A DNA stretch of 64,000 nucleotides, from assembly GCF_019649055.1 (NCBI RefSeq), contig NW_026570356.1, positions 124,001 to 188,000 of the forward strand. Direction: 5' to 3'. Both the position numbers and the translations under genes were made by a program. Below, in pieces: positions 1 through 64,000 of this stretch. This DNA comes from Paramacrobiotus metropolitanus. Taxonomy: Eukaryota; Tardigrada; Eutardigrada; Parachela; Macrobiotidae. The number at the start of each line of letters is the position of its first letter. Within the stretch, counting starts at the first letter, position 1. A model generated the notes under the pieces. That model saw only the letters and a program-made list of their open reading frames with translations. It searched no databases and was not told where the DNA came from.

Positions 1-703
1 AATCTATCGATGGAACACCGTCAACGTCCTGGACGATGGCGACCGTGTCTGCTACGGACGCGTTGTGGATGTGGCCTGTAACGGCCTACACCTTGATCTT
101 CTCTATCCCAATCACCAGCGCGATTTTTTCCCTTTCTCCAGGATTTTCAAGCATTGTGCTCCGGTTTACCCTCCACCGCTCCTAACTGATCTAGGCGCTG
201 TGTATGCGACAGCGGGTGCCACCATTCCTGTTGAAGTGCTGATGCGTGAAAATGCTTCTGCTCCATGGGTCTGGTTCTCCGCTGAGATAATCAATCTGGT
301 CCAGCATAACGTCCCCCATTCGTCGCCCCATGTGGCCATCGTCCGCTGGGGAGCAAATCTGACCCGAACGGATATTGTGCGCGTTGAGCGCATTCGCTGG
401 AGGGTACCTGCTGCCTGGTTTGCCAACCACGAACGAGATCGCGTCGATGTCCCGTCTCATGATCGATCTACAATCTTGAAGCAGGTCAGCAAAGAGATGT
501 TTCTCCAGCATAGCGTGCCATTACCGAAAAATTGCTGCTTGATCCCGGCGGCCGTTGTTCTGGAAAAAGCCACGGGTACACTGAAATCGTCAGGATGTCG
601 GGAATGGACAGCCTCGTTTGTGGATGTTGTTAATGGGCATTTGGTGTACATTGCGCACAGGACATCCACTGGCCCGTTGAAGCAGCCTACTATGAGCTAT
701 TTG
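1..703 (+). CDS. F-box multidomain protein, N-terminal exon (partial, cut by window edge)
   Basis: Reading frame is open from base 2, so the gene starts outside the window. The 234 codons contain a compact domain with a WNTVNVLDD..DRVCYGRVVDVACNG core and a later SFVDVVNGHLVYI stretch. I recall this N-terminal domain from large uncharacterised tardigrade F-box families; that is recollection, not a search. The exon appears to end at codon TTG followed by gtaata (donor at 704, phase 0). The next compatible acceptor before an F-box is at 12028, also phase 0, so I join it to the exon at 12029. Without splicing the frame hits a stop at 725-727. Function is unknown; an F-box partner would suggest substrate recognition for an SCF ubiquitin ligase. 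Coding status is fairly sure, the join less so. Confidence 0.65.
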
Positions 704-1624
704 GTAATACATTCTAGGTTATGTTAGGAGTGTGTTAATGCCATTACAGTCTGCAGTCAATGGCGAATCTAGGCGGGTTTCTGATGGGGGGGGGGGGGGG
801 GGCAAAGGGCGCATTCTGTTGAAGTTTCGGCGACCTTGGAACGAACAAAATTTTGCAGTGTACCCCCTCCTGCGAATTTTTCTACCTCTTCTCTTAATTA
901 AAGGGGCGGACATGGTTCTCATTCCTCAAGAACCTCCCACCTACCCCTAAACTCGCCACTGATTACAGTTCACTTTGCTAAGGAAAGATTAAGTCATAAC
1001 ATAAATTGGCCGAAGTGGCTATACGCAGGAGTTTCGTACTGCGGTGCTGTACTGCGCATGATACGTTACATAGCAACCTTACCGTACAACCGTACCGTGA
1101 GGCGTGATGTGCAACCGTACCGTACTTGCATGACAACGGGTGCGATGTAGTACACTGGATAACAGCATTGCCTGATGGTATAGTTTTTTTTTACCTTCCC
1201 TGAAATTTGTTTGGCCCCTGGGGGCCGGGGGGTGCGCCCGACGCTTTCTGATGTAATATTAGAATGCACACAAAAAGATTAGATTTTTGACACACCGCAC
1301 ACCGCACCGAATGTGCAGTAGTGAATGATTTTTTTCGTATTTTATTTAAGTCTTTTAATTGCATTTTAAATACTGATAATTATTCAGAGCGTTTAATGTT
1401 GCAGTTTCGGCGGGGGGAGTTTTTATTACCATAGTTACCAAAAGAAATTGGTGTACACTATGCTATATTATAACGCTTGCATTTCTGTGCAGTGTGCACC
1501 TTTTTTCACTCGTAATAGAAAGCTGTTTTTTGCTTCTCCGAAACATTAGCTGCACCACACTACGGTAGCTGTACCGCTTACAAAAGTTGACAAAGCAGAG
1601 AGTTTTGAAATACTCGTATTTTAG

Positions 1625-2190
1625 GTCCCTGCTGCGTGCACGGGAAAACACGGGTGTTGGCTGCGTGCACGGGTGTCTGCGCGGATGTTGGCTGGCGCAC
1701 GGCTTTTTAAATTTGAATCTTTTTACGTTTTCGTGTTGGCTGATTCGATATTTGAGTTTTCTTACTGTGACTTTCAAATAATTCACAGTGCTGCACTAAT
1801 AAGCATTAGTACAGCATTAGTGCGTTTCAATGTACCTTTGCGCTTCTAAAATGCATGGTCTAAGGAACAGTTTAATGGTTTTTTGGAACTCAGAAAACAC
1901 CCATCCCGAGGACATATTTTTCGGTGAAGAGAACACGAACATTTTGTTTCTTGAACGGAACCGGGTACTGGTACTTCTCCGTATTTTTCTTAAAAGATTA
2001 TGAATTTTGTGACACCTTTCTGTAGTAATTTATTTGAAAAAATGCGAAATCAAAGAATATAAAAACGTTAAATCATTATTAAAAAAGTTTTAAATGAATA
2101 AATTTTGATCTAAATATCTGTAAATTACCCGTGCGCGCAGCCAACACCTGTGCGGACTCAAAAAGGTCACCCGTGCACGCAGCCATAATG
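1625..2190. repeat. Inverted-repeat element with GCTGCGTGCACGGG ends
   Basis: CTGCGTGCACGGG and GTGTTGGCTGCGTGCACGGG-like motifs at about 1630-1700 recur as the reverse complement at about 2129-2186. The AT-rich interior has no coding frame. This is likely a degenerate non-autonomous DNA element; no target duplication was identified. Confidence 0.45.
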
Positions 2191-2392
2191 GTAATTTTAA
2201 TATTTGTTCTGTATAGTGTCTCGCGCTTTTTGAGCAACCTTTCGGTTATAGTTTCTCTTTTTAATTTTTACCTATTTAATTTTTTTAAAGGTTTCAATCT
2301 GTATTTTTTATGGTCACTACTATGCTCTAAGAGATTTCCTGGCGCCATAGCACCTAGGTTTAGAATTTTTTAAATCCTCATGAGTGTACTAG

Positions 2393-2395
<3 letters not shown>

Positions 2396-2479
<84 letters not shown>
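2396..2479. repeat. (TA)n microsatellite
   Basis: Uninterrupted TA dinucleotides for about 84 bases. It creates a spurious Ile-Tyr repeat in translation. Confidence 0.98.
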
Positions 2480-2483
<4 letters not shown>

Positions 2484-2984
2484 CTATCGTTTTAATGCAT
2501 ATTTCTCATCAAAATTTAGTTTTAAGAAAGAAAATAAAACTAATGAAAGAAGACAAAATCGCCGCGAAGATTTTGCGACTGTGGTCCGCGAGACGGTTCT
2601 AAAGCCTGATTTTAAGAAGGTATGTGACCCCCGCAGTAATTTATTTCGTTTTCGCTTAACTACGCTGCAAAGTGGCTTTCCTGGCAGGCGCGATTGCCTT
2701 TCTTACAGAACTGCCTGTGATTTAGGGAAAATTTGCTACGTTTTCGTTTTCATTAGATAAGGCGAGGTGGTGTTCAAGAAAGCCAAACGGGGCAACTTGG
2801 AATAGTCAAGATTGCTTGGAAGAACAGCGAGCTGTTTTGCTTCGCATGTTACAAAACGTTTGGATTAAAAAACGTCTGATATTAAAGCAAAACCAGCTTC
2901 TGTACATGCTAAATCATGGTCGGTTTAAAAACGGGTGGGGTGTGGCGCAAATTGTACTATGTAAGGTGGAATGCTGCATTGTTA

Positions 2985-3605
2985 AGGGAAGTGGCCCGGT
3001 ACATGGTACAAAATTCGTGCACTTGCAGGAAGTCTTACACTTTCGCGCACTTCCAAACCCTTTTTTGTTTCGTTATATGACATTTTGTAGGCAGATAATT
3101 TGTATTTTGTATACACTGGCGTGAAAGCCATTTGTGCGCGCAACATGCGGTTTGAGAGTTATGGCTGTCAAAAATTCCAAAAACTTCAAATGCATCTTCA
3201 GATTCCGGTGTACAAAAAGTCATTATAGACCGACCTTTTTCAAATTTTAAAATAAATTTAAAAAATTAAAACAGCATGCCGGAACAGTGGATCGGTGTAA
3301 AAACAATCGATGATAATGATGATGATGATGCTGATAATACATGATAATACATGGCGATGATCCATAATGAACTTTTGATACACTGGAATGCATTTGAAAG
3401 TTGTTGGAATTTTCTAATAGTCATATCTCCCAAATCTGATGCTGCGCGCAGAAACGGCTTTCACGCCAGTGTATATACGTCGTCTGGCTACAGAATGTCA
3501 GAAACCGAAACAAAAATGTGATTGGGAATGCGCGAAATTGAAGGTTTTCGTGCATGTACATTGCACACGAATTTGGTATCATGTACTGAGCCACTTTCCC
3601 TAAAT
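2985..3605. repeat. Foldback element with arms of about 220 bp
   Basis: About 2985-3230 matches the reverse complement of about 3385-3605, including a shared segment reading ACACTGGCGTGAAAGCC. The central loop carries GAT-rich simple sequence. No open frame is conserved between arms. A MITE or inverted duplication is likely. Confidence 0.65.
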
Positions 3606-4392
3606 AAACATGGACAAATAAATTTTTTAGATCGCTATTTAGCATAACGGAAGGCGGAGCCGCAGGCAACGCCAAGCTGTGGCGCGAGCGGAGCAGCAAG
3701 CATGCAGAAAATTTTGGGTAATAGTTCCCGCTTTCGAAAAAGAGTTAAAAGCGAAGAAGGAAACGCAGCGAAATGCTTTTGTTCTTATTTAATTAAAAGT
3801 GTCTGGATGTGATAATCTGTGGTCAAAGCAGAAGAAAAAAAAGCGATAGTAAGTAGAGCAAGTACCGTACTCTGTTGATGTGCTTATTGTTAAACTGATT
3901 ACAAAGGGCACCAGTGGTGTTAGTATTCAATTTGGGATTTTAGTACAAGTAAACTGTCATCGGATAATCTTCGACTCTACAGCTAAAAAAAGGCACAAAT
4001 GACAAAATAAGAGAGGGAGAGCAACTTCTGATAAATTATGGAGTCCATAAGCAACAAGCACACGAAATTTAGATGATTGGATAACTGATCCGGAATAAAA
4101 ATAGATGGGAAACTAATGAAAAAATTTCTCCGCACTAAGGCGCTAAATTTTGCATTTCATTTTCAAGGTCGTATCCACAGCCAGTAGAAGCGATGAGCAA
4201 ATATTCCAGTAGACAATATTATCGTCATCTGTGGACGTTGATACATTGCAAATTCTACGTTTTTACCGTAAAGCTTATACCGTACCTGCAGGCTGCAGTA
4301 ATGAGCTTAATTTATGCACTAGGGTAGGTTATGATTTATCCATCGCATTATTTATTCTGCGCCATTTGCGCGGGGTCTGCTAGTATATATAT

Positions 4393-4434
4393 ACAAGAAA
4401 CAGCCTCGGCTTCGCCTCCGCTTTTCTTGTGGTC
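4393..4434 (+). repeat. 42-bp dispersed hairpin repeat, copy 1
   Basis: Shares the core CCTCGGCTTCGCCTCCGC, flanked by ACAAGAAA and TCTTGTGGTC, with 63587-63628. A related copy lies inverted at 8722-8764. The outer ACAAGA and TCTTGT can pair. Nature unknown. Confidence 0.6.
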
Positions 4435-4688
4435 TCCAGTCTACGGCCGGTTTATTCAAATGATTTCGATCAGCTATTTAGTTAACATCTTATTCCTTCA
4501 ACGAAATAAAATGATCCGAAAATACGCTAAAACGCAGATAGAATAAAAAGTGATTTTATGGCTTTTGTGCACTCAGACGCATTCACTTTCACTCAGAAGG
4601 GAATTTTTGTTAACTTCTTCCTCCCGACCTTGATCGAGTCTACCAGGTACTAAATTTCCTCTAAAGGATGCTTGCAATAGATGTTGGT

Positions 4689-5665
4689 GGTAGTTCGGTC
4701 AATCGTTTACCTAGCGGTCTGTGTCCTCTGGATAGTAGTGGTAGTTCGGTCACTCGTTCACCTAGCGGGCTGTATGCTCTGGACAGCAGCGGTAGTTCGG
4801 TCACTCGGTTAGCTAGCGGGCTGTGTGCTCTGGATAGTAGGGGTAGTTCGGTCATTCGTTTACCCAGCGGGATGTGTGCTCTGGATAGTAGTGGTAGTTC
4901 GGTCACTCGTTCACCTAGCGGGATGTGTGCTCTGGATAGTAGTGGTAGTTCGGTCACTCGTTCACCTAGCGGGCTGTATGCTCTGGACAGCAGCGGTAGT
5001 TCGGTCACTCGGTTAGCTAGCGGGCTGTGTGCTCTGGATAGTAGGGGTAGTTCGGTCATTCGTTTACCCAGCGGGATGTGTGCTCTGGATAGTAGTGGTA
5101 GTTCGGTCACTCGTTCACCTAGCGGGATGTGTGCTCTGGATAGTAGTGGTAGTTCGGTCACTCGTTCACCTAGCGGGCTGTATGCTCTGGACAGCAGCGG
5201 TAGTTCGGTCACTCGGTTAGCTAGCGGGCTGTGTGCTCTGGATAGTAGTGGTAGTTCGGTCATTCGTTTATCTAGCGGGATGTGTGCTCTGGATAGTAGT
5301 GGTAGTTCGGTCACTCGTTCACCTAGCGGGCTGTATGCTCTGGACAGCAGCGGTAGTTCGGTCACTCGGTTAGCTAGCGGGCTGTGTGCTCTGGATAGTA
5401 GTAGTTCGGTCATTCGTTTACCTAGCGGGATGTGTGCTCTGGATAGTAGTGGTAGTTCGGTCACTCGTTCACCTAACGGGCTGTGTGCTCCGGACAGCAG
5501 CGGTAGTTCGGTCACTCGGTTAGCTAGCGGGCTGTGTGCTCTGGATAGTAGTGGTAGTTCGGTCATTCGTTTACCTAGCGGGGTGTGTGCTCACAGCAGC
5601 GGTAGTTCGGTCACTCGGTTAGCTAGCGGGCTGTGTGCTCTGGATAGTAGCGGTAGTTCGGTCAC
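4689..5665 (+). repeat. 51-bp minisatellite, about 19 units, with a 204-bp higher-order period
   Basis: Each unit starts GGTAGTTCGGTCA and is 51 bp (17 codons). Unit types recur in a fixed order, so 4825-5016 and 5029-5220 are near identical, giving a 4 x 51 = 204 bp higher-order repeat. Two units are 48 bp (near 5400 and 5590). Because 51 is a multiple of three, long frames are open on both strands; the plus frame reads as repeats of LDSSGSSVTR.SPSGL. No start context, homology or splice structure supports translation, and it lies inside the proposed F-box intron. Confidence 0.9.
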
Positions 5666-6162
5666 AGCTTGGCTCTGTGAAACTAAAACCGTCTGGCCGG
5701 GTTTGGGAATATGGGCATTCAGAATATGGAAATGGTTTCTGCTGATTCTATACGGGAAAGCTGGGTTCGTGAATCCCTTTTTATTTTTTGTGGTAATAAA
5801 AATCTAGATTGTACAGTACGTACCGTAATATTATTCCGTATTATACGGAATAATTTGCGGACTGTGGATGCTGATTATCATTAAATTTTATCAATCACTG
5901 TCTTTAGTTTTGCTCGGACTGAAATGAAAGGTCAGCCCGTTTGAACGATTACTATGGTCAGTTTCTTTTACAGCTGCCTTCAAATGGCTTTCAACGATAG
6001 TTCTTATTCTTAAGCTCTGTTTTTAAGCGCTTTAAATGTAAACGAAGCCATCCACTAGCAGTATCGTTTGTGCTACTGCTAATTGGCTTTTCTAGTTTTG
6101 TAGAAGTAAAAGTCCAAACCTTTTTGATTGGTTGATCTAAAAAAGGTACCAGTTTAAATTTA

Positions 6163-7450
6163 CTGATTTTTTGCTCCATGCAACAGGACTCTGAAATTGT
6201 TTTCAAGGTCACCTTGAGCTTTCTTCTCTACCGGCACCGGCGTCTCTGCACGGGAGCCGGAGCAGATATTACCAAAACAAAATGCATGTGACACAGTTTC
6301 CAGACATGCTGAATCGAATGGCGTTAGCAGTATTTCGATTAATTTCTTGGTTTGTTCTGACCAGATCGTACGGGGTTTCCGTTGTAATATAGATCTTTAC
6401 CTTGATATTCCAATATTCCATATAATTAAAAATTTCCTCAATAAGGAACCGAGGTAAAACATAAATACGTGCATCTCGTCGCATTACTTTTTGCCCAGAG
6501 ATATTTTTATTCGGCAAAACATCACACTGCGAGACGTTTTGTTGCGATGCTGCTTCGACACTCAGACGTTTCACCACGGGGCCGTTTCGACGAAAGGGCA
6601 TTTCTATACCTGGTGTCTACTGTCTGCAATGGTGTCAGCCGCTGATTAAGTAGCGTATACAGGCACCCCTCTCTGGATCCAGCTGGATGATCTACTTGTA
6701 CACACCGGTAGTGATCTGCAGAAAGCCCGTAGATATATGGATACCCACACCGCTAAAGACATACTGTAGTCTATGTTGTTTGTTAGCCCTGGTTTCTTAG
6801 GTTTTTTAGAATGTATACAGGGTTTCTACTTAAAAAATTCTGTTGTACAATGGTGTATTAAGGTTGCGTGCAGTTGACTACGATAAGAAAATGCATGTTC
6901 CAGTTCTTTCTTTGGTACGAAACGTCTCAACGTTCGTACGTCCCGCGGCAAAAATTAATGTCTTCGTGGCGAAAAGGCGCGCGTCGAAACTGATTGCCGT
7001 GCAATGTCTCAGTTCCAATTGTCCGGGTGCAGAAGAAGAGCTTCCGGAAAACACAGTTATCCTCATTGTCCTCATTATCCTCATTGCCGCATCTGCACCA
7101 GTAAGAACTTACAATTTTTAATTGATTATGTCAGTAAGCTCGATGGTTGTTCAATGGTCGTTGCCATGGAAATACATTCAATTATCAAGGAAATATATAG
7201 ATCTATATTATGATCGGCCGCCCCGTGGAACGGGGCTAGAAAAAACCGCTAAGCAAATTAAAAAACCGATTTCACGATTAAACTCAGCATGTTCGAAAAG
7301 TGTCCCACATGGATTTTTTTTCCAAAGAATATCTTCCCTGAGACCATCGTTCGGATGCCGGTACCGGTACAGACACGAGTTCAAGGTGACCTTGAAAGAC
7401 TTTCTAAAATATTGTTGCGTGGAGCAATTAATATTCCAATACACAGTAGA
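6163..7450. mobile_element. Degenerate DNA element with inverted ends
   Basis: Sequence at about 6163-6240 (TTGCTCCATGCAAC, then TTTCAAGGTCACCTTGA) is matched inverted at about 7370-7430. The interior has a 110-codon minus-strand frame (6269-6601) and other short frames with no family I recognise. It may be the remnant of an autonomous element; no target duplication was found. Confidence 0.4.
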
Positions 7451-7763
7451 CTGAGTAGTGTAGTAAGTAACAAAAATTAAATTTTTTAAAAATAGATTTC
7501 AGGACCGAAAAGTGCAAATTTCGTGAAGTTGTATCACACCGGAAGCCTTTGTAAATTAAAGAGATGTCTGCCGGTGACATTCATAGCCGGGGCCGGCTTT
7601 AGTGTGCTTACCGCATGGGAACTTTTGCTTCCGCGCGTTCTTATGCATAATTACATCGTAAATTTTAAATCGTATAAATTTACAAAGGTATATTTTGAAA
7701 GCAAAATAGTGGAAATCGTTCTAATTCGGTGAAAACGACCTGCATTTACGTACTACTTGCTAC

Positions 7764-8044
7764 CAGACCTGGGCAGTTATGGAAAATGCAACCACCGTTA
7801 GAGTTACGAGTTACAGGTAGCGTGCGAGTTAAGCTACGAGTTGCGCTATTTATGCGAGTAAAACCGAGTTTCGAGTTATACCGCGAGTTACGCTACCATA
7901 GACAATGTATACAAATTTCGGGCGAGTTACGTTAGAGTTACGTTTTCTGGATAGCGAGTTACGCTACAGAGTTACGTTAAAACTCGATAACTCGCAAATA
8001 ACTCGCGTTAAGTTATAGAGTTAAGTTATAACTGCCCAGGTCTG
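7764..8044. mobile_element. hAT-like MITE (281 bp) with 8-bp target duplication
   Basis: Perfect 17-bp terminal inverted repeats CAGACCTGGGCAGTTAT at 7764-7780 and 8028-8044. Flanked on both sides by CTTGCTAC, an 8-bp target site duplication. The 8-bp duplication and CAG ends fit the hAT superfamily. The interior is made of GAGTTACG-type repeats and codes for nothing. Confidence 0.88.
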
Positions 8045-8721
8045 CTTGCTACTCATAGTTAATTATACGTTTGCTTGCAAAATTTGGAAAAGATCGATCG
8101 GATCGTTTGGATTGGATCTACAGAGTATAATGAGACTTTTGTACCCCTCAATTCTTTTTAAGAATTTTAAAGTTTTCGGCACATTTTAAAATTTTCGGCA
8201 CACTTTCGTACATGAGCAGAAGACGAAAACGCATCGTCTGCTCGATGGAAGCGAGTGGAAAACTGCGACTGTCTGATCAAATTACTGTAATCAAAAATTC
8301 TCGGTGCATATGCGCAAAATTGCTGACAAGGGACAAGTGAGTGTATGACCATGAAGCACGACCACCAAAACTACCCCTGGAATGTTTGCTCCTTGTGTGT
8401 GTGCAGTAAGAGACTACTGATCAGGTCAGCAGAACGAACGGAAGGTACGGGAACTGGTGTGAACTGTTCCCAGAAATTAAGACTATGTGAGAACGGAACC
8501 GATACCCCTGCTCACTGCTCAGTGCTTGAGGTGCCAAGTGCACAGAATCACACAAAGGGTCCCACTTTCCACTGACCAAACCTACACAAGAAACGGAAAC
8601 AGACGGAAATAATAAGACTCTTTTAAATTTTTCTTCGCCTCGTTATGCTGCGTTCTAAACTTCTAATAAATAAATCTTGGACAATATATTAAACATTACT
8701 TTTTATATATACATCAAATAG

Positions 8722-8764
8722 ACCACAAGAGCATCTGAGGCGAAGCCGAAGATGACTCTTGTGC
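8722..8764 (-). repeat. Dispersed hairpin repeat, copy 2 (inverted)
   Basis: CACAAGAG at the left pairs with CTCTTGTG at the right, around a core GGCGAAGCCGAAG that is the reverse complement of the core at 4393-4434 and 63587-63628. Confidence 0.55.
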
Positions 8765-9477
8765 CAGGGTTTGCAAACGGCAACGCTAATTAACAATGCG
8801 CGCGGGACAAACTGAAAACAGCGGTGAATTTCGTGCCGACGATTTTCGCGTGGCAAAAATGCCGACGGCGTGCGTATCAGACCATTTCGGCATAAGGATA
8901 TTTCGGGATAAAATACGTCGCCTATTGTTAGCGTACCTATAGTAAGATATTTCGATAAGCAACTGACAAAGCGGCACGTTCTCAAAATAGTTAGTATGCC
9001 TGGTCACTCGCCAGGGGACGGATGGTCAGAGGTTCGCCTTTCAGAAAAATTTTATTTTATTCTGGAGGGAAAATTGGTCCATAATACATTTTTTAAAAAA
9101 ACTTTCAACGGCAACGGTCCAATGGGCATGGTCAACTACAAATTTCATGATTAATACGAGTACTTAATATTGCGTGTGACGTCATTGCCCTAATGCTGTG
9201 CTACAGCCCTGTCGGGCCACGTTGGCAAGTTAAAAAATTCCTCAGTCTCTATTAAAGAAGTCTATAATTTTATTGAACAACGACCTGGACACGGCAGGCA
9301 AGCAGGCCAGTGGCAGGCAGGTGGCAGGTCCCCGGCAGGCAGGTGGCAGGAAATAAGCTGCGCTCGCAGGACAGTAGACGGCAGTAGCTTGGTCACAGTA
9401 AATTTATCGTGTCGAGTCTGTCGACCAGCGCACGTCAGGCCATGCATCACTTACTACAGTACCAACACGTAATTTAT

Positions 9478-10500
9478 TGCTGTGGCACCGCGACATTTCG
9501 CCGCGGACATTTGGCCGTGGGACAATGCGCCGTGGATATTTCGTTTTACGGACAAATCGACGTGAGACATCACGTTTCGGGACTTTTGGTTTAACGGACA
9601 ATACGTCGACAAGGACATTTCGTTTTGGGAAATATGGCCGACGCACGGACAAGTTGCTTTGGGGACTTTCGTTGTATGACAACTAGCCGGGGTACATTTC
9701 GTCGCGGTTTATACGAGTACAGGAAATACGCAAATCCACACAAATTTACAGGCTACAAAAGCTGAAATTATCATAAATCAGTCAGACATAATAAATTTTT
9801 GCAAAGATCTGTAACGTATTTTCCAGAAATCCTCACAATAATCGTAATTCGTAGGCGATTAGCATACAACAATTGCGAGTTCTGGCTTACATTTGCAATT
9901 ATTAACGAAATAATATAAAGCAAAATATTACAAGGCATTAGCAATATTATACTGTTCTACTTACCTTCCTTCAACGTTTCCTTCAACGTTTAATAACCAA
10001 TGTGAAGTGACGTAGCGCACTACAAATTAATACACGGCTGCGTTAACTGGTAGCCAGATTGCGCTTTGTAAAATTGCGTCCGGGTTGTGTTCGCTTGCGG
10101 ATAGAATGTATGCATCCTATTCTTGCCGGGCTAGCAGTAACCCATGTAAACTGTATAGTATTCAAAAACCTGACAGGTCATCCGTCTCAGTAGAAATTAA
10201 TTAAGTTTCTGGCATTTAAGCTTTTCAGACAACTGGATCATTTTAGCAGTGAGATTGGTAATTTTTTGACAAAACCGAAAATATTGAGTTAAATGAGTAA
10301 ATAAAAGCGAACAGAAACGGCGGTTTGGTTTTTGTAACTGTTATCGTCATGACTGTTGTATTTGCGTTTGTATTAAGCATACTGACAGCGATATTACCGT
10401 TGTGAGAGTTTTGCGCCTGATTGTCCCGAAACCAAAATTCCGAAAACGAAATGTCCGCGCGAAGAAAGGTCCGAACGGCCAATGGCCTCGCGTCTGGATG
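9478..10500. repeat. Region bounded by degenerate GGACATTTCG-type repeats
   Basis: 9490-9710 holds many imperfect GGACATTTCG/CGTGGGACA words. 10395-10500 holds similar words in inverted orientation (CGAAATGTCCGCG). The middle is AT-rich and non-coding. It could be a foldback element; ends and target duplication are not defined. Confidence 0.4.
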
Positions 10501-10519
10501 TCCTCGCGTTTGGAAGTTT

Positions 10520-11495
10520 GGAAGTATAAAGTATTGTCAGTACTTACACAAAGTACTAACTTTATGTAAAGTACTGCCTTTTCACCGCTTCATGGATTCC
10601 CGGCATGCGGGAGGTATAAAGTATTAGCAGTACTTTACATAAAGTACTGGCTTTATGTAAAGTACTGACTTTTCACCGATTCACGGATTCACGGCATGCG
10701 GGAGGTATAAAGTATTAGCAGTACTTTACATAAAGTACTGACTCTATGTAAAGTACTGACTTTTCACCGATTCACGGATTCACGGCATGCGGGAAGTACA
10801 AAGTACTGGCACTACTTTGCATAAAGTACTGGCTTTATGTAAAGTACTGACTTTTCACCGATTCACGGATTCACGGCATGCGGGAGGTATAAAGTATTAG
10901 CAGTACTTTACATAAAGTCCTGGCTTTATGTAAAGTACTGACTTTTCACCGATTCACGGATTCACGGCATGCGGGAAGTACGAAGTAGTGGCAGTACTTC
11001 GCATAAAGTACTGGCTTTATGTAAAGTACTGACTTTTCACCGATTCACGGATTCACGGCATGCGGGAGGTATAAAGTATTAGCGGTACTTTACATAAAGT
11101 ACTGGCTTTATGTAAAGTACTGACTTTTCACCGATTCACGGATTCACGGCATGCGGGAGGTATAAAGTATTAGCGGTACTTTACATAAAGTACTGGCTTT
11201 ATGTAAAGTACTGACTTTTCACCGATTCACGGATTCACGGCATGCGGGAGGTATAAAGTATTAGCGGTACTTTACATAAAGTACTGGCTTTATGTAAAGT
11301 ACTGACTTTTCACCGATTCACGGATTCACGGCTTGCGGGAGGTATAAAGTACTGGCACTACTTTGCATAAAGTACTGACTCTATGTAAAGTACTGACTTT
11401 TCACCGATTCACGGATTCACGGCATGCGGGAAGTACAAAGTAGTGGCAGTACTTTGCATAAAGAACTGAATTTTCACCGATTCACGGATACGCAC
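10520..11495 (+). repeat. 91-bp satellite array with an internal hairpin, about 10-11 units
   Basis: Units recur every 91 bp (for example at 10613, 10704, 10795). Each has AGTACTTTACATAAAG, a short loop, then CTTTATGTAAAGTACT, a 16-bp perfect stem, followed by TTCACCGATTCACGG and GGCATGCGGGAGG. Units differ by a few substitutions. The array lies about 0.5 kb upstream of the F-box exon, inside the proposed intron. It is not a CRISPR: there are no unique spacers. Confidence 0.95.
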
Positions 11496-12028
11496 AGGAT
11501 TGTGCAGTACTTCGCACAATCCCGGCATAGTGCGAAGGACTTTAACATGAGGGGCGAAAGTACTTACAGCTAGTTTTGTATGTCGTACTTAGTATAATAA
11601 TAATTATTATAATGTACGATCGTCGTACGTGCAATTCGGGTTCGTACAACTTTTAAATACAAAATTTTGATGTACTAAAGTTTCCTACAATTACAAAACT
11701 CCTGCGCATAGCTTTGACCTAAATTGGCTGACGCATCACATGCATATCATGAAATTTGCGATTAAGCCGTAGCTCATTTCTACGATTTCGGAGTACTTGT
11801 ATAATATCATGTGCGCAAAATTTGAATACGTACCGAAATGCCAGCAGCAATGTCTGCCAGTTGACTACAATAAAAGAGTCAACTTTTGCCTTGTGGTCCC
11901 GTTCCTTTCTCTTGCAGTGGACTGCAAGGCAGATTGCTCTATATACTCCGTGAAATTTAGCGAAATTAACGTTTGTCTTAATATAATCCTCAGATGCTGT
12001 CAGTTCACGAGCTGTTGTTTCTTTGCAG

Positions 12029-12865
12029 GCGCGTATCAACACTACGCTGTTTAAGCGTCTGTCGCGCATGAGTTGGCGTTCATCCGCAGCATCTGCCCCA
12101 TCCAAATCAGAGGCCGAAGCCAGTCGATTGCCGTTGGAGTTGTGGTCGGAGGTCTTGTCCCATCTGGGCACATGGACGCAGAACAAGCTGCGGTTGGTCT
12201 GTGCACTGTGGAATGATTGGATCGAATCGTCGGAACTGGCAGATACTCTACTGATTAATGCTGGCTGGCTCGGTCATGAGCAGGCTCAGATGGATTACGC
12301 CATGTTGTCAGTGGTCTTTAAATGCCTGCGTGTCTCCACGCGCCACGTCCTGGTGGCCGGTCGGCAGCGACTCCTAGATGGCGAGAACTATTTGAAAGTA
12401 CTGGAACTGATCTGCTTCATGGCGCAGCAGCACGGTGGAGTGCGGCTGAAGGCGATCCTTCTGGTTGGTTTCCGATGGCGGCTGTTGACAGGTTATTGCG
12501 ACGAGCCAAACAGTGGCGAGGTAGCGGAGTGTATGGCGCACCAGCCTCAGAACTCAGCACGGCGCGACTCGCTGCTTCGCGTGGCTGACCTGACCGCCTT
12601 GTTGCGACGTCTTCCGTGCGAGACCCTCCGTGTGGCCGACTGCAGTATCGAACTGCGTTTCACTGTGGTGGGTGGCTACCATACGACGCTGATCAGCAGT
12701 ATTCCCATGGCTCGGCTGGCGATTGACGACAATCTGGAGTGCACAATGTGGAATGTGGTGGAGGGCGGGTTGCCCGTGTCGAAGGACGGACTGTTGCGCA
12801 GCGTGGCCATTCGGTTGGGGTTTAGTGACACGGTCACAATTTCTAAAGACCCAGGGGCAGGCCAA
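12029..12865 (+). CDS. F-box protein, central exon with F-box
   Basis: 279 codons open in the same phase as the exon at 1-703. Residues about 32-68 of this exon (SRLPLELWSEVLSHLGTW.. LRLVCALWNDWI) are a clear F-box, the motif that binds Skp1 in SCF ubiquitin ligases. The rest (ADTLLIN.., FKCLRVSTRHVLVAG, LRVADCSIELRF) looks like the leucine-rich recognition part of this family. The exon starts after tttgcag and ends at CAA before gtatgc, both phase 0. Unspliced, the frame would stop at 12898; splicing to 13269 is preferred because the downstream exon is open and phase-matched. A shorter gene starting at the ATG at 12068 is the alternative. Confidence 0.75.
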
Positions 12866-13268
12866 GTATGCAGTGCTTGTCGAAATATAGTCAGCTGAAA
12901 ATAAAAATTTAATCATGCCGAAATGCCTGTTACTTCAGCAGAGTGGTTGCGATAGCTGTCATCGTTTATCGCCAAGAACAAGGCTGCTTGACTTGAGCGT
13001 TTCTTCTGGCATACGGTGCCAGTTTGTTAATCTAATGAATCAATTTACAGCTTGAAATGAATTTTAGTAACAATAAAATTATTCAACTTTGGGCGGTCTG
13101 AGTTAAATAGTATGTTCTTTGCGACTATTTTCAACGACTCTTACCGACAAATCTTTTAACAGCAGGATGCAACTGACGCCTTTTCCACGGCTGCTGAAGC
13201 CGGTGGCGTCAACAGTTGTTGTATTTTATTATTTTGTTTGGGGGTTGTAAAAAGAATTCTGTTTGCAG

Positions 13269-13427
13269 GTGCTGTGCGCAATACAGGCAGGTGATCCCCG
13301 GCTGTCACCCCTTTATCGCCGCAAGAAATGGTGCATCGACGGGTTGAAACATGAAGAGCTGGAGAAATTGTCCGGTATTGCACTGTACTTCCTCGTCACC
13401 GTACTGGAGTACTTTTCTCACTTGTAG
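13269..13427 (+). CDS. F-box protein, C-terminal exon
   Basis: Preceded by ctgtttgcag. The 52-codon frame runs VLCAIQAGDPRLSPLYRRKK ... LEYFSHL and ends in TAG at 13425-13427. Phase 0 matches the donor at 12866. GC content and codon use are higher than the surrounding AT-rich DNA, and the sequence is helical and charged. I assign it to the F-box gene by phase and position, not by homology. Confidence 0.55.
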   Translation: MLCAIQAGDPRLSPLYRRKKWCIDGLKHEELEKLSGIALYFLVTVLEYFSHL

Positions 13428-14264
13428 ACATTTCCTCCACGCTTAGTTAGCCTACAAACGCGGCGCCAAATTGGTTGGATAAGGTTGACGAATTCGAGTG
13501 CATACAGTAGTTATAACATGCATAAGGAATGGTCACGAAGAAATCACTGCGCTGGTGTGGTTGTCAATGAATGACACCGTGTTCTACATGATGATCTTAC
13601 TTTGGTTAGTACGGATTTACTTGTTAGAGCAAAATATAACTTTCATTGAATAGCAAAATGTGTAAATATAGCAACATATGTAACCCTTTTTCTAGTAGTT
13701 GAGCTTCGTCATTAAAGGTCGCCACTACCGCAAGGGCAATACTGTGCGTTGAATAAATAATCCTAATATATCGCAGGCCCGTTTGTGGCAGTACTTCAGG
13801 CGAATGCACTAACTTAACCGTCCAAGTTTGTTTGTTTGTTTGTTTAATCAGCTTAACGTCTACAACAATCAGGAGGAATCTGCACGAGGTTGTAGACAAA
13901 CGTAGAAGATCAGCTGCCATGATAATGGCAGCCACTTTTAACAATTCGTTGAGATATCACAATATGAAAATAAAAGAGATAACACTTAGTCATTAAATGA
14001 GTCAATAGACACATTCTCTAACGAAAACATACGAGGGCCAATTTTCAGGTCGTAAGATTTTTTCCGCATCATCCTTAAATATTCCAATCCTAGCAAACGT
14101 TGCAGTACGCTTGTCTCCGCGAGAAGTAGTAAATACATAGTTGGAATTGCACTACTGTAGCAGTGTTTGCAAGTTAGACCACAGAGTGTGGTGCACGAAA
14201 ATTTGCACATTTTATATACCCACGCTGCACGGGCAAAATTCACGATATTTATTTAGGCTGCATG
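13428..14264. other. Non-coding stretch
   Basis: AT-rich, with a TTTG run near 13828-13845. Short frames only; nothing recognised. Confidence 0.5.
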
Positions 14265-14930
14265 ACTTCTTCCTGTTGAATCATGAGGAGTGTGCATTTC
14301 GCATTATTTTGCGGTAACAGAGGTCCAAAGCTGCACCCGTTGGTTATTCGCACTCCCTCGCTGAGAATGCGACCAGCCCGCGTTCTCTAAGTGCAAAGTG
14401 CGGACGCATGCATTTCGTCCCCCGCGCCCAGTTAGAAACAATCAGTACACGCTCGAACGAATCTTGGGCAAATGATCAAATTTAACGTATCTGAACGTAT
14501 CACCGGCATTGCACGACCATTTATGTGCTTGAACCCCATTTACTGTAATCAAGTATACTGTAAATCGTCTTTTATGCAGATACAACACGGTGCAACTCGA
14601 TGGTGAAGTAATAACAAATAATATTATAATATTATAACTAATTGTCTTGTTAGAACGAATCGATAGCATTCATCTTTATGTCGTTGAGGTATGCAGGTAC
14701 TGCATCTGTTGTTCCGAAGCAAACCATGCAGTACTGTTACTAAGTTTGTTTGCCAGGCTTGCCAGCTATGTACGTACTTATTAGCAAAAGAGTGCGAATA
14801 CCGTACGGCGGTACGCATAATACTGGTATGCGCAAGTTGTATCGTACAGTGCGCTCGTACAGTACAGAATGTACGGTGTATTAGGATCGATGTCGTTCTA
14901 CATACGTTATAAATTATTATTCTTACTACC
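14265..14930 (+). repeat. Low-copy repeat family, copy 1
   Basis: Shares extended similarity in the same orientation with about 16220-17060 and 38590-40110. Landmarks are GAGTGTGCAT, TCCAAAGCTGCA, CGCTGAGAATGCGA and GAACGAATCGATAGCATTCAT. No open frame is conserved among copies. It could be a non-coding duplicated segment or the relic of an element. Confidence 0.65.
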
Positions 14931-15371
14931 AGAATTAAGCCAACGGAAATAAACATCCCGAGTCATTTCCATACACCCCTTTTTAGACTAAAAATTACTA
15001 TACATTGAAGCACTGTAATACTGGTAAGATATGTAAGTGGATATTTCCGCAGTGCGTAGCGTTTTCTTAATGCTTTACAGTTTGTATATACACCTATATT
15101 GCACGAGTATTGCTTTTATGGCATGGGATATCGATTGATCACCGGTCGCTGAGGAAATATCATGTATATTATGTTTTGCGCCCCAACACGGATCCTCGTC
15201 AACGGGTTGAGCCCAGTGTACAACTTTCGAGATTTACAATAACAACTAATCTTGGCCGTCATCAGCAACCGCTCCGTCGTCTTCCCCTCTATATAATACT
15301 TCAAGCAATTTATATTCCGGCTCCCCTTTAACTTCGATCACACGTTCCCGATTCTGGCTACACAGTTGAAA

Positions 15372-15518
15372 ATGCAGTATGAACAATCGCCCGGGTTGCG
15401 CCTAGGCTTATTAACTGCGCTGCTGCTTTTCGAAATTTTTTTGCTGGTCGGCACAGCATCAGTACGCAAACGATGCTATGACGAACAGAAGAAAAATTCA
15501 AAAAAGCCTCGACAGTGA
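15372..15518 (+). CDS. Possible 48-residue single-pass membrane peptide
   Basis: ATG-started frame of 48 codons: a short polar N-terminus, a hydrophobic stretch LGLLTALLLFEIFLLVGTA (about residues 12-30), then a basic tail (RKRCYDEQKKNSKK). A TATAAT-like string sits about 75 bp upstream. No homology is recognised. The composition fits a real micro-protein with an N-out or N-in helix, but chance is possible at this length. Confidence 0.3.
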   Translation: MQYEQSPGLRLGLLTALLLFEIFLLVGTASVRKRCYDEQKKNSKKPRQ

Positions 15519-15960
15519 TTTAAAACATATGAACTCTATACTGCATAAATGCGCTCCAGCGCCTCAGTGCGACCAATGTCCCCTATATATTCGCACCCAT
15601 ACTTAAGCGGAGAGTCGTGTGAGCATGGAGAAGTTCTCGGCTAGGGACGAGCGCCGGCTGCCACCGGTGCGCGCGCCTTACTAATTTCCACTGGATTTCC
15701 AGAACCTCCACTTGCAATTCTCTTATTCGAAATATCGTCATAACTAACACTACGAGCAAGTCCGGTGTTGCGTGAAAATGAAAAAAATTGCGATACGAAC
15801 GCTAGATGAGCTGCGAGATAAGAAACGATAGAAAGACCCACTGATTAACACCGTCAACAAAATTTCTTTTTGACTTTGTACATTTTGTAATAAGGACAAA
15901 TAATTTCTGTCCCTGTTTTGTACGGCTGCGATGGTGACCGGACAAAAAGGGATTTCTGAG
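15519..15960. other. Non-coding stretch
   Basis: No frame with recognisable content; short AT-rich sequence before the repeat at 15.96 kb. Confidence 0.4.
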
Positions 15961-15961
15961 C

Positions 15962-17060
15962 ATGATTGGTTCGGTCGTCTCTAATACAGTATTGCATTAT
16001 TTTAAAATGCTAAATCCAGTGCGGTTGGCCAAAAAATCGCCAGAAGCACGGTACGATAAAATGCAAACATCGACAGATAACCGCCCTCAGATGTTTTTGA
16101 GTCTCCCTCAACATTTCCTTCATCGGCGCTGTCTAGCATTCCAACCAAGACTTTCGGTACACCGTACACACACGTTCTATCGCGAAGCAAGACAGTTAAT
16201 TTTTTGCTGCTGAACAACTTTCTTGTTTCGTGATAACGAGTGTGCATATCGCAGCATTTTTGCAGTAGCTTAGATCCAAAGCTGCATGCGCTGGTGATGC
16301 GTATTTATCTCCCCGCTGAGAACGAAACCATCGGCGTATTGTTCGCGTGGACGTGCAGGCGCAGTGAAGGCGCGTCTCCGAATGGCAAAAATAATAATGG
16401 AAAATGGTAAATGGTCAGATTGAACTTCGTTGGTATAATATCATTAACGGCAATAATTCTACTACAACGAAACTGCAAACGCCATTCACAGTTCAGATCA
16501 CTATTTATATTCATGCTTAAAGTAAAACGTGGCGGCAGATGCAACAGTACAACTTGATTATGAAGCGATAAATGTACTTAATGGGAACACCAGCACGGCG
16601 TAGACTTTTCAGTGCGAATCGCGGAAATGTGAAGTTTCAACATGGACTGACTGAACCAGTTACTTTATGAGTTGCCTGTTAGGTGTAAATCATATTCCCA
16701 CAATTTCTGGTTAAACATGTAAGGCGCATGAGAACAAATCGATAATCATCGTCATGTCGTTGAGGTGTGCAGCTGCTTGTGGTACAGAATCACATTCAGC
16801 GCTGCAGTTTATCTGTGGTGTACGCGTACAGTATTATACCGTCCGACCAAAAATGTTTAGTTCAAATTTACTGTAGCGAGTTTGGTTTATATGTGCGCGC
16901 TGTGCGTTCTATACTACCGCTACGCACTGATTTTAAATTAAACACTGCGCTAACGATTTCCGATCGGACTGTACTTCTATGTAAAAGCGTGCGAGTATGC
17001 ACAATACCGGTATTCTCCTGTCATATGCGTGCAGTGCTGTACTGTAATACAGAAGGAATG
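15962..17060 (+). repeat. Low-copy repeat family, copy 2
   Basis: Direct copy of about 38270-40110 (without the hAT insertion there) and, from about 16220, of 14265-14930. The start of this copy and the one at 38.3 kb share CCAGAAGCACGGTACGATAAA-like sequence preceded by an ATG frame (MLNPVRLAKK and MDPVQLVKAS), possibly a lost exon. Confidence 0.6.
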
Positions 17061-17269
17061 TAATTGACACAAGAGACACTACAGAGATTAGAGACACACA
17101 GTTTTCTTATAATATTTTAACTGTGCCGATACATAGCTTTGAGTGAGTAACCTGTACATGTCTTTTCCTAAAATCAATTTTTTTCATGACAGTTCCAAAC
17201 CTTAACTTTGAGAGCGCCTTTAAGCATGGTAATTATGGCGGTAATAATCCTATGAACAGTTCGGCTGTA

Positions 17270-17715
17270 CAGTTGGCCAGTTGAGCTCTACATGCAAATA
17301 TGCATGTAAAAACACTAAACGTGAGCTCCAGTAAATTTTTGACTGAACGTGCGATCCCTCACGCCGCGCACGCAACATGCAAAAGCAGATTGCAATTATG
17401 CAAACACAGCAACTTATTTCTTGTATTTCACGCTTCCGTTTACAACTCTGTAAAAACGATTTCCTTGCCGCAGTGCGGCATATCATCATAAGTATGTTTC
17501 AGACAGGTTTTTAGATAAACAACGCTTTTCACGCTGCATAGCACGTTCCTCTAAGTTTCCAAGTCGCCGGTGCAGTACATATACTGATAACATAACAGTC
17601 AGTGTTATGAAAACTGTCTTAATCGGAATTCATTACGATTGTCTCTTCATATCGCATATTTACTGTTACCGAAGTTGCACTGCTGATAAGAGCGATAACA
17701 GCGCCACGGAAGTTG
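17270..17715 (+). repeat. Upstream flank of the beta-lactamase gene, duplicated at 45.74-46.15 kb
   Basis: Matches about 45740-46150 in direct orientation. Shared words include GCAAACACAGCAA, TAGATAAACAACG/TAGGTAAACAACG, TTTCCACGCTGCA-like sequence, and AAGTTGCA followed by GATAAGAG. It probably contains the promoter of the gene at 17797; no clear TATA box is seen. Confidence 0.55.
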
Positions 17716-17796
17716 TTATAAACTTAGGGAAGTTAGTGTAGCTTTAACAAAACTACGTCCGCCTCGAAAAGCGATTTAACGGTTATTGCTTTCAAA

Positions 17797-19026
17797 ATGG
17801 CAGTCGGACGTTTATTATTCCTTATTGTGACCTGCTTCCTCGTCTCGGTAAGGAGCACTACGACTCCCCCCACCCTGGTCATCCAGGACAGCTCCGGCCA
17901 AAACTACACCGTTGATCAGCGTCTGCAACATTACAACATCCCCGGATTAAGCCTGGCCGTCATCGTCAACCGCACCGTCGCATGGGCTCAAGCCTACGGT
18001 CTCGCGGACACTGCCACCTCACGACCGGTTACCACCGAAACACTGTTCCAAGCGGCTTCCATGAGCAAACCCATGGCGGCGTTCGCAGCACTGCATTTCG
18101 TGGAGACCGGGCAACTGTCGCTAGACAACGACATCAACGGGTATCTGAACGCCGATTGGTTGGTTCCGAATAGCAGCTACACGACGACGGAGAAGGTTAC
18201 CCTACGCCGATTAACGTCGCACACCGCGGGACTGACCGTCCACGGGTTCTATGGGTATCCCCGCGGTAATACCGTGCCGACGGTTGTCCAGGTTCTTCAA
18301 GGCACGAACCCGCCAGCGAACTCTCCGAAAGTGGAGTCCTTCGCGGTTCCCGGGACGAAATGGCAGTACTCTGGTGGTGGATACACGGTAATGCAGAAAG
18401 CCATGGTCGACCGGGTTGGAAAACCGTTCCCGCAGATTATGAACGAGGAGGTCTTCGGGAAACTGGGGATGACACTCAGTACCTACGAGCAGCCGCTCCC
18501 GGCAGCCCGGGAACCCGAAGCCGCTACCGGGTACCGCGAAAACAAAGTGGAAGTAGTCGGGAAGTGGCACACCTACCCAGAGATGGCGGCTGCCGGGATG
18601 TGGACGACCCCGTCAGACTATGCACGGTACATCATCGAGGTGCAGAATTCGCTTCATGGAACTTCGAACAAAGTTATTTCCGCGGCGATGACAAGAGAAA
18701 TGTTGACACCGGGACTTGGGAGCTACGGACTGGGACCCGGGACCATCGGCAATACCACAGACATGTTCGAGCATGGAGGGGCAAACGAGGGCTTCCGGTG
18801 CCACTTTATGGCGTCCGCGGTGGCTGGGAACGGGTACGTCATTATGACCAACTCGGATGATGGTGGAAAGATCGTCCCGGAGGTGGCGGAGAGTATCGAT
18901 CGCCTGATCGGGGCCAACTGGCCACGACCGCCGGATGCCGACAACGGAGTACGCCGGATGATCGGTGCTGGCGTTGGGATGATACTTATAAGTGTGTTGC
19001 TGCAGTTGGTTATCGAGCGTGTCTGA
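17797..19026 (+). CDS. Secreted/anchored serine beta-lactamase-family hydrolase (class C / esterase type)
   Basis: 409 codons, intronless. Residues 1-20 are a signal peptide (GRLLFLIVTCFLVS). The fold motifs are in order: SMSK at 88-91 (SxxK, nucleophile Ser88 and Lys91), YSGGGY at 191 (place of YxN) and HGGANEG at 326 (place of KTG/HxG). Residues 389-408 are hydrophobic and could be a membrane anchor or GPI-type tail. The family covers class C beta-lactamases, D-aminopeptidases and esterases, and the real substrate cannot be told. The length is normal. AATAAA lies at 19038-19043. A decayed inverted copy is at 46.1-47.2 kb, and the next gene on the same strand is the GH16 receptor kinase, an order conserved in the inverted copy. 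The intronless, GC-rich frame is compatible with ancient bacterial origin, but animal homologues (LACTB-like) exist. Confidence 0.9.
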   Translation: MAVGRLLFLIVTCFLVSVRSTTTPPTLVIQDSSGQNYTVDQRLQHYNIPGLSLAVIVNRTVAWAQAYGLADTATSRPVTTETLFQAASMSKPMAAFAALHFVETGQLSLDNDINGYLNADWLVPNSSYTTTEKVTLRRLTSHTAGLTVHGFYGYPRGNTVPTVVQVLQGTNPPANSPKVESFAVPGTKWQYSGGGYTVMQKAMVDRVGKPFPQIMNEEVFGKLGMTLSTYEQPLPAAREPEAATGYRENKVEVVGKWHTYPEMAAAGMWTTPSDYARYIIEVQNSLHGTSNKVISAAMTREMLTPGLGSYGLGPGTIGNTTDMFEHGGANEGFRCHFMASAVAGNGYVIMTNSDDGGKIVPEVAESIDRLIGANWPRPPDADNGVRRMIGAGVGMILISVLLQLVIERV

Positions 19027-19400
19027 CCGTGTGATATAATAAAATCGCATCGAAATACCGTATTCTGCATGGCCTTTTTGTGAGTATGTTACTGCTGCTG
19101 GATGTAGAATGAGAATTTACTAAAATTATGAACTTATACTAAAATAAATTGATTTCACTTTCGCTTTCGGAAGACCGCACCATTTGTCTTTAATTAATGA
19201 CTGAGCCGACCTTACCGGCAGTGGCATGGCAGTGGCAGTTGTGGACCACACATGAGTTACAACAGTCAGTGACTCTTATCTGCCGATGCCGGTACAGTCT
19301 GGCAAAAAACGCGAGTAGCTCCAGAAGCTTATTATTGTTTGATTATGTTTATCTTTATATCTATTCTTTTATCTATTCTTTTTTCATATCTTTATCTCTA
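19027..19400. other. 3' flank, non-coding
   Basis: Contains the polyadenylation signal of the preceding gene and TTATCTTTATAT-rich sequence; no gene seen. Confidence 0.5.
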
Positions 19401-19405
19401 TATTC

Positions 19406-20110
19406 ATACAATCTTACCGTTCAAAACGTATTTTTCCTGGGTTTTTATGAATAAATCAACGCGTGGTCAGTTTAAGTCAAGCTTAGTTTTGAAAAATTCC
19501 TAATTTTCCATAGGTGTGCCTTCTGAATTTTGATTTTGATTTGAAAGCGTTGGTCAGGAGAAATTTTGACAGGTTCTTAAGTACAGAAAATGGAGTACTT
19601 AATATTATCATGGCGTTCTTTAGATACTGGTACAGTGGTTAGTGTGGTGCTGTAGTACATTCTTACGAGTAAAATAAGTTGTTGCCACGGAGGCAGCAAT
19701 TAGTGCAATAATGGTAGAGAAATCGGAATCGCACGGACTATTCAATGAAAAAAGTGAAAAAAAAGCCTGTGATCGCAGGTTCAAGAAAAAATTGTGGGGA
19801 GGTGAAATATTAGTTTCCGTCCAAGAGGGTTTTGCCGAGCGCGGAGCGCGAGGCATACCTTGTATTCATGCAATCTTACCGACCAAAACGTACTTATTCG
19901 CCGTTTTTATAGACTCGTCAAGGCGTGGTCAGTTTTAGTTCAGCTTGGTCTTAAAAAATTCCATATTTTCCATAGGTTTGCCAATAGCTTTTTGTTTTTT
20001 TTTATTAACTAGTGGTCAGAAGATGGTTTCACCAGGTCTTAAGTATGGAAACGTAAAGAGCACTCAAAGAAGTAAGTTCTACTTCTCACTATATTCACTG
20101 CACATCTGCA
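19406..20110 (+). repeat. Diverged tandem duplication, offset about 457 bp
   Basis: 19406-19600 resembles 19863-20060: TTCATACAATCTTACCG versus TTCATGCAATCTTACCG, GCGTGGTCAGTTT, TTTTCCATAGGT, GGTTCTTAAGTA versus GGTCTTAAGTA. Non-coding. Confidence 0.6.
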
Positions 20111-20319
20111 CAACAATAAAAAGGACTTAACATAATGACTGTAACCACGGAGACTATAGCGGATGCATAAATACTCTTATTTTGTAAAGGTCATTAAAAA
20201 ATATAAAAAAGCCAGAATTATGGAAAAAAAGGCTTTTAAGACTGTGAGTCTATGATTGTAATCGTAATTATTATCGTATATAGGCTTTCGTAGTTGTATT
20301 TTATAAGACGTAATGATGT

Positions 20320-20765
20320 TCTAACGTTCTAAATTTTTGACATTTCTGACGTTTTTAATTTATCACATTCTCATGCTCTGACGTTCTAACGTTTAAAATG
20401 TTTCACGTTCTGGCGTTCTGAATTTCTGACGTTTTGATATTCTGATGTTCTGACGTTCTGACGTTCTAAATAACGTTCTATTTTTTACGTTCTGACATTC
20501 TGACGTTCTCATGTTCTTACTTTCTGAATTTCTGACGTTGTAAATTTTTCACGTTTTAACGTTCTGATGTTCTGACGTTCTAAATTTCTGACGTTCCATT
20601 TTTTCTGACGTTGTAATATTCTGACGTTCGATGTTCTGACGTTCTGAGTTTCTGACGTTTTGACCTTTTGAATTTTTCATGTTTTGACCTTCTGATGTTC
20701 TGACGTTCTAACGTTTTTAATGTTTTACGTTCTGATTTTCTGATATTTTTACGTTTTCACGAATG
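20320..20765 (+). repeat. Degenerate TTCTGACG minisatellite
   Basis: Dense imperfect repeats of TTCTGACG, TTCTGATG and TTCTAACG words with no unit held exactly. No coding content. Confidence 0.85.
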
Positions 20766-20769
20766 CAGA

Positions 20770-21598
20770 TACTGTATTTGCAATTGGACATAAGGTGCGC
20801 TGGACTTTACCCTTTATGGATGTTTACCAAATTAGAACATTTACGTACTATTAATATTGACACAATACTTAATTATCATCAACACTAAAAAGCAAGCACG
20901 AGTAAAATAAAGCCAATACTATCCAGTACATAAGTGCCGACCAGGGATGCGCGAGGCTAGTGTATTGCTAGGTGTCAATGTAAACTTGACTTAACCTTAA
21001 GGCCATTGTACATTTAGCGTAGTGCACTGCCGCAAAATCGAATGCACTTTAGTACAGTGAGTATTACACGATGCTGTTAAAACCATCTCAACTTTTCATG
21101 TATTGTTATTGTTCGATTCTGTGCATGTACGTAAGTATTTCATGATCCATCAACATCAGCATACGACTTCCCTCCTTTCATACCACTTCTTAAGTAGCGG
21201 CTGTGAGAAAAAACAACTGACGATATTAATGTCGTTCACACATACAGTGACATACCCTACTTCGCACATGTCGAAAGTTTATTCTGTTTATCTACTGCTG
21301 TTGATAGTGACTGGCACTGCGCAGTTCGGTACATTTCATTTGTTGTTCACATAGTCATCAAGGGCAATGATTGTGTCGATACGTAATCTGGAATTCAGTT
21401 GGTGGCGCAGTCAGTTTACACCGCAAGCGTTTCCTGTACATGAAACAATTTCGACGGCGTTAGGTGCAAAGTACTGTGATATGCGAAAAAAGATAAATTT
21501 CACGCTTGACCAAAAAGCCAATAATTGCACAGTATGAGTGAATGACGTGCAACAAAAAAAAGAGGCGCAATTTGCCGGGGACATGCACTTTACACAAA
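20770..21598. other. Non-coding stretch upstream of GH16 kinase copy A
   Basis: No frame of note. The sequence leads to a perfect hairpin and then the receptor gene. Confidence 0.4.
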
Positions 21599-21648
21599 GC
21601 ACAGAGACACAATACGTAAGCACACATGTACGTATTGTGTCTCTGTGC
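21599..21648. repeat. Perfect 20-bp hairpin
   Basis: Left arm GCACAGAGACACAATACGTA (21599-21618), 10-nt loop, exact reverse complement at 21629-21648. It lies about 190 bp upstream of the receptor-kinase start. Possible MITE relic or transcribed stem-loop. Confidence 0.85.
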
Positions 21649-21839
21649 TAGGTTTTCCTTCAGTTTAATACTTTGTTTGGAGTAATTTCAAACTGCGCGA
21701 TCTACTGGACTTAGTCTGGACGGTGGTATCAAGCGATTTGGCTGGGTAATCAGCATCCATACGGAGTGATTCATTCGTGGCTTCATGCCAATGCCGCGTC
21801 CGCTTGTGCTGTGGATGCAATTCAACGGGCGGCCGTACC

Positions 21840-24800
21840 ATGCTAGTTCGCAAATTTCTAGTTTTGCTCTGCTGGTTTGGCGTGCTGAATCGCACACGAG
21901 CGAAAGAAGTACGCATAATCTTCCGAGATGACTTCGACGGGGTCGCACTGGATCTGTCGCGCTGGAACCGCGCCAACACGAAGTCAACTGTAAATGGGGA
22001 GCTGCAGTGATACCGGTAGAACAACGCCCAGGTGTCCAATGAACGTTGCGTCTCATCAGTCGGCGGGAGATGTACAGGGCTGCAGTTACACTTCAGGGCT
22101 AGTGGATACCCGCGATAAGTTCAGTTTTACGTACGGTGAGATTGAGTGGCGGGCACTCGCTCCCGTCGGTCGCGGCATCCAGCCACAGCTGTGGCTACAG
22201 AATCCTCAGTGCGGCACCGGGATAACCTGCAAGTTAGACGATCCGCCGGCCTTCCATCCCCAGGTAGACCGCGATCAGGAGACATCACACAATATCAGTG
22301 CGATGAGTGTGAAGATGGTGGCTAGGGAACCAGATGTCTCGCGCGAGTTTCACGTGTATAAGATTGGATGGTTTCCGGATGGGCTGCAGTGGTCCGCGGA
22401 CGGGGTGGTGCTCCACTCTGTGATATGCCGCCCTTACGTCCCGACGGTGGCGCTGCAGGGGGTATTGAATGTTGCCGTTGGAGGGTTTTTCTCCGATAGT
22501 CCCAACAATGGTGACCGCTTCCCCATCGAGTTCCTCATTGACTACGTGGTGGTGCGCCAGTGCGACAGCCCTATGATATCACCAGTTCCCAGTACGCCAG
22601 TCACTCACCATGGTCAGGAAACCACACCGGAGCTACCGATACTAGCCGCCAGCCTGGGAGCCCTAGGAGCAATGCTGGCCGTCGCCGCTACCGGAATTTT
22701 TATTGCTTTATGTTCTGGAAGCAGCGTCGGCATTTGAGACGCGGCAACATGCGCAAGTGCACCGAGAGGTCCGATACCTTGCCGATAAATAACTGTCACC
22801 CGGCGCAGCCCGTTAATGCAAGCTGCGAGAAGATCATCCCGGCCATTCAGCAGTATGTCCACAGTCCACCTGCTGGAGATTCCTCTGGCTAACGTACAAA
22901 TTGGTAAGCCGAATTTATGGAATCGAGGAATGTTATTTCTTACTATTAGGCGGTGTGATGTACCAACCCCAGCTGTACTAGTGTCAAGGGCACGGGCTGT
23001 ATGACGTGCCCTGACGTGGCGGGACGACACAACTGAAGCTGGGCTTTTATTGGCTACTCTCTGCTCTGGCATATAATGCGCTAGCATTATATAGGAAGGC
23101 AACAAACAAACAACCTAGATTGCACAAGTGATGATCATTAGCAGCGCTAATGATCAAAAGCACTTAGCAGCTCGAAAAAATGAGAGGATGACACATAGAA
23201 CAAGAGCATCGGCATATTATACAGAAGCATCTAAGCAAGCTATGGCACGAGGAGTACTCGGGGCACTAGTATAAGCTTGTGGTTTTCCTCAGGTATATAG
23301 TGCGTGAGATCGCGACAACTGGCATGCAGATCTGTAAAAATCTTATGCTGTAATATTGTCATTTAATAAATTAGAGAGAGGTTGGTACTATTGTGAGAGT
23401 GCGAAGTTGTTGTGATGAAGTTTTTGGGAAAAGACGGATGAGCGTGGTGGCACAGTGGCTACTCTGGCTGGCGAATGCCATGGGTACAGTCATTTAAATC
23501 ACTTATACTTCTATTAAATATGTGTTCATATTAAATCGCTCGTGACATTGTGATGAGTCTGCTGGTAGGGGCTATTGTTGGAAAGGGCAAGCACGGCGTT
23601 GTCCGGAGAGGCGTGGCCACAGGACTGCGTGATCAACAACAGCCCCCCCCCCCCCGCGTGGCTATTAAGACGGCACGGAATGCAGCTGATCCAGAGCAGC
23701 ACCGACAGATCATCAAAGAAATTAGGATTCTGACGCAAGCCGGCCGGCATCTCAATATAATCAACCTCCTCGGTGCTGCCATCAAAGGTACAAATTTCTA
23801 ATACATGGCGTCGCACGCAGTGTACTTTAGTTTCTCAATCAAAACGCATAAGCAGACACGGGTGGCGGACATGTATTTCTAATAATCTAAGAGGTTGTGC
23901 TGTAAGGCCTGGTACTAGGATGGGCCAGAGTCGCACACCATTGTCTTACCGTGTAACACACGGCACAATGGACGTTTCCGACCCATTTTAGGGCAATAAT
24001 ACAGTCATTTACGGCACAACGGATTGGGCGTGCTTTTGGTGTCCATTATCACGACACTGTTGCTCTTTACATATTTTGCATTTGCAGGCGAAATACTGCT
24101 ATTAGAATATGCGGAAAACGGGTCACTTTTGAAATTTCTTCGGAGGTACCGGAAAACCGTTGCCCACAACTTTCCGGACGTCGTCCCGGTACTGCGTAAC
24201 GACGAAGCAGAAGCAGGCCGCCAGCAGATGTTGGCGAACATCGAGAATCGGATGGTCATGCAAGACGAGACCGTGGATGGACGAGCTTTATCGGCACAGA
24301 ACTTGATGGGTTTCGTGATTCAGATCAGCCGCGGCATGGCCTACCTTAACAGCCGCTCTGTCAACCATCGTGATCTGGCCGCGCGTAACATCCTGGTCTG
24401 CCATGACCGAGTGGTCAAGGTCTCCGACTTCGGCATGGTTCGTCACGCGGCAGAATACGTACTCCCTGACGATCCCGTAAGGACCTTTCGCGGGGGTTCA
24501 CCACAACCTAAAAAGCAATAATAAACCGTATAAAATGAAAGAAGAAAGAAAACAAATAAGAGAGAACTTAACAAAATCAAAGACCAAAAGCAATTTCAGA
24601 GTTCGTTGCCGGTGCGCTGGATGGCTCCAGAGTCTATCGAGCAAAGGACGTTCTTACAGAAGTCGGATGTGTGGTCATTTGGCGTCCTGACCCGGGGAAT
24701 TTTCATTTTGGGCGAGACGCCTTACACAAGTGACACTAAATGTCGGCAGTGCAACCGAGCTCCTCACCGCACTGATGGCCGGTATCCGCTTGGAAAGACC

Positions 24801-25213
24801 GGGAGATTGCCCAACCGCCTTGTATGTTGAAATTCGCAACTGTGTAGTCAAACCGCCCAGTCGTAACGTCATACTGTATTTGTGATAGGTACGATGCGAT
24901 GGTGCAATGCTGGCACCTGTCGCCCGCAGACCGGCCGGTTTTCAGCCATCTCCAGCAGGCGCTGACGGATCTACAGCTTAGGACGAAATGGTCGCATACC
25001 CACCATCTCCACATTCAGTACGTATGCAGCGCAGTGCACTGTACGGCTGAGTTCAAAATATCCGTTTCGTACAAGTGCACTGCACCGCTTGCGTACAGAA
25101 TGCTGGGTATGGGGCTATGCGACCATTTCGTCCTACATTGTAGTTGGTTGCGACTCTGCCCACACTATCTCCGGCTTGACGAGCCTTACCAGCAGTTCAA
25201 CGTGGCGCAGTAG
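21840..25213 (+). pseudogene. GH16-ectodomain receptor tyrosine kinase, copy A (decayed)
   Basis: Intended layout: signal peptide (LVRKFLVLLCWFGVL), GH16 domain ([18 protein letters not shown].. YGEIEWRA.. WFPDGLQWSADG.. [14 protein letters not shown]), linker, one transmembrane helix (about 22640-22720), then kinase exons 23569-23787 (GKGKHGVV glycine loop, VAIK), 24088-24476 ([11 protein letters not shown]), 24600-24821 ([13 protein letters not shown]) and 24889-25213 (QCWHLSPADRPVF). Splice phases agree with copy B. Damage: two stops (TGA, TAG) near 22008-22020, two single-base losses by 22080, a frameshift in the transmembrane segment, a small insertion near 22860 and a 2-bp loss near 24737. 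The kinase catalytic loop itself keeps [13 protein letters not shown] sits in the last exon. The gene follows the beta-lactamase gene as in the inverted copy. Confidence 0.85.
24981..25133. mobile_element. TA-flanked MITE (153 bp) inside the last kinase exon
   Basis: Terminal inverted repeats GGACGAAATGGTCGCAT at 24981-24997 and 25117-25133, flanked by TA on both sides (Tc1/mariner-type). Copy B lacks it. The kinase frame reads through the insertion without a stop and resumes with LDEPYQQF, which aligns with copy B. Confidence 0.85.
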
Positions 25214-25463
25214 GAACTTGTGAACGGGGTCGGGGATAAATCAAACTGTGCCCTTGGGTGATGTTTAGTGCTTACTGTGGTGGAAATTGTACGGCTATGG
25301 TAAATGCACAGCAGCAAGTGCATTACAGCATGATGGAAAGTGTTTGCGGTGCAGCACACTGCCGTTTTTGAAAGTTGCCGAAACCAGCCAAAAGAGAAAT
25401 GTTTTTGGGAATTCAACCAGAAATGGAGTGTGATGATAGACATTTTTGCTACCATAAATCTAA

Positions 25464-26167
25464 CCAGGGCAGTATTTCCGCCTCCAAATTCAAAAAAATC
25501 TCATTTTTTGTAAAAAGGTAGTAGACTCCCGTGGTATATTTATAAAATTATTTTCATCTGCAAAGGTCGATTGGGCGTGGTCTAATATAAATTAAATGAG
25601 TGCATAGTACTGCATATTATTATGATGCAGTACTGTCATTTGCCATAATGATATTATATTAATTCTGCGGCCATTGGACCAGACGTGGACCCTTCCAGGT
25701 TTCAAGCAACGACATAACTTCAAAAACGCTTCCGGTATTACCATCTTTTCCGGCAGTTGCTACATCACACATTTTGATAATTTCCTACCTAAATGCTTTC
25801 TAAAGTTCGTGAGCATATAGGCATACATTACAAACAGCTTGAAAATTAGCGAAGTTATTGAATTTCTGAAATTTAATAATTTTGCTGCGATGGTCACCAC
25901 ACACGCGCTGTAGTACAGTACGTACGTCGACGCTTGGCATGTGGAAAGATCCAGGGGACGTGCAGTGTCCGCAAAAACTAGCCCGAGTTCTTAATACTAC
26001 AGATACATACTATAGTATGTGTACTCGGTACTCATTCAATTTATGTTAGACAACGCCCAAGTGACCTTTGCAGATGAAATTATTGTTTTAAATATACCAC
26101 GGTAGTCTACTACCTTTTTACAAAAAATGAGATTTTTTTGAATTTGGAGGCGGAAATACTGCCCTGG
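25464..26167. mobile_element. PIF/Harbinger-like non-autonomous element (704 bp)
   Basis: Inverted ends of about 100 bp, starting CCAGGGCAGTATTTCCGCC at 25464 and ending with its reverse complement at 26167. Flanked by TAA on both sides, the 3-bp duplication typical of PIF/Harbinger. No transposase frame. Confidence 0.82.
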
Positions 26168-26429
26168 TAAGTAATTTCATGACTTATGTTCGATCTCGAC
26201 ATTCGCGGGTTCATGTTAAGTAACACGTATTTTTCCTAGTTTCATTAATCCTATCATGCAAAAATATGAAGTAAAAATTCCAGTTGTATCAACTTTTTTT
26301 CCGGTGTCCGGAAAGCTAGTCGGAAAGTACTACGGGTCGCACGTACAGATTAAACATAGCACTAAATACTGATGTAATTAATGGTGTAAAGTTGCAAACA
26401 TATATTATATACCGCATGCGTTAGTTATA

Positions 26430-26900
26430 TTGTACACACATTTAAATGATACAAAAAACGCTCGATTTCCGAGCAGAAGTTCCCCTCTTGAATTTGTGGT
26501 GAATGTTAGCGTATTTGATGTCAGGATTTCAAAGCAAGCAAAAAATCAAAGTACGGTGGGCTCTGCTCTTTCAGGCAACACATTGTAGAACAATTTATTA
26601 CAGCATATTCTGAAGTCTGCTGTACAAAATCTTCTGAATTATTAGAACTTGTTTCTAACAGCCCTGGAAACGCGTGAGGACCAAAACGTTGCTGCGTTTT
26701 GCTTTAGAAACGCTGCTTCACAGTTGAATGATTTTTTCAGCGAATGCGATTCTACCGAAGCCTGAATAAATTAATGTTACGGTAATTGATAGTCCATGGA
26801 TGGAGTATCTAAAACTGCTCATAATTTGATTGTTTTATCTCACAGCAGCCGTGCCTGGTGAGCACTTTACAGCGATTCCCCTCATTTAGTCCTAATTCAA
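26430..26900 (+). pseudogene. Orphan promoter and signal-peptide exon of the LRR-protein gene
   Basis: About 26430-26880 aligns in direct orientation with 56420-56850, the promoter and first exon of the LRR gene. The exon (26800-26857) has the same 58-bp length and a conserved donor (gtgagc), but codon 10 is TGA. No second exon follows, so this is a truncated copy. Confidence 0.75.
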
Positions 26901-27552
26901 GTCCTATTGGACCGTTTCCCATATCTGGGCGTATTGGACCAGTATCGATTGGACAGGTATCAACCTGCAAGGTCACGCAGTTCAACCGTTGGTGGAGGCT
27001 TTCTATTGTCTGCCGCTTGTGCTTTGGAGTTTAGAGCCAACGCAAGAAGAGTTGCATGAGCGGGAACGTCTTACGAAAACGTTGAAATTTCAACGTTCCC
27101 GTAAGACGAAGTGATTGGCTGTTTGTTTCTAGAAATGCCGAATCGATCCGGTATTAGAATCTGGCTAGACGGCACCACGGCGAGGAGGCGGAGCAAACGC
27201 TTTTCGGTTTTCAGTTTCACTTGGTCAGACAATGGAACTTGGTGACAATGGAACTTTTAACCGAGGAACGTTTCACGGGCCAGGTCATCATTTACCAGAT
27301 TTACCGTCATCGTCGGATTCTCTTCTCAACGTAGACAAGACTGATGGAGGGGTTGTTGCAGATGGACAAAGCAACCAAGAAAATGGAGCAACAACAGGAC
27401 ATAGCGGATCGAAGGCCTAACCTAAACAGCAACTGGTTTAGGTTATTTTATTATGGCATACCATTTATGCTCACTCAGTGTCTTTGCACCGTGTCTGTTG
27501 TTTCGCTTAAGCTGTGCGACAAAATTCTTCCTTGTGTTCCGTTCACCAAATT
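26901..27552. other. Intergenic, with an imperfect palindrome at 27067-27108
   Basis: CGTCTTACG (27067-27075) pairs with CGTAAGACG (27100-27108) around a self-complementary AACGTTGAAATTTCAACGTT. A 62-codon plus frame at 27232 has no recognised domain. Confidence 0.5.
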
Positions 27553-27973
27553 CCTCTACCGTGTGTAACATCCAGCCAAGCTGGCGCAACACATCGCCCC
27601 CGAGATTGCCATCACAGTCAGGCGACTGGATGACTTGTTCGTAATACTTTTTGGCTGTTTCATATCGGCCTTTTAGTTTGTATATGCGGCCAATATGAAA
27701 GTTAACTGAAAAGTAAATATTGAAAACATCAACTTCGTATTTTTCTTTTGTATCACCGCTTCGCCACAACCATGGTGCTGTTCGAAAAAATCAAAATCAC
27801 TGAAAACAATACTGACCCGTCTCTTTGCTCTCGCTGACGGGATGTGGATCGCTCATGGTTCGTTTGAAATAGCGCAGAGCAACGTCGTAATTTTGCAAAT
27901 ACGTGAAAATGATGCCCAAATAGAAAAAGATCTCATTGTTTGGCCCTATGGCGGCGTCCAGACACAAGGCGTG
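27553..27973 (-). pseudogene. KDM6/UTX-type TPR fragment (two exons)
   Basis: Exon 27973-27817 gives HALCLDAAIGPNNEIFFYLG ... DVALRYFKRTM. It is spliced (gtcagt donor, tttcag acceptor, phase 1) to an exon from 27705 downward giving FHIGRIYKLKGRYETAKKYY and LRQLGWMLHTVEEFGE. These match in order the TPR region of the UTX/UTY (KDM6A) H3K27 demethylase, where FHIA.LYE.. and LQQLGWMHHTVD are familiar. The demethylase JmjC domain and the flanking TPRs are absent from the window. The frame continues to a stop at 27443 with no homology after GER. It is probably a partial duplicate; a gene with very long introns on both sides is not excluded. Confidence 0.65.
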
Positions 27974-29045
27974 CTGAAAAGAGTAAGTGTCCTTAAAAAA
28001 TGTTTGTCAACAATTATATGACCTTTTTAATGTATAGTGTATACAAGTAACAATTTTAGCGCATTTCGAGAACAAATATCCAGCGATAGAGCGAGAAATT
28101 CATTATATGCTCTCGTAAAAAAGCATGTAGATTCTGAAGTGGCAGCACCATTCTCACTACTTTTTTTGTTCTCCCTAGTATAGCTGTATATTTACTGTAT
28201 ATTTACTACAACAACTCGCTTTGAGAAACACTGTTGCATCAATTAAGAGTGGCTGATTATTTTTATACTACCATCAATCACTTTATCCTTCGTTGACTGC
28301 GAGATTGCACACCGCTGCAGAACAAGAGTGAAACAACAATAACACCGATAATAAAAAGGTGTTTCTCGAACCGAAGCGTACGTCTTGCAATCAAGCTCAA
28401 GATTCAGTTGCGCTACATGCTACACCATAAATTATTATTCATTCAACGCGGTTGAAAAAAGTCGCTATTATTGTAAATGTGTTTGAAAGTTTTCAACCAA
28501 GCCTGTAAATCAATTTGACTATGCCCGTAAAGGAGCAAGAACTGAAGAACAATGCAAACTCCAAGCCTTGTAATCGTATTAGCTAGCTAGCAGGTTCACC
28601 GCTAATGGTGAAGCACATCATCAAACTCACTGTTCCGAAGTCATAATTACCTCGGTCGGACAAACAGCGTGCCTGACGCGGCAGACAGAAAAGAAACAAA
28701 CACCATAGGGATAGATCATTTGACACCAAATTTTCTACAGCGCATGTATGGGCAAAATGTTCTACTCGAGAGAGGCTACCATTTGTGCAACAATGCAATG
28801 GACAATTCTGTCTGGGTACAGCGCTCGTATTTTACGCAGCCCACTATTTTGTCAGCATCTATACAGTACACATTCGCTTTTTCGGCATTTATTTACAACC
28901 ATTATTCAGGTCAAATCATACTATGGTCACTGCGCTACGCTCAGCCGAGCCTCTGGTTAAATATCATAATTACTGCCGAAACGGTAATCCCGAAATGCTG
29001 AACCAAAGGCTAAACTAAATATGTAATAAATTATAAATCATACGG
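27974..29045. other. Intergenic stretch
   Basis: No recognised gene. A 110-codon plus frame at 28669 overlaps others and has no domain signature. Confidence 0.4.
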
Positions 29046-29049
29046 AACC

Positions 29050-30010
29050 TACAAGCAGATAATCGAATTTGAGCTCGTCGCTTGAAATACATACGTGGCG
29101 AACGTTTGCCCAATAACTCGTGCATATACGTCTTTTTGAAATATTCACACTGGTCAAACCAAAACAGTGGACAGTTTTCGAATTAACATTTAATCAGCGA
29201 CAAAACAAAAAATTCTTTTAAACTGCAACACTAGTTTTTGCAGCCATGGCAACATGCTGCAACCAATTCAATTGCAAAATCAGCAAGAAAGCGTGGACTG
29301 GTAACGCTGTTTTATACGAAGGGAAGTCAGGGGACATTTTTCAAATGCAGTTTCGGTAGGGCAAAACTTAACGGACCAAAAAGCCGGAACGTGCACCCTT
29401 GATTTTTCACGCTGCAGTAACTATCCGGTCACCTGATATATATGCCAGAAAATTTTGGCTTTTTTGATACGACAGTGCAAGGGTACCAGTAGTCCAGTAG
29501 TAATAGAACAAAGATAAAAAAATGCAATTTAAAAAATCAGATCATATCTGCAGCAAAAGTAAAATTCAGCAAAAGTTCACATTCTATTTAGTTTAAACCC
29601 ACAATCCAACCATAAAACAGCGTAGCTAAAGCCTTCTTTTCAACCTTATACAACGATTACATTCTATACACGCAGGAAAGTCGTCATTACATAATCAAAA
29701 ATGTCAAACCCTTAGTGCGTAACTTTCGGTTAACGCGCGAACCCGGCTCCTTACTAACTTACGAAGAAAAGAAAACATCCGTTTCCATTTTTTCCATCAT
29801 AAAAAGATTGAAAAACAATCCCGTAATAAGTGTTATATAATTAACAAACAAACATAAAACATCACATTCGGAACTTGAGTGGGCGTCTAGAAACCTCACA
29901 ACTAAGTCAAGAGAATGCAAACACTCGGCTTCTGCAAGACGAATAAACGAAGGATTAGAAATTTTATGAACAAAGGGTATTAGAATTTTATGAACAGCTA
30001 AGTTTGGTAG
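29050..30010 (+). repeat. Left arm of the inner inverted duplication
   Basis: Matches the reverse complement of about 33400-34380. Landmarks are CGCTTGAAATACAT, TAATCAGCGACAAAA/TAATAAGCGACAAAA, TTAACGCGCGAA, TTAGTGCGTAACTTTCG and TATATAATTAACAAACAAAC. Non-coding. Confidence 0.75.
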
Positions 30011-30574
30011 TAGGAAGATGATCATGTTTACAACCCTTTACGGCATATGATCAAGAAGGTTGAGAAAAATTGTAGTATTGTGTTCTATCTTAAATTTATT
30101 TGCTTCTGCATTCTGGTTTGTAATAATTCGCCGAGTTTCGTCGCTTTTTTCCACCGGCTAGCTGCGTGGCAAGGTTGCCGTTGCAAAACATTAAGGTATC
30201 GATTAAAACTTCAGTATGTTTGCTGTTCTTTACGTCCGCTCAATATCATTCTGTGATCTTTTTTACTCTGTTGCTGATAATTATCAAGCCGCTGCGTTGT
30301 CAGTTTATGATTTCAAGTGTCGGGTTGGTCCAGTTTATCTTTATTCGATAGCAATTCTGACATGAAGCAGTAATTATAGCGATAGGTGTAAAACCAGCGA
30401 ATGTCATTTGGTTACGGTGTGTGTGACCGGTTAATTACTTGTGGAAATTGAATGTCGCATAATAAGTTTATTATGTAATATTTAATAAGACGACATTTTA
30501 CTGGTAGTAAGAGATATGTCAGAAGTACTGTAAAATGCGGAGAATCCTTTGAATTTATAAAAAATACGAAGGTG

Positions 30575-31763
30575 CTATGCGCCCAAAAATTTTAGGGCGC
30601 ATAGTTAATTTGCTATGCGCCCAAAAAATTGCAGTTAAAAGTTTTGTGTTTCAGTTTTTACCGTTTTTATTACTTTCTTTTAACGGGAAAATTAATTCTG
30701 CGTTCGTTATCTGCTTTTAGAAGTTTTTTCACTGTTTTTTTCATACCGTTGACCTTATCTATTTAACCGGTAAATTTCGTTTTTCGTGAATTTCATCAAT
30801 TTTTTTCTTTTGCGATTATCGATATTATTAGCTTACTGCAACCAGTTTTTCTGTGGTTACCGGTATTTGGGCCGCGCTTCCGAGACGGCTTCCATAATTC
30901 CATGCCACTGTCTCGATTACAGAGGGTGTTTCAGCCGTGTTTACAGTTTTTCGGACATTTATTGTGAGATATATATGAGAATATCAAATTGGAGAATATG
31001 ATTTTCTAAAGATAAATAGTCAGCAGAATAACAGTTACCGGTACATAGTGACATAAAAAAGGTAGACTTTTAACTTCGCTGTACTTGTGTATCTGTATTT
31101 CGGCATAGTTATCATCTAAATTTATAATCAAACGTACTCTGCATTTGGCAAGTTGTTAAAAACAAAATTTGTTTGCTTATTTAGGTTTTCTTCAGCACTG
31201 GTTATGTGTTATTTAGTTAGCAATGCGTTATGGCTTCTATAGGCATTACGAATGCATGCTTAAACATTTTAACGTAGAGATTGCCTGATTGAAAAAAAAA
31301 CTATCTGCCGGCTATGTTCACCAAAATTAAGGAGTACAAGTGCCCCATTAATAAAGTTCGTAAATTCAATCAATATTCACGGAACGTTACATTTTTCTTA
31401 GTCTATGACAGATTAAATAGGAAATACTGCAGCAATTTCTTTTGAATTAAAATCTGATTATGTATGGTTAGTGAGCCATCATAATTATTTGTGTTATGAT
31501 GTTCTGTATTAAAGTGCCGTAATGCATTGTACGAGTACAAGCAAGACCATTGTTTTCTTGCAGTATTTGCCTGGTCTGTACCACTTTCACAGCAACATTA
31601 CGGATTCGCTGATACCATGTTTTAACGTTCCATAACGTTTTGAATTACTGGCTTTTCTATTTTGACCGGAAATTTTGGGGCGCACAGCAAATTAACTAGG
31701 CGCCTCAAATTTTTTGGGCGCATAGCAAATTAACTATGCGCCCTAAAATTTTTGGGCGCATAG
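30575..31763. mobile_element. Foldback element with 56-bp perfect inverted ends
   Basis: 30575-30630 and 31708-31763 are exact reverse complements. Each end is itself a palindrome: CTATGCGCCC, ten bases, GGGCGCATAG. A further degenerate copy of the motif lies at about 31675-31705. The interior (1.1 kb) has no transposase. No clear target duplication (AAGGTG versus AAGTGA). Confidence 0.75.
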
Positions 31764-33399
31764 AAGTGACCTTAAAAATATTCCTTTTATACGAGAAGGG
31801 GATAAATATACGGGATGGACGAAAAAAGCGGCAATATTAAGAGATAACCATTCACGTGTTGTGTAATAAGGCCAGCCACCAAGCGAAAGCAGTCCAGACA
31901 CAAGTTACCGAATGCGGCCTTGAGACGCAAGCTGTCTTCTCCGCAGACCTATATGTTACACTCAAACACCAGCGCCTTGCCCATTTCAGACTTAAACCGT
32001 ACAATCTATGTATATCTCAAAACAACCAAAAAATTTACAAGATTATCGATACCAAGCATGCTATTTTCAATGAGAAATACGACAAGTTAGAGTCAATAAG
32101 GTTTGCCATAAGCAAAGCATACGATCTGCGTGGTACCTAACCATCCTGTGCTTATTCAACGAGAAACTCAAATGGCTCAAACTTGTCCCAGTTTTCATGA
32201 ATAAAGTTTTGCTTGGTATCAAAAATCTTGTTAGTTTTTTGTGCTTCTGAGACATAGACGGTACGGTTTGATTCTGAAATGTGCGAGACGCTTGTGCGTA
32301 AGGTTAACATAAAAGTCTACAGAGAGATCGAAACCCAAGTCTCAAAGGCTATGTTGCGTCACTTTACTGAACTGCCTTTACTTGATGGCTGGCCGTGTTG
32401 CACGAACCTCGCATGGTTGTATGTTGTTAGTGCCGTTTTTGCGTCTATCTCGTATAATTACCCCCTTCTCGTACTGATCTGTTCTGTTTGGCAATTAGTT
32501 ATTGATAAAAACTAGAACTCTTAAAATGTCACAGGCTTTTGAATTAAAAAATATGCTGAATAAAAAACTCTTCGGCTGCATTTTTGTTTCAGTCAGTTTC
32601 GGTTTGTCGTAAAGAATTTGTTCGTTTGGTAAAGGCTTTTAAGCGTAATGGGCATTTCAGTAGTTTCACGCTAGGTGAATTGTTGTTCTCGAAGAAAATA
32701 ATATCAAGAATAGACTCCCCTCCAAAAATGAGGCCATCGTATATTATAAGAAGAACCAGGCGTCTCTGGATAGAGGTTGATGGACTTTGAAACCAGAGCT
32801 AAAATTAGGCAAGACGTTGTAAAATATTCTGGATGCTTGTGGACCAGTATCGGATGTTATTTCGCTGACCGGCATAATTACATCCATTTTGCACTACCGC
32901 GATGCACAGTGCTTTTGCCGTCCCTACTTAGTTAGAAAAGATATGGAAAGTCAAAGCACGCACTACTGAAAAGTAAATGAACTGTATTTTTTTTGTGCAA
33001 GTTGCTTACGTGCTCGTGGGAACCTCGATCTATCCAACACACACACATGGTACGGCGACCGTCCGGGGAAGGTGCACCGTATTCCCTTCGTAACCTTTTT
33101 TGAGTCACGTCTATTGTTCTTAATGACTGAGGGATTGTAAACGGAGAAGTGCGTACTAATTGAGCATTAAAAATTAGTCGATCTTACAGCACTTTTGAGA
33201 ATGTGTAGAATGGTCCCGATGGGGCCTCCACCTTGGTCGTTCGTCTAATTGCCCATAGCGTTCGTCCTCTTCACCACAGTCGCTTATAAGAAGTGTATTA
33301 AACGAGCGACATACTATCCGTAGTGTTGCACCCGGGTTTTTATCCTGTTTGTAGTGTCAAACCGCAATCGCAAATTGTATCCACACTAAGCGTTTTGGT
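31764..33399. other. Centre of the inverted region; unassigned frames
   Basis: Open plus-strand frames at 31856-32140, 32279-32515 and 32584-32790 (the last preceded by ttgtttcag and reading VCRKEFVRLVKAFKRNGHFS) could be exons, but I recognise no family and phases were not resolved. The rest is non-coding. Confidence 0.3.
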
Positions 33400-34380
33400 A
33401 TATTTGGGTCGTGATTTGTTTACTGAACGAAGATATTTGGTTGCCGAAAAAAACGATCTATCGAACTGTTGCCGATAAAACGTTCGTCCTTTATTAGCCG
33501 GGTGTTAGCATTTTTCCGGTTTAGTTGTGAAGTTCTAGATGCCTACTCCAGTTCCGGAATGCGATATAGCACGTTTGTTTGTTAATTATATAAAACTTAT
33601 TACGGGATTGTTTATCGTTCTTTTTCTAATGGAAAATATAGAATGCCTGCCTTTTTGCAATTCGTAAGTTAGTATGGAGTCGGATTCGCGCGTTAACGAA
33701 AGTTGTACACTAGGATTTGACATTTAAAATCTTGTAGGTCATATTTTACGTATCCAAAACCCATCGTTATATGAAATCAGCTTCGTTACGCAGTTTTACG
33801 GTTGAATTGTGGGCTTACAATAAAAAAATGTAAACTTTTCTGAATTTTATTAATGTGGCAGATATGATTTGATTTTGTAGATTGCGGTTTTTTTTATTTT
33901 TGTTCTACACGCACTGGACAACTGGTAACCTAGCAGTGTCGTAGCAAAGTAGCCGGAATTTTTAGGCATATGCACTCGGTGACCTTATAGTTATTGGGGC
34001 TTCAGAAATCAAGGACGCATGTTCCGCGTTTTTTTCTTTCTTAAGTTTTGCCCTTCCGAAGCTGCCTTTGAGCAATGTTCCCTGGCTGCTCTTTGTAAAA
34101 AACAGCGTTATCAGTCCATGATTTTCTGCTGATTTTGAAATGGAATTGGTTAAAGCCTGCCGCCATTGCTGCAAAAACTATTGTTGCAGTTGAAAAGAGT
34201 TTTTTTTGTCGCTTATTAAATGCTAATTCGTAAACTGTGTCTACTGTTTCGGGTTTCCCAGTGTGAATGATTAAGAAAACAGTATAGGCACGAGTAATTA
34301 TGGCTCAAGATGCCCACTGATGTATTTCAAGCGATGAGCTTGAAATGCATCTCATTGATTGCCAGAATTTTATCGATAAA
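33400..34380 (-). repeat. Right arm of the inner inverted duplication
   Basis: Reverse complement of 29050-30010, with small indels. See that entry for landmarks. Confidence 0.75.
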
Positions 34381-34523
34381 CATGCTGCTCCGAAACTAAG
34401 CAATTGTTAATTTGAATTTCCCGAAAGTTTTTACTACTGTTAAAGATGAGTTTTTCCCGAGAAAACTGAACGAAATTTAGCTACATACAAGGTAATTTTC
34501 ACCCGCCCAACAACTCAGTGGAA

Positions 34524-35289
34524 CTGGCTCGTACGAAAACGATGCCGCTGTTCGAGTGGCCCCGTTGATTCTGCATAACTCTTAAAGTCATGATTCTGCT
34601 CAGAAAGAACTGGATCAGAATTCTTCGTTGATACACGGCAGTCTGCTCGCGGTTCGCGGAGCCAAAGTGCAGGCCAGTGTCCACGAAGCAATTTATCAGG
34701 CTTTGCATTCGCTGCATACAGACGCTGCTAGTTTGGTACGTTTAATAGCGCTTGTCGTATCAGAGTCGTGAAAAGCTTGTTCGCGCAACTTTATTTAAAC
34801 TCATTCTGTATCATGTTTGTTGTTTGGCTGATGAATAACGTAATAATAAATCGCAAATCCATGTCAGGCGGTATTATCAAAAATATTCATGCACACAGAC
34901 TGTTGTTTGTCTTCAAATCGAACAAAAACGGCATTACAGACCTCTGAAGGTTGGTCCGTACCAAACAGTAGTTCAAGTCCGAAATCCGTTTTTTGAATTT
35001 CACGCATAAAAATATCAAGAGAAATCAAAGGCATTTTCATTTTGTGCACCTGACGAATTTCGATGACATGGTTATGCAGATCTTCACGACATAGCGGTGG
35101 ATAGTTCTTCAGTACAGTTGTTGATTTGCCAAATAAAGGTATTTGCTAAGGGCCTTTCAGATGGGCACAATCTCGTTTTTGCATCGTTTAGTCATCTACC
35201 AGGCGAATTAGCTGGGATTGCTCCAGTCGCCCTGACTTAATCGAGTTCTTGGCAACATGCCCGTTAAAATCCGAATGCGAAGTTACTGG
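34524..35289 (-). CDS. Uncharacterised protein, three candidate minus-strand exons
   Basis: Exon 35289-35200 (30 codons, HSDFNGHVAKNSIKSGRLEQ) sits between ttttacag and gtagat. A second exon starts after cccttag at about 35142 and reads LFGKSTTVLKNYPPLCREDL .. FMREIQKTDFGLELLFGTDQ. A third starts after aactag at about 34734 and reads QRLYAANAKPDKLLRGHWPA .. NSDPVLSEQNHDFKSYAEST, with a stop near 34524. The first join and the third exon are phase 0; the donor of the second exon is not resolved. The composition is protein-like, but I recognise no domain. Upstream exons may lie at 35.3-37.7 kb on the same strand. Confidence 0.4.
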
Positions 35290-36600
35290 CTGTAAAAGAA
35301 ATACGGGTTTACGGGGTTTCAAGACGCAGGAATAGACTTCCCTAACCGATACCATTCAGTTCCTTCGGACAAGGTACTAAAATATTCAATGTATGGATGC
35401 TTCGTTTTTGCAAAGTGAAAGTAGCGAAATGAAAGAGTCAGGCATTTCTAACGTTTCCGCGTGATTCCGAGTGTACACACTCTCATTGGACGGAAATCAG
35501 CTAGTGCGCGCGGCCGTAAAAATTTACGCCAATGTACGAGGACCGCTTCTAATTTCGGCTATGTACTCGCAGTCTCTTCTTACGATCCATACCGAATATG
35601 GCACTTAGTGCCTAAAAAATGTTGCTGCGCAGTAATCTTACTTTAATATTTTTATATTTCAAACCTTAAATTCTAATATCAGACAGGAATATAAATTCCC
35701 GGTTTTGCTAGGAAATTATATTCCTGTTTGATATTAGAATCAGTATTTTTATGCCCGGATGCGGAGATATGCCGCGTGCCGAAGATGAATGTGCAGCAGA
35801 TCGCGAGGAACCTTGATGATCGGCAACAGCACGTAAGTACGATAAGTATGATTCATATTAAGAAATTACCAGCGAGCTTCTATTAGTGGGACCGTGGCGA
35901 GCTGTTAGCATAGCTGAAGAAATGGCTGGAAACCCAGCTACTGCTGGCGATAAAATTTGACGTAGGATAAACGTTACGGGCATATGTCGCCTTGCGTACA
36001 CAAAACTTAGGCGCGGGCCCTGTCAAATGACGTCACCAAACAAAGCCAATCATAATTCTGTTAGCGTGCTAGCGGGGCCGACACTTGGTAGACGAATGCA
36101 AATTTAAAATTATAATTCGAAATAACATTCAGATGATTCAAGGGTTCTTTACAGTTACAGCTAGACTGGTGAAGTTTTAAATTTGAAATCTAAATTGTCA
36201 TGATTTATGTTAACAATATTTACTTGGGAAGCAAAAAAATTAAAGTTCAATAAAGTACAAAGAGTGAAGTTTAATAAATAACTCACAAATAAACAAACTC
36301 TCAAAAGCAAGCAATTGCAAAAACACTGTCAACAAAGTAGCACCCATCTCGTGATCTCTACGTGGTATTAGCCGGTTTCCGGATTTAGCCAGTCAAATTG
36401 TTGCTGTTATTTTCCCGCACAGTGCTCTTGCACACGCATTGCGTATCGCTGCGCAAACCATGCAAGCGGCCTTTCTTGGACCTGCCGCCGCTTCTTCGAA
36501 GTTTGAGCGCCAACACAATCTCTTCATTCAGACCTAAAACGAAGGCCACAATTTTACTGACCTTCATCCAGATATTCAGCGCGTGCTCCCACATGCATTT
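35290..36600. other. Intergenic, with a small foldback at 35670-35740
   Basis: AATTCTAATATCAGACAGGA is mirrored, nearly exactly, by TTCCTGTTTGATATTAGAAT about 40 bases later, a hairpin MITE-like element. A minus-strand frame at 36594-36385 (LRRSGGRSKKGRLHG) might be an exon, but support is weak. Confidence 0.4.
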
Positions 36601-36770
36601 ATATATTTATTTTATTATAGATTGTACATTATAGATTTATATGTTATAGATTTATATATTATAGATTTGTATATCATAGATTTATATATTATAGATTTAT
36701 ATATTATAGATTTTTATACTATAGATTTATATATTAGAGGTTTATATATTATAGATTAATTGTATTTTTA
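36601..36770 (+). repeat. ATAGATTTATATATT tandem repeat
   Basis: About ten imperfect 14-15 bp units directly abut the MITE that follows. Confidence 0.9.
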
Positions 36771-36774
36771 TTTA

Positions 36775-37086
36775 TCGACCGAAGCCGGTAGCGAAGGTCC
36801 TCTATGTTCAGCGTTTTTGAAAAAAGTGGTGTCCGTCGGTCACTGCCGCTTAATGCACATATGCGCGGCTTTACTTTTACATGCACGGCCAGCGCGCATA
36901 TGTGCATTAAGCAGCAGTGACCGACGGACACCATATTTTGCTTGCGGCCTTGAGTATAGAAGGCAAACGCGCATATGTGCGTTTGATAGTAAACCCACGC
37001 ATATGTGCATTAGGTGGCGGTGACCGACGAACACCACTTTTTTTATAAACGTTGAACATAGAGGACCTTCGCTATGCTTCGGTCGA
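36775..37086. mobile_element. PIF/Harbinger-like MITE (312 bp)
   Basis: Long inverted ends beginning TCGACCGAAGC with GCGAAGGTCCTCTATGTTCA inside both arms. Flanked by TTA on both sides (36772-36774 and 37087-37089). The interior has several GCATATGTGC words. One end of a related copy is at 54126-54190. Confidence 0.85.
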
Positions 37087-37299
37087 TTATAACAGCGGTT
37101 GCGTAAAGAAATGTGGCATCAGATTAAAGTGGAGCATCGACACCACCGACTGACGCTTCCGTCTTCGCTGAAACTGCACTTTACCGTGACCAGACATGAC
37201 AAGTATTGTCCAGCGGGCCAGGAAACGCGCAGTTAACTGCAGCCCATTTGAGCGGTGCTGATTTCCTACCAGCGATCTAAACGCTTCTTGTTGTTTTCG

Positions 37300-37705
37300 T
37301 TTGCATGTAGATGCATTCCATACTGAGGCCACAATGCTCACTCCCGACAGCGCGTCGCCGCGTGGAAATACCTTCCTTTAATGCTAGCCGGCGTATACGT
37401 ACACATATTTACAACTCTTGTGGTTTTCGCAGAGGACCGCCACGCCCGTTGGTAATGGAAAGGAACGTCACTGGTGCATCCCTGTCCGCTGCCTCCGTGC
37501 CGGCCCACAGCCATCACGACGGCAGTTCTGGATGATATTATGTCGACGCTGAATGAAACGGAGTACGACACTCGATTACGACTGGTAGCCGGGCGATCAA
37601 CGCCACTCCAGTTTTCCGCCCGAGTGCCCGGCCTGCACCGGCAACTGTCCTTCTCTGCCGCAAAGGCGCAAACGCAAGCAGCTGCCCAAGGCAATGACAT
37701 GTGAT
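37300..37705 (+). other. Possible exon region, strand uncertain
   Basis: GC-rich with overlapping frames. The plus strand, after ttttcgcag at 37430, gives MERNVTGASLSAASVPAH; a further plus frame gives MSTLNETEYDTRLRLVAGRS. The minus strand is also open for 138 codons (37754-37338). No domain is recognised, so I do not choose. Confidence 0.25.
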
Positions 37706-38269
37706 AGTTAATGTTAGTTAATCTGCTGCTTCGACGCGTATTATAGTTTTCCATCAGTTTTGATACACATACGGTTCAATTATGAGATGATTGTCTTATG
37801 ATGTCGTGCTTGGTTTGGTGCATATTGTATTGTTGAAATTCGGCAATAGTGCTGCAGTCTGCAAAGGATTCAATCAGCGCGTTTCCCTGGTTAATAATCT
37901 TCTTAATTACGCGGTACGCATAAATGTCGATGGCCGCCCGTTTTCGATATTTCACCAGCCAAACTGTCAGACTGTCAGCCAAACTGCTTTCGAACTGTCG
38001 AAGGCTGTCTGAACTGTCCTCAATGATCATCAATAAGAACATGGTACGGAAATGCCAGCCGCTATCGAATAATCTTCTTTTTCGTTAGCGGCGAGAACTG
38101 CCGTATCATCATTTTAGAATCATACTTTAAAGCAACAACTCGCTCTCGTCCGTGTCCACATTACATGATGAAATATCGTCCTTCTAAAATTTGGAAGAAA
38201 GGCACACCTGTTTTACGGCTGGGCAAACAGGGTTCAACCGTTGACTGATCAAATGGTGCATTGGTTCAA

Positions 38270-40110
38270 TCGTCTTAAAATCATAAAACAATATTTTTCA
38301 ACAGATGGATCCGGTGCAACTGGTCAAAGCATCACTAGAAGCGCGGTACGATAAAAATAAGGGCAACTAGTTGATTTTTCGTTTAGTTTGAAGATTCATT
38401 CTTTGGCAGCATTTCGCAGCCTTTGTTGCAATGTTAGAGAAAGGCCAGAAACTGATCGCTAGCATGTTGACGATAGCATGGACAGGAAGACCGAAAAATG
38501 CTCATTTCTTCAGCCTTCCAACCAACGCTATCGGTACACGCACGCCTCTCACCAAAAAAAGAGGAAGGATTATTTTTGGTGGATAAACTTTTTCCAGTTT
38601 TGTTTCGTCATTACGGGTGTGCATGACGCATAATTTTTGCAACAGCGGAGATCCAAAGCTGCACTCGTCGGTCGTCCGCATTTCCCCGCTGAGAATGCGA
38701 ACAGCTACATTCTCTACGTACGGACGCACGCGCTTCGTACTTTGCGCCCAGTTAGAAAGGAGTCAGAACGTGCTTGATAGTATATGGGCTATGGGTGCGA
38801 TTGGACGTATTTGAACAGATTAGCGGCACTGCAATCCCCATGCTACAACTTAAATTACTCGGTTAATAATTTTCCCGTTTAACGTATAAATTAATCATTA
38901 CGGCAGATACAATAACGCACAACTGGATTTCGAAATAACAAAATAACGAAGGCAAGAAGTACGCCGTGGCTTTTTTGCGCAGCACGTGGGATCGGAAAGT
39001 GTGAACATCGGTTTGGTGGCTGCCGCAAAAGTGGAAAACGGAGTCCCACATCGTTCAAACGTCAAGCATGCGTTAGAACAAATCGATAGCATTCATTTTT
39101 ATGCCGCTGAGATTAGAGCCCTGCACGAGCAGCAAAAGTGCTGCTCGACTCGCTCATTTGAGTTTTTCACAATTTCCTGCTCGCTCAGCTCGCTCGCGCT
39201 CAAACCTCTGCTCGCTCAACTCGCTCGTTTTTCAATTTTTCTTTGTTCCAGCTCGTTCAACTCGCTCGTATTTGTTATGGTCAAAAATCGGCTCGCTCGT
39301 AAGCTCGACAAAAAAATTTCACATAGACCAAAATTTAAAAAATTTGTTGTAGGCGACTAGCTTTTACTAAATTTGATTTTTGCTAGGAGCACTTTGGTGG
39401 CTGGTCTATGGTTTTCTACTTAACCTCCACCCAGGCACTTTTTTTTTATGGTGGTTTCGTTTTTTACCAACAGAATTTCCTGGTTTCGAAATCAAATTTC
39501 ATCTCTGACCCTTGTGTAACAAGCACTTTGAATGATACCACAGAAAGATTCTTAAGGTTGTCTCTGTACTCTTATGTTAGCTACCGAACTGTCGCTAGCA
39601 TCGTGTTAACAAAAACCACAGTCCACAGTGAAAACGTGCTCGCGCGAAGCGCGAAGCTGGCGGTGGATTAAGGCTTTTGGAGCTCTTTTTACGCAATTTC
39701 TTGTAGAAGTTTCTTCGGATCGCACAATATGAGGCGGTCAGCTCGGGATCGCTCGCATCCGACTGTCCTGCTCGTTCGGCTCGCTCGCTAATTTTTTCCT
39801 GATGCTCAGCTCGTTCGCAAAAACGCAAAACGGCGTCTGCTCGCTCGAAGCGCTCGCGAGCGGCGAGCGCTCGTGAGCCGAGCCGAGCTGCTCGGCTCGT
39901 GCAGGGCTCTAGCTGAGATGTGCTGATGCCTGCTGTGCCAAAGCCGACCATGCAGCACTGTCGCAGTTTGTATGCAAATGCAATATACAAAAGCTTGCGA
40001 TTACCGTACACATAATACTGTACCGGTATGTACATGCATGTTGTATAAATTTGTGTTGTACAGTGCGCTTGTACAATACACAATGTACGGTGTATTAGGC
40101 TGCGATGATC
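38270..40110 (+). repeat. Low-copy repeat family, copy 3 (interrupted by a hAT element)
   Basis: Direct copy of 15962-17060, with similarity to 14265-14930. Similarity resumes after the insertion at 39114-39911 with GTGCTGATGCCTGCTGTGCC and ends near ATGTACGGTGTATTAGG. Confidence 0.65.
39114..39911. mobile_element. hAT-like foldback element (798 bp) with 8-bp target duplication
   Basis: Terminal repeats TAGAGCCCTGCACGAGC and its reverse complement GCTCGTGCAGGGCTCTA, flanked by GCTGAGAT at 39106-39113 and 39912-39919. The interior is dominated by GCTCGCTCG runs in opposite orientations in the two halves, so it can fold on itself. No transposase; hAT assignment is from the 8-bp duplication. 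Confidence 0.9.
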
Positions 40111-41530
40111 GATATCATGCTGCATGATTATTCATTCGTGTTACCTGACAGAGTTACAGATTTACTTCAATGGGAAGCATCTCCAGAGTCAGCTGATACA
40201 GTTGCTCCCGTTGAATATTATAGATATATTCAAGCACTATAATAAAGGTGAAGATGACCCCGCGCGGTGGCACGTCATTTCCCTGACCTATGTTTTGCTT
40301 GCCGAGAATTTGCTGACCAGTATAGCGATGATTAACAAAACTAGCTGACCGACGTATTACTTACCAACACTTCGCTTTTATAAAATTTTGCTGCCCCAGT
40401 TTTTGGAAAACTATTTCGTTAGCCGACCGCTCGGTTCCTTTTTCCTTAGTTTTCTTAGTGTTTCTCTCTTGGTCATTTTAGGTTTCATGCTGTTTTCTTA
40501 GCAAAGGCTTATGCTTTCTCATTCTATCTTACATTTACTTATGTTTTCTTGTTTCTTTTTGGTTTGGTGTGTTTTTCTTCCGAATGTTACGTGCAAAATG
40601 TCGGTTTTTTACATATATTTATTCAGCAGTTTATCAATCATCGAGTAGTTATTTCACGAAATTGCCAGGTACAAAGCAAACGGCAGATAAGAGCGTTGTG
40701 CCGCCTGTGAAAAGGCTGAATCAAAGCGCCACGTGCCCGTTCACACACGGCAGCGATGCACCAGGGGAAAGAGATAAACAGTACTAAAGCGAGGGGAAAG
40801 AGATGCCGTTTGCCTTGTATACATTTTGGCGGTCAATAGCAAGTTGTCAATCAGCAAGATACTGGTCAGTAAATTGCCAGTTTACCCTTCCGCAGACTTA
40901 GGCCAAATAGGGGCAGCCGTGATATCGGTTCTCTATCTCTGATCTTTTCAAAAGCTGCACAACCCTTTTTACGGATAGAAACTTTCGACTCATTGTTAAC
41001 CTTTTCTTAACGATAGCATTTTACCGTACATCGGTGTTTCTCAACATCCAGACGCGCCACGTTCACTATACGTTTTACAAAACCGGTTGTTGGTCGCTCC
41101 TTTGGTGTGCTGCCTGGAAACTCTGCTGGTCACTGTTAATTCTACACCTAAATTGGTTTTGCGCCTATGCAATGGCCGATCTCCATGAAATCGAAGAAAA
41201 CGACGGGACTGGCGACGCCAGTTACATCATCCGTTTTCTTTTTGAATATTTTGCAGTTTCCTTTATACTCCTGTGATCTTAATTTTTGAAAATGCATTTT
41301 GTGCGCTGACAGCCAAAGTTGATGACAAGGAATGCAGGTATAAAACGATAAATGACCAGTTTTCCCGATAAATCAATAACAGCAAAAAACTGTCAAATGG
41401 AGGGATAGCACTGAACAAAGACAGTGGCTGCTAAATGCTCCTTTTAAGCTTATGTAATTTCCTCTAACGATATATGTATACGGCAGACGGCACAGTTGAC
41501 ACAATCGATGGGTACGTAGTCTCAGTCTGA
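40111..41530. other. Intergenic stretch
   Basis: No recognised gene. Frames at 40569 and 41034 lack domains. This is the downstream flank of receptor-kinase copy B. Confidence 0.4.
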
Positions 41531-44500
41531 CTTATCCGCGACTGCATTCAGAAGATCCTGGTGCAACATGTTAAACCGCTGGTAAGGCTCGTCAAGTACA
41601 AGATAGGTATGGGCGGAGTCGATACCAACGAGGTCCGTCAGTACTCGCTGGAGCTGGCTGAAGACCGGCCTGTCTGTCTGCTGGCGGTAGGCGCCAGCAT
41701 TGCAACATCATGTCGTATCTATCAAAAATACAGTGTCGCATTACGTGTCGGTTAACTAACTGCGCCTGCCCACATACACGGCGTTAGGACAAACTGGCGG
41801 GTGTTCCAAGTGGACACCGGCCATCAGCGCGGTGAGCAGCTCGGTACCATTGCGGAAATTTAGGCCGTCACAGGTGTAAGGCGCTTCGCTCAGACTGAAA
41901 ATCTCCCAGGTCAGGACGCCGAAGGACCACACATCCGACTTCTGTGAGAACGTCCGCTGCTCGATCGACTCCGGCGCCATCCAGCGCAACGGCAGCGCTC
42001 CCTGAAATTACCTTTATTACTCAGTTTTCCTTGGCTTATTATCATCGCTTTTCTTAGGTTACGATAGACGTCCACGAATAGTCCTTACGCGTTCTGCAAG
42101 GAGGGTATATTCTGTCGCCTGCCGGGCCATGCCGAAATCGGCGATCTTGACCACTCCATCGTGGCAGACCAGGATGTTGCGCGCGGCCAGATCGCAATGG
42201 ATGATAGAGCGGCTGTTAAGGTAGGCCATACCGCGGCTGATCTGGAAGACGAAGCCCATCAAGTTTTGCACCGATAAAACTCCTCCGTCCACGACTTCAG
42301 CACGCAGGACTGGCATCGGAATCTCGCTGACAGTAAACTGCTGCTGGCGGCGAGATTCCGATGCCAGTCCTGCGTGTGGTCTGCCACGAATAGTCCTTAC
42401 GCGTTCTGCAAGGAGGGTATATTCTGTCGCCTGCCGGGCCATGCCGAAATCGGCGATCTTGACCACTCCATCGTGGCAGACCAGGATGTTGCGCGCGGCC
42501 AGATCGCAATGGATGATAGAGCGGCTGTTAAGGTAGGCCATACCGCGGCTGATCTGGAAGACGAAGCCCATCAAGTTTTGCACTGATAAAACTCCTCCGT
42601 CCACGACTTCAGCACGCAGGACTGGCATCGGAATCTCGCTGACAGTAAACTGCTGCTGGCGGCGAGATTCCGATGCCAGTCCTGCGTGTGGTCTGCCACG
42701 AATAGTCCTTACGCGTTCTGCAAGGAGGGTATATTCTGTCGCCTGCCGGGCCATGCCGAAATCGGCGATCTTGACCACTCCATCGTGGCAGACCAGGATG
42801 TTGCGCGCGGCCAGATCGCAATGGATGATAGAGCGGCTGTTAAGGTAGGCCATACCGCGGCTGATCTGGAAGACGAAGCCCATCAAGTTTTGCACTGATA
42901 AAACTCCTCCGTCCACGACTTCAGCACGCAGGACTGGCATCGGAATCTCGCTGACAGTAAACTGCTGCTGGCGGCCTCCTTCCGCTTCGTCGTTACGCAG
43001 TACCGGAACTACGTTCGGGAAGTTGTGGGCAACGGTCCTCCGGTGAAACCGCAGATATTTCAAAAGAGACCCGTGTTCCGCATATTCCAATAGCAAATGT
43101 GTTTCGCCTGGGAATGCAAAAGGTACAAGGAGCAACAGTTTCATGGTACTGGGCACCGAAAACATGCCAGTCCGTTCTACCAGAAATCTATCGTCGGATC
43201 AATGTACAATCAATGGGTCGTAGAGATGCCGTATGTTGCACAGTAAAATAAACCAAGCGACACTGCTACAATTTATTGCAAATTATATGTCTACCAGCGT
43301 GTGCATGCTCAAGCGTTTGATTGAGACACTACAATGCACTGCTTGCGGGTGCGGCTGCCTGTGGTGGAAATATAACTTGATCATGCTTTGTACTGCTACT
43401 TTTTACCTTTAACGACAGCACCGAGGAGGTTGATTATATTGAGATGTCGGCCGGCTTGCGTCAGAACCTTCATTTCTGTGATAATTTGTCGTTGCTGCTC
43501 TGGGCTGGTAGTATTACGCGCCGTCTTAATGGCCACCAGGGTCGGCAGCGGCTGACCACGCAGCCCCGTGGCCACGCCTTTCCGGACAATACCATGCTTG
43601 CCCTTTCCAACAATAGCCCCTACCAACAGACACATAGTGTCACGGTGACTTGTAATAAACTTCAAACGCTTGGTTGTTAACCGCACTTGTTGCATCGAAC
43701 GAGTGGCAATGCAACCGAAAATGAAAATAGTGGTTTATGGAATCAGAGAAGTGTCACACGTTGAGTGTCGCTTGAAAATATTTTGCCCGCGATATTATCG
43801 TATTGCAGCATACCGCTGCATGCGCTGCTCTCGATGCAAAAGAAGTAGTTACCGTATGAGCAAAAATGGCTGAAGCAGGGCGCACTCAGAAAACAGCCTC
43901 AGAGCGACAAAAAACATGTTTCGATTCCATGAATTCGGCTTACAAACTTGTATATTAGCTAAAGGGATCTCCAACAAGTGGATATATTGTTGGATAGCCG
44001 GTATGACCTCCTCATTGTCTGCATCAACGAGTTGCCCCCGGTGACAATTGGTTTTCGGCAGGGTGTCGGTGCGCTTGCGCATGTTGCCGCGCTTCAGGCG
44101 CCGGCGCTGCTTCCAACACATAAAAAGAATAAGAACGCCGATAGCGGTAACGACTAGCGTTCCTCCTAGGCTTCCAAGGCCGATGACTAGCCCCGGTGGC
44201 TCCGTTGGCTCCGGTGTGGCTACCTGAGTGATTGGCGCACTGGTGACCGATGACAATATAAGGATATCGTACTGGCGTACCACCACGTAGTCGATGAGGA
44301 ACTCAGTGGGAAAGCGAGTAAGGCTGCCGGGATCATCGGCAGAATCTTCTTTAACGGCGACATTCATTACCACCTGCTGCGCCACCGCGGGGACCTTATC
44401 CTGGCCTAATACAGAGTGAACCTGCTTTCCGTCCACAAGCCACTGCAGCGCATTCGGCGACCAGACTATCTTGTACATGTGGAAATCGTTCGAAAGGTCT

Positions 44501-45120
44501 TGTTTTGGATCCGCCATTTTCTCTCTCACCGTGCGAGACAAATTATGTATATTGACAACCGCTCTGGGGCTGTGTGATGGCTTAAGATCGCCGTCCATCC
44601 TGGGACTAAAAGACGGTGGCCCGTAACCATTGCAGGGTACCCCGTCGTGGCACTGCGGATTCTGCAGCCACAACTGTGGCTGGATGCCACCATCGGCGGC
44701 AACGCGTGCCCGCCACTCAATCTCACCGTAGAGAAAGCTAAACTTATCGCGGGTATCCACCAGCCCTGAAGTGAAATTGCAACCGCCGTACGCCTCCCGC
44801 CGGCTAATGAGACGCAGTGTCCCACTGGACACCTGGACGTTATCCGACCGGTAGTATTGCCGCTCTCCATTGACATTTGACTTGGTGTTGGCGGAATTCC
44901 AGTGCGTTAGGTCCAGTGCGACCCCGTCGAAGTCGTCTCGGAAGATTATCCGTGGAGCTTTCGCTCCTGCGCGATTAACAAGGGCAAACAAGAAAACTAA
45001 ACTGGAAAAGACTGAGTGAAAATTAGTGTTTAAACTAGTACGGTCGCGCGTTGATTTGAGCCAACAGCGCATACGTGTGCGTCGACGGTATGAACGTATC
45101 CAGCTCATCGAGCCCAGCAT
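41530..45120 (-). CDS. GH16-ectodomain receptor tyrosine kinase, copy B
   Basis: First exon 45120-43944: long N-terminus with a hydrophobic leader ([13 protein letters not shown], about 36-48), GH16 fold about 57-284 ([67 protein letters not shown]), Pro-rich linker, transmembrane helix about 311-334, then basic KQRRRLKR. The start may be the ATG at 45072. Kinase exons: 43619-43407 ([17 protein letters not shown]), 43107-42089 ([11 protein letters not shown], three tandem copies), 42001-41778 ([21 protein letters not shown]) and a last exon from 41718. All joins are phase-matched. The GH16 catalytic ExDxxE motif is absent, so binding rather than hydrolysis is expected, as in insect beta-glucan recognition proteins. 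Odd points: HCD instead of HRD, the triplicated exon and a 4-bp AGAC duplication in the last exon that shifts frame in the C-lobe. It may be expressed but impaired. Confidence 0.85.
42078..42970 (-). repeat. 312-bp in-frame tandem triplication of the kinase catalytic-loop exon
   Basis: Three near-identical 312-bp units (104 codons), each with [16 protein letters not shown] and a GTAAGG donor. Junctions at 42301-42376 and 42613-42688 carry 27-bp inverted repeats absent from the outer unit edge. Confidence 0.92.
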
Positions 45121-45739
45121 CGCTCCTCACGGATAAAGAAAATGGCGCAGTCAAGAAGATCGCGTGGTTTTGCGCAAGCTATTGCCGCTCCAAGTCTCCA
45201 ACCTAAATGTTCGATTGACAAAAAAAACCTACAGTATATGCGTCTGGGCTTGTGTAAAGTCCATGCCCATTGGCAAATTGCGTCTGTTTTCTTTATGTTG
45301 CCCGTCAATGTCGTTTACGCCTACTGTAACTAATTAATACCTTTCAGGTGACGTTTAATACCGTCGGTGGCGAATTCAGTTTATATTATTCATACTTATC
45401 GTTTCGTGCTGTGCTTAACGCTAGTGGAATTTGTTCCATGTATGCTGGAAGCGCTCCCGGCAAAACCAGACCGTGTTTACACTCGGATCGGCAATTGTTC
45501 TACAGGTGTTGACGCTGACTGCGCAGCTCATAACTTCATCTTTATTGAAATGGTGATTGCCAAACTGCCAATCACAGCTTCAGCTACGGTATGCGTGAAT
45601 TTTGTAGCGTACAATTACCAGTTTTAAATTAAATACTATAGAAGGAGGAGATTCAAACAGCTTGAACTGTCTCTCTGTACTGCAGTCGCCATCGGCGAAG
45701 AGTGTGACCATAAGGGCTGAAATGGTGACTGCAAACTAT
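45121..45739. other. Upstream flank of copy B
   Basis: An 86-codon plus frame at 45367 (MANSVYIIHTYRFVLCLTLV) has a hydrophobic start but uses a doubtful start codon and shows no domain. Otherwise nothing recognised. Confidence 0.3.
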
Positions 45740-46144
45740 GCAAACAATAACGTACTGTTGGACAGTTGAACTGTATGCACTAAATACATCAAAAACGTGA
45801 GCTGCATAAAAGCTTTGAATAAATGCAGCGATATTAGATGTGCACGCAACGCGCACCGCAAGCAAAAGCAGTATACAATTACGCAAACACAGCAAATTAT
45901 TTGTTCACTTAACACTTTAATTTACCGGTACCGTTCCCCAGTGCAATAACTCATAATAGCGTAGCTGGCTTTCACGCACGGTTTTAGGTAAACAACGTTT
46001 TCCACGCTGCACAAATAACACGTCTCAAAGTTTCCAAGCCACCAGAGCAAAATGGCTGATAAGGTAAGGTTCTCAATTCAGTAGCGACGGTCTCATGATA
46101 TCGAATATTTATTGTTGAAGTTGCATTAACGATAAGAGTGATCA
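45740..46144 (+). repeat. Direct copy of the beta-lactamase upstream flank
   Basis: Corresponds to 17270-17715. Here it abuts the 3' end of the inverted beta-lactamase copy, so it is displaced from its original partner. Confidence 0.6.
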
Positions 46145-47244
46145 CTACGTCATAACAAAAATCATCCCCACGCCTGCACCGAGCACCGGACGTTCTCCAT
46201 TTTCGGCATCCGGCGGTCGCGGCCAGTTGGCCCCAATCAATCGATTGATACTCTCCGCCACTTCCGGGATGACCTTTCCACCATCATCCGAGTTGGTCAT
46301 AATGACGTACCCGTTGCCGGCTACCGCCGACGCCATAAAGGCACCTCATTCGCACCTCCATGCTCAAAAATATCTGTGGCGTTACCGAGGATCCCAGGTC
46401 CCAGTGTCAACATCTCTCTTGTCATCGCCGCGGAAATGACTTTGCTTGACGTTCCATGAAGCGAATTCTGCACCTCGATGATGTAGCGTGTAAAGTCCGA
46501 CGGGGTGCTCCACATTCCGGCGGCCGCCACCTCCGGGGAGGTATGCCACTTACCGACAACTTCCATTTTGTTTTCACGGTACCCGGCAGCGGCTTCGGCT
46601 TCCAGGGCCGTTGGTCGTACGTACTCCTCGTCATTCCAAATTTCCCGAAGACCTCTTCGTTCGTAATTAATCGGGAACGGCACTGCAACCCGGTCGACCA
46701 TGGCTTTCTGCATTACTGTGTAACCACCACCTGAATAGTGCCATTTTGTCCCTGGGACCGCCAAGGACTCTACCCTCGGGGAGTTCGCTGGTGGGTTCGT
46801 GCCCTGAAGAGCCTGGACGACCGTCGGAACGGGGTCGCCGTGTGGCAACCCGTAAAATCCGTGGACTTTAAGTCCCGTAGCGTGCGACGTTAATCGGCGG
46901 AGGTTAAACTTCTTGGTTGTCGTGTAGCTAATATCCTAAACCAACCAATAAGCTTTCAGGTACCCGTTGATGTCGTTGTCCAGCGATAATTGACCGGTTT
47001 CCACGAAATGCAGCGCGGCAAGCGCCGCCATGGGTTTGCTCATGGAGGCCGCTTGGAAGAGGGTGTCGGTGGTGACCGGCCGCGTGGCGGCGGCGTCGGC
47101 CAATCCAAAAGCTGGGGCCCAGGCGACGGTGCGGTTGATAATAACGGCCAGGCTTAATTCGGGAATGTTGTAATTCTACAAGTGCTCCTCGCCGGTGTAG
47201 TTCTGCCCGGCGCTGTCCTGGATGACAAGGATGGGCGGATTCAT
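46145..47244 (-). pseudogene. Beta-lactamase-family gene, inverted decayed copy
   Basis: Reading from 47244 down: MNPPILVIQDSAGQNYT.., then a stop at about codon 23, QAASMSKPMAALAALHFVET (SxxK kept), stop after YLKAYWLV, then KWHYSGGGYTVMQKAMVDR, a frameshift at FPINYERR, and EHGGANE before another shift. The final segment is GNGYVIMTNSDDGGK. Compared with 17797-19026 it lacks the N-terminal leader and a few residues before HGG. Clear pseudogene; all three active-site motifs are still readable. Confidence 0.9.
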
Positions 47245-47436
47245 CGTTTGTGGTTCAGTGCAGTCGTTTGTATTTTTTTGATGTGGTGCTTGTCACAGAG
47301 TCGAGAAAGTACGCTCCAAGAAAGGTTAATGCACACCCGATCGTCATTTTGTAAGCAATATCCGTTAAAACGCTTTTCGATGCGGAAGTAGTTTTGCTAA
47401 AATAACATAAACCTTCTGAAATTTGCCACAACTTCT

Positions 47437-47560
47437 GGAGGTGCTCAGTGTGGACTGCGGGCGGATTTATCGTACAACAATATAGTAGATGGCTGGAATT
47501 TCCCCTACAATACGTCCTGTTACAACTTCTCTTGTCGCTGACCCTTTTCCTCATTGAGCG
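47437..47560 (+). pseudogene. 3' remnant of an LRR-protein gene
   Basis: Aligns with 57843-57952, the end of the LRR gene (GTGCTCAGTGTGGACTGCGG shared), with frame breaks. It is the left end of the direct duplication that continues through the cysteine-rich gene. Confidence 0.75.
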
Positions 47561-48739
47561 CGCTACCGGTTTTCCAGCGTTACTAAAATTAGGGAACATG
47601 CGGCATGAACGTGCGTCTCCATGCATCGTTGTGACCAAACCGAAATGCATGTACAGAGTCGTCTCTGTGGCTCGTTGCGCGGTATTTCTTTAGAATTACG
47701 ATAAGAATATCATAGAACGTTTTTGCGGTTCAGACACTGCATCGACATGTGCATGTTTCTAACCTTCTTTTTCTACCCGTTTTATTGGTCAAACATGCTG
47801 CAACTGCTGGCTGCCGCTCTTTCTACAAAGCAACATTAACATTTAAAGAAAATTTACGAAGGCGACATGACACCAGTCAATGGTCGTCTGGTGGTGTTGA
47901 GATCGACATTTGGTTTGCCAGAATGAACGGATTTTCTGGATACGTGTTCGTCGTCGTAATTATCAGAATTCCACAAAATCACAGTCACAGATTAACACAC
48001 GTTACACATAAAAAATCTGGCTACACCAGTGGAAACTGTAAGACATTTGCGAATTGGGTGGTGTTAAAAATTAAAAAAATTGACATGTTAGTAAAGTTTC
48101 AGAAAATTCTGATAGCCTGAGTAAAAGAAAATTTTAAAACCCATTATTTATTGTTCCTGAATACAAGAAATTTGATATGCCCGGATTTATGATGGCAGTT
48201 CCTAGCAACCCTTACATTCCGCCACCCACTTGAGTGGCAAAACGGGCTTATGGATAAGTGTTTTAAGGATTGCTCAGACACTGTAATTTTTTTGCTGAAA
48301 ACCAAGCTTTTACTAGAAATAAACGCTGTTTGTCACGAGGTATTGTGATACCGCTTTATCATTTTCACCATAGTTTCCGGTTTCAGGAAAGTTGGGCGTT
48401 TCGCGAAGCGTCCACTTCAAATTAGTAGGTAGAATCAGCCTAAAACTTGCAGTCAGTTGCAAATATTTGATGTTTTCCTATTCATTTCAGCGAATCCACC
48501 AACAGAGAAAACCCTCGATGTTGGGTGTATTATCAGAAAATCCCGGGGATTGTGTGCGACATAACTGCACAAGATGAAGTGTTGTCCGAAAACGGCGCGG
48601 CGGGTTTGAAGCGTATGCTGACCACAGCTTCGATTTCACTCGAACATGGCAGTATAAAAGTGTTCAGGAAACTGGTATCAAACTTACAACTTCCGCTTAA
48701 TATGCAATTTCACTTTGAATATTGTAATGCACATAAAAC
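47561..48739 (+). repeat. Duplicated intergenic segment upstream of cysteine-rich gene A
   Basis: Aligns with 57953-59180: AACATGCGGCATGAACG, CATTCCGCCACCCACTTGAG, GGCAAAACGGGC, GGAAAGTTGGGCGT. A 123-codon frame here (47749) is broken in the other copy, so it is probably not coding. Confidence 0.8.
48653..48660 (+). promoter_or_regulatory. TATA box of cysteine-rich gene A
   Basis: TATAAAAG 80 bp before the ATG, conserved at the same spacing in copy B. Confidence 0.65.
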
Positions 48740-49911
48740 ATGTACGGTACTACGTTGCTCTGTGTAACCGGTTTTGGGTTGCTGTGTACCATCAGCGGCG
48801 GTGATATACCTTATATCAACACTTCCTTTGTACTGCAACACCTTACGGAAATTAATGCCGTCAAGCTTTATGCGCCATGGCCGCTCGTTATCAGCAACGA
48901 AGAACTGGCGACTGCTCTGGAAACGTTGACTAAAAACGTTGATCTTTCATATCGGGATGCCCTGCAAGTCATCAGTAACTACAGTACTTTGATGGACAGC
49001 TCGCTGCCGCTTTGTCCCGGAGACGGGTTTCCCAGCTGCGACAACTGCAAACCCGGAACAGCCCGCGACAACCTAACGATGACGCAGTGCTGCTTTGCGC
49101 ACAAATGGGCTTGGGTCAATAAGAAACCACTCCGCGACGTTTACCCGTACAATTTATACCTGCCTGCGCTGAACGACACCGGTGCGGAGCTTCAGCGGGC
49201 TCACTACCTAAAAGAAGCTGATCTCTGGTCTGGTGAGTAAACAATTTTTTTTTAATTTTTAACCATTAATTTTCATTCTGGTAATTCAATAACTGATACC
49301 CTGCAACCAGCGAATTCCGGAATAACTGAGCGGGATAGTGGATACTTTGCTAGGTGCTTCCAGAGTATTAATGCGTATTTATCACAGGTTTTGAACTTCA
49401 CAAACTTTTCCGAAAAACATTTAATTTGTAATACAATATTTCTACAAAGCATTAAATTCTTTCTATAAATATCCGTGCAATTTTAATTGAGGAACATAGA
49501 GTCAATGCGACGAATGTGGAACCAAGACCGGGTATTCCGTGTGTAGGTAGAGTGAGAAAAACCATTTTACCTGTGAGGTTGTGACCGATTTTGTCCCATG
49601 AACATTAAAATTTTTGACAGCTGGTGTATCAGCTTAATAGTCTTGCATCTGACAGTAAGGAAAAAGCGGCCTTATCGCCGAACATTATATTTTAACACTT
49701 CCCGTTTGCGAAAACGTAAACGCGGAACAGTGGTTAAATGCAATATTGCTTTCGCTGCGGAAAATAAAATTGTGTGTTAGCGGATCCATGCACGGGTGAG
49801 CCAGCTGACTCTATTCCCGACGGTCCCTACGTTCCATGGCGCAAGAGACAACCGGAGGACGCAGTCACTAGTTTTAAGGCAAAACTTTCGGACTACTTCC
49901 GCATTCCTTGA
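48740..49911 (+). CDS. Secreted six-cysteine protein, copy A (2 exons)
   Basis: Exons 48740-49232 and 49781-49911 (phase 1; donor gtgagt, acceptor gtgttag) give 207 residues. Residues 1-20 are a signal peptide. An acidic helical region (ISNEELATALETLTKNV) is followed by a Cys-rich domain with C92, C100, C103, C117-C118 and C168, and conserved blocks GFPSCDNCKPGTARD, QCCFAHKWAWVN, DVYPYNLYL and DPCTGEPADSIP. A basic WRKR follows at 184-187, a possible processing site. N-glycosylation sequons occur (NTS, NYS, NLT, NDT). I recognise no family; a disulfide-bonded ligand or effector is the simplest reading. The second exon is a firm call because copy B has the same splice sites and exon length with an unrelated tail. 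Confidence 0.85.
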
Positions 49912-50530
49912 CATTCGCTCGGTAAAGAATAGAGCATTTCAGTTTCCTACGGTTGCTAGCAGATTTCAGTTGCTAAGAAATTGGAAATCCTACTGTGTGA
50001 CGTTTATCGGTGGTGCAATAGGCTACAGACTACACTGTACTAATGATACGCAATGGAAGTGCTTATTAAAGTATGTCTGATATGAAATACCGCAAATGTT
50101 CAAGTAATTTAATCTTAGCGGGAAAATACTTCATCGAAGAACACGAAATTATTGCAGACGTATGTATCGTAAATTATATGTATCGTAAATGGTGAACGGT
50201 GATACTCAACCAAACGGATAGACGCTGCACTTTAATACTGCTCATTGCTGCATGGAGCCATGCCGGTAATACTCGTATAAATATAGTAAAGCCCTGCGCT
50301 TCGTAAATGAAATACAGCATGACTGCGTTTTCTTTATAATCATCGGCAATAAAGAGGGCCGAAATGCGTGAGCAATGAGGACATGCATGTTCCAGGGTTT
50401 TTTGGTTCTGGTTTGGTGAAGGTAAGCACAAGAATGTCCGGATATTTGCCACGAATCAGCACAGAATTACGAAAAACGCAAATTTAGCGATTACGCAGCA
50501 ATCCATATAAAGACGCGCAACGCCACAAAG
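49912..50530 (+). repeat. Duplicated 3' flank of cysteine-rich gene A
   Basis: Parts align with 60364-61000 and 61440-61700 (GGTTCTGGTTTGGTGA, CGGATATTT, AAGACGCGC). Copy B carries a MITE that this copy lacks. A minus frame (50452-50174) is shared with copy B but diverges after about 30 codons. Confidence 0.65.
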
Positions 50531-52564
50531 TTTACAACTTTACGAGGCAAACTTCGACATGACCCTTTCGAATACTCGCACGTATACCTGATTTTCGTAT
50601 ACCTGCACTGTGCGAATCGATAGATCTAACACCCTTCACGCACATGTGTTGAATATGTACTGTATACGTGATATCGATATTTGTTGTGCACCAGCCATGC
50701 CTTAAATAAACGTAACGCTTAAAGAGTGGGGCGTGGCGCGCCGTGGTATGGAGCTGGGCGTAACCCAGGAATCTGTAATCCTCGATGTGCCGTACTTTTG
50801 CAAGAAATAATTCGCCGGCTTGTGCACAGGGACGCTGCACACAAAATGTCTACTCTAGAAGTACACACTAAATGTTGCATGCGCAACCGTTTGTATTTAC
50901 ACAGCGGAAAGAACAACACTAAAATTTCATTTATTATCAGCGCGCATCGTATGATCAGATTCCGATTTAGATGACAACGAGGACCGCCGTTGCAGTTTAT
51001 TTGCAGTTCCGCCGGCGAGGATTAAAATTCATTTGGAACCATTGGTCGGTTGTAGGGTACGACCGGCTTCCATTCACTGCCGGTGTCCTACAGCAGGTAT
51101 GGCCGACCAGGTTCCCAGGAGAAGGTCTCGGGCGCCCAAGGCACGCCTGCTCTCGTTTTTGTCTCCTTGAGTCGTTAAGTATTTGTTAAATGCTTCCTGA
51201 TTCTTGTGTAAAATTTTTATGCTCATATCAAGAACTTGCTGTAGCTGAAAGGACTGGGACGGTGCACTACGTGATTACTGTCTCATTCAGGAAGCACTGC
51301 TGTGCTAAAGCTTTCCATAGTCCCACAGAATCTGTTGTCCCCTTTAAAAGATATTCTCAAGTCTCCTATCAAAAGCTTCCTGATATTTTAACAGATTGTA
51401 CTGAACACAGAAACCCAGATTTCGGGGGCTAGAAATTATTAGGAGGGAAAAGAATTCTGTTAAGAAAACTGCCAACAAGGCGCATCTGTCAACTCTCCCA
51501 TACACTGAAGGGAAGCTGCCATGGGCTGACGTTAAACGGTTGGTTTCCAGTCCTTTCACACTACAGTAAGCACTTCCTTAGATATCAATTCCCTTCGATG
51601 GCGAATTTTCAAATTTATAATTAAAGTGGTGGCATTTGCCACCGCCTCTGACCATCAGCTACTTCGGTCTTGCCATCTGAGAGGTGCACAGCTCCTGCAG
51701 CTTCATTAAAATGAAAATACTTCGGCGAAAAATTACAAATTCTACAGTATATTGAATGGAATGTTCTGTTCATGTGATTATTGGTTGGCGCACCCCTGTT
51801 GACCTTTGCAGATAAAATCAGTTTTTATTTTTCAGACATTTTTCTTTTCTACAACAAAGAAGCTTTTAGGAACTTTGACCCGGCTTATTCGCCTTGGTTA
51901 AACGCTAGGTGCGGCGCGGCGAAAAGGAGGCAGTCTAACTCAGTAATACACATATCGAACAATTAAAGACAATTAATTTAAGTACATTGTTATTCAACTT
52001 TTGGCTTTACTATGCAGTTTATTGCTGGTTTAATGTAATATTTCACGGCTGTCAGAGAACTGATAGGATTGCGTTCGTTACATTGTAACGCTAATGGTCA
52101 CATGATCTGCCGGCAATACGAATGTAAGCATAGTAAACACTGTGCTTCAGCAGCAATTATAAGTGTGTTTTTTTCGAACAAACGGTATATCCGCTGGTCT
52201 ATTTTGTCGTCTTGGCGGTTTTTCTGCACAAGGTGGGACAATTCAGTTTATAACCTTGCAGTAACTACGAGTGTACCATAACTGTACAAGCAGTGCAGAT
52301 GCGATAATTTTTATCATGCTGCTGCCGCACTTTTTCCTGCTGTAAAAACGTATTGGCTGTAAAATGGCACAAGGTGATATTCTACCTCAATAAATGCATG
52401 GGACTGCCGGTGGAATGAGCATTACCTCTGTGAGAGAAACTCTTCTTTACGTTAATTGTATATGCGTAGACGGTAGATACACTAAAGAAATGTCTGCTTG
52501 GCCTGCCCACGTTTAAGAAATAATTGTTTCTTCGTTAGCAGCTTCGCTCTCGCTTTCAGCAGCA
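50531..52564. other. Intergenic stretch
   Basis: No recognised gene. Frames at 50726, 50971 and 51190 have no domain features. Nothing else seen. Confidence 0.4.
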
Positions 52565-53002
52565 ATGGCCCTGAAATACGCCTCGTGGGTGCACGGGAAC
52601 ATTCTTAGGCAATCCTGTGGGAACAAGTGGTCCATAGAGTTCTCGAGAAGTGGGGCGGTAATACGCCGGCGCCAAGGCAGTCGTACCGGCGTCGTCGAAA
52701 TTCCGGTGCCGGCACCCGTTGTCATTGACGACCCACGGCTGCGCTACAAGGCTGTGATACTGCGATACCGAACGCGCACGGGAGCGAAAATCATCGGTTT
52801 GCACGTCTACGAATGTGGCCGAAGTGTGTCCTAATCCAGTCTCGACCGTCAAAGATATGATTATGACGACATCTGGGAGGTCATGGACCAGAACAACCAA
52901 CCGGAAGTCTTGTGGGGCCCCAATCTGACGGTGTCTATCGATTTCGGGACTCACAGTGAAGATGCAGTGGAAATTGGCGGGGCTGGCATTGACTTTATTT
53001 GA
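52565..53002 (+). pseudogene. DUF6623-like protein with one in-frame stop
   Basis: ATG at 52565 opens a 145-codon frame with one TAA at 52832-52834; the same frame then runs on to TGA at 53000-53002. Features: MALKYASWVHGN at the start, VEIPVPAPVVIDDPRLRYKA, AKIIGLHVYE, then EVLWGPNLTVSIDFGTHSED and AGIDF at the end. From memory this matches, end to end, a family of small proteins (DUF6623) mostly from bacteria and some fungi; function unknown. Full length apart from the stop, intronless. Possible horizontal acquisition. The stop could be a real lesion or a base error. Confidence 0.7.
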
Positions 53003-53152
53003 ATATAAATTGTTTTAATGTAGAAGGTAATTTCCGCCAAAGCGTCGCTTAACAACAAATCGCGCGCCTGGTGGCTGATTGGGGAGGTGTTCGAAATCTT
53101 ATTGTCATTTCCGATCAATGTGAACAACATCGTAGCATTTACAGTATAAATA

Positions 53153-53589
53153 CCGTAAAACCCTATATTAACGCCCCCCCCCCCCCGAAATTAACGCCCC
53201 GTGCGGTTTTAAACGCCCCCTCCCAAAGCTCTCGAAATAATAAAAGCCCCCCCAAAATTATCGCCCCGGGGCGCCTAATAAGTTGCGGCGGCGCGCATCT
53301 TTAGAGCGTTGTCGTTACAGTCTAAATGGTACATCTTCTTAAGTTAGGTAAATTCCATTTAAAAACACCCGTTAAACCATGATTTTCTAGCAAATGTGTT
53401 GGTTTCTAATTTATTCCTTTGATATCCACAAATATAAATCTCGTTAAAACTCTGATATCATACGCGCGTTATTCATTTGAAATATTAGACCCCCCCCCCC
53501 CGTAATAAACGCCCCCTGCGGTTTTAAACGCCCCCTCCCGAAGCTCTCGAAAAAATAAAGGCCCAGGGCGTTAATATCGGGTTTTACGG
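53153..53589. mobile_element. TA-flanked MITE (437 bp), C-rich
   Basis: Ends CCGTAAAACCC at 53153 and GGGTTTTACGG at 53589 with TA on both sides; arms continue with ATTAACGCC. Inside, two C-tracts and repeated GCGGTTTTAAACGCCCCCTC. Tc1/mariner-type non-autonomous element. Confidence 0.85.
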
Positions 53590-54924
53590 TATGTGCCTAC
53601 TGCCCGCTTATTCGTTTATTTGGCTTTAAGGCGGTGCTTGTGTGTTGTTCCATTAACCCCTTTTAGAATAAAAATTATCAATAAATGCATAGTTGGACAT
53701 GGCCGCGTGAAACACTTGCGTACCGCATACGAGTCGGCAATCGACGAAACCGTCAACACCAGCTCACCAATCCAGGGCATTTTCTTAAAAGCATCTGAAG
53801 CTAATATTTAACTTATCTGGCTACAATCAAATTGCTTTATTTCTCAGTAATTATCATAACGAAAGAAAAAAGATGTGTTTTAGTTCGGGATAGAAGTATG
53901 CAATGAGAAAAAATTTAAAGACCGACAGCTCAATTCTTACACGCTCTATACAGTTTATTCGCAAATTTCGCATGACATGTCCGCAGTGCTGCACTATCCC
54001 AAGTAGAAAAAAATTAATAACAGCAAGTTTCACCGGCTTATAAAGCGGCGCCACCCGGAAAGAAAACGAACTAATTTGCGTAATTTGTGACGACAAAACG
54101 GATAATACATATAATACATATTATTGATCGACCGAAGCGTAGTGAAGGTCTTCTATGTTCAGCGATTATGGAAAATGTGATGTCCGTCCTTTGGTCAACG
54201 CCACATTCGTATTAGAAAAGGGAGGGGCACAAAAGCTTTCTGCACTGACGGCTTGTAACAGCGGTGTGTCTTTTCTTTCGTACCAATGCCCCTTCTACCA
54301 GTGCTCAAAGCAGTGCCTCTATGCATGGGCAGACACTCTCTTAAAAATTGTACACAGGTACCACCGGCGCCACAGGGTACCACAAGGTCCTACCACGATA
54401 ATAGTATTTTGATTCGGCTTGCTTTTCCGTTACGTGCTGACCGATTGCATCCTAATTTGTCATATACTTCAGAAGTAGCCATATTTACATAATTAGACTT
54501 ATATGTCTACATTCTGTCTATAAAAGTTATCTAGGATTATTTAGCCGCTCGATGAGAATGCGCTACTGTATACGGTCTGGTGCCTGGTACGTAATAATCA
54601 TACTGATCGCTGGGCGATGTAACGCGTGAGAAAAAGTAAAAACAAGCTGGAATATACCGTTGACCTTTTCCTGAAAGATACAGTTTTTAAACTGTCGTCT
54701 AACATGCCTCTAAAACCGGCATAGCCATCCGTCGGCTTAGAAGAACCTCCATCGAAGTTTGGCCTGCTACCATAAGTTCCAGTAATTTCACGAATGGTGT
54801 CCTATCTCGACATTTCGCGGGTTCATGTTAATAACACGCATTTTTTCTAGCTCTGTTTATGATGCAAAGCATAAAATAAAACGTATTTGCCCCAGCTTGT
54901 TTCGCCGTCTGGAATGCTAATCTA
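53590..54924. other. Intergenic, with a Harbinger-like MITE fragment at 54126-54190
   Basis: TCGACCGAAGC followed by GTGAAGGTCTTCTATGTTCA at about 54127 repeats one end of the element at 36775. No matching opposite end is seen. A plus frame at 54155 runs from this repeat and is not considered a gene. Confidence 0.55.
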
Positions 54925-56217
54925 CAGAGGGTGATTTCGCAATATGCTTCCAGCACGGGAAAAAATTCCCGAAAATTTCCCTTTCTATTCTTTTAATCTG
55001 TTTGCTAACCAGTCTTGTGGGAATAAGTGTGCCTAATTTTTCAAAATGATTTGTTTAGTTCGAGCGATAAACATGGCACGAAAAACCGATTTAAGAACAA
55101 GGTGCCGAGTGCCGGCTCTATCAACAATTTGTAAGAGCCACAGAAAAATCGCCGAGTGTCTGATGAGCAAAGGGATCGCTATTTCTCATACTACGGTAAA
55201 TAAGATCTTGAAATTTTAAGGACCCGAGAGTGAAGGAAAGGGTTCGCCTGCAACACGCCTAGAAAATCAGTGCCTACCCAAAGTTCCCACAAAGTCCCTC
55301 ATCGCCGAAGTCAAGGGGGTTATCTCAACACCGAATCCACCGTCTCAGAGACAGTTGGCAAAGAAATTTAGGACATCCCAGTACACGATATCGAAGATTA
55401 TTCTTCAGGATCTTGAAGCGAAAGTACGTAAAAGTGTCAAAGTACAGGCCCTATCAAATAAGCAGGCAAAACAGCGTGCTTCTCGTGGTTCCCGATTTGC
55501 CAAATTTCTGAACCAGCGAAATATACTCCAAATCATTCTAATCGACGAAGCATGAGTCCATCTTGATTATACGGGCAAGCGAAGAAAGATCTGCTACGAG
55601 TTTAAAGGATACAAAAATCCCGAAAATTGGATAAAATTTTGCAGATTTAAAAAACCACTAGGTGTTATGTTTATCGCCGGAATTTCTTATCGTGGCCTAA
55701 CAGCGATCCGGTTCATTCCTCCCACTCCCAAAATAACCGCCGATCTCTGCATTCAAAGCGTGTTGGAGCCATTGGTGCAAAAAGACTTCCCCCGTGTCTA
55801 TCCAGGCGAAGAAAGGAAGGTGGCACTTCATCAGGACTCCGCTCCCGCATATACTTCCAAAAAAATCTGCCAGCGGCTAGCTTCTAGCGGCATCCGAAAC
55901 ATTCCGAAGGGCATGTGGCCGAGCAACTTACCGGACTTAACATCCATGAATTTTGGAATGAACGGGATTTTTAAAAGAATTTTGTATCACGAGTATGCAG
56001 CGTCGATTCGCGGTTTGTTAACAGTCGCGCGCCGATCATTCTCTATAATTTAAATTACCCTGATACGTCGAATACTTCTTTCCTGGCGTTATTGTGTGGA
56101 GTTGATGGCAGAGAAGAAGGGCTTTCAGATAGAGCAAATATTAGAATAAAGTCAATGCGGCGGAGATTATAATAAATTTATGAACAGAGTGGAAGCATAT
56201 TGCGAAATCACCCTCTG
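54925..56217 (+). mobile_element. Mariner-type transposon (1293 bp) with intact 28-bp ends
   Basis: CAGAGGGTGATTTCGCAATA at the left end; the exact reverse complement closes the right end (28 bp perfect at 54925-54952 and 56190-56217). TA duplication at 54923-54924 and 56218-56219. Length is typical of mariner. Confidence 0.95.
55073..56053 (+). pseudogene. Mariner/Tc1 transposase, inactivated
   Basis: N-terminal helix-turn-helix remnant (MARKTDLRTRCRV.. IAISHTTVNKIL) ends at a stop. It is followed by frames with LIDEA, a stop, HLDYTGKRRK, LHQDSAPAYTSK (second catalytic Asp) and WPSNLPDLTSMNFGMNGIFK where the third acidic residue would be expected. Several stops and shifts; not functional. 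Confidence 0.9.
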
Positions 56218-56774
56218 TAGTACGAAAGTACTACGGATAGCGCGAAAAGATCAAACATTGCTCTAAGAACTAAGAAGTGATATAATTAACTTATCATAAC
56301 CTGACATATTCCGATCCGTTTACGCCTAACTGTATTAAGGGTTAATGGTGCAGACGTACATGTACAGGCGGGACTTATTATTTTGTACACGCTTGTACGC
56401 GAAACAAATAACGTCCGCTTTCCGAGGTGAATTTCCCAACTTAAATTTGTGGTAAACGTTCCCTTATCTGATGTCAGAAAATTTTCAAAGCAAGCACAAA
56501 GATCAATGTGCGTTGCCTGCTGCTTATTTAGGCAGCGCATTGTGGAAAGTCTTATTACTGTAAGCTCAGACATTTGCTGCGCGAAACCGTCTGAATTATT
56601 ATAACATTTTCTGACAGCTCAGCAAACGCGAGCATCAAAAAGGTTGCTGTGTTTCGCTTTTAGAAATGCGCCTTCATAGATGGATCATTTTTCCAGCATT
56701 TGAATGATTTTCGATTACATGCAATTCTACAGAAGCCTGATTCAGTCAATGCTAGGTTTATTATTAGTTCACGG
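56218..56774. other. Promoter region of the LRR gene
   Basis: About 56420-56774 is duplicated at 26430-26799. No TATA box stands out. Confidence 0.5.
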
Positions 56775-57952
56775 ATGGAGTATCTAAAAATGCGCATAAT
56801 TTTATTGTTTTCTCTAACAGCAGCCGTGCTGGGTAAGTATTTTAAAGCGTTTCCCCTGACTTACGCAGGAATGGAAAACGCTCCACATCCTGAACCAGTA
56901 ATTCCTAAATACGATAATAACCTATCGCACTAATGCACAGGTTCCGGCACGGATCTCGAACAAGACTGCAGTAATTCGACCCACGACTATGTGGGAACTA
57001 CCAGACTGCCGACCACCACGCCTTCTTTTCCTTTCCGCACAGATTTGTTGACGAAAGAAGAATGTTTTATTTACTCCACCTTAGGCGAAAGAAGTGCTTG
57101 CAGACTTGGCATCGTGCTCGACGACGCCTGTAACGTAACCGAACAAGATCCTTACTACAAATACTACGCCTCGTCCAGAACCTACCTGGAACTCGAGTGT
57201 CGACTCGCAAATCGCTCAGACATGCGGCAGTTGACGCGAAGCATCCCTCGCATCAGTCGAACCGGGCTGTGACAATCCTGCTAACAGAAACAAGCGACGC
57301 GAGTCACCCGATAGATTCCGACGTTATCCATCCTATTCGACAACAAATCGTGGAGCTCACCGTCGTCTCTAATACGTCAGCCACAACCTTCAAGGTGTAC
57401 GAAGCCGGTACGTTGCCCAGGTTGCTGCGTTTCAAAGTGCAGCATGGAAAAACTTTGAAGGTTAAAAAGAGAGATTTTTCCCGCATGCCGGAAGTACGAA
57501 TGATTTGCTTTGAGTCGTCCATGTTCGATTCGCTGGAGCGTTACACGTTTATGGACTTGCCTAAACTGGAGAGCTTAGTTTTGGAGGAAAGGATCAGATA
57601 TATGTTGTACAAAACGGAATTGTACGAAAAATATGACCCCACCGGGACCGTCAATCGGCCAATGAGCATCGAGGATATCCAGAAGGTGCGACGTCTGCAC
57701 TGCGACTGTTCGTTTGTTTGGCTCCGGAATTTTCTCAAACAGACGCCACATCTCGCATCTCGAAAAGCGGAGGGCGAAGTATTTGTTGTAGGCAACTACT
57801 ATTCACCTGCTGTTTTAAACCCGGTAAATGATTTGAACCCAGAGGTGCTCAGTGTGGACTGCGGGCGGAAGTTATCCTACAACAATACTAACGCTGGTTG
57901 GCATTTCTCCTATAATACGTCGTGTTACACTTACAACCTATCTTGTAGCTGA
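56775..57952 (+). CDS. Secreted LRR-like protein (2 exons, one frameshift)
   Basis: Exon 1 (56775-56832) is a signal peptide, MRIILLFSLTAAVLG, joined in phase 1 (gtaagt / gcacag) to exon 2 from 56941. The first part (DCSNSTHDYVG.. KEECFIYSTLGERSACRLG.. LELECRLANRS) is Cys-rich like an LRR N-terminal cap. The frame then shifts near 57200-57260 into one with IVELTVVSNTSAT, LPRLLRFKVQHGKTLK, MPEVRMICFESSMFDSLERY and LPKLESLVLEE (about four degenerate LRRs), then LHCDCSFVWLRNFLKQTP, a classic LRR C-terminal cap, and a Cys/Asn-rich end. The shift may be a lesion or base error; a micro-intron is unlikely. Extracellular binding protein; ligand unknown. Remnants at 26.8 and 47.4 kb show repeated duplication. 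Confidence 0.7.
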
Positions 57953-59180
57953 AAGAAATTTCTTTTTCTCATTAAACAATGCGGCTGTAGCTGTAATTTC
58001 TTGTGCAGTGTAGTAACAGCCTTTCGGATGTTTGCATAATTCAAATTTACGGCTTTAACTTCGAAATGCAGCAAAAGTGTTTGGTGAAGAAACGGCATTA
58101 CCGATTTTCCAGCGTTCACTAAAATTAGAGAACATGCGGCATGAACGCTAATATTACAAAATGTTTTGCGGTTCAGAAAATGCATCGATCTACGTATGTT
58201 TCTAACCAATTTTTTCTCCCCATTTTGTTAATGAAATATGTGCATCTGTAATTGCAGCTCATTCTGTTAAAAAACAATAATCTCCAATGAAAATTTACGA
58301 AGGCGACATGACACCATTCATTGGCCTCTGTCGGCATCTTTAATTCCTGAGATCAAAACTGGGTCCATCAGAATGAACGGATTTTCTGGGTACCGTTCGT
58401 CGTCGTATTTATCAGAATTGTATAAAACCAATTTCACAGATTAGGTTTATATATCAACACACGCACACACACCTTACACGTAGAAAACTGGTTACTCCAG
58501 TGAAAACTGTTAGGCATTTGCGAAGGCGGCGGTATTGACAAGCTATTGAAAAGTTAGGCAAAATCTGATTTTCTGAGTAAAAGAAACATTTTAAAATCCA
58601 ATATTGATTTTTACTGAATACCGGAAATTTGTTATACCTGGATTTACGGTGCCAGTTCCTGGCAAACCTCACATTCCGCCACCCACTTGAGTGGCAAAAC
58701 GGGCATATGATAAGTGTTCTAAGGATTGCTCAAGCACAGCAATTTTTTAATTGCGCGAAAACCTATCTGTTAGTTGAACGCTGTTTGTCATGATGCACTA
58801 TTATTTTCGCACTTTCAGCATATTTTCCGGCTTCAGGAAAGTTGGGCGTATCGCGAATTGTCCACTTCAAATTAGTATCTCGAATCAACCTAAACTTGCC
58901 ATCAGCTGCAAAAACTTGATGTTTACGAACACATCACCAGAGAAAACCCTAGACGTTGGTCGTATTATCAGAAAATCCCGGGGATTATGTGCGACAAAAC
59001 TGCATAGGGTGAAGTGCTGTCTGAAAACGGTGCGGCGGGTTTAAAGCATATGCTGACCACAGCTTCGACTTCACTCGAATTCTAGAACATGACGGTATAA
59101 AAGTGCGCAGCAAGCCGGTATCAAGCCTGTACCTTTCACTTTATATAAGTTCATTTTGATGGTTGTACTAAATACAAAGC
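57953..59180 (+). repeat. Duplicated intergenic segment upstream of cysteine-rich gene B
   Basis: Counterpart of 47561-48739, with a TATA box at 59096-59103. The open frame seen in the other copy is not kept here. Confidence 0.8.
59096..59103 (+). promoter_or_regulatory. TATA box of cysteine-rich gene B
   Basis: TATAAAAG 78 bp before the ATG. Confidence 0.65.
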
Positions 59181-60363
59181 ATGTACGGTAGGCTGTTGCT
59201 CTGTGTAACCGGTTTTTGGTTGCTGTGGACTATCAGTGGCGACGATATACCCTACAGCAATGTGTCCGTAGCGTTGCCAAACCAGTCTTCGGATCTATGG
59301 TATGCTAAGATTCCTTTGCCGTGGGAGCTCGACATCAGCAACGAAGAACTGGCGATTGCTCTGGAAACGTTAAGTACAAATGTTGGTCTTTCATATCGCC
59401 ATGCCCTGCAAGTACTCGGTAACTACAGCGAGCTGATGGCCAGTTCGCTGCCGCTGTGTCCCCAGGACGGATTTCCCAGCTGCGCCAACTGCAAACCCGG
59501 AACCGCTCGTGACAGCCTAGTGATGACGCAGTGTTGCTTTGCGCACAACTGGGCTTGGGTGAATAATCAATCCCTCCGCGACGTTTACCCGTATAATTTA
59601 TATCTGGATCCGGTGACCAACACCGGTGCGGAGCTTCAGCGAGACATACACCTGACAGAACCTGATCGCTGGCATTGTGAGTACACAATTTGGTTGTGAA
59701 TTTGTAACCATTAATGTTCATTCTGTAGTTTAATAACCGATACCCTGCAACCAGCGAGCTCCGGACAAAAGGATCGGGATAGTGGATACTTTGCTAGACG
59801 TTTCCGAAGTGTTAATGTGTATTTATTAAAGGTTTCAAACTTCAGCAACTTTCCAAATAACATAAAGTTGTAATACGTACAATATTTTTAAAAAGTTTCC
59901 AAGTTAAGATCCGTTTATATTAATTGGGCAACCCAGAGTCAAAGCGACGAATGTTGCACCTACGAGTTAATCGGGTATTTCGAGTGTAGACTGAAAAAAG
60001 CGATTTTGTCAGCCGGGACCGATTTTGTCCCATGAACACGGAAATTTTAGATTGCTGGTCTGGTGTATTAGTCATGTATGCGTCAGAAAGGAAACAGCGC
60101 CAATAGCGACCTACACTGACAAATTGACAATAACAATAATAGTATTCTAACAATTTCTGTTTTAATAGCCGCAAACGCGGAATAGTGTTTTGAAATTTTA
60201 TTTTTGCTGAGCGGAATAATAATGTGCTTTAGCGGATCCATGCACCGGCGAGCCAGCTGACTCCATTCCCAATGGTCCCTACATTCCATGGCGCAAGAGA
60301 AAGCCGCAACTGATCGAAACAGTTATTGATTCTCAAGGAAAGACTTACAAACTTATCCAGTAG
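59181..60363 (+). CDS. Secreted six-cysteine protein, copy B (2 exons)
   Basis: Exons 59181-59676 and 60233-60363 (phase 1) encode 208 residues. Signal peptide, acidic helix (ISNEELAIALETLSTNVGLS), then the same six cysteines as copy A with GFPSCANCKPGTARD, QCCFAHNWAWVN and DPCTGEPADSIPNGPY. The second exon has the same 131-nt length as in copy A, but the tail after WRKRK is different (QLIETVIDSQGKTYKL). Both copies are open with conserved cysteines while the DNA around them has diverged, which points to selection. Function unknown. Confidence 0.87.
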
Positions 60364-61022
60364 GATTCGTGGACAATCGATCGGTTAAGAACAGAGCATT
60401 TCATTTTCCTAAGGTTGCTAGCAGACTACAGGTTTCTAAATAATGAGAATAATTGAAAATCCTGTGTGACATTTATCGGTGGTCCAATTGGTTGCCGTTT
60501 ATCAGTGTTACACAATAAAAGTAATTAATAAAATTATGAAATTACCCCAAATGTTCAAGTAAGTAATTTACGCGGATGTTCAATTAAGTAATCTCGATCT
60601 ACAGCCTTTCTAAGATAACGTTTAAGTCTGGCGGTGCCGCGGTAGTAAGGGGAAATGCAGCGGCTGTTTTGCGTACACTTAACATGCGTCCTAAAATTAC
60701 CAAAGACAGTAAGTAACGATTTTGGTTGTTTTTCCAATATTTAAATTTGATCATTTTTAGTTAGTGTAAATCGGCGCAGGCGCATTGTTATGCATGCAGG
60801 CTGATGCCAATAAAATGATTAGTTATTTACGCGGACAAATGCTGCCGAGAATTAGGCTACAAAATTACTGCATAAAAATATGTTTCATCGTATCTGTAAT
60901 TTCTGATACTTAATTGAACCTGGCACTTTGTATCTGTAGATGCTGCACGCACTTTAATATTACATGCGGTCATGCCGGTAACACTCGAATCAATGCCGTA
61001 AAGCATTGCGCTTTTGTCAATA
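60364..61022 (+). repeat. Duplicated 3' flank of cysteine-rich gene B
   Basis: Corresponds to 49912-50300. No separate gene recognised. Confidence 0.55.
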
Positions 61023-61438
61023 GCCTATTTCAGATTGCATACGGTAGAGGCTCCGTTCATAGACTCGAACGGCGTCAGATAATCAGTACGTTGGCAGGAT
61101 GAGAACTGCTTCAGATCTTTGTGCGGCTGCACTTTGGTCACGTACAGCAACGAAAAAATTAATCGAGTCGAGTGCGCGCGAGGACGTGACCACCCTGCTA
61201 ACGGTCGGCGGTCTGAGTGCTCAAAAAAGATCCACGGGCAGCATACGCTGGCCTGCCATTCACTCATGTGTCTGAGCCGTTGCAAGCATCCGCGTAAGGC
61301 AGATAGTTTTTACGCGTTACCGCACGACGCTAGGTTACAGCTGCTAACGTCGCGAGCGGACGTAAAACAACCCGGAACCGAAGGTTCCACATGGAACCGG
61401 AGCCGAAACTAACACAAACCGTGCAATCTGAAATAGGC
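61023..61438. mobile_element. TA-flanked MITE (416 bp)
   Basis: Ends GCCTATTTCAGATTGCA and its reverse complement, each bordered by TA. The duplicated counterpart near 50.3 kb lacks it, so it inserted after the duplication. Confidence 0.85.
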
Positions 61439-61706
61439 TAATGACTGAATGACGTACAGTATGACTAGGTTTCTTCATAATCGTCGACAATAAAAACGGC
61501 CGGGATGCGTGAGCAGCAGGGCCCTCACAATCAGGACAGGCATATTCCAGGTTTCTCTGGTTCTGGTTTGGTGACGGTAAGCGCAAGCCTGTTCGGATAT
61601 TTACCACAAATCAATACAACACGAAAATCGCAAATTCAGCGGTTATGCCACAATTCATATTAAGACGCGCCACGCCATACTGTTTACGATTTTACGGGGT
61701 GTATGC

Positions 61707-61830
61707 ATGACGGATTTAGCAACGAAAGATTGGCCGCGAACGCGGGAAGCTGAAAACGGAGTACGTTGGAGTTTCGATGATGGCGTCGGACTGGCACTTT
61801 CGCCATTGTATTGTTACAGCTTCTTATCGC
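61707..61830 (+). pseudogene. Beta-lactamase C-terminal remnant
   Basis: DWPRTREAENGVRWSFDDGV resembles NWPRPPDADNGVRRMIGAGV near the end of the gene at 17797, with similar DNA. No active-site motifs nearby. Short, so moderate certainty. Confidence 0.45.
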
Positions 61831-61934
61831 GCGGGTCTGATTTTGTGATGCGAAAAATTAGAACAAATATTAGCACTGTATCGCGTAAACCCGAAATTTT
61901 TCAAATGTTTCGACTGATATCAGATAATCAATGA

Positions 61935-63296
61935 TTCCGTTCTCGAGTGTAGAATTGACCTACACAAAGCCTTCTTTTTTCTTTATAGCCCATTGTCTGC
62001 GATGCCGCTAGTATAAATCTGCAGTTATAAATTAATAATCACTTAACAAAACTCCGTGCGCGGCACGGTTTGACAACATCAGTACGCCAGATGTAATTAT
62101 ACAGTGTCGTATTATTTGGGTTTGCTCCAACTATTATCTGTCTCTCTATCTACCAAGAATGCACCTGAACACGCGAAAAAATTGATCAAAGATGGAGGAA
62201 TCGCTTAAATTTTGCCGTTGTGGTAGTTTACTCTAATTTCAAAATGATCGCTAGAAGCTACTTAGTCATATTCTGTGCATTTCAAGTAGGAATATTTTAA
62301 GTGGGAGTACGGAACTTTCAAAACCGGCCCCGAAACTGGTGCTCATTCTGCGGGATTTTTTTAAAACGTGTTGACGTTCTGGGCAATTTATGCTTATGGT
62401 TGGATGTTTGCCAAACCAATTTTCTGGAAAGTCAGGGGGATACTACGGATACAAGTGAAAAAATATTACAATCCAAAATTTGCCGCGTACGGAGTTGTCC
62501 ATTTCTAAAATTGTTATGAATTTAACAGCTTTTGATACTGCAAATTGTGCATGTGTCCAAGTTTTGAAAGCAAGCCGATATTTGGAGATCCGGTATCAAT
62601 CAAATCCAAATTGTGTTAACTTACTAACAACTAGGTGTTAATATTTGCATAATTTCCACTGCCTGCGAGCCGCATAGAGTCACTTTATCACGCGTATCTC
62701 GAAATGCGTATGAGTTATTTTTTCAAATTGCCCTGTGTCCGAGCAAAAATCTTTTTCCGGCTTGTCTCACGAAGACCTCAAAGTTAAACGTTTTAGAAAA
62801 ATAAACTTTAGAGGCTTCCGGTGCGTGACAGCCATGACGTGAAAATCTATACGAATGACTACAGCAGTACAAGTACAGGGAAGTGTAAAATATGACTGAT
62901 TTCCCCCTATATACACGTATGGACAATCCCGTTTTAAATCTGCACGTACAGCCGGTACAATCAAAGTCGCCTAAAAAATTATCAAGTATCAGCAGCTATC
63001 GTGCCAAAAACAATGTATATAAAGTGTGCTGTACATTATACAAAATTTAATGTAGATGATGCGACTCATGCGAGTAATAATACTAACATCATTAGTTGCA
63101 ACTTTCAATAAACAACTGTGTTTGGTATTTGGCATAATATTCATTTGTCGCTGGCCGATAAAAGCAGACTAGCAGTGCCGTTGATTGTTATTGCAGTTCA
63201 CAGTCTCGGTTATTAGAATGCCTATTGAGCCAGAACCGTACTGACACAAAACCCAACAAAACAAGCGATACACAAACAGTGGCCACATTACGTATA
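61935..63296. other. Intergenic stretch
   Basis: AT-rich; no recognised gene or repeat. Confidence 0.45.
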
Positions 63297-63574
63297 CCGT
63301 AATTATCGAATTAGAAGCCCAGGGTTACAAATAAATCAAATGACCCACGGGGTGGGCTCCAATTACGGGCATGGGCTTGTATTTAGGTGGGGGCTTCAAT
63401 TTTTCAAACCAGCTTTTTGGCATTTTTTAATATGGGCTTTACGGTATTTATTAAGCCCATGGGCCTCTATTTCGGGGGGGGGGGGGCTTATAACTTTCAA
63501 ACGACCTTAGGGGTGGGCTCTAATTACGGGGGGGCTTGTATTTTGGGGGGGGGCTTCAAATTCGATAATTACGG
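63297..63574. mobile_element. TA-flanked MITE (278 bp), G-rich
   Basis: Ends CCGTAATTATCGAATT and its reverse complement with TA on both sides. The interior has GGGCTTxxA words and G-tracts. It resembles the C-rich MITE at 53153 in ends and style. Confidence 0.85.
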
Positions 63575-63586
63575 TAATTATATATT

Positions 63587-63628
63587 ACAAGAAACAGCCT
63601 CGGCTTCGCCTCCGCATATCTTGTGGTC
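63587..63628 (+). repeat. Dispersed hairpin repeat, copy 3
   Basis: Nearly identical to 4393-4434 (ACAAGAAACAGCCTCGGCTT shared). Lies 12 bp after a MITE end. Confidence 0.6.
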
Positions 63629-64000
63629 CATGGTAAGTTATTTTGATTTTCAATGAATATTTACGAGTTTAACATATTTTGTCGAAATATTAACGGTACA
63701 TCGCAATAGCGCAAAAAATCGGATTATTTGTAAAAACACGGATTTTATTTTTTAATATATAATACAGTATACGCAGTGACAGTAATGATCACTGTGTATT
63801 AAGTGCAAATTGTGCAATGATATTAAGTACTATTATTAAGACGCATGGATATGCCGTCTAAAAACCGCTGAATGAGCGCTGACATGAGAAATGATGCACT
63901 GCTAATGTCCCTCGATCGCGATACAGGCTCTTGATCTAGGAGATCCAGGATTTGAGGATCCCTAGAATAATATATACAATTTATGTTAACGGTTTTTATA
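63629..64000. other. Right edge, non-coding
   Basis: AT-rich sequence with no recognised gene. Confidence 0.4.

What the first reader, a model, noticed from the sequence alone, without database searches (positions are those of the whole stretch)
41530..45120. Receptor tyrosine kinase with a GH16 (glucan-binding) ectodomain
One spliced gene encodes a leader, a GH16 fold, one transmembrane helix and a full tyrosine kinase domain. The ecto/TM exon and the glycine-loop exon share splice phase 1, giving IPLAN(V/I)Q then AIVGKGKHG, the usual juxtamembrane-to-kinase link of RTKs. The GH16 catalytic ExDxxE is missing, as in insect beta-1,3-glucan recognition proteins. A receptor that binds a glucan and signals by tyrosine phosphorylation is an architecture I do not know from described RTK classes. 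Ligand and signalling are inference.
Basis: partly seen in the sequence, partly recalled or inferred. Interest (0 to 1): 0.92.

Follow-up and report, generated by a model that had tools for sequence, protein, structure and literature searches.

The report
Tardigrade receptor kinases with glucanase-like ectodomains
A water-bear genome carries at least 34 gene copies, some of them broken, in which a dead sugar-cutting enzyme fold for the outside of the cell is joined to a tyrosine kinase for the inside, a receptor design not seen in the papers searched; the copy first noticed is a damaged member of that family.

Summary
The reading is right in kind. The minus-strand locus 45120-41522 encodes a leader, a GH16 domain above Pfam's cut-off, one transmembrane stretch and tyrosine-kinase exons. 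This copy looks decayed: HCD for HRD, a private frame change in the last exon, an exon segment repeated about three times. It belongs to a large family in the same 170-Mb genome, very likely the tardigrade Paramacrobiotus metropolitanus. For 42 of 59 GH16 matches the nearest kinase match lies within 6 kb downstream on the same strand, at 34 different loci. Four fetched members gave unbroken models. Splice phases agree at all scorable junctions. One member encodes GH16, transmembrane stretch and kinase start in one open frame, so the fusion does not rest on predicted splicing. Ectodomain and kinase diverge together (Mantel r 0.87) and are under purifying selection. None of 20 receptor ectodomains keeps ExDxxE; a kinase-less GH16 gene does. 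Two tail tyrosines are conserved in 15 of 16 sampled tails and match the FGFR tail. Expression, glucan binding and immune role are inference.

The parts
43944..45120 (-). Exon 1: leader, GH16 domain, stalk, transmembrane stretch, juxtamembrane to LEIPLANIQ; ends in phase 1
   Evidence: ORF; PF00722 58.9 bits; donor
44962..45009 (-). Hydrophobic leader [16 protein letters not shown], after 37 further N-terminal residues (start codon uncertain)
   Evidence: position; hydrophobicity judged by eye, no signal-peptide predictor run
44272..44943 (-). GH16 (laminarinase-type) domain
   Evidence: for this copy; PDB matches were made with paralogue L002; position
44587..44619 (-). Place of the GH16 ExDxxE motif, lost; more diverged here than in the closer paralogues
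44113..44193 (-). Single transmembrane stretch, followed by a basic segment
   Evidence: position; aligned with paralogues; judged by eye
43620..43943 (-). Intron 1 (324 nt), phase 1
43407..43619 (-). Exon 2: glycine loop VGKGKHG, VAIK lysine, alpha-C glutamate
   Evidence: PF07714 36.5 bits; splice sites
42713..43107 (-). Exon 3: hinge, kinase insert, HCDLAARN (42823-42800), DFG (first copy), donor GAACGC|GTAAGG
42072..42975 (-). 312-bp in-frame tandem array, 2.9 copies, covering the second half of exon 3 and its donor; not seen in the window's other copy
   Evidence: donors
41778..42001 (-). Exon 4: WMAPES to CPNAV; phase 0 in, phase 2 out
41522..41718 (-). Exon 5: YDMMLQCW in frame, then a private frame change; in-frame stop at about 41594-41592; the family tail lies in another frame of the same exon
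   Evidence: relatives
21750..25220 (+). Second, also broken, GH16-RTK copy; other arm of an inverted duplication

Best explanation
The locus is a degenerate member of a large, otherwise constrained tardigrade family of receptor tyrosine kinases. In intact members a leader sends a GH16-fold (laminarinase-type) domain outside the cell. The fold has lost its catalytic motif, so it binds rather than cuts (inferred), most likely a beta-1,3-glucan-type polysaccharide of fungi, algae or bacteria (inferred). A repeating polymer would cluster several receptors through the single transmembrane helix (inferred). The split PDGFR/FGFR-type kinase would then trans-phosphorylate (inferred from intact catalytic residues), and two conserved tail tyrosines (YxxLDxPYxxFN), the first matching the FGFR tail tyrosine known to dock PLC-gamma (recalled), would recruit SH2 proteins, plausibly giving calcium and NFAT output (inferred). 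Shown here: gene structure, fusion, family size, loss of ExDxxE, kinase residues, tail conservation, purifying selection. Not shown: expression, ligand, kinase activity, pathway.
For: GH16 and kinase Pfam matches: this copy exon by exon; L002 and L006 full length (PF07714 E 2.1e-81 and 5.8e-80; PF00722 E 3.5e-16 and 9.6e-15). For 42 of 59 GH16 matches the nearest kinase match lies within 6 kb downstream on the same strand; for none is it downstream on the other strand. From the kinase side, 50 of 145 kinase matches have a GH16 or exon-1 match within 6 kb upstream on the same strand, against 8 of 145 in the other-strand control. One open frame in L009 covers GH16, TM and glycine loop. Splice phases 1/1/0/2 in 13 of 13, 8 of 8, 14 of 14 and 16 of 16 scorable junctions among 22 loci. 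Mantel r 0.868, p 0.0001, 19 of 21 loci. dN/dS GH16 0.16-0.29, kinase lobes 0.06-0.19 among L002/L003/L004/L006; GH16 0.04-0.10 among L001/L003/L005. ExDxxE absent in 20 of 20 ectodomains, present in kinase-less L021. L002's ectodomain matches 4dfs (GH16 hydrolase, 8.5e-37) and 3azx (laminarinase, 1.8e-36) best in the PDB. Its kinase matches PDGFR alpha at 2e-67; its tail aligns to FGFR1/FGFR2 tails. First tail tyrosine in 16 of 16, second in 15 of 16 sampled tails.
Against: No transcript seen. No ligand evidence; of 20 ectodomains most outside L001-L007 have also lost the GxWPALW loop, so they may bind something else or nothing. L009's kinase part scores 19.8 bits, below the cut-off of 23.1, since only the start of the N-lobe is in that exon. 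8 of 145 kinase matches have a GH16 or exon-1 match in the other-strand arrangement, so some neighbours in dense clusters are not one gene. The window copy cannot be a normal kinase as assembled. AlphaFold2 of the window ectodomain failed (pLDDT 35), so the fold rests on sequence. At least four of the 19 GH16 loci (L001, L005, L011, L014) look broken or incomplete, two of them among the three behind the low dN/dS. L003 has no leader after its first ATG. L020's GH16 match is under the Pfam cut-off.
Confidence: 0.6

Rival explanations
1. The particular copy in the window is a pseudogene, one of an inverted pair of decaying copies, with no function of its own.
For: HCD for HRD, private frame change in exon 5, repeated exon-3 segment; the other copy of the pair is broken in exons 1 and 4; GH16 dN/dS in pairs with this copy is higher (0.21-0.38 against 0.16-0.29).
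Against: Kinase-lobe dN/dS in pairs with this copy is still low (0.12-0.20), so any release from selection is recent; frame change and array could be assembly errors of a nanopore-based genome.
Confidence: 0.7
2. GH16 gene and kinase gene are merely neighbours and are transcribed separately.
For: No RNA data available here; 8 of 145 kinase matches stand in the other-strand arrangement.
Against: L009 single frame, conserved phase-1 junction, same order and strand at 34 loci, joint divergence.
Confidence: 0.02
3. The ectodomain recognises a self or developmental ligand (cuticle, egg-shell or cell-surface glycan, or a protein), not a microbial or food glucan.
For: Strong purifying selection on recent GH16 copies (0.04-0.10) is not the pattern of an arms race; RTKs usually serve development (general knowledge).
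Against: Large family with clustered copies, broken copies and variable ectodomains, as in recognition families.
Confidence: 0.3
4. The receptors sense food glycans in gut or mouth rather than infection.
For: Laboratory animals of this strain are fed an alga and a rotifer (passage in PMC8277472); a kinase-less GH16 gene with the motif intact sits in the same genome (L021).
Against: Nothing here separates gut from immune expression.
Confidence: 0.2

Closest known systems
Class III/V and FGFR receptor tyrosine kinases (PDGFR, FLT3, VEGFR, FGFR)
   Same: Split kinase with insert; best PDB matches of L002's kinase; FGFR-like tail YLxL; one TM
   Different: Ectodomain is GH16, not Ig repeats (Ig recalled as class feature); no Ig family
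Insect beta-1,3-glucan recognition proteins / GNBPs
   Same: GH16 fold without catalytic residues (insect side recalled)
   Different: Those are secreted, carry CBM39 (recalled) and act upstream of Toll (passages of PMC7056985); here the fold is the ectodomain of a kinase
GH16 laminarinases (for example PDB 3azx)
   Same: Similarity over nearly the whole domain, 1.8e-36 for L002
   Different: ExDxxE replaced; AxSxxD in 5 of the 7 loci L001-L007
Plant L-type lectin receptor kinases (recalled)
   Same: Same design: concanavalin-like fold outside, one TM, kinase inside
   Different: Ser/Thr kinase of plants, legume-lectin family; no common origin implied
EphA2 as beta-glucan receptor (abstract starts in the listing)
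   Same: A tyrosine-kinase receptor that detects beta-glucan
   Different: Ephrin-binding ectodomain (recalled), not GH16

Membership tests
Receptor tyrosine kinase | Tyrosine kinase domain with its catalytic residues | tested here: met
   L002 and L006: PF07714 over the full profile. Of 21 rows: Lys in 21, HRD in 20 (window copy HCD). Two cells there are alignment effects or gaps: L011 alpha-C Glu gap, L017 DFG column N although its frame reads DFG. The window copy itself fails (HCD, broken subdomain XI)
Receptor tyrosine kinase | Ectodomain, one TM and kinase in one polypeptide | tested here: met
   L009 single frame, gene models, phases; TM judged by eye; no transcript
Receptor tyrosine kinase | Ligand-induced tyrosine phosphorylation | not testable with these tools
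   needs protein
PDGFR/VEGFR/FGFR classes | Ig-repeat ectodomain (recalled) | tested here: not met
   no Ig family in Pfam scans of the window exon, L002, L006 and L009
PDGFR/VEGFR/FGFR classes | Kinase insert and class-type kinase sequence | tested here: met
GH16 family (sequence) | PF00722 above gathering score | tested here: met
   58.9 bits window, 59.6 L002, 54.9 L006, 47.1 L009; cut-off 22
GH16 active enzyme | ExDxxE | tested here: not met
   0 of 20 receptor ectodomains; kinase-less L021 has EIDVME
Insect beta-GRP/GNBP | Secreted, N-terminal CBM39, no kinase (recalled) | tested here: not met
   these genes have TM and kinase; CBM39 was not found in the genome, but the control set was silent, so that part is inconclusive

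The most novel reading that the evidence does not exclude
Tardigrades, reported to lack GNBP1/3 homologues, Toll intracellular components and NF-kB but to have NFAT homologues (PMC7056985), have moved beta-glucan recognition onto membrane receptors: a tardigrade family of GH16 receptor tyrosine kinases that senses microbial glucan and signals through the FGFR-like tail tyrosine, PLC-gamma and NFAT, a separate animal route from glucan to transcription.
Probability: 0.25. Interest if true: 0.93.

Novelty: new variant of a known kind. Interest (0 to 1): 0.8.

Why it matters
It adds an RTK class defined by an ectodomain that I do not know from described RTKs, present at 34 or more loci in one animal. 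It gives concrete candidate pattern-recognition receptors for a phylum in which the insect-type glucan-recognition and NF-kB genes were not detected (PMC7056985), and a case of an enzyme fold turned into a signalling receptor, with a kinase-less GH16 relative that keeps its catalytic motif in the same genome for comparison.

Tried and rejected
AlphaFold2 on the window ectodomain with the two window sequences gave pLDDT 35; no fold search was made on it. The CBM39 search found nothing, but no control genome rang, so it is not used as evidence of absence. A viral origin was looked for with a kinase query in viral contigs: 3 stretches matched a pattern, none encodes a relative. Bacterial origin of the ectodomain: 12 prokaryotic loci found from six short peptide patterns, best 34% identity over query residues 3-228, less alike than the genome's own kinase-less GH16 gene L021 (44.7% for its first exon against L002; 43% against the window copy); this is no proof of origin. 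The chance-neighbour reading was rejected, with the 8-of-145 control noted. Ten kinase loci without a GH16 match nearby were fetched and searched with a family GH16 profile built from 10 of 17 intended training loci: nothing significant (best E 0.58); so the kinase expansion also has members without detectable GH16. The kinase tree (32 loci, midpoint rooted, several weak nodes) puts L019, L031-L034 and L035 among GH16 members and L036-L040 apart, which fits one early fusion with later loss but does not prove it. The first PDB match of the kinase query, EGFR 9p9u, was set aside because its chain holds the kinase twice and the scores add up. NCBIfam gave only matches below its cut-offs.
Full report
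Source. The window is G000:C136:124001-188000 of a 169,799,020-base genome in 533 contigs. The published assembly of Paramacrobiotus sp. TYO has 170,483,395 bases, 684 scaffolds, GC 43.46% and a longest scaffold of 4,484,941 (passages of PMC8277472). Here contig C1 is 4,484,719 bases and window GC is 43.51%. The figures are close, not equal. I take the species to be Paramacrobiotus metropolitanus, which I recall as the later name of that strain (taxonomy). No marker gene was checked.

The gene in the window. On the minus strand exon 1 (45120-43944) runs without a stop from a leader through GH16, stalk and TM to LEIPLANIQ. It scores 58.9 bits against PF00722 (cut-off 22); exons 2, 3 and 4 score 36.5, 226.1 (three stretches, because of the repeat) and 65.6 bits against PF07714 (cut-off 23.1). 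Splice sites were placed. The kinase reads [15 protein letters not shown] and WMAPES. After [15 protein letters not shown] the frame departs from the family: the residues that match the family tail lie in another frame of the same exon, and the in-frame product ends soon after. A 312-bp unit of exon 3 is present 2.9 times at 99%, each copy with the splice donor. Units 1 and 2 are identical over 312 of 312 bases; the third, as cut, runs past the array's end and shares 288 of 312. If the first donor is used, the extra copies are intronic; if the last is used, the protein would have three catalytic loops. An assembly artefact is possible.

Inverted pair. A second copy lies at 21.7-25.2 kb on the plus strand, beside a beta-lactamase-like gene; the same pair is repeated inverted at 41.5-47.2 kb (matching arms 70-88% complementary). 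The second copy has HRD, reads CWHLSPADRPVF within one frame and shows a single exon 3, but is broken in exons 1 and 4. So HCD, the exon-5 change and the array are private to the first copy of this pair.

The family. PF00722 has 59 matches in the genome, exon 1 has 105 at E up to 1. For 42 of 59 the nearest kinase match lies within 6 kb downstream on the same strand; for one it lies upstream on the same strand, for one upstream on the other strand, for 13 further than 6 kb, and 2 have none on the contig; for none is the nearest one downstream on the opposite strand. Counted from the kinase side without the nearest-match rule, 50 of 145 kinase matches have a GH16 or exon-1 match within 6 kb upstream on the same strand, and 8 of 145 in the same geometry on opposite strands; I did not look into those 8. 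The 42 lead to 34 different kinase matches (my count from that listing). Only 120 and 134 candidates were scored in the kinase searches, so the number of loci is a lower bound; it includes broken copies.

Gene models. Of the 20 loci, 19 have GH16-like exons and L019 has none. L002, L003, L004 and L006 gave unbroken models of 729, 699, 738 and 730 residues with GH16, TM, kinase and tail; in L003 the first ATG comes after the hydrophobic leader, so its start is unsettled. L001 and L005 have frame breaks. The rest were read as exon frames (L007 and L010 also partly joined): L007-L018 and L020 show GH16-like and kinase exons, L010, L011 and L012 with two GH16 units; L011 has a broken exon 2 and lacks CW, in L014 the last exon was not found, and L020's GH16 match is below the Pfam cut-off. 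L009 encodes GH16, TM, juxtamembrane, glycine loop and VAVK in one uninterrupted frame of 399 residues; Pfam gives GH16 47.1 bits and kinase 19.8 bits, the latter under its cut-off because the exon holds only the start of the domain. Splice phases agree at every junction where both anchors were found (13 of 13, 8 of 8, 14 of 14, 16 of 16 among 22 loci); phases were not constrained, and some lower-scoring alternatives have other phases.

Selection and history. NG86 dN/dS among L002, L003, L004 and L006 is 0.16-0.29 for GH16, 0.21-0.40 for stalk, TM and juxtamembrane, 0.09-0.15 and 0.06-0.19 for the kinase lobes, and 0.34-0.56 for the insert in the five of six pairs that could be computed. Among L001, L003 and L005 GH16 is 0.04-0.10, although L001 and L005 are broken elsewhere. 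Many dS values are near or above 1, so ratios are rough. Ectodomain and kinase distances correlate (Mantel r 0.868, p 0.0001; 19 of 21 loci, L014 and L019 dropped for coverage), as expected if the fusion was duplicated as a unit. A midpoint-rooted kinase tree of 32 loci is compatible with one early fusion and later loss, with weak support at several nodes.

Ectodomain. L002's domain matches GH16 hydrolases and laminarinases in the PDB. In HMMER's alignment with 4dfs and 3azx the enzyme's EIDIME stands over AVSVID. Of 20 receptor ectodomains none keeps E..D..E; L004 and L009 end the hexamer in E (for L010-L012 the script read one of two units, the other shows no such motif by eye). Among the loci I saw the motif only in L021, EIDVMEFRG. 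L001-L007 keep the W of the GxWPALW loop (L006 GVWSVLW, L007 GVWTALW); both window copies read GIQPQLW; L008-L018 have other letters there. Whether that loop binds sugar here is inference from GH16 enzymes.

Kinase and tail. L002's kinase matches PDGFR alpha (2e-67), VEGFR1, FLT3 and FGFR1. C-lobe plus tail matches FGFR1 and FGFR2 best after the doubled EGFR chain, and [13 protein letters not shown] aligns to the FGFR1 stretch EYLDLSMPLDQY. That tyrosine is the PLC-gamma site in FGFR1 (recalled). In 16 sampled tails of 22 loci the first tyrosine is present in 16, the second in 15. Conservation of a non-catalytic tail over members with down to 44% kinase identity to L002 argues for a shared docking role; that it docks PLC-gamma is inference.

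Literature. All-term searches: tardigrade with receptor tyrosine kinase and glycoside hydrolase (0 papers), GH16 with tyrosine kinase and transmembrane, hydrolase family 16 with tyrosine kinase, tardigrade with receptor tyrosine kinases. I saw their listings (titles, starts of abstracts) and no such receptor in them; two searches were broader, 2,947 and 5,654 papers with 20 listed each, and their listings show none either. Of, PMC11024359 counts nine RTK contigs in two tardigrade species (passages). PMC5531438 mentions 27 kinase clusters among tardigrade-only clusters with congruent architecture (passage), which could include this family. PMC8662651 (passages) describes ectodomain shuffling in RTKs and has no occurrence of glyco, lectin or carbohydrate. 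PMC11191345 on this species has no occurrence of kinase or glucan. PMC7056985 (abstract and passages) reports no detected GNBP1/3, no Toll intracellular components and no NF-kB in tardigrades, and NFAT homologues. Only open-licence PMC papers were searchable, and no other eukaryotic genome was at hand.

Verdict. What it binds and signals is a reasoned guess.

Noticed in passing
window 17737-19026 (+) and about 46146-47250 (-): Two beta-lactamase/serine-hydrolase-like genes (PF00144 tested on the minus copy only), one in each arm of the inverted duplication: the plus copy lies in one open frame of 429 codons, the minus copy is split between frames.
   Followed up: partly
L010, L011, L012: Family members with two GH16 units in the ectodomain.
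   Followed up: partly
L031-L040: Related tyrosine-kinase loci without a detectable GH16 domain nearby: the kinase expansion is wider than the GH16 receptors.
   Followed up: partly
L021 (G000:C25:1200600-1203200): Kinase-less GH16 gene with EIDVME intact, a possible active glucanase and a relative of the receptor ectodomains.
   Followed up: partly
L023, L024, L028: GH16-like exons followed by a transmembrane-like stretch, with no kinase match within 6 kb: possible kinase-less membrane forms or remnants.
   Followed up: no
G000:C96:55000-76700 (part in L029): Cluster of GH16-like exon matches with no kinase match within 6 kb.
   Followed up: no
window 4661-5807: Repetitive stretch open on both strands (AHSPLGERVTELPLLSR-type repeats), probably a minisatellite.
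   Followed up: no
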